A model generated the notes under the pieces. That model had not been told where the DNA came from. It saw only the letters and a program-made list of their open reading frames with translations, and ran no database searches. The translations under genes were made by a program, and so were the position numbers. From Phycisphaerae bacterium (GTDB lineage Bacteria > Planctomycetota > Phycisphaerae > FEN-1346 > JAACEH01), in the NCBI GenBank assembly GCA_012729015.1, contig JAAYDY010000099.1, positions 1 to 64,000 of the forward strand: a DNA stretch of 64,000 bases, given 5' to 3'. Positions 1-64,000 of this stretch are shown in pieces (the stretch's first letter is position 1; each line of letters opens with the position of its first letter).

Positions 1-35
1 CTGTCCAGCAGCCGCACGCCGATACTCTGTACCAT
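1..35 (-). CDS. Truncated CDS, N-terminus only
   Basis: Only the first 11 codons lie in the window, reading MVQSIGVRLLD and running off the left edge. The start is supported by an AGGAGG ribosome binding site about 8 bases before the ATG. No function can be assigned. A 13-bp perfect palindrome sits 27 bases upstream and may be an operator. Confidence 0.6.
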   Translation of the reverse strand, partial: MVQSIGVRLLD

Positions 36-61
36 AGTCCCAGCCTCCTGTGCCGATGGTT

Positions 62-74
62 CTTGTGCCACAAG
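62..74. promoter_or_regulatory. 13-bp palindrome, possible operator
   Basis: CTTGTG-C-CACAAG is a perfect dyad just upstream of the ribosome binding site of the truncated minus-strand gene. Its position would suit a repressor site. No bound protein can be named. Confidence 0.3.
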
Positions 75-162
75 TGCTATCGACTACAGGAGGCTTTCTT
101 CATGGACCCTAACTGAACCGTATTGGGTCTTGCCCGCCGTGCGGATCGTCCCGATCCGTCGG

Positions 163-549
163 CTACGATCGTCTCCGCTTCTGGAGACGGTCGATGAGTT
201 TCTCGACGCGCATGTCGGCCAGGTCGGCCACCCAGTGGGCCAGCCACGCCGCCAGGCAGAGCAGGACTGTGCGGACGCCCGCCTCGGCGATGGTCGAGAT
301 GCCTGCCAGAAACGCTTCGAACTTGTCGAACATGAGCGGCAACGCCGCCAGAACACTGGCCACGAACCACGTGATGGCCGCGATGCCCAGCAGACGCGCC
401 AGGATGTGAAGCCAGGGATAGGCCGTCTTGTCGCGAAGCTCGGCCACAATGTCGCGCCGCTCGAAATCCGTCAGGAGATTGGCCAGGCTCTCCTTGTGCG
501 CATTCCACGGCCCGTGGTTCTGCGGGCCCGATTCCTCATGGGCTGCCAT
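163..549 (-). CDS. Small membrane protein, unknown
   Basis: A 128-residue protein starting MAAHEESG. The ATG at 549 follows a GGAGG site with 7 bases spacing, so an in-frame ATG 123 bases further upstream is rejected. After a hydrophilic stretch of about 45 residues come two hydrophobic segments (about 47-72 and 90-112), and the tail is basic (DRLQKRRRS), consistent with a two-pass inner-membrane protein. A charged segment before the first helix (DFERRDIVAELRDKTAYPW) may lie at the membrane surface. No family is recognised and no neighbour explains it. Confidence 0.6.
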   Translation of the reverse strand: MAAHEESGPQNHGPWNAHKESLANLLTDFERRDIVAELRDKTAYPWLHILARLLGIAAITWFVASVLAALPLMFDKFEAFLAGISTIAEAGVRTVLLCLAAWLAHWVADLADMRVEKLIDRLQKRRRS

Positions 550-730
550 GGCGATGCCTCCTTTGTGTCCGACCCCCGCGACGTGACGTGCCGGCGCGAC
601 TACCGCCTCCTGGAATTCAGTATAGACATGAAGCGGATGTGTGCAAGGGGTCGGCTGCTCAGATCGTGTCACGACCCGGCCGCAACGCAGGGCAGGAGGT
701 GCAGGGCAGGGGCGACCGCCTCCGCCAATG

Positions 731-760
731 CAACAGGGGACCGCACGCGGCCCCCTGTTG
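731..760. other. Strong hairpin without T-run
   Basis: CAACAGGGG pairs with CCCCTGTTG across a 12-base loop. No run of T follows on either strand, so it is not a typical terminator. It lies between the small membrane protein gene and the candidate small RNA. Confidence 0.4.
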
Positions 761-831
761 AACCAGCCCCCACCTCCAGCGCAATGGCCCCATACAGGGC
801 ATTACGGAGGGCATGGTATGGCTCTCGGTCT

Positions 832-876
832 AAAAAACAGAGCTGGGCCGAACCCCAGCGCATGTCCGGCCCAGCT
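832..876 (-). terminator. Intrinsic terminator on minus strand
   Basis: AGCTGGGCCG (841-850) and CGGCCCAGCT (867-876) form a perfect 10-bp stem. On the minus strand it is followed by CTG and six T. No minus-strand protein gene lies upstream of it, so it must end a non-coding transcript. Confidence 0.75.
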
Positions 877-996
877 CGAAATCGATTCACCCGATCCTGG
901 TCGGCCTCTGTCGCCGACCGTCATCCCCCCTGAAGCCCCCGGAAGCCGCCCCAACCGCTGCAACCGTCGATTCTGGCTCCCTATCGGCCTCGTTGC
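832..996 (-). ncRNA. Candidate small structured RNA, about 165 nt
   Basis: A near-consensus promoter (TTGCGG, 17 bases, TATACT) and a strong intrinsic terminator on the same strand bracket about 165 bases with no convincing open frame. Within it GGTCGGC and GCCGACC form a perfect 7-bp hairpin with a 7-base loop. A GGCCGAT near the 5' end can pair with ATCGG nearer the 3' end, closing a longer domain. The size is near that of 6S RNA, but the end-to-end rod with central bubble is not evident. It matches none of tmRNA, RNase P or SRP RNA. Confidence 0.5.
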
Positions 997-1002
997 ACCA
1001 CA

Positions 1003-1031
1003 AGTATAAACCACGCTCCGGCCACCCGCAA
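1003..1031 (-). promoter_or_regulatory. Sigma-70-type promoter for the small RNA
   Basis: On the minus strand TTGCGG (1026-1031) is followed after 17 bases by TATACT (1003-1008). Predicted start of transcription is near 996. Confidence 0.6.
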
Positions 1032-1162
1032 CCAGGACAAGTGTATTTTTGTGGCAAAAACCATGCAACAGGCCATGTCGCGGAATACCTTGTGGCACAT
1101 TGGTTTGCGGCCTGCCTGCGGGCTTTCGCGACGATTTCCGCAGCCCCCGTCAGTCTCTTCGG

Positions 1163-1191
1163 TTGACAGCCGTCATGACGCGGAGTATTCT
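1163..1191 (+). promoter_or_regulatory. Sigma-70-type promoter for the regulator array
   Basis: TTGACA (1163-1168), 17-base spacer, TATTCT (1186-1191). Predicted start near 1198, leaving about 70 bases of leader before the first GntR-type gene. The leader holds two imperfect ACCACCAYG motifs that could be operator half-sites. Confidence 0.65.
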
Positions 1192-1267
1192 TCTTTGAAC
1201 CACCACGCTAAACCACCATGCGTGTCCATGGTACTTGGCGTCAGTCGTAAGGGGGGTGGGAGTTGTT

Positions 1268-2380
1268 GTGGAAAGACGTACTCTGGCGGATCTGGTGTGC
1301 GACGGGTTGCTGAGGCGGCTGGCCGACGGGCTCTGGGACGAAGGACAGCGCCTTCCGGTCGTCCGGCAACTGGAGAAGGAATTCACTGTCTCCCGCGTGA
1401 CGATTCTTGCGGCCATGAAGCAGTTGGCCGATGAGGGGCTGATCGCCGTCTCCCCGCGGCACTTCGCCACGGTGGCTCCGGGCGCCGCCGACCGGGCAGC
1501 GAGGTTGCTTGTCGCGAGCCTGGCCGTGCCGGCCCACCGCCGCGTCGCCGTGCTGGTGCCCGAGGCGCATCTGCCGCCCAGGTTCACGTTCGGCCAGGCC
1601 ATCGAAAGGTTTCTGGCGCCGGCGGCCGCCGACAGGAACATGACGGTCAAGGTCGTCCCCTGGCCCGCCAGCGACCAGCCGCGCTTCGTCGAGCGGCTGA
1701 TCCGCCGCGGGTTCATGGGCGCTCTGGCCTTCGGTCTGAGTGGATGGCTTCTGCCCACGGTCTACGAGATGCGGCGGAGGTGCTTTCCGTTGGTCGTCTT
1801 CAACCGCCGCATGCCGGAGACCGACGTCCCGTCGGTCCTTCTGGACGAGCGGGGCGCGGTTCGCAAGATTGCCTCGGCGCTGGCTGCGATGGGCCACCGC
1901 AACATGTGCCTGGTGTACCTGGCCTTCGACGAGCGGCTCGGCGAGGCGCGACAACGCGCCGACGCCTGGGTCGGCTGCCTCGCCGAAGCCGGACTGCTCG
2001 GCGAGTGCACGATGCCGCTCTATTACGTGCGGCCGCGCGACGACGTGGACCTGTTCGCGCCGCTGCTGCGACTGGAGAATCGCCCGACCGCCGTCGTCTT
2101 CGGATACGGGTATCTGCTGGAGAGGTTCCTGATGGGACGCCGCGACCCGGGCCTGCGGTTGCCCGAAGACATGAGCGTGGCCACGTTCGACATGCTGTAC
2201 CGGGTGACGCTGCCGTCGTGGTGTCCGCCGATGACCGCCCTGTACGACGACCCGAGGCGGTCGATCGAGTGCATGATCGAGATGCTCGACCGCATGTGGC
2301 GCGGCGACCGGCATCCGCCCAGCATTCGCGTTCCCATGGACTTACACCGGACCGACAGCATCGGCCCGGCGCCGCATTAG
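1268..2380 (+). CDS. GntR-type regulator with LacI-like sensor, copy 1
   Basis: Predicted DNA-binding repressor or activator of 370 residues. Residues about 1-70 are a GntR winged helix-turn-helix (LPVVRQLEKEFTVSRVTILA). The rest resembles the periplasmic-binding-protein sensor domain of LacI-type regulators and carries the MGHRNMCLV motif that is repeated in all four copies. It ends TDSIGPAPH, comparable to the C-terminal STAPP-like ends of LacI proteins. The GTG at 1268 is chosen because GGGGGG lies about 10 bases upstream; a TTG and a GTG further upstream are less likely. First gene of a four-gene paralogous array. The ligand is unknown, although this chimeric architecture (as in AraR) usually binds sugars. 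Confidence 0.85.
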   Translation: MERRTLADLVCDGLLRRLADGLWDEGQRLPVVRQLEKEFTVSRVTILAAMKQLADEGLIAVSPRHFATVAPGAADRAARLLVASLAVPAHRRVAVLVPEAHLPPRFTFGQAIERFLAPAAADRNMTVKVVPWPASDQPRFVERLIRRGFMGALAFGLSGWLLPTVYEMRRRCFPLVVFNRRMPETDVPSVLLDERGAVRKIASALAAMGHRNMCLVYLAFDERLGEARQRADAWVGCLAEAGLLGECTMPLYYVRPRDDVDLFAPLLRLENRPTAVVFGYGYLLERFLMGRRDPGLRLPEDMSVATFDMLYRVTLPSWCPPMTALYDDPRRSIECMIEMLDRMWRGDRHPPSIRVPMDLHRTDSIGPAPH

Positions 2381-2400
2381 CGCTCCAACGCGGGATCGCG

Positions 2401-2520
2401 GCATGGGCATTCCGCCCATGCGTCCCACAGGCATCTTGCCCGTGGACAAACCGCGTTGTGCAGGACCAGGATGGCCCTGCGATTCACGGGGCAGGACGCC
2501 CGTGCCACGGTGGAAAGGCC
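2401..2520. repeat. Dispersed palindromic repeat, family A
   Basis: About 120 bases between regulators 1 and 2. It contains GGCATCTTGCCCGTGG, CAGGACCAGGATGGCCCTG and GCCCGTGCCACGG. The same modules in the same order occur at 11138-11238, with related shorter copies at 4874, 14812 and 27398. Non-coding, palindrome-rich. Confidence 0.75.
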
Positions 2521-2577
2521 TCGTGGCGTGGCAGTACGAAGCCGTGGCGCGTACCGGGCAGGGATGGAGACGTTCGC

Positions 2578-3690
2578 GTGACCAGGCACGACAAAGCCCA
2601 GAGCCTTCTGGAGCAACTGCTTCGCTGCATCGTCGCCGGCGACTGGGCCCCAGGCGACGAGCTGCCCACCGTGCGGCAACTGGAACGACGCCTTGCGGCC
2701 TCGCGCGTCACCCTGGTCGAGGCCCTGCGACGGGCGGCCGACGCCGACGTTATCCTGCCCAGGGCCCGCCGCCCCGCCGTCCTGACGCCCGACGCCGCCG
2801 AACGGGCCCGCAGCCTTCTGCGAGCCATGCGATCCGACGATGTGCATCGCCGAGTCGCCCTGCTGGTTCCCCAGTCCGTCCTGCCTCTGCGGTATCACCA
2901 TCGCGACCTGTTCGAGGCCCATCTGCCGGCCCGGGCCGCCGAACGCCACATCGACATCCGCATCGTCCCGTGGCCCATCGCCGGACAGCAGGAGTTTGTC
3001 GAGAGGCTGATCCGGGACGACTTCGGCGCCGCACTGGCCATGGGCGTCAAGGCCGAGCACCTGCTCACCCTGCATCTGCTCCGCCAGCACCGATTTCCCG
3101 TCCTGGTCTTCAACCGTCAGGTTCCCGACCTGCCGTTTCCATCCATCGCGTTCGACGAGTACGCCGCCGCGCAACGCATCGCCCACACGCTGGCCGACCT
3201 CGGCCATCGCAACCTATGTCTCGTCTACCCAGCCTACGACGAGCGGCTGGGGTTCGGCGAGTCGCGCGTCAACGGCTGGATCGACTTCCTCCATGGCCAG
3301 GGCCTGCTCGATCACTGCGCCGTGCCCGTCTACTATGTCGCCACGAAGCAGGAGTCCGACCTTTTCGCGCCGCTGCTGCGGCTCAGGAACCGGCCCACCG
3401 CCATCGTCTTCGGATACGTCGGCCTGTGGAAAGAGTTCGTCGCGCGGCATCCGGCGGCCCCGTTCCGCGTGCCGCAGGACGTCTCGCTGGCCGTCTTCAA
3501 CTACCACGGACACACGGACGAGCCCGCCTGGTGCCCGCCCGTGGCGGCCGTCATGGACAACGTCGAGCAGACCGCCGAACGCATGGCCGACATGCTGGAC
3601 CGCATGCTCGGCGGCCAACTGGCCCCCGGGGATGTCGTGGTGCAGCTCCAGATGATGGCCGGACCGAGCATCGGCCCGGCGCCGCAATGA
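2578..3690 (+). CDS. GntR-type regulator with LacI-like sensor, copy 2
   Basis: Second of four tandem paralogues, 370 residues. The N-terminal winged helix reads PTVRQLERRLAASRVTLVEA. The sensor domain keeps LADLGHRNLCLVYPAYDERL and RPTAIVFGY, and the tail is GPSIGPAPQ. The start is GTG with GGAG 8 bases upstream; the reading frame is open far upstream only because the intervening repeat lacks stops. It is closest in sequence pattern to copy 1 (shared YDERLG, LFAPLLRL.NRPTA). A family-A repeat separates the two, so it may have its own transcription or be read through from the 1163 promoter. Confidence 0.85.
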   Translation: MTRHDKAQSLLEQLLRCIVAGDWAPGDELPTVRQLERRLAASRVTLVEALRRAADADVILPRARRPAVLTPDAAERARSLLRAMRSDDVHRRVALLVPQSVLPLRYHHRDLFEAHLPARAAERHIDIRIVPWPIAGQQEFVERLIRDDFGAALAMGVKAEHLLTLHLLRQHRFPVLVFNRQVPDLPFPSIAFDEYAAAQRIAHTLADLGHRNLCLVYPAYDERLGFGESRVNGWIDFLHGQGLLDHCAVPVYYVATKQESDLFAPLLRLRNRPTAIVFGYVGLWKEFVARHPAAPFRVPQDVSLAVFNYHGHTDEPAWCPPVAAVMDNVEQTAERMADMLDRMLGGQLAPGDVVVQLQMMAGPSIGPAPQ

Positions 3691-3739
3691 ACGATTCAGG
3701 TCGGTGGCCGCCTCGGGCGGCAGGGGGGATGGACTCGCT

Positions 3740-4849
3740 GTGAAGAAGCCGGATCGAGCCGATACCGTTCTGAGATCCCTGCTGCGCGAGATGGCATGCA
3801 ACCGCTGGCCCGCAGGCTCACGACTGCCTCCGGTGCGGCAGTTGGAGGCCGAGTTCCTGACCTCGCGGCTCACGATGCTCGAAGTCATCCACCGGGCCGA
3901 GGGCGCCGGACTGCTGACCGTCAGGCCGAGGCAGGGGGCCACCGTTCGTCCCGACGCCCCGCAACGGGCCGTCGCCCTCCTGGCCGCGCGACGCGCCGCC
4001 AATCGGGGAAGACGACTCGCCATTCTCATCCCCGACTACTACATGCCCGTCACATACTATCGCGAGTTCGCGCAGGGCCTCATCGACGCCGCCGTCCAGC
4101 AGGACATCGCCGCCGAAGTCGTCGAGATTCCCGTTTTCAACCAGGTGGGCTTTGCCGCCGAGTTCGCCTCGCGCGGATTCTCCGCCGCCGCCGTCCTCGG
4201 CTACGCCCAGAGCTACCTCGTCGCCGTCCACATTCTCATGCAGCAGCGGTTTCCCATCCTGCTGCTGAACCGTCGGCCCAGGTCGCTCGATCTGCCCTGG
4301 GTGAACCAGGACGAGGCCGGAGCCGTGTACGCGGCCGTCGCCCGACTGACCGCCCTCGGCCACCGCAACCTCTGCCTCGTCCGGCGGCCTCTCGATGTCG
4401 GCCCCGTTCAACTCTTGACACGCGAAATGGCCTGGGTCCGCACCCTGCGGCGGGCCGGCCTGCTCGGCGAGTGCGCGCTGCCGCTGTTCTATGTCCCCTT
4501 CGCCGACGTGAACCTGACCCTGGGCGGCCTGTTCAGTCACCCGCAACGTCCCACGGCCGTCGTCTTCGAAAACGGCGACCTCTGCGAGCGGTTTCTCAGG
4601 AGCCCGAAGTTCAGCCACTTGAGCATTCCCCGCGACCTGAGCCTCGTGACCTTCGACCGCATTCACGAGGACGGGTGGCTGGTGGACTGCCCGCCGGTGA
4701 CCACCATCGAGCCCGACCGGCACGCCCTGATGTCCGCCATTGTCCAGCGGGTGGGCGAGATGTTCGCCGGAACCGTCAGGCCCGAGAACGGGCTCGTGCC
4801 CATGACGTTACGCGTGACCGACAGCATCGCGCCGCCGGGAGGACGATAG
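3740..4849 (+). CDS. GntR-type regulator with LacI-like sensor, copy 3
   Basis: Third paralogue, 369 residues, 49 bases after copy 2 with no repeat between them, so the two are probably co-transcribed. Helix-turn-helix PPVRQLEAEFLTSRLTMLEV; sensor motifs TALGHRNLCLV and RPTAVVFENGDLCERF; tail VTDSIAPPGGR. The GTG start has AGGGGGG about 11 bases upstream. It resembles copy 4 more than copies 1 and 2 in the ligand domain (LNRRPRSLDLPWV against MRQVPSLDLPWV), which suggests two rounds of duplication. Confidence 0.85.
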   Translation: MKKPDRADTVLRSLLREMACNRWPAGSRLPPVRQLEAEFLTSRLTMLEVIHRAEGAGLLTVRPRQGATVRPDAPQRAVALLAARRAANRGRRLAILIPDYYMPVTYYREFAQGLIDAAVQQDIAAEVVEIPVFNQVGFAAEFASRGFSAAAVLGYAQSYLVAVHILMQQRFPILLLNRRPRSLDLPWVNQDEAGAVYAAVARLTALGHRNLCLVRRPLDVGPVQLLTREMAWVRTLRRAGLLGECALPLFYVPFADVNLTLGGLFSHPQRPTAVVFENGDLCERFLRSPKFSHLSIPRDLSLVTFDRIHEDGWLVDCPPVTTIEPDRHALMSAIVQRVGEMFAGTVRPENGLVPMTLRVTDSIAPPGGR

Positions 4850-4873
4850 CCGTCCGCGGAAATGAGGTGTTTC

Positions 4874-4975
4874 GTGGCACGGGCATCTTGCCCGTGCGTG
4901 GCAGGACCATCCTGGTCCTGCGTCGGCCGTTCTGCCACGAGCTTGCCTGCTCGTGGGACGCCTGGCAGGGCGTCC
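4874..4975. repeat. Dispersed palindromic repeat, family A
   Basis: Contains GGCACGGGCATCTTGCCCGTG-like and AGGACCATCCTGGTCCTG palindromes, plus a CACGAGCTTGCCTGCTCGTG palindrome absent from the other copies. Lies between regulators 3 and 4. Confidence 0.7.
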
Positions 4976-5034
4976 TCAATCGCCTGCCGGGGGCCGCCGA
5001 CGCCCCGCGCTGAGGACATGGGAGGGATGGGACC

Positions 5035-6174
5035 ATGGGTAAGCCACACAAGGACGTGGCCGATCGCGTTTTCGAGGAACTGCTCGGGCAACTCGCCACC
5101 GGACACTGGCTGCCCGGCGAACGGCTGCCGCCCGTGCGCCGGCTCGAAGCGATGTTCCACACATCGCACCTGACCATGCTCAAGGTGCTGCGACACGCCG
5201 CCGACCAGCGGCTCGTGTCCATCGAGCCGCGACGCGCCGCCACGGTCCGCGAGGGCGTCGTCGAGAGGGCCGCACGCCTCCTGGCTGTCCGACAGGCCGA
5301 CCTCCACAACCGACGTCTCGCCGTCCTGATCCCCGACCGCTATCTGCCGCTTCAACCCAACAACGTCCTCGGCATCACCGTCAATGTTCTCGTGGACGAA
5401 GCCCTGCGGCGCGGCTTGGCCGCCGAGGTCGTCCAGTGGCCTCTGCTCGACCAGGTCTCCTTCGTCCAGCGGTTCACCGCCCAGGGCTACGCCGCCGCGC
5501 TGGCCGTCAGCTTCCTCTCGGGGTATCTCACGACCCTGCACCTGCTCAAGGAGCAGAAGTTTCCCGTCCTGCTGGTCATGCGACAGGTGCCCAGCCTCGA
5601 CCTCCCCTGGGTCATCCCCGACTCCTACGGCGCCGCGCAGCACATGGCCAAGGTGCTGGCCGACCTCGGCCACCGCAATCTCTGCATGGTCGGCCGGGCC
5701 CACGACACCCTTTTCTCCAGGTTCGATTTCCAGCACGACGGATGGATGGACTACCTCAAGGAATCCGGGCTCATCCGCACGTGCTCGTTTCCCTTCTACT
5801 ACGTGCGGCTCTACGACAACGACCTGTTCATCGACCCGATCTTCGACCACCCCAACGGGCCCACGGCCGTCGTCTTCGAGGGCGGCACCCTCTGCGCCGA
5901 CTTCCTCGGCAAGAAGCGATTCGCCCACCTCCGCATTCCCCAGGACGTCAGCATCTGCTCCTTTAACTGGATGCCCGCAGGCCCGCGAGAGGTCGCCGCG
6001 CCGCCGATCACCGCAGCCACGTTCGACCCCGCCGAGATGGCCCGGGCCATTATCGCCAGCGTCGAGGCCATGATCGCCGGTCACCGCGATCCAGGCAACG
6101 CCACCGTGCCCATGACGCTCCACGTGACCGACAGCATCGCGCCGCCCATGGGCGACCAAGTCCACATTCTCTGA
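5035..6174 (+). CDS. GntR-type regulator with LacI-like sensor, copy 4
   Basis: Fourth paralogue, 379 residues. The ATG has a GGGAGGGATGGG site directly upstream. Winged helix PPVRRLEAMFHTSHLTMLKV at about residues 33-52; sensor with LADLGHRNLCMVGRAHD and GPTAVVFEGGTLCADFLG; ends VTDSIAPPMGDQVHIL, slightly longer than its sisters. No transporter or enzyme operon lies next to the array, so the targets must be elsewhere. The four helix-turn-helix segments differ in the recognition helix, so the copies probably read different sites. Confidence 0.85.
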   Translation: MGKPHKDVADRVFEELLGQLATGHWLPGERLPPVRRLEAMFHTSHLTMLKVLRHAADQRLVSIEPRRAATVREGVVERAARLLAVRQADLHNRRLAVLIPDRYLPLQPNNVLGITVNVLVDEALRRGLAAEVVQWPLLDQVSFVQRFTAQGYAAALAVSFLSGYLTTLHLLKEQKFPVLLVMRQVPSLDLPWVIPDSYGAAQHMAKVLADLGHRNLCMVGRAHDTLFSRFDFQHDGWMDYLKESGLIRTCSFPFYYVRLYDNDLFIDPIFDHPNGPTAVVFEGGTLCADFLGKKRFAHLRIPQDVSICSFNWMPAGPREVAAPPITAATFDPAEMARAIIASVEAMIAGHRDPGNATVPMTLHVTDSIAPPMGDQVHIL

Positions 6175-6180
6175 GTGCGA

Positions 6181-6278
6181 GTACGCAGGTCGGGTCAATC
6201 GAGGTGATGAAGGTACGTAGGTCGGGTCAGTACCTAGGTCGGGTCAACAGCACGCAGGTCGGGTCAACAGACCCGACA
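6181..6278 (+). repeat. Four copies of an AGGTCGGGTCA repeat, family D
   Basis: GTACGCAGGTCGGGTCAA and three close variants occur within 98 bases with irregular spacing, the last continuing into CAGACCCGAC, which makes an inverted repeat. A related single copy lies near 37935-37965. Confidence 0.7.
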
Positions 6279-6295
6279 TCCCAACGCATCTGCCG

Positions 6296-6422
6296 GGTGC
6301 CATGCCTGCCCCGTCAGGCATGGGCAAGTCTCCGTGCCCTTCCGCGTGGCTGCCCCTCGACAGGCTCGGAACCTGACGGCCCCTCGACGGTGCTCGGGAA
6401 CTGCGTCAAGCAGCCACCCTGC
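6296..6422. repeat. Dispersed palindromic repeat, family C, full length
   Basis: About 125 bases. Starts GGTGCCATGCCTGCCCC with an inverted CAGGCATG, then CCTTCCGCGTGGCTGCC, then CTCGACGGTGCTCGGGAAC and ends CAGCCACCCTGCC. An inverted, nearly complete copy is at 57735-57862. Confidence 0.8.
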
Positions 6423-6444
6423 CGGTCCGGTCACCTCAGCGGCT

Positions 6445-7626
6445 TCACCGCGAGCCGACGATCTCCAGTTCCAGCCGGGCTCCCGCGCTGCGTGACGTGA
6501 CCGTGTCCTCGACAGCGACCTTCAACGCATAGCGACCCGCCGCCAGATTCGTCGGCAGCGGCAGCGTCGTCCGCAGGAAGAAGTCCTGCCGTGGCGTGCG
6601 GCACGTGTCGTCGATGTTCTCGAAACTGTGACGCCACACGACGGTTCCCTGTTCGTTCTCCAGGCTCAGCCGCTGCGCCAGACGCACGTGGTGCAACCCG
6701 TCGCCTTCGCGGCGACTCGTGAAACGCCGGACCTCCGTGTACAGCAGCAGGCTCTGGCCGGGCACGAACCGGTTCGCCGTCGGCGGCGTGTAAACGCCGA
6801 ATCCCTGGATATCGTTGCAGAACCGTACCTCGCCCAGCGCCAGCGGCGCCTCGGACAAGAGGTCCGACCGCACTTCCTCCATCGCGTCAAGCACCTCGCC
6901 GGCGTGCGTCGCCCGGTCGGTCCCCGGCGTCCGGTCGCGCGCCACCATCATCGTCCAGACCAGATCGCGCCACAGTTTCTGCTCAGCCGGCGGCAGGCCG
7001 GGAATCGCTTCCAGGCTCTTTTCATCCTGTCCGGCCGCGAAATACAGCAGCCGCAGCGTCCGCGCCACCTCCACGTCCGCCGGTCTCTTCGCGGCCATCG
7101 CCTCGTACCGCTCGATCAGCGTCTGGAGCGTCACGGCCTCGGCCGGCGTGGCCGTCGGCGCGACGGCTGTCGCCGAAGAGCCATCCTTCGCGGCGCCCGT
7201 CTCCGCCGCCACGGGACGCACCGCCGTCAGGCTCACTTCGCCCGCCTCACGCCGCGCCTCGCCCGCCGCCGGCGCGACCGGTGAAGGCGTCTGCCGGGTG
7301 CCGCCTGTGGCAGTCGGACCGCGCGGCGGCGCCTTGGTGCGATCGGCCATTGCGGCCTCCAGTTCGGCCACCTGCCGCGCCACCTCGTCCGGCGACGCCG
7401 TCGGACGGCCGCCCGTGGCGCCCTGCGACGATGCCGCCTCGTTGTCCGTGGCCGCGGCCGCCGACGGATTGGCCGCCGCCGAGGCGCCCGACTCCGACGA
7501 CCCGGTCCCCGCGCCTGCGGGCGGCGCCTCGCCTGTCGGCGATCCCGGTTTCCACCGGCAACCCGGCCCGCACAGCACCAGCGCCGCCGCGGCGACAAGA
7601 ACGATCCATGCCCGTTTTCCGTTCAT
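6445..7626 (-). CDS. Exported lipoprotein, unknown function
   Basis: 393 residues. The N-terminus MNGKRAWIVLVAAAALVLCG runs into PGC, a lipobox-like end to a signal peptide, so the protein is probably lipid-anchored at Cys23. Residues 24-170 are low-complexity Ala/Gly/Ser/Thr-rich. Residues about 180-260 look helical (TLIERYEAMAAKRPADVEVA, a TPR-like segment). The last 130 residues form a folded domain with several beta strands ending LAAGRYALKVAVEDTVTSRS. The ATG has GAGGTGA 6 bases upstream. It starts 4 bases after the holA stop codon, so the two are almost certainly one transcript. Confidence 0.75.
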   Translation of the reverse strand: MNGKRAWIVLVAAAALVLCGPGCRWKPGSPTGEAPPAGAGTGSSESGASAAANPSAAAATDNEAASSQGATGGRPTASPDEVARQVAELEAAMADRTKAPPRGPTATGGTRQTPSPVAPAAGEARREAGEVSLTAVRPVAAETGAAKDGSSATAVAPTATPAEAVTLQTLIERYEAMAAKRPADVEVARTLRLLYFAAGQDEKSLEAIPGLPPAEQKLWRDLVWTMMVARDRTPGTDRATHAGEVLDAMEEVRSDLLSEAPLALGEVRFCNDIQGFGVYTPPTANRFVPGQSLLLYTEVRRFTSRREGDGLHHVRLAQRLSLENEQGTVVWRHSFENIDDTCRTPRQDFFLRTTLPLPTNLAAGRYALKVAVEDTVTSRSAGARLELEIVGSR

Positions 7627-7630
7627 GAGT

Positions 7631-8653
7631 TCACCTCGCAGACGCCGTTGCCCGACGCCCCTGCGACGACAACGCCAGCAGAAGCCGCTCCACGATCAGC
7701 CGATCCGGATAGCGGCTCGTCTTGGCCTCCAGATCGGCCACGAGCAGTCGCCGGTACGCCGCCACCAGCCGCTCGACCGGGAACCGCTCCACGCGCCGTC
7801 GCAACTCTTCCTGGTCCCGCGGATTCCAGGCATGCTTGGCCACGGCCGCGGCCATTCCGTCCCGATCGGCCGCCAGGCGCGTGTCCAGCAGACGCCGCAG
7901 CGTGCTCCGCAACGCTCCCACGAGCGCCGGAGGCGGCAGCCCCTCGGCCATCAACGCCTCGGCCACGCGAAGCGCCGCCGCGCGGTCGCCGTCGGCCAGC
8001 GTGTCGCACAGGTCGAACGTCTGATACGCGCTATACCCCATGCCCACGGCCGACACGTCTTTCTCGGCAATGGCCGGCGCCGCGCCGACGTACAGTTCCA
8101 GCTTCGCCAACTCCGCCGCGATCCCCGACAGGTCTCCCTGGCACAGGTCCGCCAGCAACTGGGCCGCCCCGGCGTCGATCTGTTTGCCGTGAACCGCCCG
8201 CGCCCGACGCTGCACCCAGGCGATCAGGTCGCGCCCGCCCCGTGGCGCCCAGCACGCAATGTCCCCGCCCAGCGCCTCGATCCGCTGCGACAGCTTCGTC
8301 TTGCGGTTCCACTTGTCCACCGTCATCACCAGCACCGACGACTCGCACGGACGCTCCAGGTAGCTCTCCAGCGCCTTGCGGTGGCGATTCAGAAACTCGC
8401 CCGCGTTCTGGAGCACGACCATGCGGCTCGTGACGAACATCGGCACCGACAGCAACGCGTCCATCACCACGCCCGCGTCGCGCTGTTCCTTGGTGAACTC
8501 CACGACCGCCAGCGACGCGTCCTGACCCTCGCACGCCTTGGCCCTCAGCGCGGCCACGGCTTCCTGCACTTCGAAGGCGTTGTTGCCGTAGGCCACGTAG
8601 ACCGGGCCCAGCGGCGAGCGGGCGAGATGGCGTTCGAGGTCCGAGAAGTACAT
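7631..8653 (-). CDS. holA: DNA polymerase III delta subunit
   Basis: 340 residues, the usual size for HolA, the clamp-loader subunit that opens the beta clamp. Recognisable features are the N-terminal VYVAYGNNAFEVQEAVAALR, the LLSVPMFVTSRMVVLQNAGE stretch, the middle ADLCQGDLSGIAAELAKLEL that is diagnostic of the family, and a C-terminal helical collar domain ending RLIVERLLLALS. The ATG at 8653 opens MYFSDLE. No strong Shine-Dalgarno site precedes it, and the frame stays open upstream, but that extension is low-complexity and antisense to another gene. The clamp-loader partner dnaX is also in this window at 59991. Confidence 0.93.
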   Translation of the reverse strand: MYFSDLERHLARSPLGPVYVAYGNNAFEVQEAVAALRAKACEGQDASLAVVEFTKEQRDAGVVMDALLSVPMFVTSRMVVLQNAGEFLNRHRKALESYLERPCESSVLVMTVDKWNRKTKLSQRIEALGGDIACWAPRGGRDLIAWVQRRARAVHGKQIDAGAAQLLADLCQGDLSGIAAELAKLELYVGAAPAIAEKDVSAVGMGYSAYQTFDLCDTLADGDRAAALRVAEALMAEGLPPPALVGALRSTLRRLLDTRLAADRDGMAAAVAKHAWNPRDQEELRRRVERFPVERLVAAYRRLLVADLEAKTSRYPDRLIVERLLLALSSQGRRATASAR

Positions 8654-8739
8654 GATGGCTGGTCCGTGGGTCTGCCGGGTCGGTCGCGCAGGATGCGAGA
8701 GCGTGCTGCCGACCGTTGCTGCATCGTACTCGACGGGCG

Positions 8740-11046
8740 CTACGGCTTCAACTGCAATCGTTTCTGGATCGCCGCCAGGCGTCCCTCGTGGCCGCCGCCG
8801 CTGTCGAGCGCCTTGAGCCACGATTGCCGCGCCTCGTCGTGACGCCCCGATTTCCAGAGCAGGTCCCCGTGAAGCACCAGCGCGTCGCCGTCGGTCGGCG
8901 ACACCCTCAGCAGCGTCTCCACGGCACGCACCGCGCCGTCGGCGTCGCCGCGCGCCGCCAGCGACCGCGACAGGCCCAGCAGCGCGTTGGTGTTTTCCGG
9001 CTGAAGCGTCACGGCCTTGCGGTACGCGTCCACGGCCGGGTCCCATCGCCGGCCGGCCGCATAGATGCCGCCCAGGTCCACCCACGCCCGTGCGTGGTCC
9101 GGGTTCAGCGTCGTCGCCCGCTGCAACTGCCGCTCCGCGTCGGCCCAGTTCTCCTGGAGCCGCGACAGCGTCGCCATCGCATACGCCCGCTGCGACTCGG
9201 CCACGGCGTCCTCCGACGCCTGCTCGGTCGTCGGCGCGGCCGCCGCCGGCGGTGTCTCCGTCGCCGCCGGACGCACGATCTCCAGCGACACGTCCGCCGA
9301 CGCCAGGTGCCCGGCCCGGTCCAGCACCGTCACGCGCACCTCCACCGTGCCGCTCGTGGCTTCCGGCGCCGTCCACGTGTGCGACCCGCTGCCCGGCAGG
9401 TCGGCCGCAATCGGTTGCCACAGTGTCTGCCCGAAGGCCCGCCAGTCCAGCCGCGCCGGACGTTCGCCCAGGTTCGCGTCCGTCGCCTGCCACGCCAGGG
9501 CCACCGTGCCGGTTACCTTCGCCGGCGCGCGGGCTATGCCGCCGGCGGCCTCCGCTCCGAGCGGCGACGTCCACTCGACGCGCGGCGGCTCGGTGTCCAC
9601 GATGATCTCCATTTGCGGCGCTTCGCCGCTCAGCGGAACGCCCCAGGTGTTGCCCCCGGCCTCCCGATGCGTGTGGAACCCGTACACGCCGTCGGCCGGA
9701 GCCTGAAACACGAACAGGCCCGTCAACCGCTCGGCCACGTGGTCCAGTTGCCACGTGCGGCCGCCGTCGGTCGTCACCCACAGCCCCACTCGGTCCGGCG
9801 GATGCTCCTCGTCCCACGTGTAGCTGATGCTGAGCATGCGGCTGCGGAGCAGGGGCGTCTCCGCGGCGGCACGCACTTCGCCGCCCGGCTCCACCCACTG
9901 GTCGCCCCGGCCGCGCGCCGGCGCGACCGCCTCCGGCGACGGTGTGGTCGCGGCAGCCGAAGGCTGTGCCGCAATAGTCGATGAGGCCGGCGACGCCGTT
10001 GGTTCCGACGCCGTCGCCGGCGCGACAACGGGTTCGGTGGCCACCTGCGGCGGCGGCACGGGCTCCATCCTGGGTTCCTGCGACGACGGGGCAGGGGAGG
10101 TAGCCGCCGCCGGCTGCGCCAGCGGCGCGCCGGTCGTCGGGGCTGCCACCGGCGCTGCCGTCGGCACCGCTTCGGCCGGCTCGGCGACGGGAGTCGGCGC
10201 CGGGGTCGGCGAGGGCGCGACCACCGGACTGGGCTCGGCCGCCACCTGCGCCGCCTCAACGGCCGCCACCGTCGTCCGGCAGCACGCCGTCGTCATGTTC
10301 CCCGCCATGTCCACAAACGTCACCGCGAAATCCCACGTGCCGGCGCTCAGTGGACCGACCAGCGAACTGCCTTCCAGGCTCGGCGTCGCCTCCTGCGGCG
10401 GCAACGTCTCCTTGCTCTGGCCCTGGGCGGCGGCAATTTTCACGCCGCCGATCGAACTGCCGCGGTCGCTGACCTGCCATGCGATCCGCACCGGTTCGTT
10501 TTCCCGGGCGGCCGACGCCGTCAGGCTCGCGACCTCCGGCGGCGACGTGTCCACCGTGATGAGCAGGTCCGGCCGCGCGCCCGGCAACGGATCCGCCCCG
10601 CGCGACGCCACGGCCTCGCCCCGGAAGATCGCCCAGTACGTGCCGTCGGTCACCGCGCGAAACTCCAGCGCCCCCGTCGGCAGCGTCCGTTTCTGGGTGC
10701 GCACCCACGTGCGACCGCGGTTGCCGCTAACGTAGAGCACGACGGCCTGGTCCCGTCCGGGCTGCACGCCCTCGCACCTCGCCGGATCCAGCGGCGCTCG
10801 CACTTCACGCGCATTGACATACAGGTGAGGCGCCGACGACGCATCCGTCGCGGCCGCAACCGTCGGGCTCGGCGTCGCCGACGAACCGGCGGGCGCCGTG
10901 CCCGCGGGCTCTATTGCCGGCATCGACCGGACGATCGGCATCAACTGTCGCGCACTCTCGTCGTCGGCCACCAGCGCCCCGCAGGGCCACGCCACGACGA
11001 CCAGAAGAACGCTCCAGGGCCATACGACAGGTCGCAGATGTCTCAT
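8740..11046 (-). CDS. Exported Ig-like and TPR protein
   Basis: 768 residues starting MRHLRPVVWPWSVLLVVVAW, a clear signal peptide ending near GALVADD. The start is fixed by GGAGGG with 5 bases spacing. Two pairs of Ig-like beta domains follow, marked by the ITVDTSPPEVASL and IIVDTEPPRVEWTS motifs and the DMAGN/DRAGH turns typical of bacterial Ig-like domains. They are separated by a Pro/Ala/Thr-rich linker at about 255-370. Two motifs (YVSGNRGRTWVRTQKRTL and WVTTDGGRTWQLDHV) resemble Asp-box/sialidase-type repeats. The last 150 residues are TPRs (ADAERQLQRATTLNPDHARA). Likely a cell-surface or periplasmic scaffold. It is followed by holA after 86 bases. Confidence 0.75.
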   Translation of the reverse strand: MRHLRPVVWPWSVLLVVVAWPCGALVADDESARQLMPIVRSMPAIEPAGTAPAGSSATPSPTVAAATDASSAPHLYVNAREVRAPLDPARCEGVQPGRDQAVVLYVSGNRGRTWVRTQKRTLPTGALEFRAVTDGTYWAIFRGEAVASRGADPLPGARPDLLITVDTSPPEVASLTASAARENEPVRIAWQVSDRGSSIGGVKIAAAQGQSKETLPPQEATPSLEGSSLVGPLSAGTWDFAVTFVDMAGNMTTACCRTTVAAVEAAQVAAEPSPVVAPSPTPAPTPVAEPAEAVPTAAPVAAPTTGAPLAQPAAATSPAPSSQEPRMEPVPPPQVATEPVVAPATASEPTASPASSTIAAQPSAAATTPSPEAVAPARGRGDQWVEPGGEVRAAAETPLLRSRMLSISYTWDEEHPPDRVGLWVTTDGGRTWQLDHVAERLTGLFVFQAPADGVYGFHTHREAGGNTWGVPLSGEAPQMEIIVDTEPPRVEWTSPLGAEAAGGIARAPAKVTGTVALAWQATDANLGERPARLDWRAFGQTLWQPIAADLPGSGSHTWTAPEATSGTVEVRVTVLDRAGHLASADVSLEIVRPAATETPPAAAAPTTEQASEDAVAESQRAYAMATLSRLQENWADAERQLQRATTLNPDHARAWVDLGGIYAAGRRWDPAVDAYRKAVTLQPENTNALLGLSRSLAARGDADGAVRAVETLLRVSPTDGDALVLHGDLLWKSGRHDEARQSWLKALDSGGGHEGRLAAIQKRLQLKP

Positions 11047-11137
11047 CGGTGCCCTCCGGGCCATTCGCCTCGTCTTTGCTCCGCAACCCGCGCCTCCGGC
11101 ACGAGCCCATTCACGTTCTGGCGAACGTGCCGCAGGG

Positions 11138-11238
11138 TCCATGCGTCCCGCAGGCAGGCACGCCCGTGGACACACGGCGTTGCGCAGGGCCAGGATGACC
11201 CTGCGACTCACGGGCAAGATGCCCGTGCCACGGTGAAA
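11138..11238. repeat. Dispersed palindromic repeat, family A
   Basis: Same order of modules as the 2401-2520 copy: GCGTCCCGCAGGCA, GCCCGTGGACA, CAGGGCCAGGATGACCCTG, ACGGGCAAGATGCCCGTG, CCACGGTG. It sits in the leader region of the Ig/TPR gene. Confidence 0.75.
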
Positions 11239-11259
11239 AAGCCTTGAGCCGTTGCAGCG

Positions 11260-12096
11260 CTACGGGGCCATCCACTGCCGCAGCTTCTCCGCCGCCTGAA
11301 CCATCGCCACCTCGCACGGCGGCATGTAATCGTGGTAGAAGGCTTCCCATTCCACGTTCAGGTACCCGGACCACCCGGCCTTCTTCAGCAGGGCGATGGT
11401 TTCCTCGACGGGCCAGTCGCCCGCCCCGATGAAGCACTCGTACTCTCCCTGCTGGCCCGGCATCGGGAACGCGTCCTTGACGTGCAGATACGCGATCCGC
11501 TCGGGTCGGAGGTGCCGCACGGTGGTCTCGGGGGTCTCGCCGGCGTGCTTCGGGCCCGCCACGTCCAGCAGGGCCTTGGCGTTGGGCATCGCCGCCAGGT
11601 CCAGCACGCGACCCAGCAGTTCGCCCGTGCCCCAGTCGTCGTGGGCCTCCAGGGCGATGTTGATCCCGGGGTTGGCCTTGGCCCCGGCCTGCATCACCCG
11701 CGCCAGCCGCGGGATCGCGTCCTCGTGCGTCTCCCCCGGCGTCAGCCGCCCGCCGAAGATGCGCACGTTCCGCGCCCCGAGGTCCGACGCCAGGTCCACA
11801 AACCGCTTCAACTCCTCGATGTTCCCCGCCTCGTCCCGATGGTCGGGCTTGTCCGGGCCGCGCGCGTCGCGGTTGGCCGCCATGATGTAGCTCGACACCG
11901 ACACGATTTCCATCCCCACGTCGGCGAAGAGTTTGCGCACCTCCTGTCGCCGCGCGGGGCTGTCCTGCCAGTGAACGTGGGCCCCCTGGCGGCCGCGCAA
12001 CTCCACGCCTTCATACCCGGCGGCGCTCAGTTGCTGCGCAAACTCCTCCAAGGGTTTCGTCGGGTTTCCAAGGGTCGAAAACGACAGCTTCATCAT
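11260..12096 (-). CDS. Sugar phosphate isomerase/epimerase, TIM barrel
   Basis: 278 residues from tandem ATG codons (MMKLSFSTLG) with GGGAG 8 bases upstream. Fits the xylose-isomerase-like TIM-barrel family: an N-terminal strand KLSFSTLGNPT, YEGVELRGRQGAHVHW, ARNVRIFGGRLTPGET, the metal-binding-like LEAHDDWGTG and ALLDVAGPKHAGET, IAYLHVKDAF, and a late LNVEWEAFYHD. Conserved acidic and His residues expected for a divalent metal site (Glu, Asp, His, Glu) are present in that order. Substrate unknown; the family includes epimerases, endonuclease IV-like folds and sugar isomerases. It stands alone between two exported-protein groups. Confidence 0.85.
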   Translation of the reverse strand: MMKLSFSTLGNPTKPLEEFAQQLSAAGYEGVELRGRQGAHVHWQDSPARRQEVRKLFADVGMEIVSVSSYIMAANRDARGPDKPDHRDEAGNIEELKRFVDLASDLGARNVRIFGGRLTPGETHEDAIPRLARVMQAGAKANPGINIALEAHDDWGTGELLGRVLDLAAMPNAKALLDVAGPKHAGETPETTVRHLRPERIAYLHVKDAFPMPGQQGEYECFIGAGDWPVEETIALLKKAGWSGYLNVEWEAFYHDYMPPCEVAMVQAAEKLRQWMAP

Positions 12097-12250
12097 CTCT
12101 GGGCTCCCAGACAGGTGTTCCGCCAAAGCGCGATTCGAACGATCCGATGAACCGATATCATGCCACGCACGTGGCGGCAGTCAACCCCTTTCCCCGAAAC
12201 GTCATGTGCCCTCGCGAAACCCGCTGCTCGCTGCGGGCAGCTTTTCGTAG

Positions 12251-12256
12251 TATACT
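12251..12256 (+). promoter_or_regulatory. Candidate -10 box TATACT
   Basis: TATACT inside the 10-base palindrome TAGTATACTA, 52 bases before the next start codon. No good -35 box is visible. The same -10 sequence precedes the paralogue at 13708. Confidence 0.35.
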
Positions 12257-12307
12257 ACTGTTGCGCCTGTGTTTCTGTGTCGGACGAGGAATGTCGGAGG
12301 CTCTTCC

Positions 12308-13390
12308 ATGAAACGCCATGCCGCCACTGTGTGCATCGCCGTATTGCTTTTCGGCGCACTTGGAGCCGGCACCGTCCGGGCCGCCGTCCCCAAGACCTGG
12401 ACCGAGGCTGCCCGCGAGGCCGCCAAGGCCGGCAAGATCGTCCTGGTCATCTATCGCGAAGGCAAGACCGGACAGAGCGACGACGATTCCTCCTCGCGCA
12501 ACGCCAGCACGAATCCCAGGAGTTACTCGTCCACCGGTTCCTCCGGATTGCCCATCACGACCACCCTGTCCGACAAAGAGGTGCGGCCGCTCGTCAAACG
12601 GTACTGCGTCACGGCGAACTTCCGCAAGCTCGACGAGGGCAGCGGCTGGAAGACCTTCGAGAAGCAGGACAGCCCGGTGGTCTTTGCGATGCCCGACGGC
12701 ACGTTCCTGCGAGGCATCTCGACCGACGCCAACCCCGAGCAGTTCAATGCCGCCCTGAAACAGGCCCTGGAGAAGGCCCGCGAGCTGGCCAAGGACGCCG
12801 GCAACAAACCCGCCGCGCAGCCGGCGGCAGACCCCGCGGCCAATCCCGCCGACAACCCCGCCGCGGCGCTCAAGGAGGCCGAGGCCCTGACCAAGAGCGG
12901 CCGCTACGGCGAGGCCGTGCGCCTCGTCAAGGCCGTCATGGACGCCGCCGAGGCCGACAGCCCCGACGCCAAGCGGGCCGAACGCGTCGCCAAGGCCCTC
13001 ACCCAGGAAGCCGAGAAGATCGTCAGGCAGGCCGAGGGCTTGCTGTCGGCCAAGAAACCTCTGGCCGCATTCCGCCAGTTCGACGAGGTGATCCACCTGT
13101 TCGCCGGGCTGCCCGTGGCCGATGCGGCCGCCAAGCGCCTCGACGAGCTCATGGCCCAGCCGATCATGGAAGACTACGCCGCCGAGTACGCCCAGGAGCG
13201 AGTCGCCTACGACCTCTACGAGAAGGCCATGGGCCTCCACGACAGCCAGTTCTGGAAAGATGCGGCCGCCAGGTTCCAGGAAATCGTAGACAAGTATCCC
13301 CAGAGCCCGGTGGCCGCCCGTGCCGCCGAACGGGCCGAATTCTGCCGCAAACAGGGCACCGAACCCCCCGTGATGCCCACCATCGACTGA
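12308..13390 (+). CDS. Exported thioredoxin-like/TPR protein, copy 1
   Basis: 360 residues with a signal peptide (MKRHAATVCIAVLLFGALGA, cleavage near VRAA). Residues about 30-150 have a thioredoxin-like pattern (AREAAKAGKIVLVIYREGK, then DSPVVFAMPDGTFLRGI), but the CxxC catalytic motif is replaced by a Ser/Asp-rich insert (QSDDDSSSRNAS). An Ala/Pro linker leads to a helical TPR-like half (ALTKSGRYGEAVRLV, AFRQFDEVIHLFAG, FQEIVDKYPQSPVAARAAE). The ATG has GGAGG 6 bases upstream. The gene at 13708 is a clear paralogue with the same order of domains. Confidence 0.75.
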   Translation: MKRHAATVCIAVLLFGALGAGTVRAAVPKTWTEAAREAAKAGKIVLVIYREGKTGQSDDDSSSRNASTNPRSYSSTGSSGLPITTTLSDKEVRPLVKRYCVTANFRKLDEGSGWKTFEKQDSPVVFAMPDGTFLRGISTDANPEQFNAALKQALEKARELAKDAGNKPAAQPAADPAANPADNPAAALKEAEALTKSGRYGEAVRLVKAVMDAAEADSPDAKRAERVAKALTQEAEKIVRQAEGLLSAKKPLAAFRQFDEVIHLFAGLPVADAAAKRLDELMAQPIMEDYAAEYAQERVAYDLYEKAMGLHDSQFWKDAAARFQEIVDKYPQSPVAARAAERAEFCRKQGTEPPVMPTID

Positions 13391-13610
13391 CACCGCGCCG
13401 CCCGGGGCCGCGACATGCCGCACGCCCTGCGCTCGGTCGCGCCGTGGGAATCCGCCGCCCCGCGGGCGACATCCATAACCAATCGTCTGCCCATGGGTTA
13501 CGGAATTCCGGAAACCAATCCGCGCGTCGTTCGTCCAACCCCAGTGTCCGGTTCCGTTCGCGCAGCCGCCCTGTGGCAGGTCGCTACGAGGATCGAATCC
13601 GGAAATCGAA

Positions 13611-13639
13611 TGGACGGCCAGCACGTTTAGAAGTATACT
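13611..13639 (+). promoter_or_regulatory. Candidate promoter for second thioredoxin-like gene
   Basis: TGGACG (13611-13616), 17 bases, TATACT (13634-13639). The start would be near 13646, about 60 bases before the ATG. Confidence 0.5.
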
Positions 13640-13707
13640 GTCGGTTCACAGTCAGACTCATTTCCGATGGGTGGAGCCGTGCCAGTTCAAATCAGGGAGG
13701 TGCGCCG

Positions 13708-14736
13708 ATGACGTGGCATCGGGCGGGTATCGTGTTGATCGGGGTGTCTCTGGTCGCGGCCGGCGTGTGCGAGGCCAAGACCGACCGGCCCAAGGGCCGC
13801 ATCAGCGACTGGCCCACGGCCGTCGCCAACGCCAAGAAGTACAACAAGATCATTTTCTGTATCTACGCCCCGGGCATCACGCGGCTCTACGGCACCGGGA
13901 AGACCGAGGCCGCCACCGCCGGCGAAAGCACCGAGTGGCGGGTCACGGCCGTGATCTGCCAACCGCAGGTCCGCAAGCTCGAAAAGCAGTTCTACCTTGT
14001 CGCCCGCCTGCGGACCGGCGACTCGACGAGCAACTGGAGCGCGTTTTCGTCGCAGACCGACGGCTGCTGCTTCGTCACCGCCAACGGGGAGTTCCTGGAG
14101 GCGGTTGGCCGCGATTGCACCGTGGCCGAGTTCACGGAGGCCTGCAAGCGGGCGGTCGCGCGGGCCAAGGAGCTGCGCGCCAACCAGCCCCCCACGGCCA
14201 CCGAACTGGCGAGCGTGGCCGAGGAGGCCCTGAAGGAGGAGGACTACGCCCTGGCGCTGTCGAATGCCGACGAGGTGCTCCAGGGGCCCGAGGCGGCAAC
14301 GCCCGCCGGCAAACGCGCCGACCGTGTCAAGAAGACCATCCTCGGTCGGGCCCAGGGCGGCCTGACCCGTGCCGAAGACCGGCTCAAGGAAGGCAAGGCC
14401 GTCCAGGCCTTCCGCGAATTCGACGAAGTGGCCCACCTGTTCCCGATGCTCGACGAGGGCAAGCGGGCGGCCCAGCGGCTCGAAGAGGCCATGGCCGACG
14501 CCGCCCACGCCAAGGCGTCCGAAGAGTATGCCAGCGAACGCGTCGTCTACGAGTTGCTCGAGCAGGGCAACGACCTGGCCGACAACGAGGACTGGGCCGG
14601 AGCCATCGCCAAACTCCAGCAGATCGTGGATAACCACAAGGCCAGCCCCGTCCTGCGCCGCGCCGCCGCCCGCCTCAAGGAGTGTCGCGACGCCCTCAAG
14701 GAAGAGCAGGCCGCCGCAGGCTGCGGCAACCCGTGA
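13708..14736 (+). CDS. Exported thioredoxin-like/TPR protein, copy 2
   Basis: 342 residues. Signal peptide MTWHRAGIVLIGVSLVAAG with cleavage near CEAK; AGGGAGGTG site upstream of the ATG. The N-terminal half again looks like thioredoxin without a catalytic CxxC (ANAKKYNKIIFCIYAPG, GCCFVTANGEFLEAVG). The C-terminal half repeats the pattern of copy 1 (AFREFDEVAHLFPMLDEG against AFRQFDEVIHLFAGLPVA; LQQIVDNHKASPVLRRAAAR). The last residues CGNP and the stop codon are encoded by the first unit of a 31-bp tandem repeat, so the repeat has probably replaced the original C-terminus. Confidence 0.75.
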   Translation: MTWHRAGIVLIGVSLVAAGVCEAKTDRPKGRISDWPTAVANAKKYNKIIFCIYAPGITRLYGTGKTEAATAGESTEWRVTAVICQPQVRKLEKQFYLVARLRTGDSTSNWSAFSSQTDGCCFVTANGEFLEAVGRDCTVAEFTEACKRAVARAKELRANQPPTATELASVAEEALKEEDYALALSNADEVLQGPEAATPAGKRADRVKKTILGRAQGGLTRAEDRLKEGKAVQAFREFDEVAHLFPMLDEGKRAAQRLEEAMADAAHAKASEEYASERVVYELLEQGNDLADNEDWAGAIAKLQQIVDNHKASPVLRRAAARLKECRDALKEEQAAAGCGNP

Positions 14737-14781
14737 GCCGGGCGCCCCACGCTGCGGCAACCCGTGAGCGGGGTGCCCCAG
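14720..14781 (+). repeat. 31-bp tandem repeat overlapping a stop codon
   Basis: Two units (14720-14750 and 14751-14781) starting GCTGCGGCAACCCGTGAGC, differing at two or so positions, with a partial third start. The stop codon of the preceding gene lies inside unit 1. Confidence 0.8.
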
Positions 14782-14811
14782 GCTGCATTGTCAGGCATGG
14801 GCATTGCCGTC

Positions 14812-14872
14812 CTGTGGCACGGGCATCCTGCCCGTGAGTCCCAAGGGGCATCTTGCCCCTGGCGTTCATGAT
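14812..14872. repeat. Dispersed palindromic repeat, family A, short
   Basis: GGCACGGGCATCCTGCCCGTG followed by AGGGGCATCTTGCCCCTGG: two adjacent palindromes of the family-A type in the intergenic stretch before the fab operon end. Confidence 0.65.
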
Positions 14873-15027
14873 CACGCCGCACAGCGCACACGTCGGCGAC
14901 GCCCGCACTCCTCGACGAAGACCCGAGTCAACAAGACGCCGCGCCCACACGTGGCGCCCCGGGCCCATGAAGAACGACCGGACCACGTTCTGCGGCCCGG
15001 TCGAGAGTGAACTGTCTCTGCGTTTAA

Positions 15028-15101
15028 GGTGCGTCCCCCGGACCCACGCGGATTCTCAAGCTCTCGGCAGCGTAGGGTGGGTCCCCCGGACCTACGCGGA
15101 T
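15028..15101. repeat. Two palindromic repeats, family B
   Basis: Two copies of the GGGTCCCCCGGACC palindrome flanked by a GTAGGGTG-like left arm and CGCGGAT right arm, 20 bases downstream of the fabF stop codon. The element could act as an RNA hairpin at the end of the fab transcript. Confidence 0.7.
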
Positions 15102-15121
15102 CCTGACGCCCGCCCTTGTCG

Positions 15122-16363
15122 TCACACGCGCCGCACGGCCAGACAGGCGTTGTGCCCGCCGAAGCCGAACGAGTTGCTGATGGCGACATCCACCTTGGTG
15201 CGTCGCGCCGCCCCCGGCACGAAATCCATCTCGACCCCGTCGTCGGCCTGCTGGAAGTTCAGCGTCGGGTGAATCGTGCTGTCCTGCATGCCGCGGACGG
15301 TGGCGATCAGTTCCACGGCGCCGCTGGCGCCGAGCAGATGACCGATGAAACTCTTGGTGCTGGAAATGGGAATCCGCCGCGCGAGGTCGCCAAACACGCT
15401 CCGCACGGCCCGCACTTCCATGGCGTCGCCCAGGCCCGTGCTGGTGCCGTGGGCGTTGATGTAATCCACCTCGTCGAGGTTCAGCCCCGCGTCGTGCAGG
15501 GCATCGCTCATCGCGGCGGCCGCCCCGCGGCCGTCTTCGTCCGGCGCGGTGATGTGCGACCCGTCGCCGGCCATGCCGTAGCCGATCACCTCGGCGTAGA
15601 TCTTTGCGCCGCGGGCCTTGGCGTGTTCCATCTCTTCCAGAATCAGGATGCCGGCCCCTTCGCCCATGACGAACCCGTCGCGGTCGCGGTCGAACGGGCG
15701 GCTGGCCCGCTCGGGGTCATCGTTCCGCGTCGAGAGGGCCTTCATCGCGCAGAACCCCGACAGGCCGATCCGCGTCACGGCGGCCTCGCTGCCCCCGGTG
15801 ACCATCACGTCCGCCTCGCCGCGCTGGACCACCTTGAAGGCGTCGCCGATCGAGTTGGTCGCGCTGGCACACGCCGACACCACCGCCACGTTGGGGCCCT
15901 TCAGGCCGTGCCGGATCGACACCAGCGCCGCGGCGGCGTTGGCCATCAGCTTCGGCACCAGGAACGCCGAGACCCGGCCCGGACCCTTCTCCAGCAGCCG
16001 CTCGAACTGCGTCTCGATCTCGTGCAACCCGCCGATGCCGCTGCCGATGATCACGCCGCACCGATACGGATCCTCCGCCGCGAAGTCCATCCCGCAATCG
16101 GCCACGGCCTCCGCGGCCGCCACCAGGGCGAACTGCCCGAAGCGGTCGATGCGCTTGACCTCGCGGGCGTCGATGCACGGAGCCGGATCGAATTCGGGAA
16201 TCTCGCCGGCGATGCGGCTGTCGTACTGGCTCACGTCGAAGCGCGTGATGGGGCGCACGCCGCTGCGGCCGGCCGTCAGGCCGTCCCAGAATTGCGAAAC
16301 GGTCTGGCCAAGGCTTGTGACCAGACCCATGCCCGTGATGACGACGCGACGATCCGACGTCAC
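15122..16363 (-). CDS. fabF: Beta-ketoacyl-ACP synthase II
   Basis: 413 residues, full length for FabF, which elongates acyl-ACP with malonyl-ACP in the cytoplasm. The catalytic Cys lies in [14 protein letters not shown], the two His in [11 protein letters not shown] and [11 protein letters not shown], and the C-terminal [13 protein letters not shown] is intact. Starts with GTG preceded by AAGGGG; the GTG overlaps the acpP stop codon (GTGA), which implies translational coupling. Last gene of the rpmF-plsX-fabH-fabD-fabG-acpP-fabF operon. Confidence 0.97.
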
Positions 16364-16596
16364 TTCGAGTGCCCCTTAATGTACTCCACCGCCTGGCCCA
16401 CCGTCTTGATCTTCTCGGCGTCCTCGTCCGAAATGCTGATGTCGAACTCGTCTTCAAGCTCCATGACCAGTTCCACCACATCGAGCGAATCGGCGCCCAG
16501 GTCGTTGACAAACGACGTCTCGGGAATGATGTTCGCCTTGTCAACGCCCATCTGCTCGGCCACAATACCGGTTACGCGTTCTTCGATCGACGCCAC
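16360..16596 (-). CDS. acpP: Acyl carrier protein
   Basis: 78 residues from a GTG start (VASIEERV), with GGGAGGA 9 bases upstream; an in-frame ATG 42 bases earlier would give an atypical extension. The Ser of [15 protein letters not shown] carries the phosphopantetheine arm. Strongly acidic, as usual. It ends KGHSK and its stop overlaps the fabF start. Feeds FabD, FabG, FabF and FabH in the same operon. Confidence 0.97.
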
Positions 16597-16678
16597 GATA
16601 ACTTCCTCCCAATCTGATTGATCGTTCGACCAACTCATCGGCCGGCCGCCATCCGGGCCGCCGGCTTGCGAATTGTCC

Positions 16679-17422
16679 TCACATCACCATGCCGCCATCG
16701 ACGGCCACGACTTGTCCCGTAATGTACGCCGCCGCGTCCGACGCGAAAAATGCCACCGCTTCGGCCACGTCCTCGGCCTCGCCCATCCGCCTCAGCGGAA
16801 TGTTCGCCAGGGCCTTCTCCTTCACCGCCGGCGGAAGCACGTCCGTCATATCCGTCCGGATGAACCCCGGCGCCACCGCGTTGGCCGTCACGTTCCGGGC
16901 CGCCAGCTCGCGGGCCGTCGTCTTCGTCAGGCCCACCACCCCGGCCTTCGACGCCGAGTAGTTCGCCTGCCCCGCGTTGCCCGCCAGGCCCGACACGCTC
17001 GCGATGTTCACGATCCGGCCCCGACGCTGTCGCATCATATAGCGCGACGCCGTCCGTGTCATCAGGAAGGTTCCCTTCAGGTTCACCGCAAGGACCAGGT
17101 CCCAGGCCCTCGTCTCCATCCGCATCAGCAGGTCGTCCCGCGTGATGCCGGCGTTGTTCACCAGAATGTCGATGCTGCCGAACGCCTCGTTCACCGCTTC
17201 GAGCGTCTTCTCGATGGCCTCTTCGTCCGTCACGTCCAGCTTGTAGGCCTTCGCCAGCGGCGAGCCCGCCTCGGTGCACAGTTTCACGGTCTCGGCCATC
17301 GGCTCTTCCAGCACGTCCATCAGGGCGACCTTCGCGCCGCCACGGGCCAGCCGCACGGCTATCGCACGGCCAATACCGCGCCCGCCTCCGGTCACGATCG
17401 CTACGCGGTCGGTGACGCTCAT
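16679..17422 (-). CDS. fabG: 3-oxoacyl-ACP reductase
   Basis: 247 residues, short-chain dehydrogenase family. NADP-binding TGGGRGIG at about residues 11-18, NNAG, and the catalytic Ser, Tyr and Lys in [21 protein letters not shown] (split here: SVSG, YSASK). Ends AVDGGMVM as typical for FabG. AGGAGG site 6 bases before the ATG. It lies 54 bases after fabD and 82 before acpP. Confidence 0.96.
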
Positions 17423-17476
17423 CAGAACCTCCTCGCTCAGGTGTGACTCAGCAGATTCCCCGGTCTTGCCCCGGCC

Positions 17477-18400
17477 TCAGCAGACGCCCGTCTCGGCAGC
17501 GCCGTTGACGCCCGTCACCGCTGCGCCGCGGTCGATCTTCTTCATCAGGCCGCGAAGCACACGCCCGGGACCGATCTCGTAAAACGTGTCGAAGCCGTCC
17601 GCCAGCAGCCGTTCCATCGACTTCTGCCAGAGGATGCTCCCGGTCAACTGACGGACCAGCATCGGCTGAATGTCGGCCGACGACCCGTAGTAGTCCGCCG
17701 TCACATTCGCCACCACGGGCACCCGCAGGTCGCCCAGGGCGATGGCCCCCAGCTCGCAGGCCAGCCCCTCGGCGGCCGAGGCCATCAACTGGCTGTGAAA
17801 CGCGCCGGCCACTTTCAACTCGACGGCCCTGCCGCCGGCCTCCTCGGCCAGCGTCAGCGCCTTGGCGCATGCCCCCTTCGTTCCCGAGACCACAATCTGA
17901 CCCGGGCAGTTGAAATTGGCGGGCGAGATTATACCCAGCGCCGAAGCCGCTTCACAAATGTTTTTTACCTGCCCCTCGTCCAGCCCCATGATGCTGACCA
18001 TCGTGGACGGGTTGGCGTCGGCGGCCGCCTGCATCAGCTCCCCGCGGCGACGGGTCAGACGCACGCCGTCCTCGAACGACAGGGCCCCTGCGGCCCACAG
18101 GGCGGTGTACTCGCCCAGGCTCAGGCCCGCGGCCGCATCGGCCTTGACGTCGCGACCCGCCCCGGCGGCAAAACACTCGGCCAGGGCCACGCTCGTGACG
18201 AAAATCGCCGGTTGGCTGACATCGGTGGCGTTCAGGCGCTCCTCGGGGCCCTCGAAGCAGATCGCCGAGAGCTTGAACCCGAGCAGGCGGTCGGCCAGGT
18301 CAAACAGCTCGCGCGCCCGGGGCGAGGCCTCGTAGAGGTCCGCGCCCATGCCGACGCTCTGGGCGCCTTGGCCGGGAAAGAGCAATGCGGTCTTGCCCAC
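17477..18400 (-). CDS. fabD: Malonyl-CoA:ACP transacylase
   Basis: 307 residues from a GTG start (VGKTALLFPGQGAQSVGMG) with AAGGAGG upstream. The nucleophilic Ser is in GLSLGEYTALWAAG, and the catalytic His in VAGAFHSQLM. It ends with YEIGPGRVLRGLMKKID, the usual family close. Makes malonyl-ACP for FabH and FabF. Confidence 0.96.
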   Translation of the reverse strand: MGKTALLFPGQGAQSVGMGADLYEASPRARELFDLADRLLGFKLSAICFEGPEERLNATDVSQPAIFVTSVALAECFAAGAGRDVKADAAAGLSLGEYTALWAAGALSFEDGVRLTRRRGELMQAAADANPSTMVSIMGLDEGQVKNICEAASALGIISPANFNCPGQIVVSGTKGACAKALTLAEEAGGRAVELKVAGAFHSQLMASAAEGLACELGAIALGDLRVPVVANVTADYYGSSADIQPMLVRQLTGSILWQKSMERLLADGFDTFYEIGPGRVLRGLMKKIDRGAAVTGVNGAAETGVC

Positions 18401-18499
18401 GAGTGGCCTCCTTGACCTCTGGTTCCGGTGCAATCGCCCGAGAGGTCCGTCCCGGGCATGGAGAATCGTACGGTGGAGCGACAGCCGCCGCGGTGCGCG

Positions 18500-19492
18500 C
18501 TAGAATTTCACGACCGCCGAGGCCCACGACAAGCCGCCGCCGAACGCAACCAGGATCGCCGTCTGGCCGTCGCGGATGCAACCCTGACGCCGCGCCTCGG
18601 CCAACGCGATCGGCACGCTCGCCGCGCTGGTGTTGCCGTACTTGTCGATGTTGACGAAGATCTTCTCCGCCGGGAACCCCAGACGCCCGACGGCCGAATC
18701 GATGATCCGGGTGTTCACCTGGTGCGGCACCACCATCGCCACGTCGTCCACCGTCAGGTGGCACTGGGCCATGGCGTCGCGGACCAGCTCCTGCATCTTG
18801 TCTACGGCGAAACGGTACACCTCGCGGCCCTGGATAACCATCTTGTTGGCCGCCTCGTCCAGATTCTGGTGCGTCACGGGCTGGGCCGTGCCGCCGGCCG
18901 GGACGATCATCAGGTGGCCGCCCACGCCGTCGATGCCGAGGGTGTTGTAGATGACCCCTGTGTCGGGCTCGTCCGAGCCTTCCAGCAGGGCGGCCCCGGC
19001 CCCGTCGCCGAACAGGATGCAACTGCCACGGTCCTTGTAGTTCGTGATGGCGCTGAGCTTCTCGGCCCCGATGACCAGCGCACTGCGGACGATGCCCGCC
19101 ATGATCGCGCCGCGAGCCATCGCCAGGCCGCAGACGAACCCCGAGCAGGCCGCCTCCAGGTCGAATCCGCCGCACTTCGGGATGCCCAGCTTGTGCTGCA
19201 CAATGGCCGCCGTGGCCGGGAAGATGTGGTCCGGCGTGATCGTCGAGATAATCACCAGGTCCACGTCGGCCGGCTCGCGGCCGGCATCCTTCAGGGCCTC
19301 GCGGGCGGCAGCCACGGCCAGGTCGCTCGTGGCCTCGTTCTCGGCCGCAACGCGCCTCTGGCGGATGCCCGTCCGCGTCACGATCCACTCGTCGGAGGTG
19401 TCGACAAGCCGGGTGAAATCGTCATTGGTCATGATTCGCTCGGGAACGTAAAATCCGGTCCCGATGATCTTTACGCTGCGCGGGTGACTCAC
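18500..19492 (-). CDS. fabH: Beta-ketoacyl-ACP synthase III
   Basis: 330 residues. Starts fatty-acid synthesis by condensing acetyl-CoA with malonyl-ACP. Catalytic Cys in EAACSGFVCGL, His in VPHQVNTRI and Asn in KYGNTSAASVP; GDGAGAALLE is also typical. The GTG start overlaps the plsX stop codon by four bases (GTGA). A 99-base gap follows before fabD. Confidence 0.97.
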   Translation of the reverse strand: MSHPRSVKIIGTGFYVPERIMTNDDFTRLVDTSDEWIVTRTGIRQRRVAAENEATSDLAVAAAREALKDAGREPADVDLVIISTITPDHIFPATAAIVQHKLGIPKCGGFDLEAACSGFVCGLAMARGAIMAGIVRSALVIGAEKLSAITNYKDRGSCILFGDGAGAALLEGSDEPDTGVIYNTLGIDGVGGHLMIVPAGGTAQPVTHQNLDEAANKMVIQGREVYRFAVDKMQELVRDAMAQCHLTVDDVAMVVPHQVNTRIIDSAVGRLGFPAEKIFVNIDKYGNTSAASVPIALAEARRQGCIRDGQTAILVAFGGGLSWASAVVKF

Positions 19493-20493
19493 GTGTGCAG
19501 TTCTCCTGCCGGGGCCAGGGCGCTTTCGATGGCCTCATTGACCTTCTGCCCGGCGAATCGCGAGGAGGCTTTCAGGGCGTTCTTGATGGCCCGAGCCTTG
19601 GAGGAACCGTGACTGATGATGCCGATCCCGTCGATCCCCAGCAGCGGCGCGCCGCCATAGGACGAGTAATCGTGCTGCTCCTGCAGCTTCGAGACGATCG
19701 GCTTGAGTTTCGAAATCATGTCCGGGGCGAACGATGTCAACTCGTCGGCCAGCATCCGGACCATGCCTTCGCCCATGCCTTCGATCACTTTCAGAACGAC
19801 GTTGCCGACGAAACCGTCGCAGACGATCACGTCGAAATTGCCGTTGAACAGGTCGCGCCCCTCGGCATTGCCGCAGAAGTTGATCGGCGCGCTGCGGAGC
19901 AGTTGCCGCGTCTCGCGGACCAGGTCCGTGCCCTTGGCGTCTTCGCTGCCGATGCTCATCAGGCCCACACGCGGGCTCTTGGTCCCCAGGACCCGCTGGC
20001 TGTACACCGAGGCCATCAGGCCGTACTGGGCCAGGTGCAACGGTTTGGCGTGAATGTTGGCTCCGACGTCGATCACCACGACCGGGCCGTGGAACGTCGG
20101 CACAATGATCGAGATGCCCGCCCGGCGAACGCCTCGCAGCGTCCGCAGCGCCATCTGCGCCGCCGCCACCACCGCCCCGGTGTTGCCCGCCGACACGAAC
20201 GCGTCGGCGCGGCCTTCCCGCATCGCCTCGACCATGCGGCTGATGCTGGACCGCGGCTTCTGCCGAAGCGCCTCCACCGGCGACTCGTCCATCCCGATGG
20301 CCTGCTCGGCGTGCTCGACCACGATCCGGTCGAACGGGCCGCCGAGGGCCTTCAACTCGTTCTCGAGGGTGTCCTGGGGGCCCACCAGGAGAATAGAATC
20401 CTCCGGAGGCAGGATGTCAAGAGCCTCGACCGCTCCCTTGATGATCTCCGAGGGCGCATAATCCCCGCCCATCGCATCCAGGGCCGTCCGCAT
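19489..20493 (-). CDS. plsX: Phosphate acyltransferase
   Basis: 334 residues. Converts acyl-ACP to acyl-phosphate for phospholipid synthesis at the membrane. Diagnostic MRTALDAMGGDYAPSEIIKG, FVSAGNTGAVVA, IDVGANIHAKP, NAEGRDLF and VVCDGF-like (VIVCDGFVGNVVLK) motifs are all present. AAGGAG lies 9 bases upstream of the ATG, 4 bases after the rpmF stop. Confidence 0.97.
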   Translation of the reverse strand: MRTALDAMGGDYAPSEIIKGAVEALDILPPEDSILLVGPQDTLENELKALGGPFDRIVVEHAEQAIGMDESPVEALRQKPRSSISRMVEAMREGRADAFVSAGNTGAVVAAAQMALRTLRGVRRAGISIIVPTFHGPVVVIDVGANIHAKPLHLAQYGLMASVYSQRVLGTKSPRVGLMSIGSEDAKGTDLVRETRQLLRSAPINFCGNAEGRDLFNGNFDVIVCDGFVGNVVLKVIEGMGEGMVRMLADELTSFAPDMISKLKPIVSKLQEQHDYSSYGGAPLLGIDGIGIISHGSSKARAIKNALKASSRFAGQKVNEAIESALAPAGELHT

Positions 20494-20497
20494 GCGT

Positions 20498-20677
20498 TCA
20501 GCTCTCCTTGGTGGCTACAACCTGGCGGTTCTGGTACCAGCCACAGTTGTCGCACACGCGGTGCGGCAGCGTCACGTGGTTGCAGTGGCTGCAAATGACG
20601 GTTGCCTGCGGCGTCAGCGCGTGATGGCTCCGACGCTTCCGCTTGCGGGCCTTGCTTGACTTGCGTTTCGGTTGCAT
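20498..20677 (-). CDS. rpmF: 50S ribosomal protein L32
   Basis: 59 residues. Basic start MQPKRKSSKARKRKRRSHHA and a zinc-ribbon with CSHCNHVTLPHRVCDNCG, the four-Cys form of L32. First gene of the fab operon, as in many bacteria. The upstream leader contains a 9-bp perfect hairpin (20727-20747) that could tune expression. Confidence 0.95.
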   Translation of the reverse strand: MQPKRKSSKARKRKRRSHHALTPQATVICSHCNHVTLPHRVCDNCGWYQNRQVVATKES

Positions 20678-20726
20678 GTGTCGTCGATCCCCTAGATGGC
20701 CACGCGGGGCCAGCCTGTAAGGCAAA

Positions 20727-20747
20727 GAGAGGGCTCCAAGCCCTCTC
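20727..20747 (-). promoter_or_regulatory. Leader hairpin of the rpmF-fab operon
   Basis: GAGAGGGCT and AGCCCTCTC form a 9-bp perfect stem with a 3-base loop, followed on the minus strand by TTTGCC, 50 bases before the rpmF ATG. A likely -35 TTGACG lies upstream near 20812. Might be an attenuator or a protein-binding site. Confidence 0.45.
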
Positions 20748-20847
20748 GGCAAAGCGGCCATGGTATCCTATCCCCACGGCTACCGTCAAGGAAAAAGCCC
20801 TCCCCGCGGGCCCGCCGCCGCCGGAGCCCGCTCGCTGCCTCATTCGG

Positions 20848-20877
20848 TTGCTTTTCGGGGGCTTTACGGTGTATACT
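20848..20877 (+). promoter_or_regulatory. Sigma-70-type promoter for the SGNH/dockerin gene
   Basis: TTGCTT (20848-20853), 18-base spacer, TATACT (20872-20877). The start near 20884 gives a leader of about 155 bases. It faces away from the rpmF operon. Confidence 0.6.
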
Positions 20878-21040
20878 ATCTGTACTGCTCCCCCGTGCTC
20901 GGGGGCGCCCGTGGGGACCATGCGTGCTGACCGTTCGGGGGGAGGGCCACTCTGTGGCCTTCAAGCCCGGCGGCAGTGGTCCCGCAAGGACGAGTTCGAC
21001 CTCATCGCGATTCATCCGATTGTTGTGCCGGGAGGCGACC

Positions 21041-23725
21041 ATGGGAACACGGTGGATCGGCAGTGCTGCGCTGGTAGTTCTGATGATGGCGGCCATTGGA
21101 GGGCAGGCCCACGCCGGGCCGCCCTATTATGTCGGAGCCTATGAGGCCGACCACGAGTTCGACCGCATCACCGCCGCCGACATGGACGTGATCCGCAGCA
21201 AGCACGTCCTCATGGCCAGCCGCTCCTTCGGCCTCGGCATCCTGAGCGGTGTCAACGGCCTGGCCTCGTCCAACCCCATTTACCAGCTCAACCGCAGCCC
21301 GACCTACGACGTCAACAACGGGGCCGACATCCCCCTGAACGTCTACGACAACTTCGATTTCGTCCACTATCTGTGTACGCTGAACCCCACCTATGCCACG
21401 CGCCTGGTCGAAATCGACAACTTCGTACGCAATCGCTACCACGGGCAACTCGATGCCGTGATGGTCGAGTACCACTTCTGCGATGCCGCCACGTTCCCGA
21501 CCTATCAGGCGATTCTTGACGGCTGGCGGCGGGATTTTCCGCACATCAAAGTCATCTACGTGACCTCCGGCTACATGATCGATCAGTACTACCACGACAG
21601 CAACCAGGCTTCGGCGGCGTTCGGGGCCCTGTCGCGGTCGGCCTACATGGGCGTCCAGCCCCTGTACGACATGGCTCGGCTGCTGGGCACCGATCCGGCA
21701 GGCGTCTGGCAGGGCGACTACCTGCTGCCCGAGTACAACCTCTATTACCCCAACGGCGACAACATCCACCCCAACACGCCCTTCATCCAGGAACGCATGG
21801 GCAAGGCCCTCCTGCTGGTGCTCTACAAGATGTTCTGTGAGCTGCCGTTGCGGGCCGACGCCGGCGACGACCAGTTCATCGTGGACGACGATTCCAACGG
21901 CAGTTGCACGGTGACTCTCGACGGGTCCGAGAGTTACTGCCGCGACGGCACGCTGGTCAGCTATGTCTGGAAAGAGGGCGAAACGGTGGTTGCCACCGGC
22001 GAGACCGCCGAGGTGGAGCTGCCGTATGGCACGCACACGATCTACCTGACCGTGACCGACGACGAAGGCAACACCGACCGCGACGACGTCCGGATCGTCG
22101 CCAAGGCCAGCAGCATTCACGTGGTGTACCAGGTGTCGGCCAGCGCCGACGACACGCAGTTCACCTCGACGGGCAACCTGGCGACCAGTTCCACGGTGAT
22201 GTGGCCCTACAATTACGGCGACCGGCGTTCGGGGATGCGGTGGTCCGTCACGATTCCCAAGGGCAGCACGATTCTCGAGGCCAAGGTCTCGGCCTGCTCC
22301 AACGGGCAGAACGACGTGCAGAACAGCCCGATTCTCCAGATGAACCTGTTCGACTACGACAGTTGCCCGGCGTTTACCAGCAATCCCTGGACGTGGGCGG
22401 TCACCGAGAACGCCGTCACCTGGATCATGGAGAAGAGCGCGTGGCTGGAAGGGCAGTGGTACGACAGCCCGGACATCGCCTCGATCGTCCAGGAGTTCAT
22501 CGACCGGCCGGGCTACGCCCCCGGCAACTTCCTGGGCCTTCGCGGCATGGGCGCGCGGCCCACGGGCACCATCGGGTGGCACTACGTCTACCAGTGGGAC
22601 TACACCGGCCACGCGCGCGGAGCGAAGCTCGACATTCTCTACGCCGAGCCCGAGCCGAACCACGCCCCCGTGGCCGAGGCGGGGCCGAACCAGTTGCTCC
22701 ACGACACCGACCGTGACGGCTTCATCACCGTGACCCTGGACGGCAGCGCGTCGAGCGATTCCGACGGCGCCATCGTCAGCTACGTCTGGAAGGAAGGGGC
22801 CACGCAGATCGCCACCGGTCAGACCGCCCAGGTCACGTTGCCCACGGGCGTTCACAGCATCACGCTCCTGGTGACCGACAACGAGGGGGCCACCGACGAC
22901 GATGTCGTCGTGCTGCGCCTGAACGCGCCGCCGACGGCCGACGCCGGCGAGAACCAGACCATCGAGGCCGATCCGAGCGGCTACGCCTGGGTGGCCCTCG
23001 ACGGCAGCGGCTCGTCCGATCCCGACGGCAATCTCGTGGACTGGCGGTGGGAGGACGGCGGCACGCTGCTGGGCGCCGAAGGCGTGGCCGTGCAGCACTT
23101 CAGCCTGGCCGTCGGTGTTCACGTCATCACGCTGACCGTCGCCGACCAGGACAGCGCCACCGACCAGGACACGGTCACCGTGACCGTGACGCCCACGACG
23201 AATGTGCTGACCATCTCCGCAGCGGCGGACCTGGACTGGGTGTACCAGAACACCCCGAGCATCCTGACCCGGAATGGGCACAAGACGCGGCTGGCCATCA
23301 CCGTCGAGAAGTGGGGCGGCAACCAGAGCGTGACGCTGGCGGTCGAGAAGGTGGCCGACAGCGGCGCGGGCGAGGTGACCGTGGAGGACGATCCTGACGG
23401 CGACCCGCTGGTGCGGTACGTGTATGGCGGCCTGCGGAGCGACGGCACGACCGGCACCGGGGCGCTCGTGCTTCGCGTGACGGCCACCGGCGACGTGTCG
23501 GGCCAGGCTTTCGCCGACGTGGCGATGACGGTTCGCAAGCTCGGCGACATTGACGGCAACGGCGGCGCCGAGCCCGGCGACATGTCGCTGCTGGTCAACC
23601 GGCTGAACGGCATGGACACCTCGGGCCTGCCGGCCTGCGCGTTCGACCTGGACACCAACGGCGGCGCCGAACCCGGCGACATGTCGTTACTGGTGAACAT
23701 CCTGAACGGCATGCCGGTGCTGTGA
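21041..23725 (+). CDS. Secreted SGNH-like, PKD and dockerin-repeat protein
   Basis: 894 residues, ATG chosen for the GGGAGGCGACC site. Signal peptide to about residue 26 (GGQAHAG). Residues 30-265 resemble an SGNH-type hydrolase: a possible nucleophile in MASRSFGLGI and a block-V-like DNIHPN with the Asp-x-x-His pair. Then a PKD domain (about 269-353, ADAGDDQFIV), a DNRLRE-like beta domain (about 360-538, SASADDTQFTSTGNLATSST), two more PKD domains (APVAEAGPNQ, PPTADAGENQ), a beta domain, and at 830-894 two dockerin-like EF-hand repeats (DIDGNGGAEPGDMSLLVNRL, DLDTNGGAEPGDMSLLVNIL). Probably an extracellular esterase or glycan-acting enzyme held on a scaffold. The enzyme assignment is tentative because the classical GDS motif is absent. 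Confidence 0.8.
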   Translation: MGTRWIGSAALVVLMMAAIGGQAHAGPPYYVGAYEADHEFDRITAADMDVIRSKHVLMASRSFGLGILSGVNGLASSNPIYQLNRSPTYDVNNGADIPLNVYDNFDFVHYLCTLNPTYATRLVEIDNFVRNRYHGQLDAVMVEYHFCDAATFPTYQAILDGWRRDFPHIKVIYVTSGYMIDQYYHDSNQASAAFGALSRSAYMGVQPLYDMARLLGTDPAGVWQGDYLLPEYNLYYPNGDNIHPNTPFIQERMGKALLLVLYKMFCELPLRADAGDDQFIVDDDSNGSCTVTLDGSESYCRDGTLVSYVWKEGETVVATGETAEVELPYGTHTIYLTVTDDEGNTDRDDVRIVAKASSIHVVYQVSASADDTQFTSTGNLATSSTVMWPYNYGDRRSGMRWSVTIPKGSTILEAKVSACSNGQNDVQNSPILQMNLFDYDSCPAFTSNPWTWAVTENAVTWIMEKSAWLEGQWYDSPDIASIVQEFIDRPGYAPGNFLGLRGMGARPTGTIGWHYVYQWDYTGHARGAKLDILYAEPEPNHAPVAEAGPNQLLHDTDRDGFITVTLDGSASSDSDGAIVSYVWKEGATQIATGQTAQVTLPTGVHSITLLVTDNEGATDDDVVVLRLNAPPTADAGENQTIEADPSGYAWVALDGSGSSDPDGNLVDWRWEDGGTLLGAEGVAVQHFSLAVGVHVITLTVADQDSATDQDTVTVTVTPTTNVLTISAAADLDWVYQNTPSILTRNGHKTRLAITVEKWGGNQSVTLAVEKVADSGAGEVTVEDDPDGDPLVRYVYGGLRSDGTTGTGALVLRVTATGDVSGQAFADVAMTVRKLGDIDGNGGAEPGDMSLLVNRLNGMDTSGLPACAFDLDTNGGAEPGDMSLLVNILNGMPVL

Positions 23726-23848
23726 CCTCACCCGGCGTTGCGGCCATGAGGGCGGCTCATCCCTCGACATGGCTCGGGACGTGCAGCAAGTCGTCCCTGT
23801 GGGTGACGCGTTGAGAGGGGAGGCGGCGGCGAGTTTGTGACCACGGGG

Positions 23849-24904
23849 TCAGCCGGCCTGCGGCGAGGGCAGGGGCGGGGAAGCGTTGGTGGCCGGACCG
23901 TCGGCCTGCGGCGGCGGCGCGTGGCCGAGGAGTTCCAGGGCGTGGTCGGTGCGTCGGTCGGTGCGGCGGGTGGTGAGGAAGCTCATCGCCCCGCGTGGCG
24001 TCTGCATCCACAGCAGGTTCGAGAAGATCCGCCGTTTCAGCCGGGCGTGGGCCACCTCGGCCACCGGCACCTGGACGATGCGGCGGCGCATCCACTTGCG
24101 GTAGACGAACACCGCGTGACCGTCGATGAAGATGAGTTTGCCGCGGCGGAGCCACCCGGCCCCGCGCAGGCCCTTGACATTGGCCGGCAACACGAGCTGC
24201 GCCTTCTTGTGCGCCAGCTTGATCTTGGCCAGCGCGTCGGCGTCCTCGGGTTCCATGTCGTTCAGGGCATGGTGCACGCTGTCGCGGACGAACAGGGCCA
24301 CGGCCGCCTGCCACGCCACGCGGACGGCGAACGCCATGGCTCGCCAGAACAGCGGCAACAGATACAGGATGATCGCCAGCAGAATCGTGCAGACGATGGC
24401 CGTCGGCACGGGGTACGCGATGGCCAGGCCCGCCAGGACCAGGACGACGCCGTCGCCGGCCAGGCTGAGCAGGATGTCGCTGAAGGGCTCGGGGCTGGCG
24501 GCCACCATGACGCGCGACCCGACCTTCGCGGCGTTGGTGGTCGTGGCGACCAGGGCCGCGCCCAGGCCGGCCATGATCCAGCCGGCGGCGCCCGTGGCGG
24601 GGTCGTCACTGACCACCATCACGCCGATGGCCGCCGCAGCCACCGGACGGACGAAGCTGTGCACGGCGTTCCACACGTGGTCCACGGCCGGCAGCTTGTC
24701 GGCCAGGAACTCCACCACGAAGAGCAATCCCGAGATGATAATGACGGGCCAGTTGGCCAGCGACTCGAAGCCCTGGAGACCCACCTCGTTGCCCCAGCCG
24801 AACTTCCCGGCCAGCCCGACCATGCAGACCGTCAGATACAGGTTGATACCCGACGTGAACGACACGCCCAGCAGCATCGACAGTTTGGTGATGATCTCCG
24901 GCAT
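23849..24904 (-). CDS. DUF4126 family membrane protein
   Basis: 351 residues. The N-terminal LGVSFTSGINLYLTVCMVGL is characteristic of DUF4126. About five or six membrane helices occupy residues 5-215 (SLANWPVIIISGLLFVVEFL, VRPVAAAAIGVMVVS, GAALVATTTNAAKVGSR). The cytoplasmic C-terminal part (from about 240) has a soluble beta domain (GKLIFIDGHAVFVYRKWMRR) and a Pro/Ala-rich tail. AAGGAG lies 11 bases upstream of the ATG. Function of the family is unknown. Confidence 0.8.
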   Translation of the reverse strand: MPEIITKLSMLLGVSFTSGINLYLTVCMVGLAGKFGWGNEVGLQGFESLANWPVIIISGLLFVVEFLADKLPAVDHVWNAVHSFVRPVAAAAIGVMVVSDDPATGAAGWIMAGLGAALVATTTNAAKVGSRVMVAASPEPFSDILLSLAGDGVVLVLAGLAIAYPVPTAIVCTILLAIILYLLPLFWRAMAFAVRVAWQAAVALFVRDSVHHALNDMEPEDADALAKIKLAHKKAQLVLPANVKGLRGAGWLRRGKLIFIDGHAVFVYRKWMRRRIVQVPVAEVAHARLKRRIFSNLLWMQTPRGAMSFLTTRRTDRRTDHALELLGHAPPPQADGPATNASPPLPSPQAG

Positions 24905-25024
24905 GGTCCGCGTGGCTCCTTGGCGATCCGCCGCCGCAGTATACCCTGTGGCATGCCGACGGGCCAGCGGATAAAATGCCGCCTCGCCCGCGAGGGCCGA
25001 GTGGGCGCGTGCTCACTGCAACCC

Positions 25025-25265
25025 GTAGGGTGGGTCCCCCGGACCCGCGCGGATGCCTTGCAGCGAGCCGCTCCTACGGTTGACGTGGCGGGGAGGGTTC
25101 AAGGCATTCGGCATGCCTGACGGGGCAGGCATGGCACCCAACGTTCGACCCTCACCGCCCCTCGACTGTGCTCGGGGCGCCTCCCCCTGGAAGGGGGAGG
25201 GGGGGGGTGACCCATCTCCCTTCACGGGAGAAACCGCAGGGCGGGTCCGCCGGACCCACGCGGAT
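25025..25265. repeat. Cluster of palindromic repeats, families B, C and G
   Basis: A 240-base mosaic upstream of the comB-like gene: a family-B copy (25025-25055), GAGCCGCTCCTACGGTTGAC of family G, a family-C half (CATGCCTGACGGGGCAGGCATGG), a CTCGACTGTGCTCGGGG module with a GGAAGGGGGAGGG tract, and a second family-B copy (25236-25265). The order resembles the mosaic at 45413-45511. Confidence 0.7.
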
Positions 25266-25295
25266 GCCGAGTCCGCAGGAGAAGGAGTCTGTGCC

Positions 25296-26042
25296 GTGCG
25301 CGACGTGTACGTTGTGTTTGATCCCGAGATGCTGACGGCCGAGTTCCTGTCGTCTCGGACGGCCGTGGTGATCGACGTGCTCAGGGCCACCTCGAGCATG
25401 ATCCAGGCGCTGGCCAACGGAGCGACGCAGGTGAGACCGGTCGGTGAGGTGGACGAGGCCCTGGCGCTACGGCGCGAGCTGCCGGCGGACACGGTGGTCC
25501 TGGGCGGCGAACGAGAGGGGCTGCGCATCGACGGGTTCGACCTCGGCAACACGCCGCAGGAGTTCGCCGCGCCGGTCGTCGCGGGCAAGACAGTGGTCAT
25601 GACCACCACCAACGGCACGCGGGCGATCCTGCTGGCGTCGTCGGCACGGCGGCTCTTCATTGCCGCACTGACCAATGCCGCCGCCACGGCCGCCGAGCTG
25701 TGCCGCCACGGCGACGGCGGCGACATCGTCCTGGTCGGCAGCGGCACGGAGCGCCGCATCAGTTGGGAAGATTCGCTCTGCGCCGGGGCCATCGTGCAGC
25801 GGCTCCTGGCCGCCGGGGGCGACGGCGAGTTCCATCTGACCGACTCGGCCCTGATCGCCCTGGAACTCTGGAACGCCTGGGGCGACCGGCTGGATGAGGC
25901 CCTTCGCCGCGGCCGCGGCGGGTACAACGTCGTCAAACGCGGCCTCCACGACGCCTTCGCCGCCTGCGCCGCCATCGACACGCTGCCGGTCGTCGCGGAA
26001 GTCCACCGCGACCCGCTCCGCGTGCTGGTGCGGCCGCAATAG
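25296..26042 (+). CDS. comB: ComB-like 2-phosphosulfolactate phosphatase
   Basis: 248 residues from GTG with AAGGAG 8 bases upstream. Motifs AVVIDVLRATSSMIQALANG, LGGEREGL and VVMTTTNGTRAIL match the ComB family. In methanogens ComB dephosphorylates phosphosulfolactate in coenzyme M synthesis; in bacteria the role is less certain and may concern sulfolactate or another phosphoester. No other coenzyme M or sulfonate gene is nearby, so it is an orphan here. Confidence 0.87.
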   Translation: MRDVYVVFDPEMLTAEFLSSRTAVVIDVLRATSSMIQALANGATQVRPVGEVDEALALRRELPADTVVLGGEREGLRIDGFDLGNTPQEFAAPVVAGKTVVMTTTNGTRAILLASSARRLFIAALTNAAATAAELCRHGDGGDIVLVGSGTERRISWEDSLCAGAIVQRLLAAGGDGEFHLTDSALIALELWNAWGDRLDEALRRGRGGYNVVKRGLHDAFAACAAIDTLPVVAEVHRDPLRVLVRPQ

Positions 26043-26046
26043 CGCG

Positions 26047-26075
26047 GCGGGGCGAGCCACGATGGCCCGCCCCGC
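26047..26075. terminator. Hairpin between convergent genes
   Basis: GCGGGGCG (26047-26054) pairs with CGCCCCGC (26068-26075), with an inner GCC/GGC extension. It lies between convergent comB and the pseudopilin gene. No T-run follows, so termination is only likely. Confidence 0.45.
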
Positions 26076-26128
26076 GTCGTGCTGTCCGGTCCGCCGGACG
26101 GCTGCTTCGTCGATACGTTGTCGCGCCG

Positions 26129-26923
26129 TTACATCAGGGCGGCGTCCTCGCCGCTCAGCGGCACGTCTTCGCCGTCGGGGATGCCCGCCGGCGTTTCGTC
26201 GTCCTTGTCGGTCCACGTCCGATAGACCCAGTCGCCCGTGGACTCGTAGTACGGTTCCGCAAGCCATTCCACCCGAGCGTCCGCAAAGGCTACATTCTGT
26301 CCCGCCTGTTCGTGGTTGAAGCTGTTGGCCTCCTCGTCGTCGGTCTCGTGCAGCGGATCGAAAAACGGGCTGCGGTCGGCCAGCACCGCCAGACGCGGGC
26401 TCGACGGGTTGCTGTACGGGCCGCGAAGGTTCTGGTAGCTGTAGCTGATGTGGCGGCGGCTCTGGAAGTCGCGGACCTCGTCCACGTTGCGGATGAAGTC
26501 CGGCTGGTCGTCCGTGGACGGGCAGATGAACGCCTCCTGGATGACGATGCCCTTGGCCACCAGCAGCCACAGGCTCGCCGTGGTGGAGTTGACCACCTCG
26601 TCCTCGTTGTCGGTGCCGCGATGGTCCTCGGTGTTCTCGCCGCGAAGGCCCTGGCCGTCGCCCGGAGCGTCGGGCAACAGGTCGGCCCGGGTGCTCTCGG
26701 CCGTGAAGGCGTTCGGCCACCGGCCGCGATGGTCCGAGGCATACGTCATGCACCCCTGGGCGATAGTCTTCAGATTCGTCGCGCACCGCACGCGGCGCAC
26801 GCGCTCGAGGGCGACACCCACGGCCGGAACCATCATCGATATGAGGATAGAAATGATGACCACCACGATCAGCAGTTCCACCAGGGTGAACCCCGCGAGA
26901 GGTCCTCTTCTGTCGGTCAACAT
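26129..26923 (-). CDS. Type II pseudopilin-like protein (DUF1559-like)
   Basis: 264 residues with a strong AAAGGAGGTG site before the ATG. The N-terminus reads RRGPLAGFTLVELLIVVVII, a prepilin cleavage/methylation signal cut after Gly with F+1 and E+5. After the helix come GVALERVRRVRCATNLKTIA, a small-domain Cys pair and a late NHEQAGQNVAFADARVEW that matches the H-X9-DG-type motif of planctomycete DUF1559 proteins (here DA, not DG). Residues 74-110 are acidic. A surface or secretion-system subunit; no other secretion genes adjoin it. Confidence 0.85.
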   Translation of the reverse strand: MLTDRRGPLAGFTLVELLIVVVIISILISMMVPAVGVALERVRRVRCATNLKTIAQGCMTYASDHRGRWPNAFTAESTRADLLPDAPGDGQGLRGENTEDHRGTDNEDEVVNSTTASLWLLVAKGIVIQEAFICPSTDDQPDFIRNVDEVRDFQSRRHISYSYQNLRGPYSNPSSPRLAVLADRSPFFDPLHETDDEEANSFNHEQAGQNVAFADARVEWLAEPYYESTGDWVYRTWTDKDDETPAGIPDGEDVPLSGEDAALM

Positions 26924-27326
26924 GACACACCTCCTTTCTCTGGGCTCAGCGAGCCCCGTTGCAGGCGGACCGTGACGACACTGCGGTTTGCGGCAGGGTA
27001 CGACCGTTGCTGCCATGCGATTCTGGGAGTCTCTCACCTCCTTTCGCCCCCGGCTGGACACCCGGCAATCAGGAACCGCGCGTGCCACCGGGCTGTCCGC
27101 CGGGGCGGACTCCGGGCGCGGCCCTGTTCGCGACGGCTTTTCGCGGCGCAGGAACTGAGCCCGGCATGATGCCACACTATGGGTTACTTCTCGGAAAACG
27201 GCCGTGGGCGAGTCGTGCGGGGCCGGTAGGGGGTTGCCCGTCGCCGGGCGGTATGATACTCAGTATGAGAATGATGGCCGTTAGGCGCCCGCGACTTCAC
27301 TGTTCCAGCGGCCTTCTTCCGTTCCT

Positions 27327-27355
27327 ATTATAGCATCGACCGGGCGCAGAAACAA
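27327..27355 (-). promoter_or_regulatory. Promoter with long leader before the pseudopilin
   Basis: On the minus strand TTGTTT (27350-27355), 17 bases, TATAAT (27327-27332). The start near 27320 leaves about 400 bases before the pseudopilin ATG. That leader (26924-27320) contains a second strong AAAGGAGGTG near 27050 and a GGGCTC/GAGCCC hairpin next to the start, but no convincing separate gene. Confidence 0.55.
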
Positions 27356-27397
27356 ATTCAGTGCGAGGGGCAGGAGACATCCGCGTTTCGGGGAAAG

Positions 27398-27446
27398 CAG
27401 GGGCAGGATGCCCCTGCCACTCATGGGCAAGATGCCCATGCCACGG
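27398..27446. repeat. Dispersed palindromic repeat, family A, short
   Basis: GGGGCAGGATGCCCCTGCC followed by CATGGGCAAGATGCCCATG and CCACGG, just before the ligD-like gene. Confidence 0.65.
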
Positions 27447-27487
27447 TACGGCCCCCGAAACGTCAATCCACCCGTGAGGGCAGAACC

Positions 27488-28150
27488 GTGGGACTGAAGG
27501 AGTACCGCAGGAAACGCGACTTCGCGAAGACGCCCGAGCCGGACGGCGCGGCGCCGGCCGCCCCGCCGCGCGCCACCAAAGCCAAAGCCCAGGCCGCGGG
27601 CGCCTCCGCCGCAGCCTCCGAGGCGGCCTTCGTGGTCCAGAAGCACCAGGCGTCGCACCTGCACTACGATTTCCGCCTCGAGGCCCAGGGCGTGCTGATC
27701 AGTTGGGCGGTGCCCAAGGGGCCGAGCCTCGACCCGGGGCAGAAGCGGCTGGCTGTCCGCACCGAGGACCACCCGCTCGACTACGGCGACTTCGAGGGGA
27801 CGATTCCCGAGGGCCAGTACGGCGGCGGCACGGTCATGCTCTGGGACTTCGGCGCCGTGCGTTACGACGCGGACCAGGCCGCCGTGGCAGCGGCCATCGA
27901 CGGACGCAAGGCGATTGCCTTCGAGCTTCGCGGGCGCAAGCTTGCGGGGCGGTGGCGTCTGGTGCCGTTCAACACGGCCGGCGAGAAGGCGCGGAACTGG
28001 CTCCTGATCAAGAGCCGCGACGACGCCGCGCGCGACCAGGGCGACATCCTGGCCGAGGCCCCCGACAGCGCCAGGACGGGCCGCTCGCTGGAACAGATTG
28101 CCGCGGCGAACGAATCGTGGAGCCATCCGGAGACGTCCTATGGCGACTGA
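27488..28150 (+). CDS. LigD-type 3'-phosphoesterase (DNA polymerase ligase domain)
   Basis: 220 residues, GTG start with GAGGG upstream. A stand-alone version of the phosphoesterase module of LigD, which trims 3' ends in non-homologous end joining. Visible family motifs: FVVQKHQASHLHYDFRLEAQ (metal-binding His, Asp), SWAVPKGPSLDPG, HPLDYGDFEGTIPEGQYGGG with the conserved His, Asp and Glu, and VMLWDFG. The first 45 residues are a basic, Ala/Pro-rich tail typical of these enzymes. No ligase or polymerase domain is attached and no ku gene is in the window. A small protein overlaps its 3' end. Confidence 0.88.
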   Translation: MGLKEYRRKRDFAKTPEPDGAAPAAPPRATKAKAQAAGASAAASEAAFVVQKHQASHLHYDFRLEAQGVLISWAVPKGPSLDPGQKRLAVRTEDHPLDYGDFEGTIPEGQYGGGTVMLWDFGAVRYDADQAAVAAAIDGRKAIAFELRGRKLAGRWRLVPFNTAGEKARNWLLIKSRDDAARDQGDILAEAPDSARTGRSLEQIAAANESWSHPETSYGD

Positions 28151-28451
28151 GGGCGATTGGGTTCGTGTGACCAAGCGGCTGCGGTTCCAGGACACGGTTC
28201 ACCCGGTGGTCGCGGAAGGGCGGCTGGTCCAGCGGCGTCGCATTGCGGCCGTGGGGTCGTTTGCCGGGTCGCCCGGGGGGCGGCTCTGGGTGGACGAGGT
28301 CGTCATCCAGAAGGCCGACGGCGAACGAAGCGCCATGATCGTCGACGCGCACACGCACATCGAGGCGGTTCCCGAGCCGCCCGGGGCCACCGCGCCGTTG
28401 ACCACCGCCGCGTCAACCGTAGGGGCGGCTCGCGAGCCGCCCTCGCAGTGA
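28140..28451 (+). CDS. Small protein coupled to the phosphoesterase
   Basis: 103 residues. The ATG lies inside the last codons of the phosphoesterase gene (11-base overlap), so translation is probably coupled. The core TKRLRFQDTVHPVVAEGRLV then LWVDEVVIQKADGERSAMIV looks like a folded beta-rich domain. The last 30 residues are Ala/Pro-rich and end in GAAREPPSQ, encoded by a dispersed family-G repeat, so the C-terminus seems to have been extended by the repeat. No family recognised. Confidence 0.55.
   Translation: MATEGDWVRVTKRLRFQDTVHPVVAEGRLVQRRRIAAVGSFAGSPGGRLWVDEVVIQKADGERSAMIVDAHTHIEAVPEPPGATAPLTTAASTVGAAREPPSQ
28419..28445. repeat. Dispersed palindromic repeat, family G
   Basis: GTAGGGGCGGCTCGCGAGCC plus CGCC. 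The same core occurs near 56306 and, inverted, near 62019-62040 and 25058-25085. It overlaps the end of the preceding small gene. Confidence 0.6.
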
Positions 28452-28553
28452 CTTGACCCTCGCGGGTCGCTCGCGACCGACCCCTGCGGCGCTGCCCGCC
28501 CCTGCCCACCCACATGACATGCACTCCGCCTTTCGCCGAGGGCTTGTTTTTTG

Positions 28554-28581
28554 TTGACACCCCCTTTATCAGTCCTATAAT
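28554..28581 (+). promoter_or_regulatory. Consensus sigma-70 promoter
   Basis: Exact TTGACA (28554-28559) and exact TATAAT (28576-28581) with a 16-base spacer: the best promoter in the window. The start near 28588 gives a leader of about 130 bases with a CAGCTT/AAGCTG hairpin and a GGCAGC/GCTGCC hairpin. Suggests high expression of the downstream exported protein. Confidence 0.8.
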
Positions 28582-28715
28582 CGCCCTTTCCAACAGCTTG
28601 ACTAAGCTGGGGTTAGGCAGCGCGCGGTGAGAACCGGGGGCTGCCCAACGGAGAAATTGCACGCCGATTCGGACACGAGCTTAGCGGATTGCTTCCCATG
28701 AAAAAGGAGATATCC

Positions 28716-31001
28716 ATGATGCTGAGGGCCCAGATGCGAATGGCTTGGGTAATGGGTCTGGTGTTGGCTGTCGTGTCGGCGGCTGGCTGGCCTGCCGCTG
28801 TGCTGGCTCAGGACGAGGCCGCCCCGGCCGACGGCGATGCCGTGGTTGTCAAAGCCGATGCCCAGGGCAAGGGCGTTATGGGATTGTCCGAGTCCGAAGC
28901 GCCGCTGGATCTTCAAATGGACTTCCAGCAGATGGTCCATTACTGGAAGATCGCCAAGTTCGACCTCGCCCGCAAGTTCGCCCAGGCCGTCGTTCAGGCC
29001 AACCCCGAGCCGACCCTCCTGCTGAGACTCGTCGAGCACCCGGAAGTCGGCTACGTGCTGATGTCGCAGATGGCCGGCGCCGAGGACACCGAGCTGGCCG
29101 AGGTGGCCCGCCGTCTTCTGGCCACCACCGATGAAGGCATCATGATCAAACGCAAGGACGTGGATCGGATGCTCGAAGCCCTTAAGGCCCTCGACACCAA
29201 CGAACGCTCCTACCAGATCAATCTTCGCAAACTTCAACTGTCGGGCGAGTATGCCGTGCCGCCGGCCCTGGGCCTGTTGGCCGAGGCCTCGGAGGCCGCC
29301 CTGCACGACGACATCCTTCGGGCCCTGAAGGACATCGACCGCCCGGTCGTCTATCCGCTGGTGGTGGCCCTGGAAACGACCGACAAGGACCTGAAGCTGA
29401 AGATCATCGACCTGCTCGGCAAGCTTGGCTACAAGATGGCTCTGCCCGCGCTGAAGGCCCAGATCGAGTCGGCCGACCAGCCCGAGGACGTGAAGAAGGC
29501 TGCCGCGGCGGCCATGACGGCCATCGACGGTCCGGCGGCTCTCCAGAAGTCGGCCGCCCAGCTCTACGGCGAACTGGCCGAGGCCCTCTACTACAACAAG
29601 ATCACCACCGTGTCGGATCCGAAGCGGCCGACCACCGACGTCTGGGGCTGGAGCGCCGAAACCCGCCTGACGTATCGCCCCGCGCCGACCGAGGTCGTCA
29701 ACGAGATCCTGGCGGCCCGGTGCTGCGAACTGGGGCTGCGTGCGTCGCCGGATTCGCCCGAGCTGGTGGCCCTGTGGCTGAGTATCCAGGCGCAGATGAA
29801 CTTCGAGCTGGCCATGGCCGGCGAGAATGCGAAGAACCCGTGGGCTCCGGCCGACGTGCCGACGACGGAGTTCTTCCTCCGGTCGGCCGGCCAGCAGTAC
29901 CTGAACCACGTGCTTGACCGCGCTCTGCGCGACCACCGCGTCGAAGTGGCCGATCAGGCGATCCGGGCGCTCAGCGAGGTGGTCAACCAGGACTTCCTCG
30001 GCACCTCCAGCGCTCTGAAGGAAGGCAGCCCGCTGATCCGGGCCCTGGAGTATCCGAACCGCCGCATCCGCTTCAACGCCGCCTTCGCCATCGTGGCCTG
30101 TATGCCCCGCAAGCCGTTCTTCGGCTCGGATCGCGTGGTGCCGGTGCTGGCCGAGGCCGTCAACCTGGAGACCGGACGCGGCGTGCTGATCGTGGACGCC
30201 GACGAAAACAGCCGTAACGCTCTGACCGGCGAGTTCCGCAAGGCCGGCTGGAACGTCAGCGCGGCCGCCAACGGCAACGACGGCGTGAGCCTGGCCCGCA
30301 CGATGCCGCGCATCGACTCGGTGGTGCTGGCCACGAACGTTGACAACGTGGCGTACACCGAGGTGATCCAGTTGCTCAGGACGGACTTCGCGACGGCCCT
30401 GGTGCCGATCGTTGTCGTGAGCGGCCAGGACGAGCGCGTCCCGTTCAGCTTCCTGAAAGAGAACGTCAAGTACATCGACTCGGTCCCGGCAGGCTCGACG
30501 GCCGGCGACATCATGCAGAAGACCACGGCCCTGCTCGTGGAGGCCGGCACCGTGGACCTGGCGCCCGAGCAGTCCAAGGCGGTCGCCCTTCGTGGGGCCG
30601 AGAACCTGAAGCTGGTGGCCGGGTCGCGGCTGTCGTTCACGGCCGACGCCGCTCGCGGGGCCCTGCTGGTTGCCGCGGCCGGCAAGAACCAGGAGCTTGC
30701 CATTGTTGCGATGGAGGCCCTGATCCCGCTGGCCGACGACGAGATTCAGCAGCAACTGGCCGAAGTCGCCTTGGCCGAAGGCGCCCCCAAGCCGATTCAG
30801 ATTGCCGCCCTGAACGCCATCGCTCAGACGGCCCGCCACATCGGCAACAAGCTCACCAGCGCCAGCGTCACGACGCTCATGAAGAAGATCGAGACCGAGA
30901 CCGACAACGACATCCGCGACGCCGTCGGCACGGTCCTCGGTGCCCTGGACCTGGAAGCCAAGCTGTCCTCGCAACTGATCCGCGAGCACGCCGTCGAATG
31001 A
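28716..31001 (+). CDS. Exported HEAT-repeat protein with receiver-like domain
   Basis: 761 residues starting MMLRAQMRMAWVMGLVLAVV, a signal peptide ending near AVLAQ. AAGGAG lies 6 bases before the chosen ATG; an ATG 18 bases earlier contains that site. HEAT-like helical repeats occupy about 120-270 and 390-490 (VYPLVVALETTDKDLKLKII, DLLGKLGYKMALPALKAQIE). Residues about 490-610 resemble a response-regulator receiver (GVLIVDADENSRNALTGEFR, ALVPIVVVSGQDE), but the usual phosphoacceptor Asp position is Ala/Thr (VVLATN) and the conserved Lys is missing, so it is probably not phosphorylated. HEAT-like repeats return at 650-750. Ends at a strong terminator. Confidence 0.75.
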   Translation: MMLRAQMRMAWVMGLVLAVVSAAGWPAAVLAQDEAAPADGDAVVVKADAQGKGVMGLSESEAPLDLQMDFQQMVHYWKIAKFDLARKFAQAVVQANPEPTLLLRLVEHPEVGYVLMSQMAGAEDTELAEVARRLLATTDEGIMIKRKDVDRMLEALKALDTNERSYQINLRKLQLSGEYAVPPALGLLAEASEAALHDDILRALKDIDRPVVYPLVVALETTDKDLKLKIIDLLGKLGYKMALPALKAQIESADQPEDVKKAAAAAMTAIDGPAALQKSAAQLYGELAEALYYNKITTVSDPKRPTTDVWGWSAETRLTYRPAPTEVVNEILAARCCELGLRASPDSPELVALWLSIQAQMNFELAMAGENAKNPWAPADVPTTEFFLRSAGQQYLNHVLDRALRDHRVEVADQAIRALSEVVNQDFLGTSSALKEGSPLIRALEYPNRRIRFNAAFAIVACMPRKPFFGSDRVVPVLAEAVNLETGRGVLIVDADENSRNALTGEFRKAGWNVSAAANGNDGVSLARTMPRIDSVVLATNVDNVAYTEVIQLLRTDFATALVPIVVVSGQDERVPFSFLKENVKYIDSVPAGSTAGDIMQKTTALLVEAGTVDLAPEQSKAVALRGAENLKLVAGSRLSFTADAARGALLVAAAGKNQELAIVAMEALIPLADDEIQQQLAEVALAEGAPKPIQIAALNAIAQTARHIGNKLTSASVTTLMKKIETETDNDIRDAVGTVLGALDLEAKLSSQLIREHAVE

Positions 31002-31037
31002 GTGTCGCGGCGGTCTGACCGAGCACAAGAACCACCC

Positions 31038-31077
31038 ACCGGACGCAGCTCCCATGAAGGGCTGCGTCCGGTCTTTT
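31038..31077 (+). terminator. Intrinsic terminator
   Basis: ACCGGACGCAGC (31038-31049) pairs perfectly with GCTGCGTCCGGT (31061-31072), then CTTTT. Ends the HEAT/receiver-like transcript. Confidence 0.85.
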
Positions 31078-31312
31078 GGGCCGTTACGCCCCTCCCCGGG
31101 GGGCATCCCAGAAAGCCCCTTCTACCCAATTTTCCACGCCTTCTGCAACCCCTTCCATGGGCGATGCAAATCGCAAGGCGTTGTCCTGCAATGGGATAGG
31201 ACTTTCATTTGCCTCGGTCGAGGCGGCGCGTTTACTTGCATGCAAGAGGTCGTATTCGACAAGAGGCCGTTTTCGACGGCGGGCAAGGCACCACAGCATG
31301 GGGGAGGCAAGC

Positions 31313-32107
31313 ATGACACGAATCATCGCAGAGGTGGGCACGTTTCATATGATGGGACTGGATCTGGCGGCCAGACGGTCGGCCGGGTCGGCACGATTGG
31401 CCGAAAAAGCCAGCCAGGCGGAGGACAATCCGTCGGGTCTCTTGATGACCGAGCGCATCCGAAGCCAACTGGTTGACATCGAGAGCCAGTTGCAGGGATC
31501 GGCGCGGGCGATTCAGCGGAACGCCGTGGCCGACGCTGCCCTGGAGGAAACGCAACTGCTGCTGGTGGAAATCCGCGGCGCGTTCTCCATCGCCGCCAAT
31601 GCTGGAGCCATGAGCGACGAGGAGGTCCGCGCGCAGCAGATTCTGGTGGATGCCGCAGTGGAGAGCATCGACCGGATTGCCGCCGGGACGGAGTTCAACG
31701 GCAAGCCCCTGCTGGACGGTTCGGAGGGCGGGTTCTCGGCCCTTGCCGCCGATCTGGGCGACCCTGTGGCGGGGACGCTGGCGTCGGTGGCCACGGGCGG
31801 CGCCAATGCCCTGGCCAGCGGCCGGTACGGGGAGGCCGTGTCGGTGGTCACGGCGGCCATCCACCAGGTCAGCCGCGAGCGAGGAAGCCTGGGGGCCGAG
31901 CAGATGGCGGAACTGGACACGCAGACGCGCTGGCTCCAGCAGGCTCAGATCAGCCTCTCGGCGTCGCTGCCGGTGCGTGGCGTTCTGGAGGACGCTGCGG
32001 CCATGGTGGGGGGGAAGAGCAACGAGGCGGCCGCACCGGCCCAGCAGGGCGCGGGCGCTGCGCAGGCGGCCTGGTCGCCGCGGCACGTGCTTGACCTTCT
32101 GGGCTAG
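31313..32107 (+). CDS. Flagellin-like protein, minimal
   Basis: 264 residues, GGGGGAGG site 5 bases before the ATG. The N-terminal domain follows the flagellin/FlgL pattern: LAEKASQAEDNPSGLLMTER, then EETQLLLVEIRGAFSIAANA, then ESIDRIAAGTEFNGKPLLDG. The C-terminal coiled part (ERGSLGAEQMAELDTQTRWL) matches flagellin C. The hypervariable middle is almost absent, and the canonical first stretch with Asn/Ala repeats is changed. It may be a minor flagellin or hook-filament junction protein. Followed by its own terminator, then fliD and fliS. Confidence 0.72.
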   Translation: MTRIIAEVGTFHMMGLDLAARRSAGSARLAEKASQAEDNPSGLLMTERIRSQLVDIESQLQGSARAIQRNAVADAALEETQLLLVEIRGAFSIAANAGAMSDEEVRAQQILVDAAVESIDRIAAGTEFNGKPLLDGSEGGFSALAADLGDPVAGTLASVATGGANALASGRYGEAVSVVTAAIHQVSRERGSLGAEQMAELDTQTRWLQQAQISLSASLPVRGVLEDAAAMVGGKSNEAAAPAQQGAGAAQAAWSPRHVLDLLG

Positions 32108-32134
32108 CCGGCCGAGGGTGGTGAGTCTAGTCAT

Positions 32135-32182
32135 AACCGCCGCGAGGATCGCCAGTTGGGGCGTTCTCGCGGCGGTTTCTTT
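32135..32182 (+). terminator. Intrinsic terminator
   Basis: AACCGCCGCGAG (32135-32146) pairs perfectly with CTCGCGGCGGTT (32166-32177), then TCTTTCT. Separates the flagellin-like gene from fliD. Confidence 0.85.
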
Positions 32183-32302
32183 CTGCTTAAGTCCCCCCGG
32201 ACGATGGTCGATAACAGAGGTGTCAGGGCCTGTCCCTGCGCCGCGGCGTTGCGCTGCGCAGGAACCGCCGCGGCGGCCGCCCAGACGGGAGGAAAGGCAC
32301 AG

Positions 32303-35035
32303 ATGGGCACCATTACCACCGGCACCGGACTCATCAGCGGCATCGACATTGCGTCGTTGGTCGATTCGCTGATGGAACTGGAGTCCCGTCCGCGCGAGCT
32401 CCTGGCGGATCGGCAGACGGAGGTGGAGAGCCAGCGCCTCGCCGTCATCTCCGTTTCGACGCAACTGACGATGTTGCGGTCGAGCCTGGTGAGCCTCCGC
32501 ACGAGCGGCGTTCTGGCGGCAGCCACGGCCACCTCGTCCAACTCGTCGATCCTCTCGGCGACGGCCCTGAACGGGGCTGCGCCGGGCACATACCAGTTCA
32601 CGGTGGGTCGCACCGTGACGACGCAGCAACTGCTGTCCTCGGGCACGGCCTCGAAGACGGCGGCCCTGGGCGGCGGCACGATCACGCTTCAGTCGGCACA
32701 GGCCCGGCTCACGAGCGACACGGCCCTGGACGTGCTGAACGGCCAGGCGGGCGTCAGCCGCGGCAGCATCCGCATCACCGACCGCAGCGGCGCGTCGGCC
32801 GTCGTGGACCTGTCGATGGCCATCAGCATCAACGACGTCATGGACGCTATCAACGGGAACGATTCCGTGGACGTGCGGGCGTCGGCCGAGGGCGATCACC
32901 TGGTGCTGACCGACCTGACGGGCCAGAGCGCCGGTAACCTGATGGTCGGCGAAGTGGGCGGCGGCTCGACGGCAGCGGACCTGGGCATCCTCGGCAGCGT
33001 GGCGGCCGACGCCATGACCGGCTCGGGGATTGTCTCGGTCGGCGCGGACATGGAACTGGGCGTGCTGAACCACGGCCTGGGCGTGGGCCTCGCGTCGGGC
33101 AGCGATCTGCACATCGTGCTGCGCGACGGCACAGCATTCGACGTGGATCTGTCGGGCGCCGAGACGCTCGGCGACGTGGTGGGCGCCATCAACAACGCCT
33201 CGGGCAATCCCGGGGATCTCACCGTGTCGATCAACGCCGCGGGCAAGGGGCTGCGACTGACGGATGACTCGGTCGGCGGCGGAACGCTGACGGTCACCAG
33301 CGGCAACGGCGGCACGGCGGCCTACGACCTCGGCATTCTCGGCAGCGACGCCGACGGCGACGGCGTGTTCGACGGCGACGCCCTGATGGGCGGGCTGAAC
33401 GACGTGCTGCTCAGTCGTCTGAACGGCGGGGCGGGCGTCGGTCGCGGCTCCATCAGCATCACCGACCGCAGCGGCACCACGAGCGTCGTGGACCTGAGCG
33501 ACGCCAGGACGATTCAGGACGTGCTCGCGGCGATCAACGATGCGTCGGTGTCGGCGAACGTGACGGCGTCGCTGAACAGCGCGGGCAACGGCATCGCCCT
33601 TACGGACGAGACGTCCGGCGGCGGCAACCTTGTGATCGAGGACGTGGACGGGACGACGGCGGCGGACCTGAACATCGCGGTGGACGACGCGGTGAGCGAG
33701 TCGGCCAGCGGCGACCTGAACCGCGGGTTCGTGGGGCGCAACACGCGTCTGGCGGACCTCAACGGCGGCACGGGCGTGTCGTCGGGCAAGTTCCGCATCA
33801 CGAACACCAACGGGGTGAGCACGACAGTCGATCTGTCGGCCGGCGGCGCAGTGACGCTGGGCGACGTGATTGACGCGATCAACGCGGCGTCGGCGGGCGT
33901 TACGGCCCGGATCAACGACACCGGCGACGGCCTGCTGCTGGAAGACACCGCGGGCGGCGTCGGGCTGCTGAAGGTGGAGGACGTCAGCGGCACGATGGCG
34001 TCCGATCTGAACGTCGCCGGAACCGCGGGCGTCGGTGTGACGACGGTGGACGGCACGAGCGAAGTGAGCCTGACGCTCGACGCGGCCGACACGCTGGTGG
34101 ACCTGGTTACGGCGATCAACGGCGCCGGCGCGGCCGTCCGGGCGACGATTCTGAACGACGGGACGGCGACCGAACCGTACCGGCTGTCGCTGTCGAGCCA
34201 GTGGTCGGGCGGCAGCGGCGGATGGATGGTGGACCTCGGCGCCCTGGGCCTGTCGATGACCGAGATGGCTCGCGGGCGCGACGCCGTGCTGCGGATCGGC
34301 GACGGGGCCTCCGGCGAGCCCGTGCTCATCACGAGCCGCTCGAACACGGTGACCGGCGTCATCGACAAGGTGACGCTGGACCTGGTCGGGGCGGCGCCGG
34401 GCACGCCGGTGACCGTCAGCGTGACGCGAAACACCAGCGGCACGCTCGACGGGCTGAACGATTTCGTGATGCAGTTCAACACCGTGACAAGCAAACTCGC
34501 GGAGTTGACCAAGTACGACACCGAGACGATGGAAGCGGCCGTGCTCCAGGGCGACGGGTCGATCCTGTCGCTTCAGGACTCGCTGTACCGGATGGTGTTC
34601 CAGAAGTTCACGGACATCGACGGGGCGTACCAGACGCTGTCGAGCCTGGGCTTCACGATCAGCGGCGGGGCGCAGATGAGCCTGGACGAGAGCCGCTTCA
34701 TGGAGGCGTTCGCCGCGAACCCGGACGACGTGCTGTCGCTGCTGACGGACACGTCCAACGGGGCGTTGAAGCACATGGAAGACTCGCTGCGCGTCTGGAC
34801 GGCGCCGGCCACGGGGCGGCTGGCCATCCAGGTGGACCGATTGCAGAGCCAGTCGGAGATGCTGACCGACCGGATCAGCGCGATGGACGTCCTGCTGGAA
34901 GGCAAGCGCGAGCGGCTGACGAACAACTTCGTGGCCATGGAAACGGCCCTGTCGGCCCTTCAGTCGCAGCAGACGGCGGTCCAGAATCTGGCATCGGCCG
35001 TGGAAAGTTGGCGCGAGTCCATGAGCAGCAGATAA
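32303..35035 (+). CDS. fliD: Flagellar cap protein FliD, enlarged
   Basis: 910 residues, about twice the usual size. The N-terminal TGLISGIDIASLVDSLMELE and the C-terminal coiled coil (QVDRLQSQSEMLTDRISAMD, NFVAMETALSALQSQQTAVQ) are clear FliD signatures. The extra length is four flagellar-hook IN-type repeats plus one partial copy, at about residues 142-205, 255-320, 371-435, 484-550 and 580-632, each with a GRGSISITDRSG-like strand, VDLS and a DVLAAINDAS helix. FliD caps the growing filament outside the cell. GGGAGGAAAG site about 10 bases before the ATG. fliS follows after 63 bases. Confidence 0.93.
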   Translation: MGTITTGTGLISGIDIASLVDSLMELESRPRELLADRQTEVESQRLAVISVSTQLTMLRSSLVSLRTSGVLAAATATSSNSSILSATALNGAAPGTYQFTVGRTVTTQQLLSSGTASKTAALGGGTITLQSAQARLTSDTALDVLNGQAGVSRGSIRITDRSGASAVVDLSMAISINDVMDAINGNDSVDVRASAEGDHLVLTDLTGQSAGNLMVGEVGGGSTAADLGILGSVAADAMTGSGIVSVGADMELGVLNHGLGVGLASGSDLHIVLRDGTAFDVDLSGAETLGDVVGAINNASGNPGDLTVSINAAGKGLRLTDDSVGGGTLTVTSGNGGTAAYDLGILGSDADGDGVFDGDALMGGLNDVLLSRLNGGAGVGRGSISITDRSGTTSVVDLSDARTIQDVLAAINDASVSANVTASLNSAGNGIALTDETSGGGNLVIEDVDGTTAADLNIAVDDAVSESASGDLNRGFVGRNTRLADLNGGTGVSSGKFRITNTNGVSTTVDLSAGGAVTLGDVIDAINAASAGVTARINDTGDGLLLEDTAGGVGLLKVEDVSGTMASDLNVAGTAGVGVTTVDGTSEVSLTLDAADTLVDLVTAINGAGAAVRATILNDGTATEPYRLSLSSQWSGGSGGWMVDLGALGLSMTEMARGRDAVLRIGDGASGEPVLITSRSNTVTGVIDKVTLDLVGAAPGTPVTVSVTRNTSGTLDGLNDFVMQFNTVTSKLAELTKYDTETMEAAVLQGDGSILSLQDSLYRMVFQKFTDIDGAYQTLSSLGFTISGGAQMSLDESRFMEAFAANPDDVLSLLTDTSNGALKHMEDSLRVWTAPATGRLAIQVDRLQSQSEMLTDRISAMDVLLEGKRERLTNNFVAMETALSALQSQQTAVQNLASAVESWRESMSSR

Positions 35036-35098
35036 CCACACGGGCACTGTCCCGGTGATGAGCCGCAACCTGGGGGGAACCAGAGGAGTGGCGCAACG

Positions 35099-35548
35099 GT
35101 GGTGAACCAGAACAGAGCCTACATCGAGACGCAGATTCTGACCGCGCGGCCGGAGCAGTTGACGCTGCTTCTGCTGGACGGGGCGATCCGGTTCGCGGAG
35201 CAGGCCAAGGGTCACCTGGCGGCATCGAACTTCGACGGCAGCTACCAGTGCTTGTCGAAGGCCGAGCAGATCGCCATGGAGCTGATGAACAGCCTGCGCC
35301 CGGAAAGCGCGCCGGACCTGTGCCGCCAGCAGGCGAGCCTCTACCTGTTCATCTACCAGAAGCTCGTCGAGGCGAACATGTACCGCGATGCGGCCCGGAT
35401 CGACGAGGCTGTTCGCGTGCTTCAGACGCTGCGCGAGACGTGGATCCTGCTGATCGAGAAGCTCCAGCACGATCAGGGCGACGAGCGGCCATCCGCGGTC
35501 GGTTACGCCGCGGCCCAGCCCGTGTCGGTCCTGTCGCTGCAGGGATAA
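35099..35548 (+). CDS. fliS: Flagellin export chaperone FliS
   Basis: 149 residues. Typical FliS start NQNRAYIETQILTARPEQLT with LLLLDGAIRFAEQAKGHLA, then KAEQIAMELMNSLRPE and LYLFIYQKLVEANMYRD. FliS binds the C-terminus of flagellin in the cytoplasm. Two GTG codons in tandem (35099, 35102) could start it; AGAGGAG lies 10-12 bases upstream. The C-terminal tail of about 20 residues is longer than average. Confidence 0.93.
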   Translation: MVNQNRAYIETQILTARPEQLTLLLLDGAIRFAEQAKGHLAASNFDGSYQCLSKAEQIAMELMNSLRPESAPDLCRQQASLYLFIYQKLVEANMYRDAARIDEAVRVLQTLRETWILLIEKLQHDQGDERPSAVGYAAAQPVSVLSLQG

Positions 35549-35599
35549 CACTCCGCCGCGCGACGTTCCCGTCGCAGGCGAGTCTGTTGGGAAAGAGAA

Positions 35600-35637
35600 C
35601 GGGCGCCGCCCTCTGGGGGCTGCGCCCGGGTCTTTGT
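35600..35637. terminator. Terminator between fliS and rplS
   Basis: ACGGGCGC pairs with GCGCCCGG-type sequence around a GCCCTCTGGGGGC inner stem, followed by TCTTTGTTG on the plus strand. It lies between convergent fliS and rplS. Confidence 0.6.
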
Positions 35638-35662
35638 TGCGATGGACGGATCGACGTCCGGA

Positions 35663-36142
35663 TTACTGCTCGGCGTTCTCTTTGGCCTGCTGCGCAGCCC
35701 TGGAGGCGGCGATCTTCGCCTCTTCCTCGGCCTTGCGAGCCTGGGCCTCGGCGATCGACTCTTCGCCCTCGATGTGAACCCCCTTCTTGCTGGCCACGCG
35801 ACGCTCTTTCAGCCGCGTGCTCTTGCCGACGCGATCCCGCAGGAAGTAAAGCTTGGCGCGCCGCGTGACGCCCGAGCGGACGACCTCGATCTGCGTAATG
35901 CGCGGCGAATGCAGCGGGAAAATACGCTCGACGCCCTCGCCCGCGACAATGCGGCGGACCGTGAACTTCTCGTTCAGGCCGCGGCCCCGACGGCTGATCA
36001 CCGTGCCGCGGAACACCTGGATACGCTCCTTGTCGCCTTCGACGATGCGCACGTGCACGCCGACCGTGTCGCCGATGTCGAACTGCGGCTTCTGGCTCTT
36101 GAAATACTCGGCTTCCACGTCGCGAATGATCTGCTGTGACAT
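35663..36142 (-). CDS. rplS: 50S ribosomal protein L19
   Basis: 159 residues. The core has FDIGDTVGVHVRIVEGDKER, QVFRGTVISRRGRGLNEKFT, GVERIFPLHSPRITQIEVVR and AKLYFLRDRVGKSTRLKER, all diagnostic of L19. The Escherichia protein has about 115 residues; the excess here is a charged C-terminal tail of about 45 residues (KKGVHIEGEESIAEAQARKA) of likely helical form. ATG with AGGAG 10 bases upstream. Usual partners rpsP, rimM and trmD are absent, so it is a solitary gene with its own promoter and long leader. Confidence 0.95.
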   Translation of the reverse strand: MSQQIIRDVEAEYFKSQKPQFDIGDTVGVHVRIVEGDKERIQVFRGTVISRRGRGLNEKFTVRRIVAGEGVERIFPLHSPRITQIEVVRSGVTRRAKLYFLRDRVGKSTRLKERRVASKKGVHIEGEESIAEAQARKAEEEAKIAASRAAQQAKENAEQ

Positions 36143-36300
36143 GATTCGGCACTCCTGCGTCTGTCGTCCCGGACCCTGCGGGCCCGGCCCTGTCGGCTGT
36201 CGGCAGCGGGAGCGCGGCTGTCGGCTCCTTGCCCATCGTTCGAACGGCTTGCCGCCGTCGGCGCCCTCGGCCCAAACCAACGGCCATGGCGCAGACGCAC

Positions 36301-36330
36301 AGTATAGCCGCCACGCCCAGGCCCGGTCAA
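36301..36330 (-). promoter_or_regulatory. Promoter of rplS
   Basis: On the minus strand TTGACC (36325-36330), 18 bases, TATACT (36301-36306). The predicted start near 36294 gives a leader of about 150 bases, long enough for autoregulation by L19. Confidence 0.65.
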
Positions 36331-36408
36331 GCAGATTTCCAGGCCATGCGAGGGTGGCGAGGGCAGGGGGCAGTGATGTTTGAGAAGCCCTTTCAACGGA
36401 ACGAAGCC

Positions 36409-36437
36409 TTGTCAGCGGCGTCCAAGACCGGTAGAGT
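36409..36437 (+). promoter_or_regulatory. Promoter of the secreted protein at 36490
   Basis: TTGTCA (36409-36414), 17 bases, TAGAGT (36432-36437). Divergent from the rplS promoter. Confidence 0.5.
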
Positions 36438-36489
36438 GTTTATGTCCGGTGCGGACCGCAGGTTAGACAGCCAGAGGGGAGCACAAGCC

Positions 36490-37731
36490 ATGAAACGACT
36501 TGTTGTGTCAGGACTCGTGTTGGCATGGGCGGCGACGCTGGGCGCCGGGTACGCTGCGGCCCAGGTCCAGTCGCACGTGTTGCCGGCCGATCTGCCGACG
36601 ACCATCCTGCCGCCGTCTGTGACGGAAACCCCCAAGCCCACGTCGAAGGACCTGTCGGTTCCCCTGGTGGAGGAAGAGCGGCCCCGGGGCACGGGCACGG
36701 CGTCGGGGGCGGGGGGCAAGGCGGACGCCCCGGCGGTGAAGGACGATGCCTTGGATTTGCTGGAGGGCAAGAAACCGGAGTCGGGTTCGACGTCGGGCGG
36801 GGGCGGGGGCGTCGGCGACCTGGGCAACGCCAACGCCATGACGCCGGCCGAGATGACGGGTTCGCCGCGGCAGGTCGTGGACCTGCTGGAGAAGGGCAAG
36901 CCTGCGGAGGCGGCGTTGCTGGGGCGGAAGCTGCTCGAGTTGGAGCCGGGCGTCTACAACGATGTCGTGTGGGACTACGTGGCCGGGGCGACGGCCTGGG
37001 CCGCTGCGCTGTCGGGCGACTTCGCCGGGGCCGCCGAGGCGCACCGGGCCGGGCAGAAGCGGGTGCGCGACCCTGCGGTGAAGAACTACCACGACAAGGC
37101 GGCAACCCTGATGGGCCGCGGCCAGCCGAAGGACGCCTCGGACGCGGCCGCCCGGGACATGGCCGCCAAGCTGGTGCTGCCGGAATCGTGGCGGCAACTG
37201 GTGCTGGAGCAGGTGGCGACGGAGCACCGCAACGCCCGCCGCGCGATCGAGCAGATGCAGAGCGCGCGGACGGTCGAGGCGCGGCTCAACAACATCAAGG
37301 TGGCCTGGGCCAATCTGCGGTTCGTCTACGCGGCGGACCCGAAGACCGGCCGGGATCTGGTGGTCGAGTTCAAGGCGGCGGCCGACGCACTGATCGTCGA
37401 CGCCGAGGCCAGCCTGCTCGACGAGGCACGCAAACAGCACGCCGAAGTGGCCCGCTTGCAGCACATTCCGATGAAGCCGAGCCTGATACCGATGTGGAAC
37501 GACGAGGTCAAGAAGCTCTGGAGCGCGATCAGCGAGGTCAAACGCGTCTGCCGCATTCACGATTACCTGTCGCGACAGACGCTGGCGTCGCCGGGGGCGG
37601 CCCAGACGGCGTTCGACGCGGCGCACCAGTTGCTGTACGAACCCGCCGGCCGCGGCTACGTGTACAAGCTCATGGGCCAGAAAACAGCCATGGGCCTGGA
37701 CATGATTCGCACCGCACCGCCGCCGCCGTGA
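36490..37731 (+). CDS. Secreted protein, unknown
   Basis: 413 residues with a signal peptide (MKRLVVSGLVLAWAATLGAG, cleavage after AAA). Residues 25-110 are Pro/Gly/Ser-rich and disordered, with a SGGGGGVGDLG run. The rest is mainly helical (SPRQVVDLLEKGKPAEAALL, DFAGAAEAHRAGQKRVRD, AKLVLPESWRQLVLEQVATE), with a TPR-like start. GGGGAG site upstream of the ATG. No family is recognised and it stands alone with its own promoter. Confidence 0.7.
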   Translation: MKRLVVSGLVLAWAATLGAGYAAAQVQSHVLPADLPTTILPPSVTETPKPTSKDLSVPLVEEERPRGTGTASGAGGKADAPAVKDDALDLLEGKKPESGSTSGGGGGVGDLGNANAMTPAEMTGSPRQVVDLLEKGKPAEAALLGRKLLELEPGVYNDVVWDYVAGATAWAAALSGDFAGAAEAHRAGQKRVRDPAVKNYHDKAATLMGRGQPKDASDAAARDMAAKLVLPESWRQLVLEQVATEHRNARRAIEQMQSARTVEARLNNIKVAWANLRFVYAADPKTGRDLVVEFKAAADALIVDAEASLLDEARKQHAEVARLQHIPMKPSLIPMWNDEVKKLWSAISEVKRVCRIHDYLSRQTLASPGAAQTAFDAAHQLLYEPAGRGYVYKLMGQKTAMGLDMIRTAPPPP

Positions 37732-37784
37732 GCCGCAGGGGCACACGAGTCCGGCTTGGCCGCGAGCATGGCGACCAACAGCCT

Positions 37785-37812
37785 GTAGGGTGGGTCCCCC
37801 GGACCCACGCGG
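37785..37812. repeat. Palindromic repeat, family B
   Basis: GTAGGGTGGG, then TCCCCCGGA, then CCCACGCGG. Part of a 487-base gene-free stretch (37732-38218) that also holds a GGCGGGTCTTGCCCGCCGTG palindrome at 37880-37906 and a family-D copy with AATAGACCCGACA near 37945. Confidence 0.75.
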
Positions 37813-38060
37813 CGCGTGTTGCTTGTGTGGCCTGCGGCTGGCCGGTTGGCGGCGGGGGCAAGGGGAGGCTCTGTGACTGTGCCACGGCGGGTCTTGCCCG
37901 CCGTGCCGACGCGCGGGGGAGTGTTCAGCCGGTAGGTCAGGTCAATAGACCCGACACGCTGGTGGGCGAGCAGGGGCTGCGTGGGCGGCCCGGGGGACCG
38001 TGTGCGGTGCTCCTCTGTCGTTCGTCACAGGACGCCACACAGCGGGCCTCGCATGCCCTA

Positions 38061-38155
38061 GAAATGGCATACTGCCCTCAACGGGTTCAAGAAATGGTAT
38101 ACTGTCCCCGTGGGTCGTCCCCGTGGGTCAATGGTATACTGTCCCCGTAGGTCGA
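38061..38155 (+). repeat. Repeats of ATGGTATACTGTCCCCG, family E
   Basis: Three versions of AAATGGTATACTG-CCC (one diverged as GGCATACTGCCC) with GTCCCCGTGGGTC spacers in 95 bases. The repeats lie just before a low-GC lipoprotein gene and an RHS remnant and may mark an insertion-prone site. Confidence 0.6.
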
Positions 38156-38218
38156 TGATTTGGAGCTGCCGCCCCTTGATCTCTAGCTCGTGTGCGTGTG
38201 TTAGACGGGAGGGTGACC

Positions 38219-38593
38219 ATGTGTGCGAATACATGGTGTGCTGTGATGTGCGTCATAGTGTGCTGTGCGGGATGTCATGCTCTCGGCGTGAATCTCGACG
38301 ATCCGGCTGTTGAGGTGACCAATGAGTCGCAGTGCCGTGTCGAGCATCTTGTTGCGGTGGTCATGTACGACGGCGTAGAAGAACGGGCAACACTAAGTGA
38401 TCTTCCCATGGGAGGGCGGAGTCGCATGACGCGCAGGACATCTGACATGATAGTGCAAAGCATACAATATGAACAAGCAGGGGAACAGTATAGGAGCGAC
38501 GTGCTGCTCAATATTACGCCCGGTGAGGTGCTTGTGGTGGTGATAAGTGACGGTGGTAGGGTTGAGACATCACAGCAATGTGCTAAGGGATGA
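38219..38593 (+). CDS. Small lipoprotein, unknown, atypical composition
   Basis: 124 residues. The ATG has a CGGGAGGG site 6 bases upstream. N-terminal MCANTWCAVMCVIVCC then AGC looks like a short lipoprotein signal with anchoring Cys near residue 19. The mature part (VEVTNESQCRVEHLVAVVMY, ITPGEVLVVVISDGG) looks like a small beta sandwich. Codon use is less GC-rich than the neighbours (many GTG, TGT, ATA), which suggests recent acquisition. It directly precedes an RHS remnant, so an association with an RHS/polymorphic-toxin element is possible but unproven. Confidence 0.6.
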   Translation: MCANTWCAVMCVIVCCAGCHALGVNLDDPAVEVTNESQCRVEHLVAVVMYDGVEERATLSDLPMGGRSRMTRRTSDMIVQSIQYEQAGEQYRSDVLLNITPGEVLVVVISDGGRVETSQQCAKG

Positions 38594-38599
38594 ATCAGT

Positions 38600-39074
38600 G
38601 GACGGCTGGGGCCACGTTGGTTAAGTGTTGCTATGATGGATGTGGCCGCCGCGTTTGTGAGTGGGCAGGGTGGCTTCCCCGGACTACGCGGGTGCGCTGT
38701 CGGCGTGCGCGGTGTAGCAGATTCCTCAGCGGCAGGCTTGGCTCGAATCGGGCGGTCGTGATGCGGCGGAGGTCGCGTTGCGGCCGCCCGTGTTGTGCGA
38801 GGAAAAGGCCTGGGGCCTGGACCAGTTGGGGAACTGGGGGACGTTTGACGTTGACGACGCGGACAACGGGCTGGACCTGAATCAGGAGCGGGAGCACAAT
38901 GCGGCGAACGAGGTGGGGACGATCTCGGTGGCGTCGGGGGGCGCGGGGGTGAACTGGGCGGACCCGGTGCACGACGCGAAGGGGAACATGACGACGTTGC
39001 CGAAGGGCTGGTCGCCGGCGTCTGGGCTGACGTGCGTGTACGATGCGTGGAACCGCCTGGTGGAGGTCAAGTGG
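38600..39074 (+). pseudogene. RHS/YD-repeat protein remnant
   Basis: Translation in one frame gives LVKCCYDGCGRRVCEW at about 38611-38670, matching the YDGLGRR motif of RHS repeats. From about 38800 another frame gives EEKAWGLDQLGNWGTF, HNAANEVGTISVASGG, DPVHDAKGNMTTLPKGW and CVYDAWNRLVEVK, a typical RHS core segment. The two parts are out of frame with each other, lack a start and signal, and are interrupted by a degraded family-B repeat (near 38669) and ended by another at 39075. A broken, partial gene. Confidence 0.8.
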
Positions 39075-39106
39075 GTAAGGTGGGTCCCCCGGACCCACCC
39101 TACGGG
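39075..39106. repeat. Palindromic repeat, family B, symmetrical
   Basis: GTAAGGTGGGTCCCCC then GGACCCACCCTACGGG: both arms are complete, so it is a perfect-looking dyad. It cuts off the RHS remnant and lies 17 bases from the end of the aldo/keto reductase gene, where it could also form a terminating hairpin. Confidence 0.75.
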
Positions 39107-39122
39107 CTGTCCCCCATGGCAC

Positions 39123-39989
39123 TCAGTGGGGATGTTTGTACTGCTCCAGGTGGCCCTTGACCGCGAGGGGTTTCACCTGGTCGAGAAGTTCCTTCTGACG
39201 CTGGGGCGTCATGGGCTCGAACGACCGTGCCGTCTCGATGTTCTCGCGCAGCACCTCCAGGCGATCCATGCCGCTGACGAGGACGTCGATCGGCTGGCTC
39301 AGGGCGTAGCGGATTGCATCGCGGGCGGCAACGCCTGTCTTCAGGAGCTGCCCGCTCGACAGGCTTTTCATCCCGATGACGCCGATGCCGCGATCGCGAA
39401 GCCGCGGCAGGATCCGCTGCTGAAAACTGTGGAAATGCGCGTCCAGGAGGTTGACCGGCACCTGCACCGCGTCCCACGGAATCTCCAGATCGAGCATCTT
39501 CTCGAGAATCTCCGGACGGAAATGGCCTGTGACCCCGAGAAACCGGATGCGTCCGGCCGATTTGGCCTCCATGGCCGCATCGAGCACGCGATGGCGCAGG
39601 ATGAACTGCGGCTCCTCGGGCTCACAGATGTCGTGCAACTGGAGCAGGTCCACGTGGTGAACACCCAGGCGGCGCAGACTCTGGTCCAGTTGCCGCCGGA
39701 ACGTCTCGGCGTCGCGGCCATGGTTCTTGGTCATCAGGAAGACTCGGCTGCGATACCCGTCGGCCAGGGCGCGGCCCATGATCTCTTCGCTTCGCCCCTG
39801 ATGGTAGCACCAGGCGTTGTCCAGGAACGTCACGCCGGCGTCGATGGCCTCGCGGACGAGACGCACGCCCAGCTCGGGACCGCCTGCGCCGACGTGGTAG
39901 CCCCCCAGTCCCAGTATGGAAACGCTCTGTCCGGTGCGGCCCAGAACGCGCGTGGGAAGCGGAGGCAAAGAGGGTTGCCGGTCCGTCAT
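39123..39989 (-). CDS. Aldo/keto reductase
   Basis: 288 residues. NADPH-dependent carbonyl reductase family with the catalytic tetrad visible: Asp in AGVTFLDNAWCYHQGRSEE, Tyr in the same stretch, Lys in VFLMTKNHGRD and His in VDLLQLHDICEPEE. Further family features are LGLGGYHVG near the start and SGMDRLEVLRENIETA near the end. The motif order fits the planctomycete group of aldo/keto reductases. GGGAG site 7 bases before the ATG. Substrate unknown. Confidence 0.92.
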   Translation of the reverse strand: MTDRQPSLPPLPTRVLGRTGQSVSILGLGGYHVGAGGPELGVRLVREAIDAGVTFLDNAWCYHQGRSEEIMGRALADGYRSRVFLMTKNHGRDAETFRRQLDQSLRRLGVHHVDLLQLHDICEPEEPQFILRHRVLDAAMEAKSAGRIRFLGVTGHFRPEILEKMLDLEIPWDAVQVPVNLLDAHFHSFQQRILPRLRDRGIGVIGMKSLSSGQLLKTGVAARDAIRYALSQPIDVLVSGMDRLEVLRENIETARSFEPMTPQRQKELLDQVKPLAVKGHLEQYKHPH

Positions 39990-40105
39990 GGCTGCTCCCG
40001 GGGAACGGGCGGCAAGGAGGTGAAAAAAAAGAGAAGGGAACCGGCCCGGCCGCTATGGTCGCCGACACAGCGAGCCGAGGTTCTCAGTTCCCCTCTTCAC
40101 CCGTA

Positions 40106-40111
40106 ATTATA
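40106..40111 (-). promoter_or_regulatory. TATAAT box upstream of the aldo/keto reductase
   Basis: A perfect -10 TATAAT on the minus strand, 117 bases before the ATG; the -35 region is weak (CGCGTT at 17 bases). The transcript would begin near 40099. Confidence 0.45.
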
Positions 40112-40280
40112 GCACACGTGCGGCCATAACGCGGCAGACTTGACGCGTTTTTTTGGCAGCCACAGCCCCAAAGGCCCTTTTCTGTGCCAGGAATGCGGTT
40201 TTCGGGGGTGTCCGGCCTTTCCGTTTTTGCTGGCCCGAAAGCCGCTTTTCACTGGACATGCCACGACCCCGACGATGGCC

Positions 40281-40392
40281 AGGTGCCATGCCTGCCCGGT
40301 CAGGCATGCCGAACGGTCAGGATCCTCCGCTTTGCCCTTCATGGCCGCCCCTCGACCGTGTTCTGGAACGGCGTCAAGCGGCCATGGCACCG
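40281..40392. repeat. Dispersed palindromic repeat, family C, diverged
   Basis: GGTGCCATGCCTGCCCGG with CAGGCATGCCG, then CTCGACCGTGTTCTGGAAC and GGCGTCAAGCGGCCATGGC. The rest of the 730-base gap (39990-40720) shows no gene; an AT-rich TTTTATAAAG stretch near 40573-40582 may be a promoter for the ParA-like gene. Confidence 0.65.
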
Positions 40393-40720
40393 GACGTTTT
40401 GACACTGGCTGCGACCTCAACGAGAGCACGGGCCACGCCGCCGCCCAGACTGCGGCGCCCGACGTCGAAAGGCGTCCGGCGGTCGGCGTGTCGGACGTGT
40501 GCGCCGCACCCATGCGCTGGAAGAAAGAAAAGTGGAATTCCGGACGGAAAATCCTTGGAGTGAGTCCGATAATTTTATAAAGAGATAGCAGGCGCACGTC
40601 CGATATTTCTTTGTGAAGTGTCATTTCAGTACTGCCAGGGCTGCGGCATCGCTGCCTGTCTGACCCACACCGCAACCTGACGGACGAGCATGACCCGGGG
40701 GGGAAGTGCGGAGGAGACCG

Positions 40721-41869
40721 ATGCGAACAATCGCCGTATTCAACCAGAAGGGCGGCTGCGGCAAGACCACCACAGCCATTCACCTGTCGGCCTGCCTGGC
40801 GGAATCGGGCAAGCGGACATTGCTGATCGACCTGGACCCGCAGGGCCATGCGACGATCGGCACCAACGTGAAGCAGGAGGACGTCGAGTGCTCGACGTTC
40901 GATTGCCTGGTGGACCGGGAGGACGGCTGCGCGACGCTGTCGCTGGCCGACATCGCCTGGGAAATCCTGAACGACTTGTACCTGGCGCCGGCGTCGATCA
41001 TGCTGAGCGCGGCCGAGCAGCGGCTGTCGGGCCTGGAGAACCGCCAGGAGCGGCTGCTGGAGGCGTTGCGTCGTATCGAGCACTTGTACGATTTCTGCGT
41101 GGTGGATTGCGGGCCTTCGATGAACCTGCTGTCGATCAACGCGTTGCGTGCCGCCGACACGGTGGTCGTTCCGGTGGAGACGGGCTTCTTCTCCGTTGAA
41201 AGCGTGGGTCGCGTACGCGAGACCATCCAGATGGTGGCCCAGCGCACCGGCCACGAGCCGCGCGTCCTGATCCTGCCGACGATGTACGATCCGCGGACCA
41301 AGAGCGATCGGGCGGCGTACAAGCAGCTCCAGCGGGACTACAACGATCTGCTGGCCGAGACGACGATCCGGTTCAACGCCAAGCTCAAGGAAGCGGCGGC
41401 GGCCGGCAGCCCGATCACGGAGTTCTTCCCTGGGTGCCGCGGGCACAAGGATTACCAGTCGCTGGCCCACGAGCTGATGGCCGAGACGGTGCAGTTCCGG
41501 ATGGTCGAAACGGCCGCGACGGAACGGACGGCCCGTGCGGAGCAGACGGCCGCCGTGGAGAAGATGACCCAGGAGATTCTCGGGCCGAACCTGGTGGACG
41601 ACGGCGTGGTGTTCCTGGCGCGGGCGCCGGGGGCTCAGAACGTGCGTCTGGCGGGCAGCTTCAACGGCTGGAACCCGGACGCCGGGACAATGGCCCGGGA
41701 CGCCGGCGACGACACGCTGTGGCGGCTGCGCGTGCCCCTGGGCCACGGGCGTCATGAGTACCGCCTGGTGATCGACGGCCAGTGGGCCGCGGACCCCGCG
41801 AATCCCAATACGCGCGTGAACGAATTCGGCGAGTTCAACAGCGTGGTCGAACTGGGAAGCGCCGTCTGA
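40721..41869 (+). CDS. ParA/MinD-type ATPase fused to a glycogen-binding domain
   Basis: 382 residues; ATG with GGAGGAG 5 bases upstream. Residues 1-260 are a ParA-family ATPase: deviant Walker A QKGGCGKTTTAIHL (both the signature Lys and P-loop Lys are present), LLIDLDPQGHATIG and switch VVDCGPSMNLLS. Residues 265-290 form a linker helix. Residues about 292-382 match the CBM48/AMPK-beta glycogen-binding fold: VVFLARAPGAQNVRLAGSFN, GWNP, HEYRLVIDGQWAADPANP, FGEFNSVVEL. In known CBM48 domains the Trp residues contact alpha-glucans. Such ATPases position cargo; the fusion suggests glycogen-linked positioning or segregation. A partner gene follows after 73 bases. Confidence 0.9.
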   Translation: MRTIAVFNQKGGCGKTTTAIHLSACLAESGKRTLLIDLDPQGHATIGTNVKQEDVECSTFDCLVDREDGCATLSLADIAWEILNDLYLAPASIMLSAAEQRLSGLENRQERLLEALRRIEHLYDFCVVDCGPSMNLLSINALRAADTVVVPVETGFFSVESVGRVRETIQMVAQRTGHEPRVLILPTMYDPRTKSDRAAYKQLQRDYNDLLAETTIRFNAKLKEAAAAGSPITEFFPGCRGHKDYQSLAHELMAETVQFRMVETAATERTARAEQTAAVEKMTQEILGPNLVDDGVVFLARAPGAQNVRLAGSFNGWNPDAGTMARDAGDDTLWRLRVPLGHGRHEYRLVIDGQWAADPANPNTRVNEFGEFNSVVELGSAV

Positions 41870-41942
41870 TCGCTACCCGTCGATCGGGGGAACCGATCGC
41901 AGGGAGCGTGCTCCGACGCAAGGACGCGGAGGCCGCCAGGAA

Positions 41943-43670
41943 GTGAATCCCCAATCTCCCATGGCCAGGCCGATCGGTCGGCAACAGGCGCTCGACCAGT
42001 TGGGCGATCTGTTTTTCGGCGCCACGGGCGCCCGCCCGCCGACGCCCCTGGAACCGCCCGACGGCTTCGCCGCCGCCGGCCCGCCTCCGCAGAACCGCAC
42101 GCCGTCGCCCGGCGTGGACGACCTGCTGGCCCGGCCCCTGGACATTCCCCACAACGACGTGCGGGCGGACGTTGCCCCGGCCTGTCCTGCCACGGTGGCG
42201 ATCCTGACCGGCGGCGTGCCTCCCCAGCGCAGGCTCTTGCTGGCGCGCGAGGCTGTGGCGCGGTTGATGGCGCCGTGCGGGCTGACGGCCCTGGTCACGT
42301 TCGACGGCCCCCGGGCCACCGTGGCCGCCCTGGCCCGCGACGACGTGCAGGTGGCCGCCTCCGAGGCGTGCGGCCATTTCGGCGACGTGATCCGCGCAGC
42401 CGACCGCGTGATTCTGGTGCTGGCCGATGCCGCGGGCGAGTTCATCGCGTCCGGGGGGTCGTTGCCGGACCACTGCGTGGTGCTGACGTTGGCGGACCCA
42501 CAGTGGCTGGTCGAGGCATACCGCGAACTGAAGGCCGCCACGACGGCTACGAAGGGCCCCGTGCCGGACGTTTTCGTGCTTGAGGCCGACGCCCGGGACG
42601 AGGCGGAACGGACGTTCCGGCGGCTGTCGCGCGTGGCGATTGCCCATCTGGGCTGCTCGCCGACGTTCGTCGGCCACACCGTGGGCCGCGGCGGCACGGC
42701 GGCGCCCGTGCCCGTCCGATGCGTGTTCGATTCCCTGGACGCCCGGGCGGTGTACGGATGCCTGCAGCCGCTGCTGCGCGTCCGCGGCGGCGACGCGACC
42801 GGGCCGGATCGCAGTGCTGCGCCCCCGGCCGCGCGGCCGCAGGAAATACAGAGCGTGACGGTCCGTCCCGCCGAGCCGCAGGCCGGGCGACGGCAGACGT
42901 TGCCGCCGGTGGCCGGCGTGGTGGACATGGAACGAGGCGGCACCGGAGCGGCGGCGTTTGCGGCGTGGCGACCCGCGTCCCGGGACGAGCTTCTGGAGGC
43001 CGTGGCCGCATCGCTCGCAAACGTGGTGCCCGGTCTTCGCGGCACCATCGACGTGCGGGCCGACCTGGGGGCCGACGCCGAGGGGCCCGACCTGGTGGCC
43101 GTGGACCGCGACGGCGCGGCCGTAGCGGTGCTGGTGGCCGAGGACGGCAACCCCGCGGCCCTGGTCCGCGCGGGCCGGTGCCGGCGATGGTTGGCGGCGC
43201 ACGTGCGGTTGCTGCGGCGGGCGTACGGCGACGCCGGGCTGGCGGCGGGGGATCGCCCGGTCGGGTGCGTGGTGCTGGCGGCCGACGAACAGGCGGCGAC
43301 GCTCCGCGGCCTGCGACCGCAGGACGTGCGTCTGGTGACGTATCTGCCCCTGAGGTGCGGGGCGGTTCATGGACTTCTGCTGCGGGAATCGACCGACACG
43401 GCAGACACCGTGATTGGCACTGTCTCCGAAAGGGAGTCGGCGAGCGTTGCGTCCGCGCTGGGCGCAGCGCCGCCGTCGCCCGAACGATCGGCGGCCGCTT
43501 CAACCGCGGGGGCGTCGGCCTCAGTGCCGCACGACGAGCCGCCCCGGGCCGCCGTGGCGCCGGCCGACCTCGAACCGTCGGACGCCCGAGGCACCAGCCC
43601 CGACGACGACCTCTCGGCCGACGAGTTGAGCGACCTGAGGAACGGATTCGAAATTGATGAACTTACCTGA
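41943..43670 (+). CDS. Degenerate MinD-like protein, partner of the ParA fusion
   Basis: 575 residues, GTG start with GGAGG about 11 bases upstream (an ATG 18 bases on is possible). Residues about 82-265 resemble MinD/FlhG in outline: TVAILTGGVPPQRRLLLARE sits where a P-loop would be, but lacks GKT; DRVILVLADAAGEF, and DEAERTFRRLSRVAIAHLGC with SPTFVGHT match the late MinD helices and strand. Residues about 340-460 (GPDLVAVDRDGAAVAVLVAE, YLPLRCG) resemble the core strand pair of PD-(D/E)XK-like domains without the Lys. The C-terminal 110 residues are disordered and acidic. It probably partners the ParA fusion as a non-hydrolysing adaptor. Function unproven. Confidence 0.65.
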   Translation: MNPQSPMARPIGRQQALDQLGDLFFGATGARPPTPLEPPDGFAAAGPPPQNRTPSPGVDDLLARPLDIPHNDVRADVAPACPATVAILTGGVPPQRRLLLAREAVARLMAPCGLTALVTFDGPRATVAALARDDVQVAASEACGHFGDVIRAADRVILVLADAAGEFIASGGSLPDHCVVLTLADPQWLVEAYRELKAATTATKGPVPDVFVLEADARDEAERTFRRLSRVAIAHLGCSPTFVGHTVGRGGTAAPVPVRCVFDSLDARAVYGCLQPLLRVRGGDATGPDRSAAPPAARPQEIQSVTVRPAEPQAGRRQTLPPVAGVVDMERGGTGAAAFAAWRPASRDELLEAVAASLANVVPGLRGTIDVRADLGADAEGPDLVAVDRDGAAVAVLVAEDGNPAALVRAGRCRRWLAAHVRLLRRAYGDAGLAAGDRPVGCVVLAADEQAATLRGLRPQDVRLVTYLPLRCGAVHGLLLRESTDTADTVIGTVSERESASVASALGAAPPSPERSAAASTAGASASVPHDEPPRAAVAPADLEPSDARGTSPDDDLSADELSDLRNGFEIDELT

Positions 43671-43742
43671 GGCGGATTGCCGATAGCAGGGTTATCGGAC
43701 GGTCACATGGCCGCCGCAGGAACATCCAATCACCTTACCCAA

Positions 43743-43790
43743 GGGCGTGATGTCGTCCCCCTCCGCAGACGTCACGCCCCCTTCCTTTTC
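43743..43790 (+). terminator. Intrinsic terminator after the ParA-type operon
   Basis: GGGCGTGA (43743-43750) pairs with TCACGCCC (43772-43779), with a further weak inner pairing, followed by CCTTCCTTTTCC. Confidence 0.65.
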
Positions 43791-43828
43791 CGGACCTGTG
43801 CCCAGGACACGCCCGCTCCGGGCGGCGA

Positions 43829-43860
43829 GTCGGCGACGGTTTCAGTCGGCGACGGTTTCA
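43829..43860 (+). repeat. Perfect 16-bp tandem repeat
   Basis: GTCGGCGACGGTTTCA occurs twice in direct succession, ending one base before the -35 box of the tRNA-His promoter. Could be a duplicated activator site. Confidence 0.8.
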
Positions 43861-43861
43861 G

Positions 43862-43889
43862 TTGACTTTCGGGGCGATTGTGGCATAAT
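43862..43889 (+). promoter_or_regulatory. Promoter of tRNA-His
   Basis: TTGACT (43862-43867), 16 bases, CATAAT (43884-43889). The start near 43896 gives a 41-base 5' leader to be removed by RNase P. Confidence 0.7.
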
Positions 43890-43936
43890 CTCCTGTCTTG
43901 GCAGGCCGGGAGGCGGACCGCACCGGCCGGCACGAT

Positions 43937-44014
43937 GGTGAGCTTAGCTCAGTTGGTTAGAGCACCAGGTTGTGGTCCTGGGGGTCGGGGGTTCGAATCC
44001 CCTAGCTCACCCCA
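43937..44014 (+). tRNA. tRNA-His (GTG anticodon)
   Basis: Acceptor stem GTGAGCT (43938-43944) with AGCTCAC (44004-44010); the extra G at 43937 pairs with discriminator C 44011, the mark of tRNA-His. Anticodon stem CCAGG/CCTGG with loop TTGTGGT, anticodon GTG at 43972-43974. T arm GGGGGTTCGAATCCCC. The 3' CCA is encoded (44012-44014). Confidence 0.97.
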
Positions 44015-44024
44015 TGGCAATGAC

Positions 44025-44049
44025 GGGCCTGTCCCGCGCGGGCAGGCCC
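44025..44049 (+). terminator. Hairpin after tRNA-His
   Basis: GGGCCTG and CAGGCCC enclose CCCGCGCGGG; followed by TTGG only. Likely 3' hairpin of the tRNA transcript. Confidence 0.5.
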
Positions 44050-44099
44050 TTGGCTTTCCGGGCCGGACGATCGCGCCGTCCGGTCCTGTGGCGTCCCAC

Positions 44100-45134
44100 A
44101 TGACGATTCCCTGCGACACGGTCCTGGCCTCGGCCGCCCACCCGGCGGCGCAGCTCGGGCACATCTTCTACTTCACCGTGCTGCCCATTCTGCTGGTGGC
44201 CGGGCTCGGGTACGTTCTCCAGAGACGCCTGGGCCTGGACATGCCGACGCTGGTGCGGCTGAACTTCTACTTCATCATCCCGGCCATGGTGTACGTGTCG
44301 ATTCTGACGAGCCGCGTGAACGTCGCCGAGATCGGCCGCGTGCTCGGTTTCTGCGTGGCGGTGCAGGCGGGGCTGTGGCTGCTGACGCTGGGCGCGGCCG
44401 CGGTGCGACGCGTCCCGCGGGACCAGTGGCGCACGATGCTCATGAGCACCATGCTCTACAACAGCGGCAACTACGGGCTGCCGCTCCAGGACCTGGCGTT
44501 CAAACGGCTGGGGTTCGGTGGCCTGGCGGCCTCGCTCCAGATTTTCGTGATGCTCTTTCAGAACGTCCTGGGCTTCACGGTCGGGGTGTTCCTGATCAGC
44601 GGCGGTCGCAAGGACGCCCACTGGCGCGAGCAGTTGATGCACATCGTGAAGTTTCCGTCGCTGTACGCCATTGTGGCGGCCCTGGTGACGATCCAGATTC
44701 GCCTGTGGCTGGGCGACGACGCGGCGCGCGTGGCGTCGCACCTGGCCCCCTTCTGGCAGGCGATCCAGTACGTCAAGGAGGGGTTCTTCGCCATCGCCCT
44801 GGGCACCCTGGGGGCCCAGTTGGCCACGGTCCGCAACGACGGGCTGCGCTATCCGGTGACGCTGACAGTGGTGCTGCGGCTGCTGGCGGCGCCGGCCGTG
44901 GCGCTGGGTGCGATCTATCTGCTGGGCCTGGAAGGGTTGATGGCCCAGGTGCTGCTGATCAGCACCGCCACGCCCACGGCGGTCAACGCCATGCTCCTGT
45001 GCCTGGAATTCAAGAACCATCCGGACTTCGCCGCGCGCAGCGTGTTCTATTCGACGGTGCTGTCGCCGCTGACGGTGACGCTGGTGATCTTCGTGGCCCA
45101 GGGAGGCTTCCTCCAGCGGCTGGCGCTGCCGTAG
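44100..45134 (+). CDS. AEC family transporter
   Basis: 344 residues, about ten membrane helices in two halves, the layout of the auxin efflux carrier family of organic anion or auxin-like permeases. Recognisable helices include FTVLPILLVAGLGYVLQRRL, VRLNFYFIIPAMVYVSIL, LMSTMLYNSGNYGLPLQDLA (the Asn-rich family motif) and LLISTATPTAVNAMLLCLEF near the end. No clear Shine-Dalgarno precedes the ATG, so the start could lie some codons off. Substrate unknown. Confidence 0.88.
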   Translation: MTIPCDTVLASAAHPAAQLGHIFYFTVLPILLVAGLGYVLQRRLGLDMPTLVRLNFYFIIPAMVYVSILTSRVNVAEIGRVLGFCVAVQAGLWLLTLGAAAVRRVPRDQWRTMLMSTMLYNSGNYGLPLQDLAFKRLGFGGLAASLQIFVMLFQNVLGFTVGVFLISGGRKDAHWREQLMHIVKFPSLYAIVAALVTIQIRLWLGDDAARVASHLAPFWQAIQYVKEGFFAIALGTLGAQLATVRNDGLRYPVTLTVVLRLLAAPAVALGAIYLLGLEGLMAQVLLISTATPTAVNAMLLCLEFKNHPDFAARSVFYSTVLSPLTVTLVIFVAQGGFLQRLALP

Positions 45135-45182
45135 GAGGCCGCCGGGGACCCCGGCGACCCCGTCCAACACGGCGCAACAACG

Positions 45183-45256
45183 GGCATGCCTGCCCCGTCA
45201 GGCATGGGCAAGTCTCCGTGCCCTTCCGCGTGGCTGCAAGCAGCCACCCTACGCCC
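45183..45256. repeat. Palindromic repeat, family C, internally deleted
   Basis: CATGCCTGCCCCGTCAGGCATG, then CCTTCCGCGTGGCTGC joined directly to AAGCAGCCACCCTACGC. The middle found in the 6296-6422 copy is missing. The gap to 45520 continues with a GGCATGG half, a GCAGCGAGCCGCCTCTAC family-G core and a CTCGGGGCACTTCCCGC module near 45479. Confidence 0.75.
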
Positions 45257-45520
45257 GTGGTGTCGTATCGCCATATTTCACGGCATGTTACGCACGGCGA
45301 ATTGTCGGACAGTCTCGACTGAGCAGGCATGGCACCCAGCTCTGAATCGCCGCATGTACGCACCGCCGCCACAGACAAGCACGTACCTCGTCGAGGCTCA
45401 GGACTTGCAGCGAGCCGCCTCTACAGCGGCCACAACGGGAAGCTGCTCCCGCTCGACCCTCACCGCCCCTGGCTGCCGCTCGGGGCACTTCCCGCTGGGA
45501 GGGGGAGGGGTTGACCGCGT

Positions 45521-46090
45521 CTACATGCTGATGAAGTTCTTGAGCATCCGCGGCCCTTCGACGGTCAGGAAGCTCTCGGGGTGGAACTGGACGCCGAACA
45601 GGGGATGCCTGCGGTGGCGGATGCCCATGACTTCGTCCTCGTCGGTCCAGGCCGTGACGACGAAGTCGTCGGGAATCGTTTCGCGTAGGATGACGAGGCT
45701 GTGGTACCGCGTGGCGACGAAGGGATTGGACATGCCGGCGAACAGGGCCTGGCCGTCGTGGTGGATCGGGGAGGTCTTGCCGTGCATGAGCCGCCAGTTG
45801 CGATCGACGGTGGCGCCGTGGGTGTAGCCGATGCACTGGTGGCCGAGGCAGACGCCGAGAACGGGGATCTTGCCCTCGAAGAAGCGGATGGCGTCGTTGG
45901 AGATGCCGCCCTCGCGGGGCGTACACGGGCCGGGCGACACGATCAGGTGGGTCGGGCGGCGGGCCGCCAGCTCGTCCACCGTGACCTTGTCGTTGCGATA
46001 GACCTCCATGGGGCGGTCGGGCTCCAACTCGCCGATCCGCTGGACGAGGTTGTAGGTGAAGCTGTCATAGTTGTCGATAATGACGATCAT
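45521..46090 (-). CDS. Anthranilate/aminodeoxychorismate synthase glutamine amidotransferase
   Basis: 189 residues, TrpG/PabA class. Start MIVIIDNYDSFTYNLVQRIG is the family hallmark. The Cys-His-Glu triad is in LGVCLGHQCIG and FGVQFHPESF, and the oxyanion-type PGPCTPREGG is present. It supplies ammonia to a chorismate-using synthase; no TrpE/PabB partner is here, so the choice between tryptophan and folate is open. Its ATG overlaps the stop codon of the DUF6485 gene (ATGA), so both are translated together. Confidence 0.93.
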   Translation of the reverse strand: MIVIIDNYDSFTYNLVQRIGELEPDRPMEVYRNDKVTVDELAARRPTHLIVSPGPCTPREGGISNDAIRFFEGKIPVLGVCLGHQCIGYTHGATVDRNWRLMHGKTSPIHHDGQALFAGMSNPFVATRYHSLVILRETIPDDFVVTAWTDEDEVMGIRHRRHPLFGVQFHPESFLTVEGPRMLKNFISM

Positions 46091-46299
46091 CGGCGCGTTC
46101 CCTGCGACTGGTCGCGGATGAAGCTGCGGACGGAGCGATCGTAGGAGGCTTCGCCGGCGGCGGTGAAGAAGCAGCCGGGAATCTCCCCGGCCGCGCGGTG
46201 CTGGGCGACGCACTCGCAACACATGCCGCGTTTGCCGCAGGCGGTGTACGTGCAGGTGCAGTCCTTCAGGTTGCGCTGGCGGTTCGGACAGTCGGCCAT
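46087..46299 (-). CDS. DUF6485 family Cys-rich mini-protein
   Basis: 70 residues. MADCPNRQRNLKDCTCTYTA followed by CGKRGMCCECVAQHRAAGEI and PGCFFTAAGEASYDRSVRSF matches DUF6485, with seven Cys that could bind zinc or an iron-sulfur cluster. The ATG at 46299 is chosen because homologues start there. Stop overlaps the amidotransferase start by four bases. Function of the family is unknown. Confidence 0.85.
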   Translation of the reverse strand: MADCPNRQRNLKDCTCTYTACGKRGMCCECVAQHRAAGEIPGCFFTAAGEASYDRSVRSFIRDQSQGTRR

Positions 46300-46457
46300 G
46301 GGCGTCTGTTTCCTCGAGTTTCGGGCGACACGGGTGCCTTGTCTGATCGACGACTGAGCGATGATAGGCCGGGCGGGGCGAAATGTCAATTCCGCTTGTC
46401 GCCGGCCTGCGCAGGGGCTAGAGTGGGCGGGTTGGAGCTACAGCGCAGGAGACAAAC

Positions 46458-47024
46458 ATGCCGAGCCCGGTCAAACGGTTGGGAACCAAGGTGGTCTACG
46501 ACGGTCGCAAGGTGCGGCTCGAGGTGCATGACATCGAGGACGCCACGGGCCGCAAGGCGGTCCGCGAGGTCGTTCGCCATGGCGGGTCGGTGGCGGTGCT
46601 GGCCCTGCGGCGCGAGGCCGGCGTCGTCGAGGTGCTGCTGGAGCGGAATTATCGGTACACGGTGGACGGTTTTCTGCTGGAGATTCCCGCCGGCACGCTG
46701 GACCGTCCTGGCGAGCCGCTCGTGGCGTGTGCCCGGCGCGAGCTGATCGAGGAGACGGGGTACCGGCCGACCGCCGGCGGCGAGTTGAGGGAACTGCTGA
46801 CGTTGCTGCCGAGCCCCGGGATACTCTCGGAGCGGCTGACGGTGTTCGTGACCGAAGAGGTCGCCGCCGGCGAGTCCGACCGCGAGCCGGGCGAGGTCAT
46901 CGACGTGGTCTGGACGCCGTGGGCCGAGGCGCTGGCAATGGTCCGTGACGGGCGCATCGTGGACGGCAAGACAATAGCTGCCCTGCTTTTCTACGACCGC
47001 TTCGAGCGGGTCGGCTCGCGCTAG
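46458..47024 (+). CDS. NUDIX hydrolase, ADP-ribose pyrophosphatase type
   Basis: 188 residues. Nudix box GTLDRPGEPLVACARRELIE then ETGY carries the metal-binding Glu residues (REliEE). The preceding FLLEIPAG and the downstream LLTLLPSPGILSERLTVFVT are typical of ADP-ribose/NDP-sugar pyrophosphatases. AGGAG 7 bases before the ATG. Cytoplasmic housecleaning or sugar-nucleotide turnover. Confidence 0.92.
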   Translation: MPSPVKRLGTKVVYDGRKVRLEVHDIEDATGRKAVREVVRHGGSVAVLALRREAGVVEVLLERNYRYTVDGFLLEIPAGTLDRPGEPLVACARRELIEETGYRPTAGGELRELLTLLPSPGILSERLTVFVTEEVAAGESDREPGEVIDVVWTPWAEALAMVRDGRIVDGKTIAALLFYDRFERVGSR

Positions 47025-47048
47025 TGTAGTGTGTCGTGTTCTGCCCGG

Positions 47049-47111
47049 CACACTTTGGCGCCGCCTGCGGCCCTCGACTGTGCTCGGGCCAGGACGTCGC
47101 TCCAAAGTGTG
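47049..47111. repeat. Inverted repeat CACACTTTGG / CCAAAGTGTG
   Basis: Perfect 10-bp arms separated by 43 bases that include the CTCGACTGTGCTCGGG module shared with family-C elements. Probably another dispersed element. Confidence 0.6.
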
Positions 47112-47235
47112 GCACCCCCGTTTCTGCGGTCTGAGAGCATGCGTACCTACACACGTGACGTGCACCCGGCCGGGGAGGGGCGCGTCGCGCGCATGGGCAG
47201 ATGCAGAAGCCAGACTACGTGACTATACATGTCCC

Positions 47236-47264
47236 TTGACTTTAAACCCATGCGGTGCTAGGGT
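47236..47264 (+). promoter_or_regulatory. Promoter of the HAF/PEP-CTERM gene
   Basis: TTGACT (47236-47241), 17 bases, TAGGGT (47259-47264). The start near 47271 yields a 200-base leader that begins with a strong hairpin. Confidence 0.5.
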
Positions 47265-47274
47265 TTTCGATAGA

Positions 47275-47305
47275 GGGCGGCGCGGTTCAGCGGTCCGCGC
47301 CGCCC
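47275..47305 (+). promoter_or_regulatory. 5' leader hairpin, 11-bp stem
   Basis: GGGCGGCGCGG (47275-47285) pairs perfectly with CCGCGCCGCCC (47295-47305). Located within a few bases of the predicted transcript start. No T-run, so it may protect the mRNA or bind a regulator. Confidence 0.45.
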
Positions 47306-47473
47306 ACGTGCGGCAGTCCTTCCATGGTGTGCGGGCAATTCCTGAGTGTGGACGAACATCTGTCACTGTGCTGATTTGCGGCGGCCGCGCCGTCCGTCCA
47401 GCGGCCGTCACGGCTGTGTGTGGGACGACCTGAGGGCGGGCTGCGTGAGATGAGGCCAAGGAAGGGGTATGGT

Positions 47474-48547
47474 ATGCGACAAGGACGGCTATGGATGGCT
47501 GTGGCGGCTCTCGTGTGGCTCTGCGGAGCGGCCAGGGCGGGAGACGTGTCGTTTCGGTATCTTGGCACGTTGTCTTCGGGCATGTCGGGCAACTCGTCGC
47601 CTCGCGCCATCTCCGCCGACCTCTCGACTGTGGTGGGGTGGAGCACCTCCGACATTCCGGATCATTCTTACTGCGCCATGTACTGGACGGAGGCCGGCGG
47701 GATGCAGCCCATCCTGTCCCCTGTCCCGGCTCATGGCCAGGCCTGCGCCGTCTCTGCGGATGGGCAGACGATCGTCGGCTATGCAGCGACCCAGGGAGGA
47801 GCCGAGACGGCATGGCGCTGGACCTCCTCGGGCGGATTCCAGTGGCTGTGTCCGCCAGGCACGACTCTGAACCCAAGCCGCGCACTGGACGTTTCCGCCG
47901 ACGGTTCCGTGATTGTCGGTTCTCATATGGTGGATGGCACTTCATGGGCTTTTCGGTGGACGGAAGCCGAAGGGATGGTCAGTCTCGATAGAGCGTCAGG
48001 TTACATTCCAGGGTTTGCCAATGGCATCTCGGCCGACGGATCAGTGATTGTCGGTGGATACCACTTCAACTCCAATTACTGGACCGCAGACAGCGGGTGT
48101 GTGGAAGTGAAGGACATGTACGGATTCGGAGTCCTGGGCGTGTCCGCCGACGGGACGACGCTGCTCGGCGCCGGCGGCGGAGGGTGGGCGGTGCGCTGGA
48201 CCGCGGCAAGGGGGCTGGAGCGATTGTGCAGTGGCCTTCCCCATGCCATATCCGGAGACGGCAGCGTGGTCGTGGGCGAGGGGGTCGCGGGGGCATTTGT
48301 GTGGGATGAGAAAGACGGACAGCGACTGGTCGTGGACCTGCTTGAGAATGCCGGCATCGACATGACAGGCTGGACATTGGTCTGTGCCTACGGCGTGTCT
48401 GACGATGGGACGGTCATCGTGGGTGAAGGGTGCCATGTCAGCGGTCGCAGCGGCGCGTGGATGATGGTGCTTCCCGAGCCGGGGACGATGGGCCTGGTGG
48501 GTCTGGGTCTGGCGGCGCTGGTGCGGCGGGGGCGGCGGGCCGGTTGA
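47474..48547 (+). CDS. HAF-repeat exported protein with PEP-CTERM-like tail
   Basis: 357 residues. Signal peptide MRQGRLWMAVAALVWLCG to about ARAG. The mature part is a set of about seven repeats with AISADGSVIVG-like strands (AVSADGQTIVGY, DVSADGSVIVGS, GISADGSVIVGG, GVSADGTTLLGA, AISGDGSVVVGE, GVSDDGTVIVGE), the HAF extracellular repeat pattern, probably a beta propeller. The end LPEPGTMGLVGLGLAALVRR is a PEP-CTERM sorting signal for exosortase-type processing. An upstream in-frame ATG at 47450 is an alternative start. Confidence 0.85.
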   Translation: MRQGRLWMAVAALVWLCGAARAGDVSFRYLGTLSSGMSGNSSPRAISADLSTVVGWSTSDIPDHSYCAMYWTEAGGMQPILSPVPAHGQACAVSADGQTIVGYAATQGGAETAWRWTSSGGFQWLCPPGTTLNPSRALDVSADGSVIVGSHMVDGTSWAFRWTEAEGMVSLDRASGYIPGFANGISADGSVIVGGYHFNSNYWTADSGCVEVKDMYGFGVLGVSADGTTLLGAGGGGWAVRWTAARGLERLCSGLPHAISGDGSVVVGEGVAGAFVWDEKDGQRLVVDLLENAGIDMTGWTLVCAYGVSDDGTVIVGEGCHVSGRSGAWMMVLPEPGTMGLVGLGLAALVRRGRRAG

Positions 48548-48570
48548 GCCGCAGGACGCCTGGAAACAAA

Positions 48571-48605
48571 CCACGGCCGGAACCCTCTGCGGATTCCGGC
48601 CGTGG
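48571..48605. terminator. Bidirectional terminator hairpin
   Basis: CCACGGCCGGAA (48571-48582) pairs perfectly with TTCCGGCCGTGG (48594-48605), between the convergent HAF/PEP-CTERM and PQQ-propeller genes. Confidence 0.75.
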
Positions 48606-48651
48606 CGTGTTCATGGCATGTGTCGCGCGGGGCGTCTCGCGGCATCGCGCG

Positions 48652-49881
48652 TCAGCGGCCCTTGATGTTGTACACCGTCAGGGTCGAGTCGTGGTGAATA
48701 TAGAGTTTGCCGTTGGCGATGGCCGGATGGGCCCACATCTTGCCGGCCGTCTGGAGCTGGATCTTGAAGCTGCTGACCACCTTGCCGTTGTTCGGGTCCA
48801 CCAGTTGCATCGTGCCGTCGTGGCCCTGGCAGTACAGGAGCCCGTCGGCGAAGATGTTCGATGACTTCTTGACCTCGCGGCTGTGGTAGGCGACCTTGCC
48901 GTCGGCCAGCTTGAGCATGACCAGCCCGCCGCGCGAGGGGGTGCCGAAGACGTGCCCCTTCAACAGGACGATGCCGCCGAAATGGTCGTCGAGCGTCTTG
49001 TCGGTCCAGAGTCCGCTGACGGAGGCCTTCTTGCCGTTGACGCTGAGCTTCAGCGCCTGGCCGCCCCATCCGTAGCCGCACGTCGAGTAGACGATCCCGT
49101 CGTCGTAAACGACCGTAGTGGCGTTGACGTCCCACTGATTTTTCTGCGGCTGCTTCCAGAGGAGGTCGCCGGTGTCGGCATTGACGGCGAAGAGGAAGCT
49201 GGCGGAGAACCCGATGGCCTGGCGCAGGGCGCCGGTCTGGATGATCGTGACCGATCCGTAGCTGGACCGCTCCTCGATGCCCTCGGAGGCCCAGACTTCC
49301 TCGCCGGTCATCTTGTTCAGGGCGACCATGGCCGCGCGGCCGCCGGGCGAACAGAGCACGTGATCGCCGTCGACCAGGACGCTCTCGGAGAGCCGCCACT
49401 GGATGTTCTTGGCCCCGTAGGTCTGGAGGATGTTCTTGGCCCAGACTTCGCTGCCGTCGGAGGTCTTCAGGCAGGCGAGCTTGCCCTGTTCGCTGAGAAT
49501 GTAGAGGCGGTCGCCGTCGACGGTGGGCGTGCTGCGCGAGCCGGCGTGCCCGCCGCCGCCGGAGTCGCCGTCGATCTCCTTCTGCCACACCTGCTTGCCG
49601 TCCTTCTCGTTGAGGGCCGTCACGACGAGCTTGCGGTCCTTGACGCCGGCGGCGTAAACCTTGCCGTCGGCGATGGCCACGCTGGCGAAGCCCGTGCCGA
49701 CGTCGGCGTCCCAGAGCTTTTTGGGGCCGCCCTCGGGCCAGCGGTTCATCAGGTCCTTCTCGCGCGAGATGCCGTCGCGCTTGATGCCGCGGAACTGCGG
49801 CCAATCGTCCGCCCGAGCCGCGCCGGCCGCCATTGCCAGGGCCGCCACCAGCACGCCCAGCCCACCGAATGCTCGCTTCAT
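48652..49881 (-). CDS. PQQ-type beta-propeller exported protein
   Basis: 409 residues. Signal peptide MKRAFGGLGVLVAALAMAAG, mature start ADDWPQFRGIKRDG. About seven outer-membrane-assembly/PQQ-like blades, each with a DGKVYAAG or DGRLYILSEQ strand and a GKQVWQKEID/GSEVWAKNI Trp motif. PQQ dehydrogenase active-site residues are not evident, so this is more likely a binding scaffold than an alcohol dehydrogenase. AGGAG 8 bases upstream of the ATG. Confidence 0.88.
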   Translation of the reverse strand: MKRAFGGLGVLVAALAMAAGAARADDWPQFRGIKRDGISREKDLMNRWPEGGPKKLWDADVGTGFASVAIADGKVYAAGVKDRKLVVTALNEKDGKQVWQKEIDGDSGGGGHAGSRSTPTVDGDRLYILSEQGKLACLKTSDGSEVWAKNILQTYGAKNIQWRLSESVLVDGDHVLCSPGGRAAMVALNKMTGEEVWASEGIEERSSYGSVTIIQTGALRQAIGFSASFLFAVNADTGDLLWKQPQKNQWDVNATTVVYDDGIVYSTCGYGWGGQALKLSVNGKKASVSGLWTDKTLDDHFGGIVLLKGHVFGTPSRGGLVMLKLADGKVAYHSREVKKSSNIFADGLLYCQGHDGTMQLVDPNNGKVVSSFKIQLQTAGKMWAHPAIANGKLYIHHDSTLTVYNIKGR

Positions 49882-50148
49882 GAGACGTCTCCTGTTCTCA
49901 AAGTGTTCTCACGAGATGCTTCTGAGATACGACGGACGAATCGGCCGCGTATTGCACGAAAAATGTGTTCACTTCATTTAACAAGCCCCCCGCGCTTCGG
50001 ACCCGGAAATTCCAGAGGGAACCCAGGGGAGCGGCCGGAACGCCCGGCGTCCGGGTGAAATAAACACCCACCGGGTGCGTTGACTGTGGTAAATGCTTGT
50101 TACAACGCAACATCGCGCGGTGTCGTGTGTGGACTAGGAGGTTGTGCC

Positions 50149-50406
50149 ATGAGGATCCTGCGTTATGTCGTGATTGCCGTTTGCACGTTGGCGTTGCTGA
50201 CCCCTTCGGCGTTTGCCGAGAATCAGCAGCGGCAACAGAGACGAACCCAGAGGCGGGAGCAGACCCAGCAGTGTGTCGGCGAAGGGACGGGATGCGGGAC
50301 CATGCAGCGGTCCCAGAAGCGACAGACATGCCGCCGTCAGCAACGGCGCTGCGACAGGGCCCAGCAGGGCCCGCAGCAGGATGCCACCGATGCAAGCGAA
50401 GAATGA
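50149..50406 (+). CDS. Small secreted Gln/Arg-rich protein
   Basis: 85 residues. ATG with AGGAGG 7 bases upstream; signal peptide MRILRYVVIAVCTLALLTPS with cleavage after AFA. The mature 60 residues are dominated by Gln and Arg (ENQQRQQRRTQRREQTQQ) with four Cys that could form two disulfides. Probably a small basic extracytoplasmic protein, perhaps binding nucleic acid or cell wall. A TTGACT at 50080 may be its -35 box. Confidence 0.65.
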   Translation: MRILRYVVIAVCTLALLTPSAFAENQQRQQRRTQRREQTQQCVGEGTGCGTMQRSQKRQTCRRQQRRCDRAQQGPQQDATDASEE

Positions 50407-50527
50407 TCCATCAACGGCGGACACGCCATATTGTGCGGGTACAGGGGCGCGCCTCAAGGGAGGTGCGTCCCTGTGGCTTCTGACTCTGTCGGTCAATGCC
50501 TGATCCCACTGTGGGTCCGACCGAGAG

Positions 50528-52018
50528 CTACTTGCCGATGCAGAAGCCCGCAAAGATGTCGTTCAGAACATCTTCTGGGCTGGAGCGGCCGGTGATCAGG
50601 CCCAGGGCGTCGATGGCCTCGCGCAGTTCCAGGGCCAGGAGTTCCTCGCCGTGGTCGGCGCCGGGGCAGGGGGCCGGTCCGGCGTCGTCGTCGCCCGGGC
50701 GGCAGAGCAGCGTCGCGCGTTCGAGGGCTTCGGCGGCGGTCTCCATGCACTGGCGGTGCCGGGCGACCACGGCCGGCCCGTCGGCGGCACGGTCCAGGTC
50801 GCCCCGCCGCAAGGTCCGAAGCACCGCGGCCCGCAGCGCGTCGAGCCCCTCGCCGGTGCGGGCCGAGACGGCGACGACCGGCGCTCCGTGCGACGTCTCG
50901 CGGGCCGACGCGACGGCGCCGTCGGCGACCGGACCGCCGCTCCCGAGCGGCAACAGGTCGCACTTGTTCAGCACCAGGACCGTCGGCGCCGCCAGTGTGG
51001 CCAGGAGTCGTTCCACGTCGTCGTGGCTGGACGGATCGGCGGTCCACCGCGCCGCGTCCACCACCGCCAGAACCAGCTCCGACCGGGCCAGGACCGCCAG
51101 CGTCCGCGCGTGTGCGGCCGCGTGGAGCCGCCGCCGGGCGTCGTCGCCCGGGGCCAGGTCGGCCACGGCTTCGGTCAGGCCGGCGGTGTCCGACAGGACG
51201 AAGGGCGTGCCGTCGATGGTGAAGCGTTGCCGCAACTCGTCGCGGGTGGTGCCGGCAACCTCGGTGACGATGGCTCGTTCGGCGCCGGCCAGACGGTTGA
51301 AGAGGCTGGACTTGCCGACGTTGGGGCGGCCGACCAGGGCCACGCGCACGTCGCCGTCGACGTGGGTCACGTCGCGGCTGCGGCGGGCCAGGGCCACCAC
51401 CTCGTCGCGGAGTCGGGCGGCTTCGGCGCCGGCCTCCGCGGCCGACAGCACCGGCACCTGCTGATCCGAAAAGTCGATGGCCAGCTCGGCCCGGGCCAGG
51501 AGACGGCGCAGACGGTCCACGAGCGACTCGATGCACTCGGAAAGCTCTCCGCTCAGCAGCCGCGAGGCCGCAGCCAACTCGCGCCGGCCCGCGGCGTTGA
51601 TGACAGCCATGACGGCCTCGGCCTGGGCCAGGTCGAGGCGTCCGGCGGCGAAGGCCCGGGCCGTAAACTCGCCGGGCGAGGCCGGCCGGGCCCCGGCCGC
51701 ACACAGCCGCGCGACCGTCTCGGCTACCAGGGCGGGGCTGCCCGGCAGATGCAGTTCCAGCACGTCCTCGCGCGTGTAGCTGCGCGGCCCGCGCATCACC
51801 AGCAGCGACGCCGGCACGTCGGCCCGCAACGGGCCGCTGGACAGGGCGACGGCGCCGTTGCGGCTCGTGTAGGTCTCGGCGTCGCCCAGGGGACGGTCGG
51901 GCACGAACACCGCGGCCGCGCAACGCACCGCCTCGGGCCCGCTCAGACGCACAATCGCCCGAGCCGCGGAACCCAGCGGACTGCTGACGGCGACGATCGT
52001 GTCGGTGTCGCAGATCAT
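50528..52018 (-). CDS. mnmE: tRNA modification GTPase MnmE
   Basis: 496 residues. With MnmG it modifies the wobble uridine of tRNAs. N-terminal [20 protein letters not shown] binds formyl-folate; the inserted G domain has G1 [12 protein letters not shown], the GTTRDE motif, G3 DTAGL and G4 NKCDLL. It ends FAGFCIGK, the invariant C-terminal Cys motif. Slightly longer than average because of a Gly/Ala/Asp insert after residue 440. No mnmG partner in the window. Confidence 0.96.
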
Positions 52019-52086
52019 GGTCTATCAGCCTGTTGAAGAAGTCAAAGCCCATGCCGTACATCGGGCGCAAGGTGCCATGTGAGCCC

Positions 52087-52235
52087 GTAGGGTGGGTCCA
52101 CCGGACCCACGCGGACCGAAGCTCACTCGACCGCTGCTGCCCGCTCTCCGTCCGGCCACCTGCCAGGTACGGCACGGTTCCGCCCCGACCAGGCAACCCT
52201 GATGTCCCGCGTGGGTCCGGGGGACCCACCCTACC
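52087..52235. repeat. Pair of inverted family-B repeats
   Basis: One copy reads GTAGGGTGGGTCCACCGGAC plus CCACGCGGA (52087-52116); the other is inverted, GCGTGGGTCCGGGGGACCC plus ACCCTACC (52208-52235). Together they form a large inverted structure in the gap before mnmE. Confidence 0.75.
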
Positions 52236-52272
52236 TACTCCAGGGGGGGGGCACAGCCCCTCGGCGGGCCGG

Positions 52273-53019
52273 TCACTCCGTGTCCTGAACCGGTGCGTCG
52301 CGGCGGGCGGTCGGGTCGGGGGCCAGCTCGAAACGCCGGAACATGGCCCACGCGTCGCGCAGCACCTGACCGGCCTCCGACCGGCACGCCTCCGGCCGCG
52401 ATTCCTTCTGCGGCGGCTGGGGCTCCAGGGCCGACTCGCCGATGCGGTAGCCCAGCACGTTCGCCTTCGCGATCACCTCGACGTGAACGAATCGTCCGCG
52501 GCTCTCGATCGGTACGTGCTTGAGCACCTTGCGGCGGTAGAGTTTCACCGGACAGGCGGCGTCACGGGCGTAGACGCCGAAGATCGTCGCGGCCAGTTGC
52601 CGCATCGCCCACGACGCCAGCCGCCGCCCGGGCCCGTCGAGCCGCTTCGTGCGATAGCCCAGCACCAGGTCGTGCCGTTCGATCTCGTCGAGCATCCGCG
52701 GCAGACCGCCCAGGTCCACGCGAGCCGTCGCCTCCGTCTGCAAGACCAGCGGCAACCGGGCCGCCGCGGCCCCGTCGCGCAGGCACGCTCCCAGGCCCAG
52801 CGGCGCGTCGTGGCGAATCGTGCGGAGCTGGCGATGCTGCTCGCACAACGCGCCGATCCGCTGCGCGGTGCCGTCCGTGCTGCCGTCGTCCACGAGCACG
52901 ATCTCGAACTCCTCGGTGCAGGCGGCCAGCGCGTCGCGCAGCGCTGTCGCTGCGTCGGCGACGCGGTCTTCGTCGTCACAGGCCCGCATCACGGCGGAAA
53001 CGGCCCGTCGCATTGGCAT
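52273..53019 (-). CDS. Glycosyltransferase family 2
   Basis: 248 residues. N-terminal GT2 domain with EIVLVDDGSTDGTAQRIGAL and a nucleotide-binding Asp pair, and RHDAPLGLGACLRDGAAAAR, as in dolichol-phosphate mannosyltransferase-like enzymes. The second Asp-x-Asp that normally follows the central strand reads LVLQTEATARVDLG, so the metal site looks altered. GGGAG 9 bases before the ATG. No membrane helix. Possibly inactive or with changed donor use. A membrane protein gene starts on the same strand upstream, 98 bases away. Confidence 0.83.
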   Translation of the reverse strand: MPMRRAVSAVMRACDDEDRVADAATALRDALAACTEEFEIVLVDDGSTDGTAQRIGALCEQHRQLRTIRHDAPLGLGACLRDGAAAARLPLVLQTEATARVDLGGLPRMLDEIERHDLVLGYRTKRLDGPGRRLASWAMRQLAATIFGVYARDAACPVKLYRRKVLKHVPIESRGRFVHVEVIAKANVLGYRIGESALEPQPPQKESRPEACRSEAGQVLRDAWAMFRRFELAPDPTARRDAPVQDTE

Positions 53020-53117
53020 GCTTCACGTCTCCCGATCGGTGCAGGGAAATGACCGCGAGGTCCATCGGATGGGTGCGGCCGCCATCGGGCGCCCGCGGCG
53101 AATGCCCGCGCGAGTCC

Positions 53118-54884
53118 CTATTGGGATCGCCTCAGGAAATAGTTGCGGACCAGCTCCCGCTGCCGCGCCGGAATATGCTCGTCCTCCAGGGCTTTCATGG
53201 CCTCCGTGCGATAGGCGTCCAGGTTGCCCGTGAAATCCATGGTGGCGGTTTCGTCCGGGTCGGCCGGCCCCTTGACGAGGATGCTGCCGGCGCTTTCACC
53301 TTTGCCGATGCGGCCCGGCGAGTACTCGCTTGTCTTCGTGTGCTCGATGGACTTCGGCCGGTAGATCCGTGCCCACGGCAGCTCGGCCTGGTTCTCGTCC
53401 AGTTCCATGTGCCCGCCCTGGCCGCCGCCCTCCAGGTTTGTGCTCGCCATGTTCGGCTGCGACGCCCCCGAGCCGGAGGCGCCGCCGGCTTGCGAGCCAC
53501 CGCCCTGTTGGCCGGTGCCGTTGCAGTCCGGGCACGGCTGCCCGTCCTTCTCGCCCGTGCCGCCGCAACTCGGGCACTGTCCGCCGCCGCCCTGTTGCTG
53601 CCCCGTGCCGTTGCAGGCCGAACACGGCTTGCCGTCCTTCTGTCCCGATCCGCCGCAGGCCGAGCACTTGCCCTGGCCCGACGCCCCGGCCTGCGACGCC
53701 GAGGCCGTCTGCTGCTGCCCGCCGCTCTCGCCGGCGGCCTGCTTCGCCTGATCCACCTTGTCCATGGCGTTCTTCAACTGGTTGCGGCTCGCGCTGCCGG
53801 GGCCCTGGCCCTTGCCGCTGCCGGCCGCCTTGGCGATCCGCGACAGGTCCCCAGCCACCTGGTCGGCGCTGGTCTGGCCGCCCGCCGCCGCCGATTGAAG
53901 ATCCTTGCCGGCCTGCTCCAGCGAGCTGTCGCCCGAGGCGCGGCCCGCCTGCTCGGCCGCCTTGCCCACGCGAGCCAGCGCCGACTTCTCCGCCTTGTCG
54001 GCCGTGCCGTCGGCCACACGCTTCGCCAGATCCTCGGCCTTCTGCGACTCGGCTTCGGTCGGGTTCTGGCTCATCGCCGCCTGGACGCTCTCGGCCTCCT
54101 TCGCGGCGTCTTCCTTAGCCTTGGCCAGGGCTTCTTCGCTGTCGCGCTTCTGGAACTCTTCCTTCATCCCGTCCTTGAGCCGGTTCATGTCCGCCAGCAT
54201 CCGCGCCGGCGCCATCCGCGCGTTGGCCAGACGGTCGGCCTCTTCCTCGGCCTTCTTCAGCAACTCCTGCAACGCCGGATCGCTCTCGATCGCCCGGTCC
54301 TGACGAATGCTCCGTAGGCTGTCCCGCAAATCCTCGGCGGCCTTGCGGCTCCGGGCGTCGAACGCCTCCCGCGCTCGGTAGTCCGCCGTCTTGTACGGCG
54401 GCAGGAACATCATCGCGCCGCACGCCAGCAGCCCCACCGCCAGGTACCGCATCTGCCACGACACGCGGTGACCGTAACGGATCGACCCCGGCCGGAACCG
54501 GCGGCAAATCTCCAGCGCTTCGCTGCGCACCACCGCCACGAGCGGCGGCTCCACGGCCTCGCGCGAAAACTCGTAGGCCGTGCTCACACGCTCGTGGAGC
54601 CCCGCCTGCCGGTCCAGGTAGATCGCCGCGTCGCGCAGCGTGATCGGTCGCAGCAGGCGCGCCGCCGCACCCAGCAGCAACGCCGCCGGAATCAACGCCA
54701 GCGGCATGTACGGGTACACGTACCACGAGGGCAACCGGCTGTAGGCCAGAGCGCTGGCCGCCACGACCAGAATGGCCGCCGCCGCTCCGTAGAGGGCCCA
54801 TCGCAGCCCGTTCTCGACGGCCCGCACGACCGCCAGCCGCCGACGCACCTGGTGCAACGTCCGAACGATTTCCTTATCGGCCAT
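53118..54884 (-). CDS. Membrane protein with DnaJ-like zinc-finger repeats
   Basis: 588 residues; GGGAGG site 8 bases before the ATG. Membrane helices at about 30-50 (RWALYGAAAAILVVAASALA), 58-80 and 150-170 (YLAVGLLACGAMMFLPP). Then a long charged coiled coil (about 190-350) and a Gln/Gly/Ala-rich part. Around residues 425-490 are four CxxCxGxG repeats (CSACGGSGQKDGKPCSACNG, CPSCGGTGEKDGQPCPDCNG), the zinc-binding form of DnaJ. A C-terminal domain follows (AELPWARIYRPKSIEHTKTS, EALEDEHIP-like end). The first half resembles the DUF4175 type of planctomycete membrane proteins. Not a DnaJ: no J domain (HPD). Confidence 0.75.
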   Translation of the reverse strand: MADKEIVRTLHQVRRRLAVVRAVENGLRWALYGAAAAILVVAASALAYSRLPSWYVYPYMPLALIPAALLLGAAARLLRPITLRDAAIYLDRQAGLHERVSTAYEFSREAVEPPLVAVVRSEALEICRRFRPGSIRYGHRVSWQMRYLAVGLLACGAMMFLPPYKTADYRAREAFDARSRKAAEDLRDSLRSIRQDRAIESDPALQELLKKAEEEADRLANARMAPARMLADMNRLKDGMKEEFQKRDSEEALAKAKEDAAKEAESVQAAMSQNPTEAESQKAEDLAKRVADGTADKAEKSALARVGKAAEQAGRASGDSSLEQAGKDLQSAAAGGQTSADQVAGDLSRIAKAAGSGKGQGPGSASRNQLKNAMDKVDQAKQAAGESGGQQQTASASQAGASGQGKCSACGGSGQKDGKPCSACNGTGQQQGGGGQCPSCGGTGEKDGQPCPDCNGTGQQGGGSQAGGASGSGASQPNMASTNLEGGGQGGHMELDENQAELPWARIYRPKSIEHTKTSEYSPGRIGKGESAGSILVKGPADPDETATMDFTGNLDAYRTEAMKALEDEHIPARQRELVRNYFLRRSQ

Positions 54885-55096
54885 AGTCCGTCCTCCCGCC
54901 GAAAGCACAGCGCCTATTATATTAGATGCGCCAGACGGCGGATAGTTCAAACCTGCCCTCGCCGCCGCGGGGGGGCACGTCACGGTGGCAGGCCCCCATC
55001 CTTCCGCGTGGCTGCCCGGTGCCATGTCTGCACCGTCAGGCATGCCGCCCGTCACCCGTCCGACCTGCGTGCTCGACCCGCGCAGCGGTTCGGTGC

Positions 55097-55125
55097 TTGA
55101 CGCCGGTCACACGCATTGAGATACT
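55097..55125 (+). promoter_or_regulatory. Promoter of the first secretin-like gene
   Basis: TTGACG (55097-55102), 17 bases, GATACT (55120-55125). The start near 55132 gives a 43-base leader with AAGGAG before the ATG. Confidence 0.65.
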
Positions 55126-55174
55126 GAACCTGTCCTTCCGGTGCGGCGATTCGTCATGCTATAAGGAGACTCTC

Positions 55175-56305
55175 ATGCGTAGGTCCGTGCGATCTGTGTC
55201 GGTCATCCTGCCGGCGGCCCTGCTGCTCGCAGTCGCATCTGTCGGCTTTCCTGTCGCCATGAAGGCGGACGATTCCGAGACGCCGGACGCGCCCGCCGTG
55301 CCGCTCATCGTCCGATCCTACAACGTCCGGTCGCTCCTCGAGAAGATCCCGGATCACGACTTTGGCAGATCGGCCAATGCCGTCACTTATCCCAATGGTT
55401 CCGACTACGATTGGCATGGTGGAGGAGGAGGCATTTTCGACGATGAGGAGGAGGATGAGCAGGAGCAGCCCGAGGACTCCGTCATACACTACGTCTGCGG
55501 CATGGTCCGCTCTCAGGAGCCGTGGAAGTCCGACGGCGGCCGGGCGACGGCCACAGTCCATGCCAATCTGGGGCTCCTGCTGGTCCGCCAGACACAGGAC
55601 GGCCACGAGCAGGTTGCCCGTGCGCTGGCCGACCTGGAGCAGGGGTTGGTGCCGACGCTGGCCTGCCGCATCCGCGTGGTCCAACTGGACAAGGAGTTCC
55701 TGGACAAGCATTGCGGCGATGGACTGTTTGCCGCCGAGACCCCCGAGCAGCGGACCTTGCTGGAGGGGGCCGTTCGTCACTGTTACGCCGAGACAATGCT
55801 GACGGGGACCAGCGGCCAGGGCCTCAGCAACATCAGCGGCCTGGCACAGATACTCGTGGATGATTCTGAGCCGGTGGTTGCCGACAACGCGGTGGCCCCG
55901 GATATCGTTCTCGGCCGCTATCTGACCGGATTCGCCGTGTTCATGCGGCCGACCTTGCTGTCCGACTGCGAACATGTCCGATTGGGCTACTCGTTGTGCT
56001 ACGGCCGACTGTTGTCACGCAGCCAGACAACGATACAGTCGGGCACGACGCAGACGGTGGTTGAGAATCCCCTCGAACGTCCCGACTTCGTCTGCGACCA
56101 GCGGGCCGGCACGGCGACGCTGGCCCTTGGCGTGCCGACAATCATCGCCGCCGGCACGATGCCCGAGCGCGTGGTGAACCCCGAGGCGCCGGAGGGGGCC
56201 ACCCTGCACGTCTGCTACGTCGTGACGGTGCAGAAGACCGGCGGCGAGGCGCCGGTACGCGCTGCCGCGCCGGCGAATGCTGCCGCGCCGGCCGCCGGCA
56301 AGTAG
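55175..56305 (+). CDS. Exported protein with secretin-type motif, copy 1
   Basis: 376 residues, ATAAGGAG site 6 bases before the ATG. Signal peptide MRRSVRSVSVILPAALLLAV. The start of the mature part, IVRSYNVRSLLEKIPDHDFG, followed by ARATATVHANLGLLLVRQTQ and EQVARALADLEQGL, matches the short N-terminal domains of secretin-like proteins common in this phylum (YDVRDLL, then a strand with LLV.Q). A Gly/Asp/Glu-rich insert (GGGGGIFDDEEEDEQEQPED) is odd. The end CYVVTVQKTGGEAPVRAAAP is shared with the next gene. No secretin pore domain, so it is not a complete GspD. Confidence 0.7.
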   Translation: MRRSVRSVSVILPAALLLAVASVGFPVAMKADDSETPDAPAVPLIVRSYNVRSLLEKIPDHDFGRSANAVTYPNGSDYDWHGGGGGIFDDEEEDEQEQPEDSVIHYVCGMVRSQEPWKSDGGRATATVHANLGLLLVRQTQDGHEQVARALADLEQGLVPTLACRIRVVQLDKEFLDKHCGDGLFAAETPEQRTLLEGAVRHCYAETMLTGTSGQGLSNISGLAQILVDDSEPVVADNAVAPDIVLGRYLTGFAVFMRPTLLSDCEHVRLGYSLCYGRLLSRSQTTIQSGTTQTVVENPLERPDFVCDQRAGTATLALGVPTIIAAGTMPERVVNPEAPEGATLHVCYVVTVQKTGGEAPVRAAAPANAAAPAAGK

Positions 56306-56333
56306 GGGCGGCTCGCGGTGAGTCCCGAGCCCC

Positions 56334-56412
56334 GTCGAGGGGCGGGTGGCATGGCCACTCAAGCGTGGCCATGGTCGTTGCCTTCCGCGTGGCTGCAAGC
56401 AGCCACCCTACG
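56334..56412. repeat. Palindromic repeat, family C, short
   Basis: GGTGGCATGGCCACTCAAGC, then CCTTCCGCGTGGCTGC joined to AAGCAGCCACCCTACGC: the same internal deletion as at 45183. Lies between the two paralogues, just after a family-G core at 56306. Confidence 0.7.
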
Positions 56413-56540
56413 CGCCCCCGTCCCGTTGAGAATCGGTCGTCCGGGAAGTCTTTCCGAGACCGGCGTTGTTCATACTGACATCCGCTGAGCCGCATGGCGA
56501 CGGCTTGTGCATCGGACACTCTACTTCGGGAGACAGAGCT

Positions 56541-57731
56541 ATGACCATGGTGCGACGCGCTATGCCCGTGCTGGTTGTGTGGGCCATGCTTCTGGCTGCG
56601 GCCTTGACCCTGCGGGCCGACGACGACCGGCGGACGCTGACGGTTGAGCTGCCGGATGGCGGGCGACAGGAGATTCAGGTAACCCTGGATCAACTGCGTG
56701 AGGCCCTTGAGGACTGGGAGCCGCCGCTCTTCACGCGGTCCTACGATGTCGGCGTGCTGTTGCGGGAGACGCCGGTTGCACCCAGGTGGTTTGTCGACGA
56801 GGGTGTACGGTCCGGAGTCGATCCGCGTGCAGGCAGTTGGGGGGCTGGCGATTCCTATGACTACGATGATTGCGATCGACCGCGTGAGGATCTTCTACGA
56901 AACATCCTCATGCGTCATGCTCAAGACCCCAAGGAACCATGGGAGGAATTTGGGGGGCGAGCCTCCATTGAGTTCGACGCCGACCTCGGCCGCATGTTCG
57001 TCTATGGCACTGAGCTTATGCACCGAAGGACCGAGGAGTTCATTGCCACGCATCTGAAGCCCAAGACGGTTGCTCTGACGGCTCATGTCATGGCCGTGGA
57101 ACTCGACGAGTCGTTTGCGCGGCAACTGGCGATGGGCGGCTCGACGAAGGCCGATACCGACCAGCGGCGCGACGCCCTGAACAAGGCCATTGTGAAGGTC
57201 CACGGGATGGCTACGCTGAGCGGCGGCGACGGGCAGCGTCTCTACTCCAGGAGCGGCGCAGCCGCGGGCTACGCCGATTCGGTGGAACCCGTCGTGGCCG
57301 AGAACAGCGCCATGTACGATGTCCTGACTCGCTTTCAATTCTCCGGGTTCACCGTCGTGGCGAGCACAACCCTTTATCCTGCCGCCGAAGGAGCCGCAGG
57401 TTCGGATCGAGTCCTGTTCGATTACTTTGTGTGCCAGGCCCGACTGGAGCGAAGCCTGCAGGGCGAGGTCCAGGGCGTCGTCGGGCAGCAGAAGGCCCAG
57501 GGGGTATACGACAAGCCGACGCTTCACTACGACGAGCACATGGGTACTGTCACGCTGGACCTCAACTGCCCGACGATCGTCGCGGGAGGGCTGGCGCCGG
57601 CCAAGGTGCTGTACGACGATGCGCAAGCCGCCGGCAAGAGCGGCCCGGTGCCGCTCTACTACGTTGTGACGGTGCAGAAGACCGGCGGTGACGCGCCGGC
57701 CCGCGCTGCCGCGCCGGCGGACAAGAAGTAG
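56541..57731 (+). CDS. Exported protein with secretin-type motif, copy 2
   Basis: 396 residues, GGGAG upstream of the first of two close ATGs. Signal peptide MTMVRRAMPVLVVWAMLLAA. Shares with copy 1 the order: LFTRSYDVGVLLRETP, an acidic/Tyr stretch (GDSYDYDDCDRPREDLL), GGRASIEFDADLGRMFVYGT, TEEFIATHL, then YYVVTVQKTGGDAPARAAAP at the end. It has an extra N-terminal LTVELPDGGRQEIQVTLDQL. Identity is limited but the architecture and tail show common origin, with a repeat element inserted between the copies. Confidence 0.7.
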   Translation: MTMVRRAMPVLVVWAMLLAAALTLRADDDRRTLTVELPDGGRQEIQVTLDQLREALEDWEPPLFTRSYDVGVLLRETPVAPRWFVDEGVRSGVDPRAGSWGAGDSYDYDDCDRPREDLLRNILMRHAQDPKEPWEEFGGRASIEFDADLGRMFVYGTELMHRRTEEFIATHLKPKTVALTAHVMAVELDESFARQLAMGGSTKADTDQRRDALNKAIVKVHGMATLSGGDGQRLYSRSGAAAGYADSVEPVVAENSAMYDVLTRFQFSGFTVVASTTLYPAAEGAAGSDRVLFDYFVCQARLERSLQGEVQGVVGQQKAQGVYDKPTLHYDEHMGTVTLDLNCPTIVAGGLAPAKVLYDDAQAAGKSGPVPLYYVVTVQKTGGDAPARAAAPADKK

Positions 57732-57734
57732 CGC

Positions 57735-57862
57735 GTAGGGTGGCTGCTTGACGCAGTTCGCGAGCACCGTCGAGGGGCCGTCAGGTTCCGAGCTCGTCGA
57801 GGGGCAGCCACGCGGAAGGGGTCAAGCCGTCCGGCATGCCTGACGGGGCAGGCATGTCACCC
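57735..57862. repeat. Dispersed palindromic repeat, family C, full length, inverted
   Basis: Reverse-complement relative to 6296-6422: GTAGGGTGGCTGCTTGACGC, then CACCGTCGAGGGGCCGTCAG, CCACGCGGAAGG, then CATGCCTGACGGGGCAGGCATG. It lies between the second secretin-like gene and the rpoN end. Confidence 0.8.
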
Positions 57863-57875
57863 GGCGGTCGGTGGC

Positions 57876-59348
57876 TCAGAACTCCTTGCGCCGCCGGCTG
57901 GAGGGGATGTTCATGATCTTGCGGTACTTGGCCACGGTCCGCCGCGCCAGGTCGATGCCCTGGGCCTTGAACCGTTCCATGATCTGGTCGTCCGACAGCG
58001 GATGCTTCTTGTCCTCGCCGTCGATCATCTCGCGGAGCTTCGTCCGCACGTGGTCCCAGGCGATGGTCTCGCCGTCGGCGGTCTCCGTGCCGCCGGTGAA
58101 GAACCGCCGCAACGCGACGATGCCCCACGGCGTGTCGGCGTACTTGTCGTCCACTGCGCGGCTGATGGTGCCCACGTGCAGCTTCACGTCGTCGGCCACC
58201 TGTTGCATCTTCAGCGGCTGAATGTGCTCGGGACCCTGGTCCAGGAACGCGCGCTGGAACTTCACGATCGACTGGACTACCCGCAACAGCGTGCTCTTGC
58301 GTTGCTCGATGGCCTCCATCAGCCACCGCGCCGACCGCACGTTCCGGGCCACAAACTCGCGCGTCTTGGCGTCCAGGTCGCGGCGATGCAGCATCTTGCG
58401 GTACAGCTGGCTGATGTAAAGGCGCGGCGTCCGCTCGTCCAGCACCACGACGCGGTACTCCTTCTGCTTCTCGTCGTACACGATCTCGACGTCGGGCGTG
58501 ATGTACGGCACCATCTCTTCGGTGATCGAGGCGCCGGGCTTCGGATTCAGGTGCTGAATGCAGGCCACGGCGTCCTTCACGGCGGCAATGCTCACGCCCA
58601 GCCGCTTGGCCACCTGGGGATACCGGTTGCCTTCGATGTCGTGCAGGTGCTCGGCCACGATCTTGCGGGCCAGGGCGTTGTCGTCGCCCGACCGTTTCAA
58701 CTGGATCAGCAGGCACTCCCGCAGGTCCCGCGCGCCGACGCCCGGCGGGTCGAGCCGCTGCACCAGCGCCAGGGCCGCTTCGGCCTGCGCCCCGGTCGCC
58801 CCGCCGCGAACGTCCGGCAACAGCTCCTCCAGCGGCACGCGAAGGTACCCATTGTTGTCCAGGTTCCGGATGATCGCCGCGCCCAGCTCGCGAATCACCG
58901 GGTCGGTGTCGAAGAACGCGAACTGATCCAGCAGCACCTCGTGCAGGTTCTCGCCCGGCGCCGCCGTGTTCTGAAGGGCGTCGAGCTTGGCGTCGCGCTC
59001 GCCGCGGCTCATCCGAGCCTTTGGCACCGACTCCTGGTCGAAGTACCCGTCCCACTCGTCCGCCATCGCCTGAAGACGGTCGAACTCGTCCGCCCCGGCC
59101 TGCTCGGCCACCTCCAGCGGACGCTCCTCCTCCGCCGGGCCGGCCACGTTCTCCTGCTCGGGCGCCGCCTCGCGCGGTTCGTCGTCCTGGTCCCGCATCT
59201 CCAGCACCGGATTCGACACCAGTTCCTGCTGGATCCGCTCTTCCAGCGCCAGAAGCGGCAGTTGCAGAATCTCCATCGACTGGATCATCCGCGGCGCCAG
59301 CTTCATGCGCTGCTCAAGGCGAACCTGCATGCTCGTGTCGAAACGCAT
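57876..59348 (-). CDS. rpoN: RNA polymerase sigma-54 factor
   Basis: 490 residues. Region I SMQVRLEQRMKLAPRMIQSM and EILQLPLLALEERIQQELV, an acidic region II, the core-binding domain with FFDTDPVIRELGAAIIRNLD, the DNA-binding helix-turn-helix (LKMQQVADDVKLHVGTISRA) and an RpoN box ARRTVAKYRK (the usual ARRTVAKYR-E is Lys here). The product recognises GG/GC promoters and needs activator ATPases. recR follows upstream on the same strand after 30 bases. Confidence 0.97.
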   Translation of the reverse strand: MRFDTSMQVRLEQRMKLAPRMIQSMEILQLPLLALEERIQQELVSNPVLEMRDQDDEPREAAPEQENVAGPAEEERPLEVAEQAGADEFDRLQAMADEWDGYFDQESVPKARMSRGERDAKLDALQNTAAPGENLHEVLLDQFAFFDTDPVIRELGAAIIRNLDNNGYLRVPLEELLPDVRGGATGAQAEAALALVQRLDPPGVGARDLRECLLIQLKRSGDDNALARKIVAEHLHDIEGNRYPQVAKRLGVSIAAVKDAVACIQHLNPKPGASITEEMVPYITPDVEIVYDEKQKEYRVVVLDERTPRLYISQLYRKMLHRRDLDAKTREFVARNVRSARWLMEAIEQRKSTLLRVVQSIVKFQRAFLDQGPEHIQPLKMQQVADDVKLHVGTISRAVDDKYADTPWGIVALRRFFTGGTETADGETIAWDHVRTKLREMIDGEDKKHPLSDDQIMERFKAQGIDLARRTVAKYRKIMNIPSSRRRKEF

Positions 59349-59378
59349 CGCTTGTCCCGTGCCGGCCTTGCGGCCCCG

Positions 59379-59981
59379 TCACTTCATCTGCTGGCGTCCG
59401 CTCAGGGCGTCCGACAGCACGTTGCGGCTCACGTACTCCAACGTCCCGCCGGTCGGCAGCCCGCGAGCCAGTCGCGTCACCGTCACCGGCAGCCCCTTCA
59501 ACCGTTCGCACACCTCCAGCGCCGTGGCGTCGCTCTCCAGCGTCGGATTCGTCGCCAGGATCACCTCGCGAATCTCTCCGCGGCGCACACGATCCACCAG
59601 CGCCCGGATCGTCAGGTCGTCGGGCCCGATGCCCTCGGTCGGCGCCACGTGCCCCTTGAGCACATGGTACAGCCCGCGGAACAGCCCCGTCTCCTCGATC
59701 CGCGCCACGTCGCGCGGCGTCTCGACCACGCACACCAGCGTCCGGTCGCGCGACGCGTCACCGCAGATCGCGCACGGATCGGCGTCCGTCCGATTATAGC
59801 ACACCGAGCACTCCGTCAAGCGGCTCCGCATGTCGCTGATCGCCGCCGCCAGGGCCATCGCCTCGTCCTGCGGCGCGTTCATCAGGTGAAACGCCAGACG
59901 CTCGGCCGTCCGCGCGCCGATCCCCGGCAGCCGCGTTAACTGCCGTATCAGATTCGCCAACGTCGGTATCGCGTCCGCCAT
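59379..59981 (-). CDS. recR: Recombination protein RecR
   Basis: 200 residues. HhH motif in LTRLPGIGARTAERLAFHLM, a four-Cys zinc finger (ECSVCYNRTDADPCAICGDA), a Toprim domain (VCVVETPRDVARIEETGLFR, YHVLKGHVAPTEGIGPDDLT, ILATNPTLESDATA) and a Walker-like C-terminus with LARGLPTGGTLEYV. Works with RecF/RecO in gap repair. 9 bases after dnaX, so co-transcribed; a ybaB gene is missing from its usual place between them. Confidence 0.97.
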   Translation of the reverse strand: MADAIPTLANLIRQLTRLPGIGARTAERLAFHLMNAPQDEAMALAAAISDMRSRLTECSVCYNRTDADPCAICGDASRDRTLVCVVETPRDVARIEETGLFRGLYHVLKGHVAPTEGIGPDDLTIRALVDRVRRGEIREVILATNPTLESDATALEVCERLKGLPVTVTRLARGLPTGGTLEYVSRNVLSDALSGRQQMK

Positions 59982-59990
59982 GGTCCCGTC

Positions 59991-61529
59991 CTAGTCTTCC
60001 CGCCGCGCTTCGCCGCGTCCCATGTCGATGATCTCGCCCTCGAACAGCGACAGGATGCGCTGCACTTTGGGGTCGCTCTTGATTTCCTGCTGCTCGGCCT
60101 GTGTCAGCGGCCTCAGGGCCGGCGCCGTCGGGGCGGCCGCAGCGGGCGGCGCCGCCCCGACGCTCGTCGGTTGCGGGCGCTCGTCGGCCGGCTCGCCGTC
60201 GCCCACGCGCTGGAAGTCCCGCGCGAAACTGCGAGTCCGCGGCGCCTCCGCCGGCGCGTCGGCCTCCGGGCCCGGATCGTCGTAGTCGTCGCCTGGGGGG
60301 CTCTCGTCGGGGTCGCTCAGCGGCTCAGACTTTTTTTTTTCGACAGGTGCCGCGGCGGGAACGGGCGCGCTTGCGGAGGCAGAGCCCCCGTTGGCCATCG
60401 CCGACCGGAGGCGGTCCAGCGCGGCGCCGATCGCGTCGAAATCCGGCATCCGGGCCAACTGGATCAGCGCCAACTCGACCAGCGGACGGCCGTGCGGCAG
60501 GTTGCGCAGCCGTTGCCGCGTCTCGCCCGCCAGCTCCAGCGCCAGCGTCAGGTGGTCTTCGGTGAACTTCCCCGCCTGCTGCACCAAGCCCTTGCGCTCC
60601 TCGGCCGTCGTTTCCAGCCCAGGCGCCTCGGGCCCGGCGATCTTCACCAGCAGCAGCGACCGCAGATGATCAAGCAGATGATCCGCGAACTCGCCGCACT
60701 CCAGCCCCTCGTTCAGCGCCGCATCGAGCAGCTTCAGCGTCTGCGGCACATCGTGCGCCGCCAGGGCGTCGAGCACCTCGAAGAACCGGCGGCTCACGGT
60801 CAGCCCCAGCGACTCCAGCACCGGCCCGACCTGCACGTCGCCATTGCACAGCGTAATGGCCTGGTCCAGCAGCGTCAGCGCGTCGCGCACGCTGCCGCGG
60901 CCCTCGCGCGCGATGATCTGGAGGGCTTCCTTGTCGGCCTTGACTTTCTCCTTGCGGCACAGCGCGCCCAGGTACTCGGCGACCACCTCGGCCGGCACGC
61001 TGCGGAAATCGAACCGCTGGCACCGGCTGTGGATCGTGTTGGGTACTTTCTGCGGGTCGGTCGTCGCGAAGATGAACTTGACGTGCTCGGGCGGCTCTTC
61101 CAGAGTCTTCAGCAGGGCGTTGAACGCCCCGGTCGAGAGCATGTGCACTTCGTCGATGATGTAAATCTTGAACCGGCTGCGCGCCGGCGCGTAGATCGCG
61201 TTGGCCCGAAGCTCGCGGACGCTGTCGACGCCGGTGTTCGACGCGCCGTCGATCTCGATTACGTCCAGGTCGTCGCCGCCGAGGACGCGCTTGCAGGAAT
61301 CGCATTTGCCGCAGGGATCGGCCGTCGGGCCTTTCTGGCAGTTCAGGGCCTTGGCCAGGATGCGGGCCATGGTGGTCTTGCCCACGCCTCGCGTCCCGGT
61401 GAACAGGTAGGCGTGCGCCACGCGGTCCGACGCGATGGCGTTCTTCAGCGTCCGGGCCACGGCCTCCTGGCCGATGACCTCGTCGAAGGTCTGCGGTCGG
61501 TAACGGCGAGCCAGCACGGTGTAAGCCAT
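59991..61529 (-). CDS. dnaX: DNA polymerase III gamma/tau subunit
   Basis: 512 residues (tau form). RYRPQTFDEVIGQEAVARTL, Walker A GTRGVGKTT, a zinc module with C-x8-C-x2-C-x2-C ending CGKCDSCKRV, Walker B YIIDEVHMLS and sensor FIFATTDPQKVPNTI are typical. Domain III ends around residue 370; beyond residue 385 the tail is Ala/Pro/Asp-rich. Codons 397-400 contain a run of 10 A (60331-60340); a -1 shift there yields K, K, K, V, stop and so a 401-residue gamma-like form. The ATG at 61529 has AGGGA 12 bases upstream. SRP RNA lies just upstream, as in Bacillus. Confidence 0.97.
   Translation of the reverse strand: MAYTVLARRYRPQTFDEVIGQEAVARTLKNAIASDRVAHAYLFTGTRGVGKTTMARILAKALNCQKGPTADPCGKCDSCKRVLGGDDLDVIEIDGASNTGVDSVRELRANAIYAPARSRFKIYIIDEVHMLSTGAFNALLKTLEEPPEHVKFIFATTDPQKVPNTIHSRCQRFDFRSVPAEVVAEYLGALCRKEKVKADKEALQIIAREGRGSVRDALTLLDQAITLCNGDVQVGPVLESLGLTVSRRFFEVLDALAAHDVPQTLKLLDAALNEGLECGEFADHLLDHLRSLLLVKIAGPEAPGLETTAEERKGLVQQAGKFTEDHLTLALELAGETRQRLRNLPHGRPLVELALIQLARMPDFDAIGAALDRLRSAMANGGSASASAPVPAAAPVEKKKSEPLSDPDESPPGDDYDDPGPEADAPAEAPRTRSFARDFQRVGDGEPADERPQPTSVGAAPPAAAAPTAPALRPLTQAEQQEIKSDPKVQRILSLFEGEIIDMGRGEARRED
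60331..60341 (-). promoter_or_regulatory. A10 slippery run in dnaX
   Basis: On the coding strand GAAAAAAAAAAG reads Glu-Lys-Lys-Lys in frame. One extra A, by ribosomal -1 slippage or polymerase slippage, gives AAA GTC TGA and an immediate stop. Equivalent runs make the gamma product in Thermus (A9) and Escherichia. Confidence 0.8.
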
Positions 61530-61640
61530 GGCACAGACGTCCCTGAGTTTCAGACACCGGGCAAGGGGGCAAGGGTGCGGCGCGCCGGGATCGACGGGCG
61601 ACGGCCGCCCGGCGGCGGCTCGCGCGGGAAACAGAGAAAA

Positions 61641-61912
61641 GGGCCGTGCACCTTTCTCCGAAACGCAGCGGACACGTATCGACGCTCCGCGGCTCAGGCC
61701 GGAAGGTCCCACGGCGCATGGACGCACAGGCTTATGGCTGCTGCGTCTCCGCCCTGACCAGGTTCACCAGACGCCCATCGCATGGGGTCCAGCCGTCAAC
61801 GCCCGGTGGCGGCGAACACAATGCCTGCCGACGCCCCTCGGAAAGGAATTCCGCCCTGCTGAAGCGGATGGCAGGTGACAGGGCACCGCTAACGCCCCAC
61901 GTAGCACGGCCC
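61641..61912 (-). ncRNA. ffs: Signal recognition particle RNA, bacterial large type
   Basis: 272 nt. The 5' GGGCCGTGC (61904-61912) pairs with the 3' GCACGGCCC (61641-61649), followed by TTTTCTC as terminator. Alu domain GTAGCGGTGCCCTGT-like text appears as GTTAGCGGTGCCCTGTCACC, with ATCCGCTTCAGCAGGGCGGA and CCTTTCCGAGG after it, close to Bacillus scRNA. Domain IV is CCTGGTCAGGGCGGAGACGC then AGCAGCC, and the 3' end AGAAAGGTGCACGG is canonical. Lies 112 bases upstream of dnaX. Confidence 0.93.
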
Positions 61913-62073
61913 TTTTCTTCCCGTTTCCCGTCATTCCCTTGTGCAAAGATCAACCGGGAGTGGTTCCCCCTTGATAGCAAGCAGTGTACCATTGAACCCG
62001 AGAAAATCGAGCAAAAACCGGAGCCGCCCCTACGCTTGACGCTATTCTCAGACCACGGCGATTCTGCTCGCGG

Positions 62074-62268
62074 TCATATCACGCCCAGCATCGAGAGCCC
62101 CTGGAGCGTGAGGAACAGGGCTCCCATCGCGATGAGCACGACCGGCGTCAGCCACAGGGCGGCAAAGGTCCGCAGGTCGGCCCGTTGCGGGTCGCTCGGC
62201 CCGCCAAAAGCCTGTTTGCAGCAACGGCCTTGAGACCCCGCAAAGACCCAAAAAGCCCGTGTTTCCAT
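62074..62268 (-). CDS. Small single-pass membrane protein, tentative
   Basis: 64 residues. METRAFWVFAGSQGRCCKQA then a strongly hydrophobic end (LWLTPVVLIAMGALFLTLQG, LSMLGVI). No proper Shine-Dalgarno site; AAAAGG touches the ATG. A TACAAT -10 box lies about 60 bases upstream on the same strand, which supports expression. Might be real, since this hydrophobic segment is unlikely in random GC-rich sequence; no family is known. Confidence 0.4.
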   Translation of the reverse strand: METRAFWVFAGSQGRCCKQAFGGPSDPQRADLRTFAALWLTPVVLIAMGALFLTLQGLSMLGVI

Positions 62269-62328
62269 CCTTTTGCAACGGTCGCACCAGGAATTCCGAT
62301 GTCGCCGAAGGGAATCACAACCTCTTTT

Positions 62329-62334
62329 ATTGTA
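62329..62334 (-). promoter_or_regulatory. TACAAT -10 box, tentative
   Basis: TACAAT on the minus strand with a poor -35 (TTCTTG at 17 bases). Would drive the small membrane protein. Confidence 0.3.
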
Positions 62335-63516
62335 GCAGGTTACCTCTCCGGCAAGAACTTCTCCGACGGGGCTCATTTGACGCCTTGCCGTTTGTGCGTA
62401 GTGTTGCCGGTGGAGACGCCTAAAAGGGAGGTGAATCGCAAACGGACGTCGGGCGAGAACGGGCAACACAGGGCTGTCTGCGGCGGACGCGGCGGCCGAA
62501 TCGAGAGCAACGATCCTCGTGTGATGCCGGTTCCCCTCGCCCCGATTCAGATCAGGACGCACCCGGACTTGGCCGTTTTCCTCTGGTGGTGTCGTGCCGA
62601 GCGCTGGTCGTAAGCTAATGAGTCCGCCGGGTTCCCCTTGCTTCGTTGCCGGCGGAAAAAGCGGACCACGACGCAAAGACAAATCGGACTGGCCGCCAGG
62701 AGTGCCGGGAAGGTGTTCGGGGTCGGACCTAAGGGGTGCAACGCTTTTGTTCGCACAATCTCCGCACGTCGGAATCCCCTTGGAAGCGGAGTCCTCCCCA
62801 GGGAGCGTCGTACGCCGGAGGTCGCCCACGAGCCGCGCTGTCCGCGATCTGATCGAGCCAACCCTTTGCCGCCCTGTGCCGCGCAGCACATGCACCGTGA
62901 GATGGTTTCTGCGGCGGGGCCTTGACAAGTTCATATGGCACATGCAGCCCTGTGGATCGGGCTGCGGTTGGTCGTCGGCGTCGAGACCGGCCTGCGGCAC
63001 ATGGCGGACCCGACTGCGCCGAGCATTGAGCTCAGCAGATCGTCCTCCCGACGCACTTCTGGGGTCCTGCGGCGAGAAGTCGCCGCGGATCCTCCGCGCG
63101 GGACGCGACGACGGTTACCGAAGCGCATACATCCGCGCCACGGTTGGAGTCCCGGTGCCGACGACCAGTGCCATCCTTTCCCGCTTGTGCATTCCACAGA
63201 CCGAGGTCACCGCGGATCGCCCTGCCTGCCTGTCTGCGGAGTCGCGTTCCCTGTATTGGAAACCCATTGATGACCTGCGGCCCAGGCGTCCTCGGTCGTG
63301 CCGATGCGGCTGCAACTGCGGTTCTCGGCCTGTCGCCGCGCCCGACTCGAACTCGGCGCAGGGGACCGGCCTTCTTCCAGGGGAGGGGGTGGTCAGGGCC
63401 GTGGCGAGGGTCCGATAAACGGCGTTTCGGCGAGATTGTAACAGATTACTATAGAATCAGTTACGAATCGCCCGGAATCCATGGCCCCGGTCTGCCCGAA
63501 AAAGAGCCCCGTTGAT
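62335..63516. other. 1.2-kb stretch without a convincing gene
   Basis: Open frames of up to 300 codons exist on both strands but show Arg/Pro/Ser-rich, low-hydrophobicity products without start signals or family motifs. One short minus-strand stretch near 62600-62700 translates as FPALLAASPICLCVVVRFFR, a possible decayed membrane segment. An AT-rich patch near 63437-63465 (TTACTATAGAATCAG) stands out. Possibly decayed genes or an undescribed RNA. Confidence 0.5.
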
Positions 63517-63545
63517 TTGCGTTTGGGGCAAAACGGCTCTATAAT
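63517..63545 (+). promoter_or_regulatory. Promoter of the last gene
   Basis: TTGCGT (63517-63522), 17 bases, perfect TATAAT (63540-63545). The start near 63552 gives a 140-base leader with a GCCCGTGCGGGC hairpin at its beginning. Confidence 0.75.
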
Positions 63546-63694
63546 ACTATCGGTTCATGGCCCGTGCGGGCCGTGGTCCATGCCTCGGGGGAGGCGCTAG
63601 ACGCAGGATCACTTCCAGGGTTACAGCGGTTCGGTCCTGCTCCGGATTGTCGTGTCCGCGCGCTTGCGGACCCAGTCGTATGGGGAGTCGAGCA

Positions 63695-64000
63695 ATGTCG
63701 AGGGGAATTCTCACAAACACCTTCTTGTGGTGCTGCGCCCTGGCTGCGGTGGCGGCCTTTGGCGCCACGTCCTATGGCGGGACGATTGCAGCGCCCTGGA
63801 CGGCCGACGAGTCGCCCAGGGTGGTGGTCGCCGATGCGACCCTCCGGGTTCCCGGCGCGCCGGCGGCGCTGCCGACGAAGCCGGTGGCTGCGGTCGATGT
63901 GCGCCTGCTGACGTGGAATACGGCCGACGACCTGCGCCTGGACGCCGGGTATCCTGCGGCGACGGACACGAGCCGGTTGCCTGCCGTCCTGTTCAGCGCG
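63695..64000 (+). CDS. Secreted protein, N-terminal part only
   Basis: 102 codons, open to the right edge. GGGGAG 7 bases before the ATG. Signal peptide MSRGILTNTFLWCCALAAVA with cleavage near TSYG. The mature part (ESPRVVVADATLRVPGAPAA, VDVRLLTWNTADDLRLDAGY) looks like extracellular beta structure. The window edge prevents identification. Confidence 0.7.
   Translation, partial: MSRGILTNTFLWCCALAAVAAFGATSYGGTIAAPWTADESPRVVVADATLRVPGAPAALPTKPVAAVDVRLLTWNTADDLRLDAGYPAATDTSRLPAVLFSA

What the first reader, a model, noticed from the sequence alone, without database searches (positions are those of the whole stretch)
40721..43670. ParA ATPase fused to a glycogen-binding domain, with a degenerate MinD-like partner
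Seen: one frame encodes a complete ParA ATPase (QKGGCGKTT, DLDPQGHA, VVDCGP) followed by a CBM48/AMPK-beta type domain (LAGSFNGWNP, YRLVIDGQWAADP). The next gene has MinD/FlhG-like late motifs but no P-loop and a second domain resembling PD-(D/E)XK cores without Lys. Known: ParA-type ATPases position DNA, chemoreceptors, carboxysomes and flagella; CBM48 domains bind alpha-glucan. Inference: a positioning or partition system for glycogen granules or a glycogen-sensing spatial regulator. I know of no described system of this kind.
Basis: partly seen in the sequence, partly recalled or inferred. Interest (0 to 1): 0.8.

Follow-up and report, generated by a model that had tools for sequence, protein, structure and literature searches.

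The report
ParA ATPase fused to sugar-binding domain
One class of planctomycete bacteria carries an ATPase of the kind that positions large objects inside cells, permanently joined to a domain that normally grips glycogen and usually encoded next to a dead relative of a flagellum-placing ATPase; it may be a new way to place or sense sugar stores, but its cargo is not proven.

Summary
Gene 40721-41869 encodes a complete ParA ATPase joined by a long helix to an AMPK-beta/CBM48 domain. The next gene, 41943-43670, encodes a FlhG-derived protein without a P-loop, with disordered stretches and a C-terminal alpha/beta domain. This is not a chance fusion. The ParA-CBM protein occurs in 45 of 61 related genomes, forms one clade, and was not found outside the window's class among 392 phylum genomes. 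Its ATPase residues and the two CBM tryptophans equivalent to AMPK W100/W133 are identical in 39 of 39 sequences. The partner lies directly downstream in 32 of the 45 and was never detected without the fusion (0 of 16). Profile comparison ties the partner's core to FlhG (99.2%), not to ParA (7.4%). Glycogen is plausible but unproven: alpha-glucan enzymes occur in nearly all fusion genomes but equally in genomes without it, no glycogen gene is linked, and 13 genomes keep the fusion without an adjacent partner. The system is not obligately flagellar. Best reading: a ParA positioning or sensing system whose cargo or signal is an alpha-glucan, tuned by a pseudo-FlhG. I found no description of it in the literature searched.

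The parts
40721..41869 (+). gene for the ParA-CBM48 fusion protein (382 aa from ATG 40721; 387 aa from GTG 40706)
40721..41491 (+). ParA (Soj-like) ATPase domain
   Evidence: Pfam AAA_31 3.7e-47; Foldseek Soj TM 0.92
40745..40771 (+). deviant Walker A motif QKGGCGKTT; both lysines identical in 39 of 39 homologues
41438..41578 (+). long helix (residues 245-291) joining ParA to the CBM
41582..41860 (+). CBM48/AMPK-beta type domain; W322, R353, W360 identical in 39 of 39, E376 37 of 39, N378 36 of 39
41943..43670 (+). partner gene, 575 aa, FlhG-derived pseudo-ATPase
41973..42017 (+). short helix with the family motif L..LadLFL in a disordered N-terminus
42189..42788 (+). degenerate FlhG/MinD-fold domain without P-loop
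42519..42533 (+). YRELK: the only two residues (Y193, K197) identical in all 26 partners; the Y and K are also invariant in the 8 FlhG proteins aligned
42975..43421 (+). C-terminal alpha/beta domain of unknown kind; the partner hits detected in family f6 stop before it

Best explanation
It is a class-specific intracellular positioning or sensing system of the ParA/MinD kind. Shown: an intact ParA ATPase domain is fused through a long helix to a CBM48 domain whose main carbohydrate-contact residues are under strong constraint, and the pair gene encodes a FlhG descendant that has lost its P-loop. Inferred: the ParA domain cycles between ATP dimer and monomer on the nucleoid; the CBM gives the ATPase a direct grip on an alpha-glucan (glycogen-like particle), so that the cargo is bound by the ATPase itself; the pseudo-FlhG acts as adaptor or regulator, possibly by touching the ParA dimer and presenting its N-terminal L..LadLFL helix, and changes ATP turnover or couples it to another structure. 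The outcome would be spreading or equal inheritance of the glucan store, or a readout of glucan level.
For: Fusion and domain integrity. Class-wide conservation, 45 of 61 genomes (with G041 added); one clade with SH-aLRT 99. ATPase residues K15, K20, D42, D44, Q46 and CBM W322, R353, W360 identical in 39 of 39; the AMPK equivalents W100, K126, W133 contact sugar and are needed for full glycogen binding (PMC2642990; alignment). Purifying selection, dN/dS 0.06-0.13 for the fusion and 0.13-0.20 for the partner in close pairs. Partner adjacent in 32 of 45 and absent in 16 of 16 genomes without the fusion. Partner core is FlhG. 44 of 45 fusion genomes have a GH57 hit or full GlgB, and the remaining one, 73% complete, has GlgP. 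The window genome has a GT4-GH57 pair and GlgP, and GT4 near GH57 is a suspected alternative glycogen route (PMC11046441).
Against: GlgP and GH57 are about as common in genomes without the fusion (15 of 16 and 12 of 16). No alpha-glucan gene was recognised beside the module; the flanking genes identified are unrelated housekeeping genes that change between families. Classical GT5 GlgA is over cut-off in none of 61. Several order-f2 genomes with the fusion lack GlgB, GlgP and GH13. CBM48-type domains can also serve protein contacts (general knowledge). The partner N-terminus is not clearly basic, unlike known ParA partners (PMC10241942). One of the two Soj DNA-contact arginine positions is variable (positions recalled from memory).
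Confidence: 0.35

Rival explanations
1. The CBM does not bind sugar as cargo but serves as a protein-contact or self-inhibition domain. The ParA positions some other structure, such as the division site or a secretion complex, and the pseudo-FlhG is the link to it.
For: No linkage to glycogen genes and no enrichment of glucan genes with the fusion. The partner descends from FlhG, a placement ATPase. Other ParA genes of the same class sit in type IV pilus operons, so ParA serves protein machines in this class.
Against: Both sugar-stacking tryptophans are kept in 39 of 39 proteins across the class, including genomes that lack the partner.
Confidence: 0.3
2. A glycogen-level sensor rather than a mover: glucan binding to the CBM changes ParA ATP turnover, and the pair tunes another process such as division or metabolism without transporting particles.
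For: In AMPK the same domain acts as an allosteric glycogen sensor (PMC2642990). The partner is dispensable in several families (3 changes on the tree), as an output module might be.
Against: No output partner is conserved beyond the pseudo-FlhG; there are no data on ATPase coupling.
Confidence: 0.25
3. A flagellar placement system, because the partner derives from FlhG and the window has fliD and fliS a few kilobases away.
For: FlhG homology; fliD and fliS at 32-35.5 kb.
Against: Genomes G002, G004 and family f6 have fusion and partner but no flagellin hit. Flagellar genes were not recognised near the other copies. A separate intact FlhG sits beside FlhF in the window genome.
Confidence: 0.05
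4. An ordinary chromosome or plasmid partition ParA that happens to carry an extra domain.
For: Closest solved structures are Soj/ParA.
Against: No ParB was recognised beside any copy read; the class has separate ParA genes outside the fusion clade; the class-wide pattern does not fit a plasmid gene.
Confidence: 0.05

Closest known systems
ParA/MinD positioning ATPases (Soj/ParA, McdA, ParC, PomZ)
   Same: Same fold and motifs; Soj match TM 0.92, 38% identity; usually a partner gene next door.
   Different: Carries its own carbohydrate-binding-type domain on a long helix; the partner is a FlhG descendant, not ParB- or McdB-like.
AMPK beta subunit glycogen-binding domain (CBM48)
   Same: Aligned domain with both sugar-stacking tryptophans and the asparagine kept.
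   Different: K126 is Arg and T148 is Glu here; attached to a ParA ATPase, not to a kinase complex.
FlhG/FleN
   Same: Partner core homologous by profile and fold, including the YxxLK stretch.
   Different: No P-loop, no C-terminal membrane helix seen, extra disordered arms and a C-terminal domain; present in genomes without flagellin.

Membership tests
ParA/MinD positioning ATPase | deviant Walker A KGGxGKT with signature lysine and conserved Asp residues | tested here: met
   K15, K20, D42, D44, Q46 in 39 of 39
ParA/MinD positioning ATPase | nucleoid or membrane binding | tested here: inconclusive
   one Soj DNA-contact Arg position is Lys in 35 of 39, the other is variable (positions recalled from memory); no membrane helix in the model
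ParA/MinD positioning ATPase | partner with positively charged disordered N-terminus | tested here: inconclusive
   N-terminus disordered with a short helix, but net charge near zero on average; rule from PMC10241942
ParA/MinD positioning ATPase | moves or places a cargo in the cell | not testable with these tools
   needs imaging of tagged protein and deletion strains
CBM48/AMPK-beta glycogen-binding domain | profile match over curated cut-off | tested here: met
   38.4 bits against cut-off 26.8
CBM48/AMPK-beta glycogen-binding domain | carbohydrate-contact residues W100, K126, W133, L146, T148 | tested here: inconclusive
   both W kept in 39 of 39; K126 is Arg in 39 of 39; L146 is mostly Phe or Tyr; T148 is Glu in 37 of 39
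CBM48/AMPK-beta glycogen-binding domain | binds glycogen | not testable with these tools
   needs a binding assay
FlhG | P-loop ATPase motif | tested here: not met
   absent in the partners aligned; the core is still homologous
PD-(D/E)XK fold (partner C-terminal domain) | sequence or fold match and catalytic residues | tested here: inconclusive
   strand and helix order compatible; no sequence or fold hit
ParABS chromosome or plasmid partition | parB adjacent to parA | tested here: inconclusive
   no ParB recognised in the neighbourhoods read, and the recurrent neighbour is the FlhG-like partner, but ParB was not searched by profile

The most novel reading that the evidence does not exclude
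A dedicated ParA system that positions and partitions glycogen-like condensates in planctomycetes by gripping the polymer directly, with a dead FlhG as its regulator: a bacterial machine for placing a carbohydrate store.
Probability: 0.25. Interest if true: 0.85.

Novelty: new variant of a known kind. Interest (0 to 1): 0.62.

Why it matters
Known ParA/MinD systems reach their cargo through a partner protein (PMC10241942). Here the ATPase itself carries a candidate cargo or signal domain, which would be a different design. Glycogen in E. coli forms condensates that gather at the old pole and skew nucleoid and division-site positions (PMC12706056), so a machine that places such stores would bear on a live question. 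The partner is also a clear case of a placement ATPase turned into a non-ATPase partner.

Tried and rejected
Flagellar role: rejected as obligate, since genomes without flagellin keep both genes. Co-distribution with glycogen genes: GlgA, GlgB, GlgP and GH57 were profiled in 61 genomes and GH13 in 10, and none separates fusion from non-fusion genomes. Conserved neighbours beyond the pair: none general; nrdR, dCMP deaminase, aroB, mcsAB and clpX recur only within families (names from reading the sequences). Partner missing nearby but elsewhere in the genome: in those 13 genomes the profile found only FlhG-sized single-domain proteins or nothing. Fusion outside the class: only ParA-part hits at the threshold used. 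PD-(D/E)XK: no support. Literature: no paper found on a ParA-CBM48 protein or on ParA with glycogen granules; only open-licence papers were searched.

Full report
What is there. The frame from ATG 40721 to 41869 encodes one protein with a ParA ATPase (AAA_31 3.7e-47) and an AMPK-beta/CBM48 domain over its curated cut-off. AlphaFold gives a confident model, mean pLDDT 91.7, of a Soj-like domain, a 47-residue helix and a beta-strand domain; Foldseek places the first at TM 0.92 on Soj. The following gene 41943-43670 starts 73 bases later on the same strand. It has no family match.

Is it more than chance? A search of 61 genomes around the window found ParA plus CBM in one frame in 45 (G041, a long-branch case, was added). 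The 16 without it are families f5 and f11 and genome G023. In 392 genomes of the phylum the fusion was found only in the window's class at the threshold used; hits elsewhere covered the ParA part alone. The class name is not given by the tools; the nearest named record is an uncultured Planctomycetia bacterium. A tree of ParA domains puts all fusions on one side of a branch (SH-aLRT 99), apart from other ParA genes of the same class. This is a quick tree with two long branches, so single placements are unsure.

Constraint. In 39 aligned fusions K15, K20, D42, D44 and Q46 of the ATPase and W322, R353 and W360 of the CBM do not vary; E376 and N378 vary in two and three sequences. Aligned with AMPK beta-1, W322 and W360 correspond to W100 and W133, R353 to K126 and E376 to T148. 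Those AMPK residues touch sugar and their mutation lowers glycogen binding (PMC2642990). So the stacking pair is kept, while two other contacts changed in a family-wide way. NG86 dN/dS in close pairs is 0.06-0.13 for the fusion and 0.13-0.20 for the partner; the window and its nearest relative are too diverged for a reliable value.

The partner. Its profile finds a homologue directly downstream of the fusion in 32 of 45 fusion genomes; in the 16 others it finds only weaker FlhG-type hits or nothing. It is missing next to the fusion in families f3, f12, f14 and f16 and in G041; on a tree of 39 fusions, without G041, that needs three changes. In family f6 the detected hit stops after the FlhG-like part. 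The core matches the class's own FlhG by profile comparison at 99.2%, E 2.5e-19, and does not match the ParA domain (7.4%), while FlhG and ParA match each other at 99.8%. Foldseek independently names FlhG first. The real FlhG, with intact P-loop, sits beside flhF in the window genome. The partner is therefore most simply a diverged FlhG copy that lost its ATP site. Its N-terminus is disordered with a short conserved helix but is not clearly basic, so the usual partner signature (PMC10241942) is only half met. The C-terminal domain remains unidentified.

What the cargo might be. GlgP passes its cut-off in 38 of 45 fusion genomes and 15 of 16 others; GH57 at E 1e-20 is found in 39 of 45 and 12 of 16. 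Of the six fusion genomes without GH57, five have a full GlgB and one, 73% complete, has GlgP. These counts were made by hand from the tables. So a glucan enzyme is nearly always present, but that is the background of the class and does not point to the fusion. No GT5 GlgA is over cut-off anywhere. The window genome has a GT4 with a starch-synthase catalytic match next to GH57, a suspected alternative glycogen route (PMC11046441). In order f2 no GlgB was found at the threshold used, GlgP passes in one of six genomes and GH13 in one of six, but all six have GH57. Flagella: G002, G004 and family f6 have no flagellin hit yet keep both genes.

Verdict. The module is real, conserved, and not described in the papers searched. 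Direct glucan binding is the leading reading because of the fixed tryptophans. Movement against sensing, and glucan against a protein target, cannot be told apart with sequence alone.

Noticed in passing
L138 2579-3376, L139 2892-3911, L140 2406-3203, L142 2914-3675: ParA genes inside type IV pilus operons (PilM and secretin genes nearby) in the same class; they group together in the ParA tree. L141 groups with them but no pilus gene was found beside it.
   Followed up: partly
L135 3884-5434 (genome G118): A ParA with a C-terminal Rieske [2Fe-2S] domain match over cut-off, elsewhere in the phylum.
   Followed up: no
L090 9032-10972, L132 5765-7831, L134 5581-6966: Family f11 genomes lack the CBM fusion but have ParA proteins of 461-688 aa with long C-terminal parts that match no Pfam family.
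   Followed up: no
window 43087-43179 and 43938-44014: ARAGORN reports a tRNA-Ala inside the partner gene, probably a false positive, and a tRNA-His just downstream of it that looks genuine.
   Followed up: no
L129 5950-6258 (G000 contig C91): A free-standing 102-aa CBM48 protein on the same contig as the glycogen phosphorylase of the window genome.
   Followed up: no
L128 5009-7644 (G000 contig C114): Adjacent GT4 and GH57 genes; the two also lie near each other in G002 and, by position, in other relatives. Candidate unusual glycogen synthesis route.
   Followed up: partly
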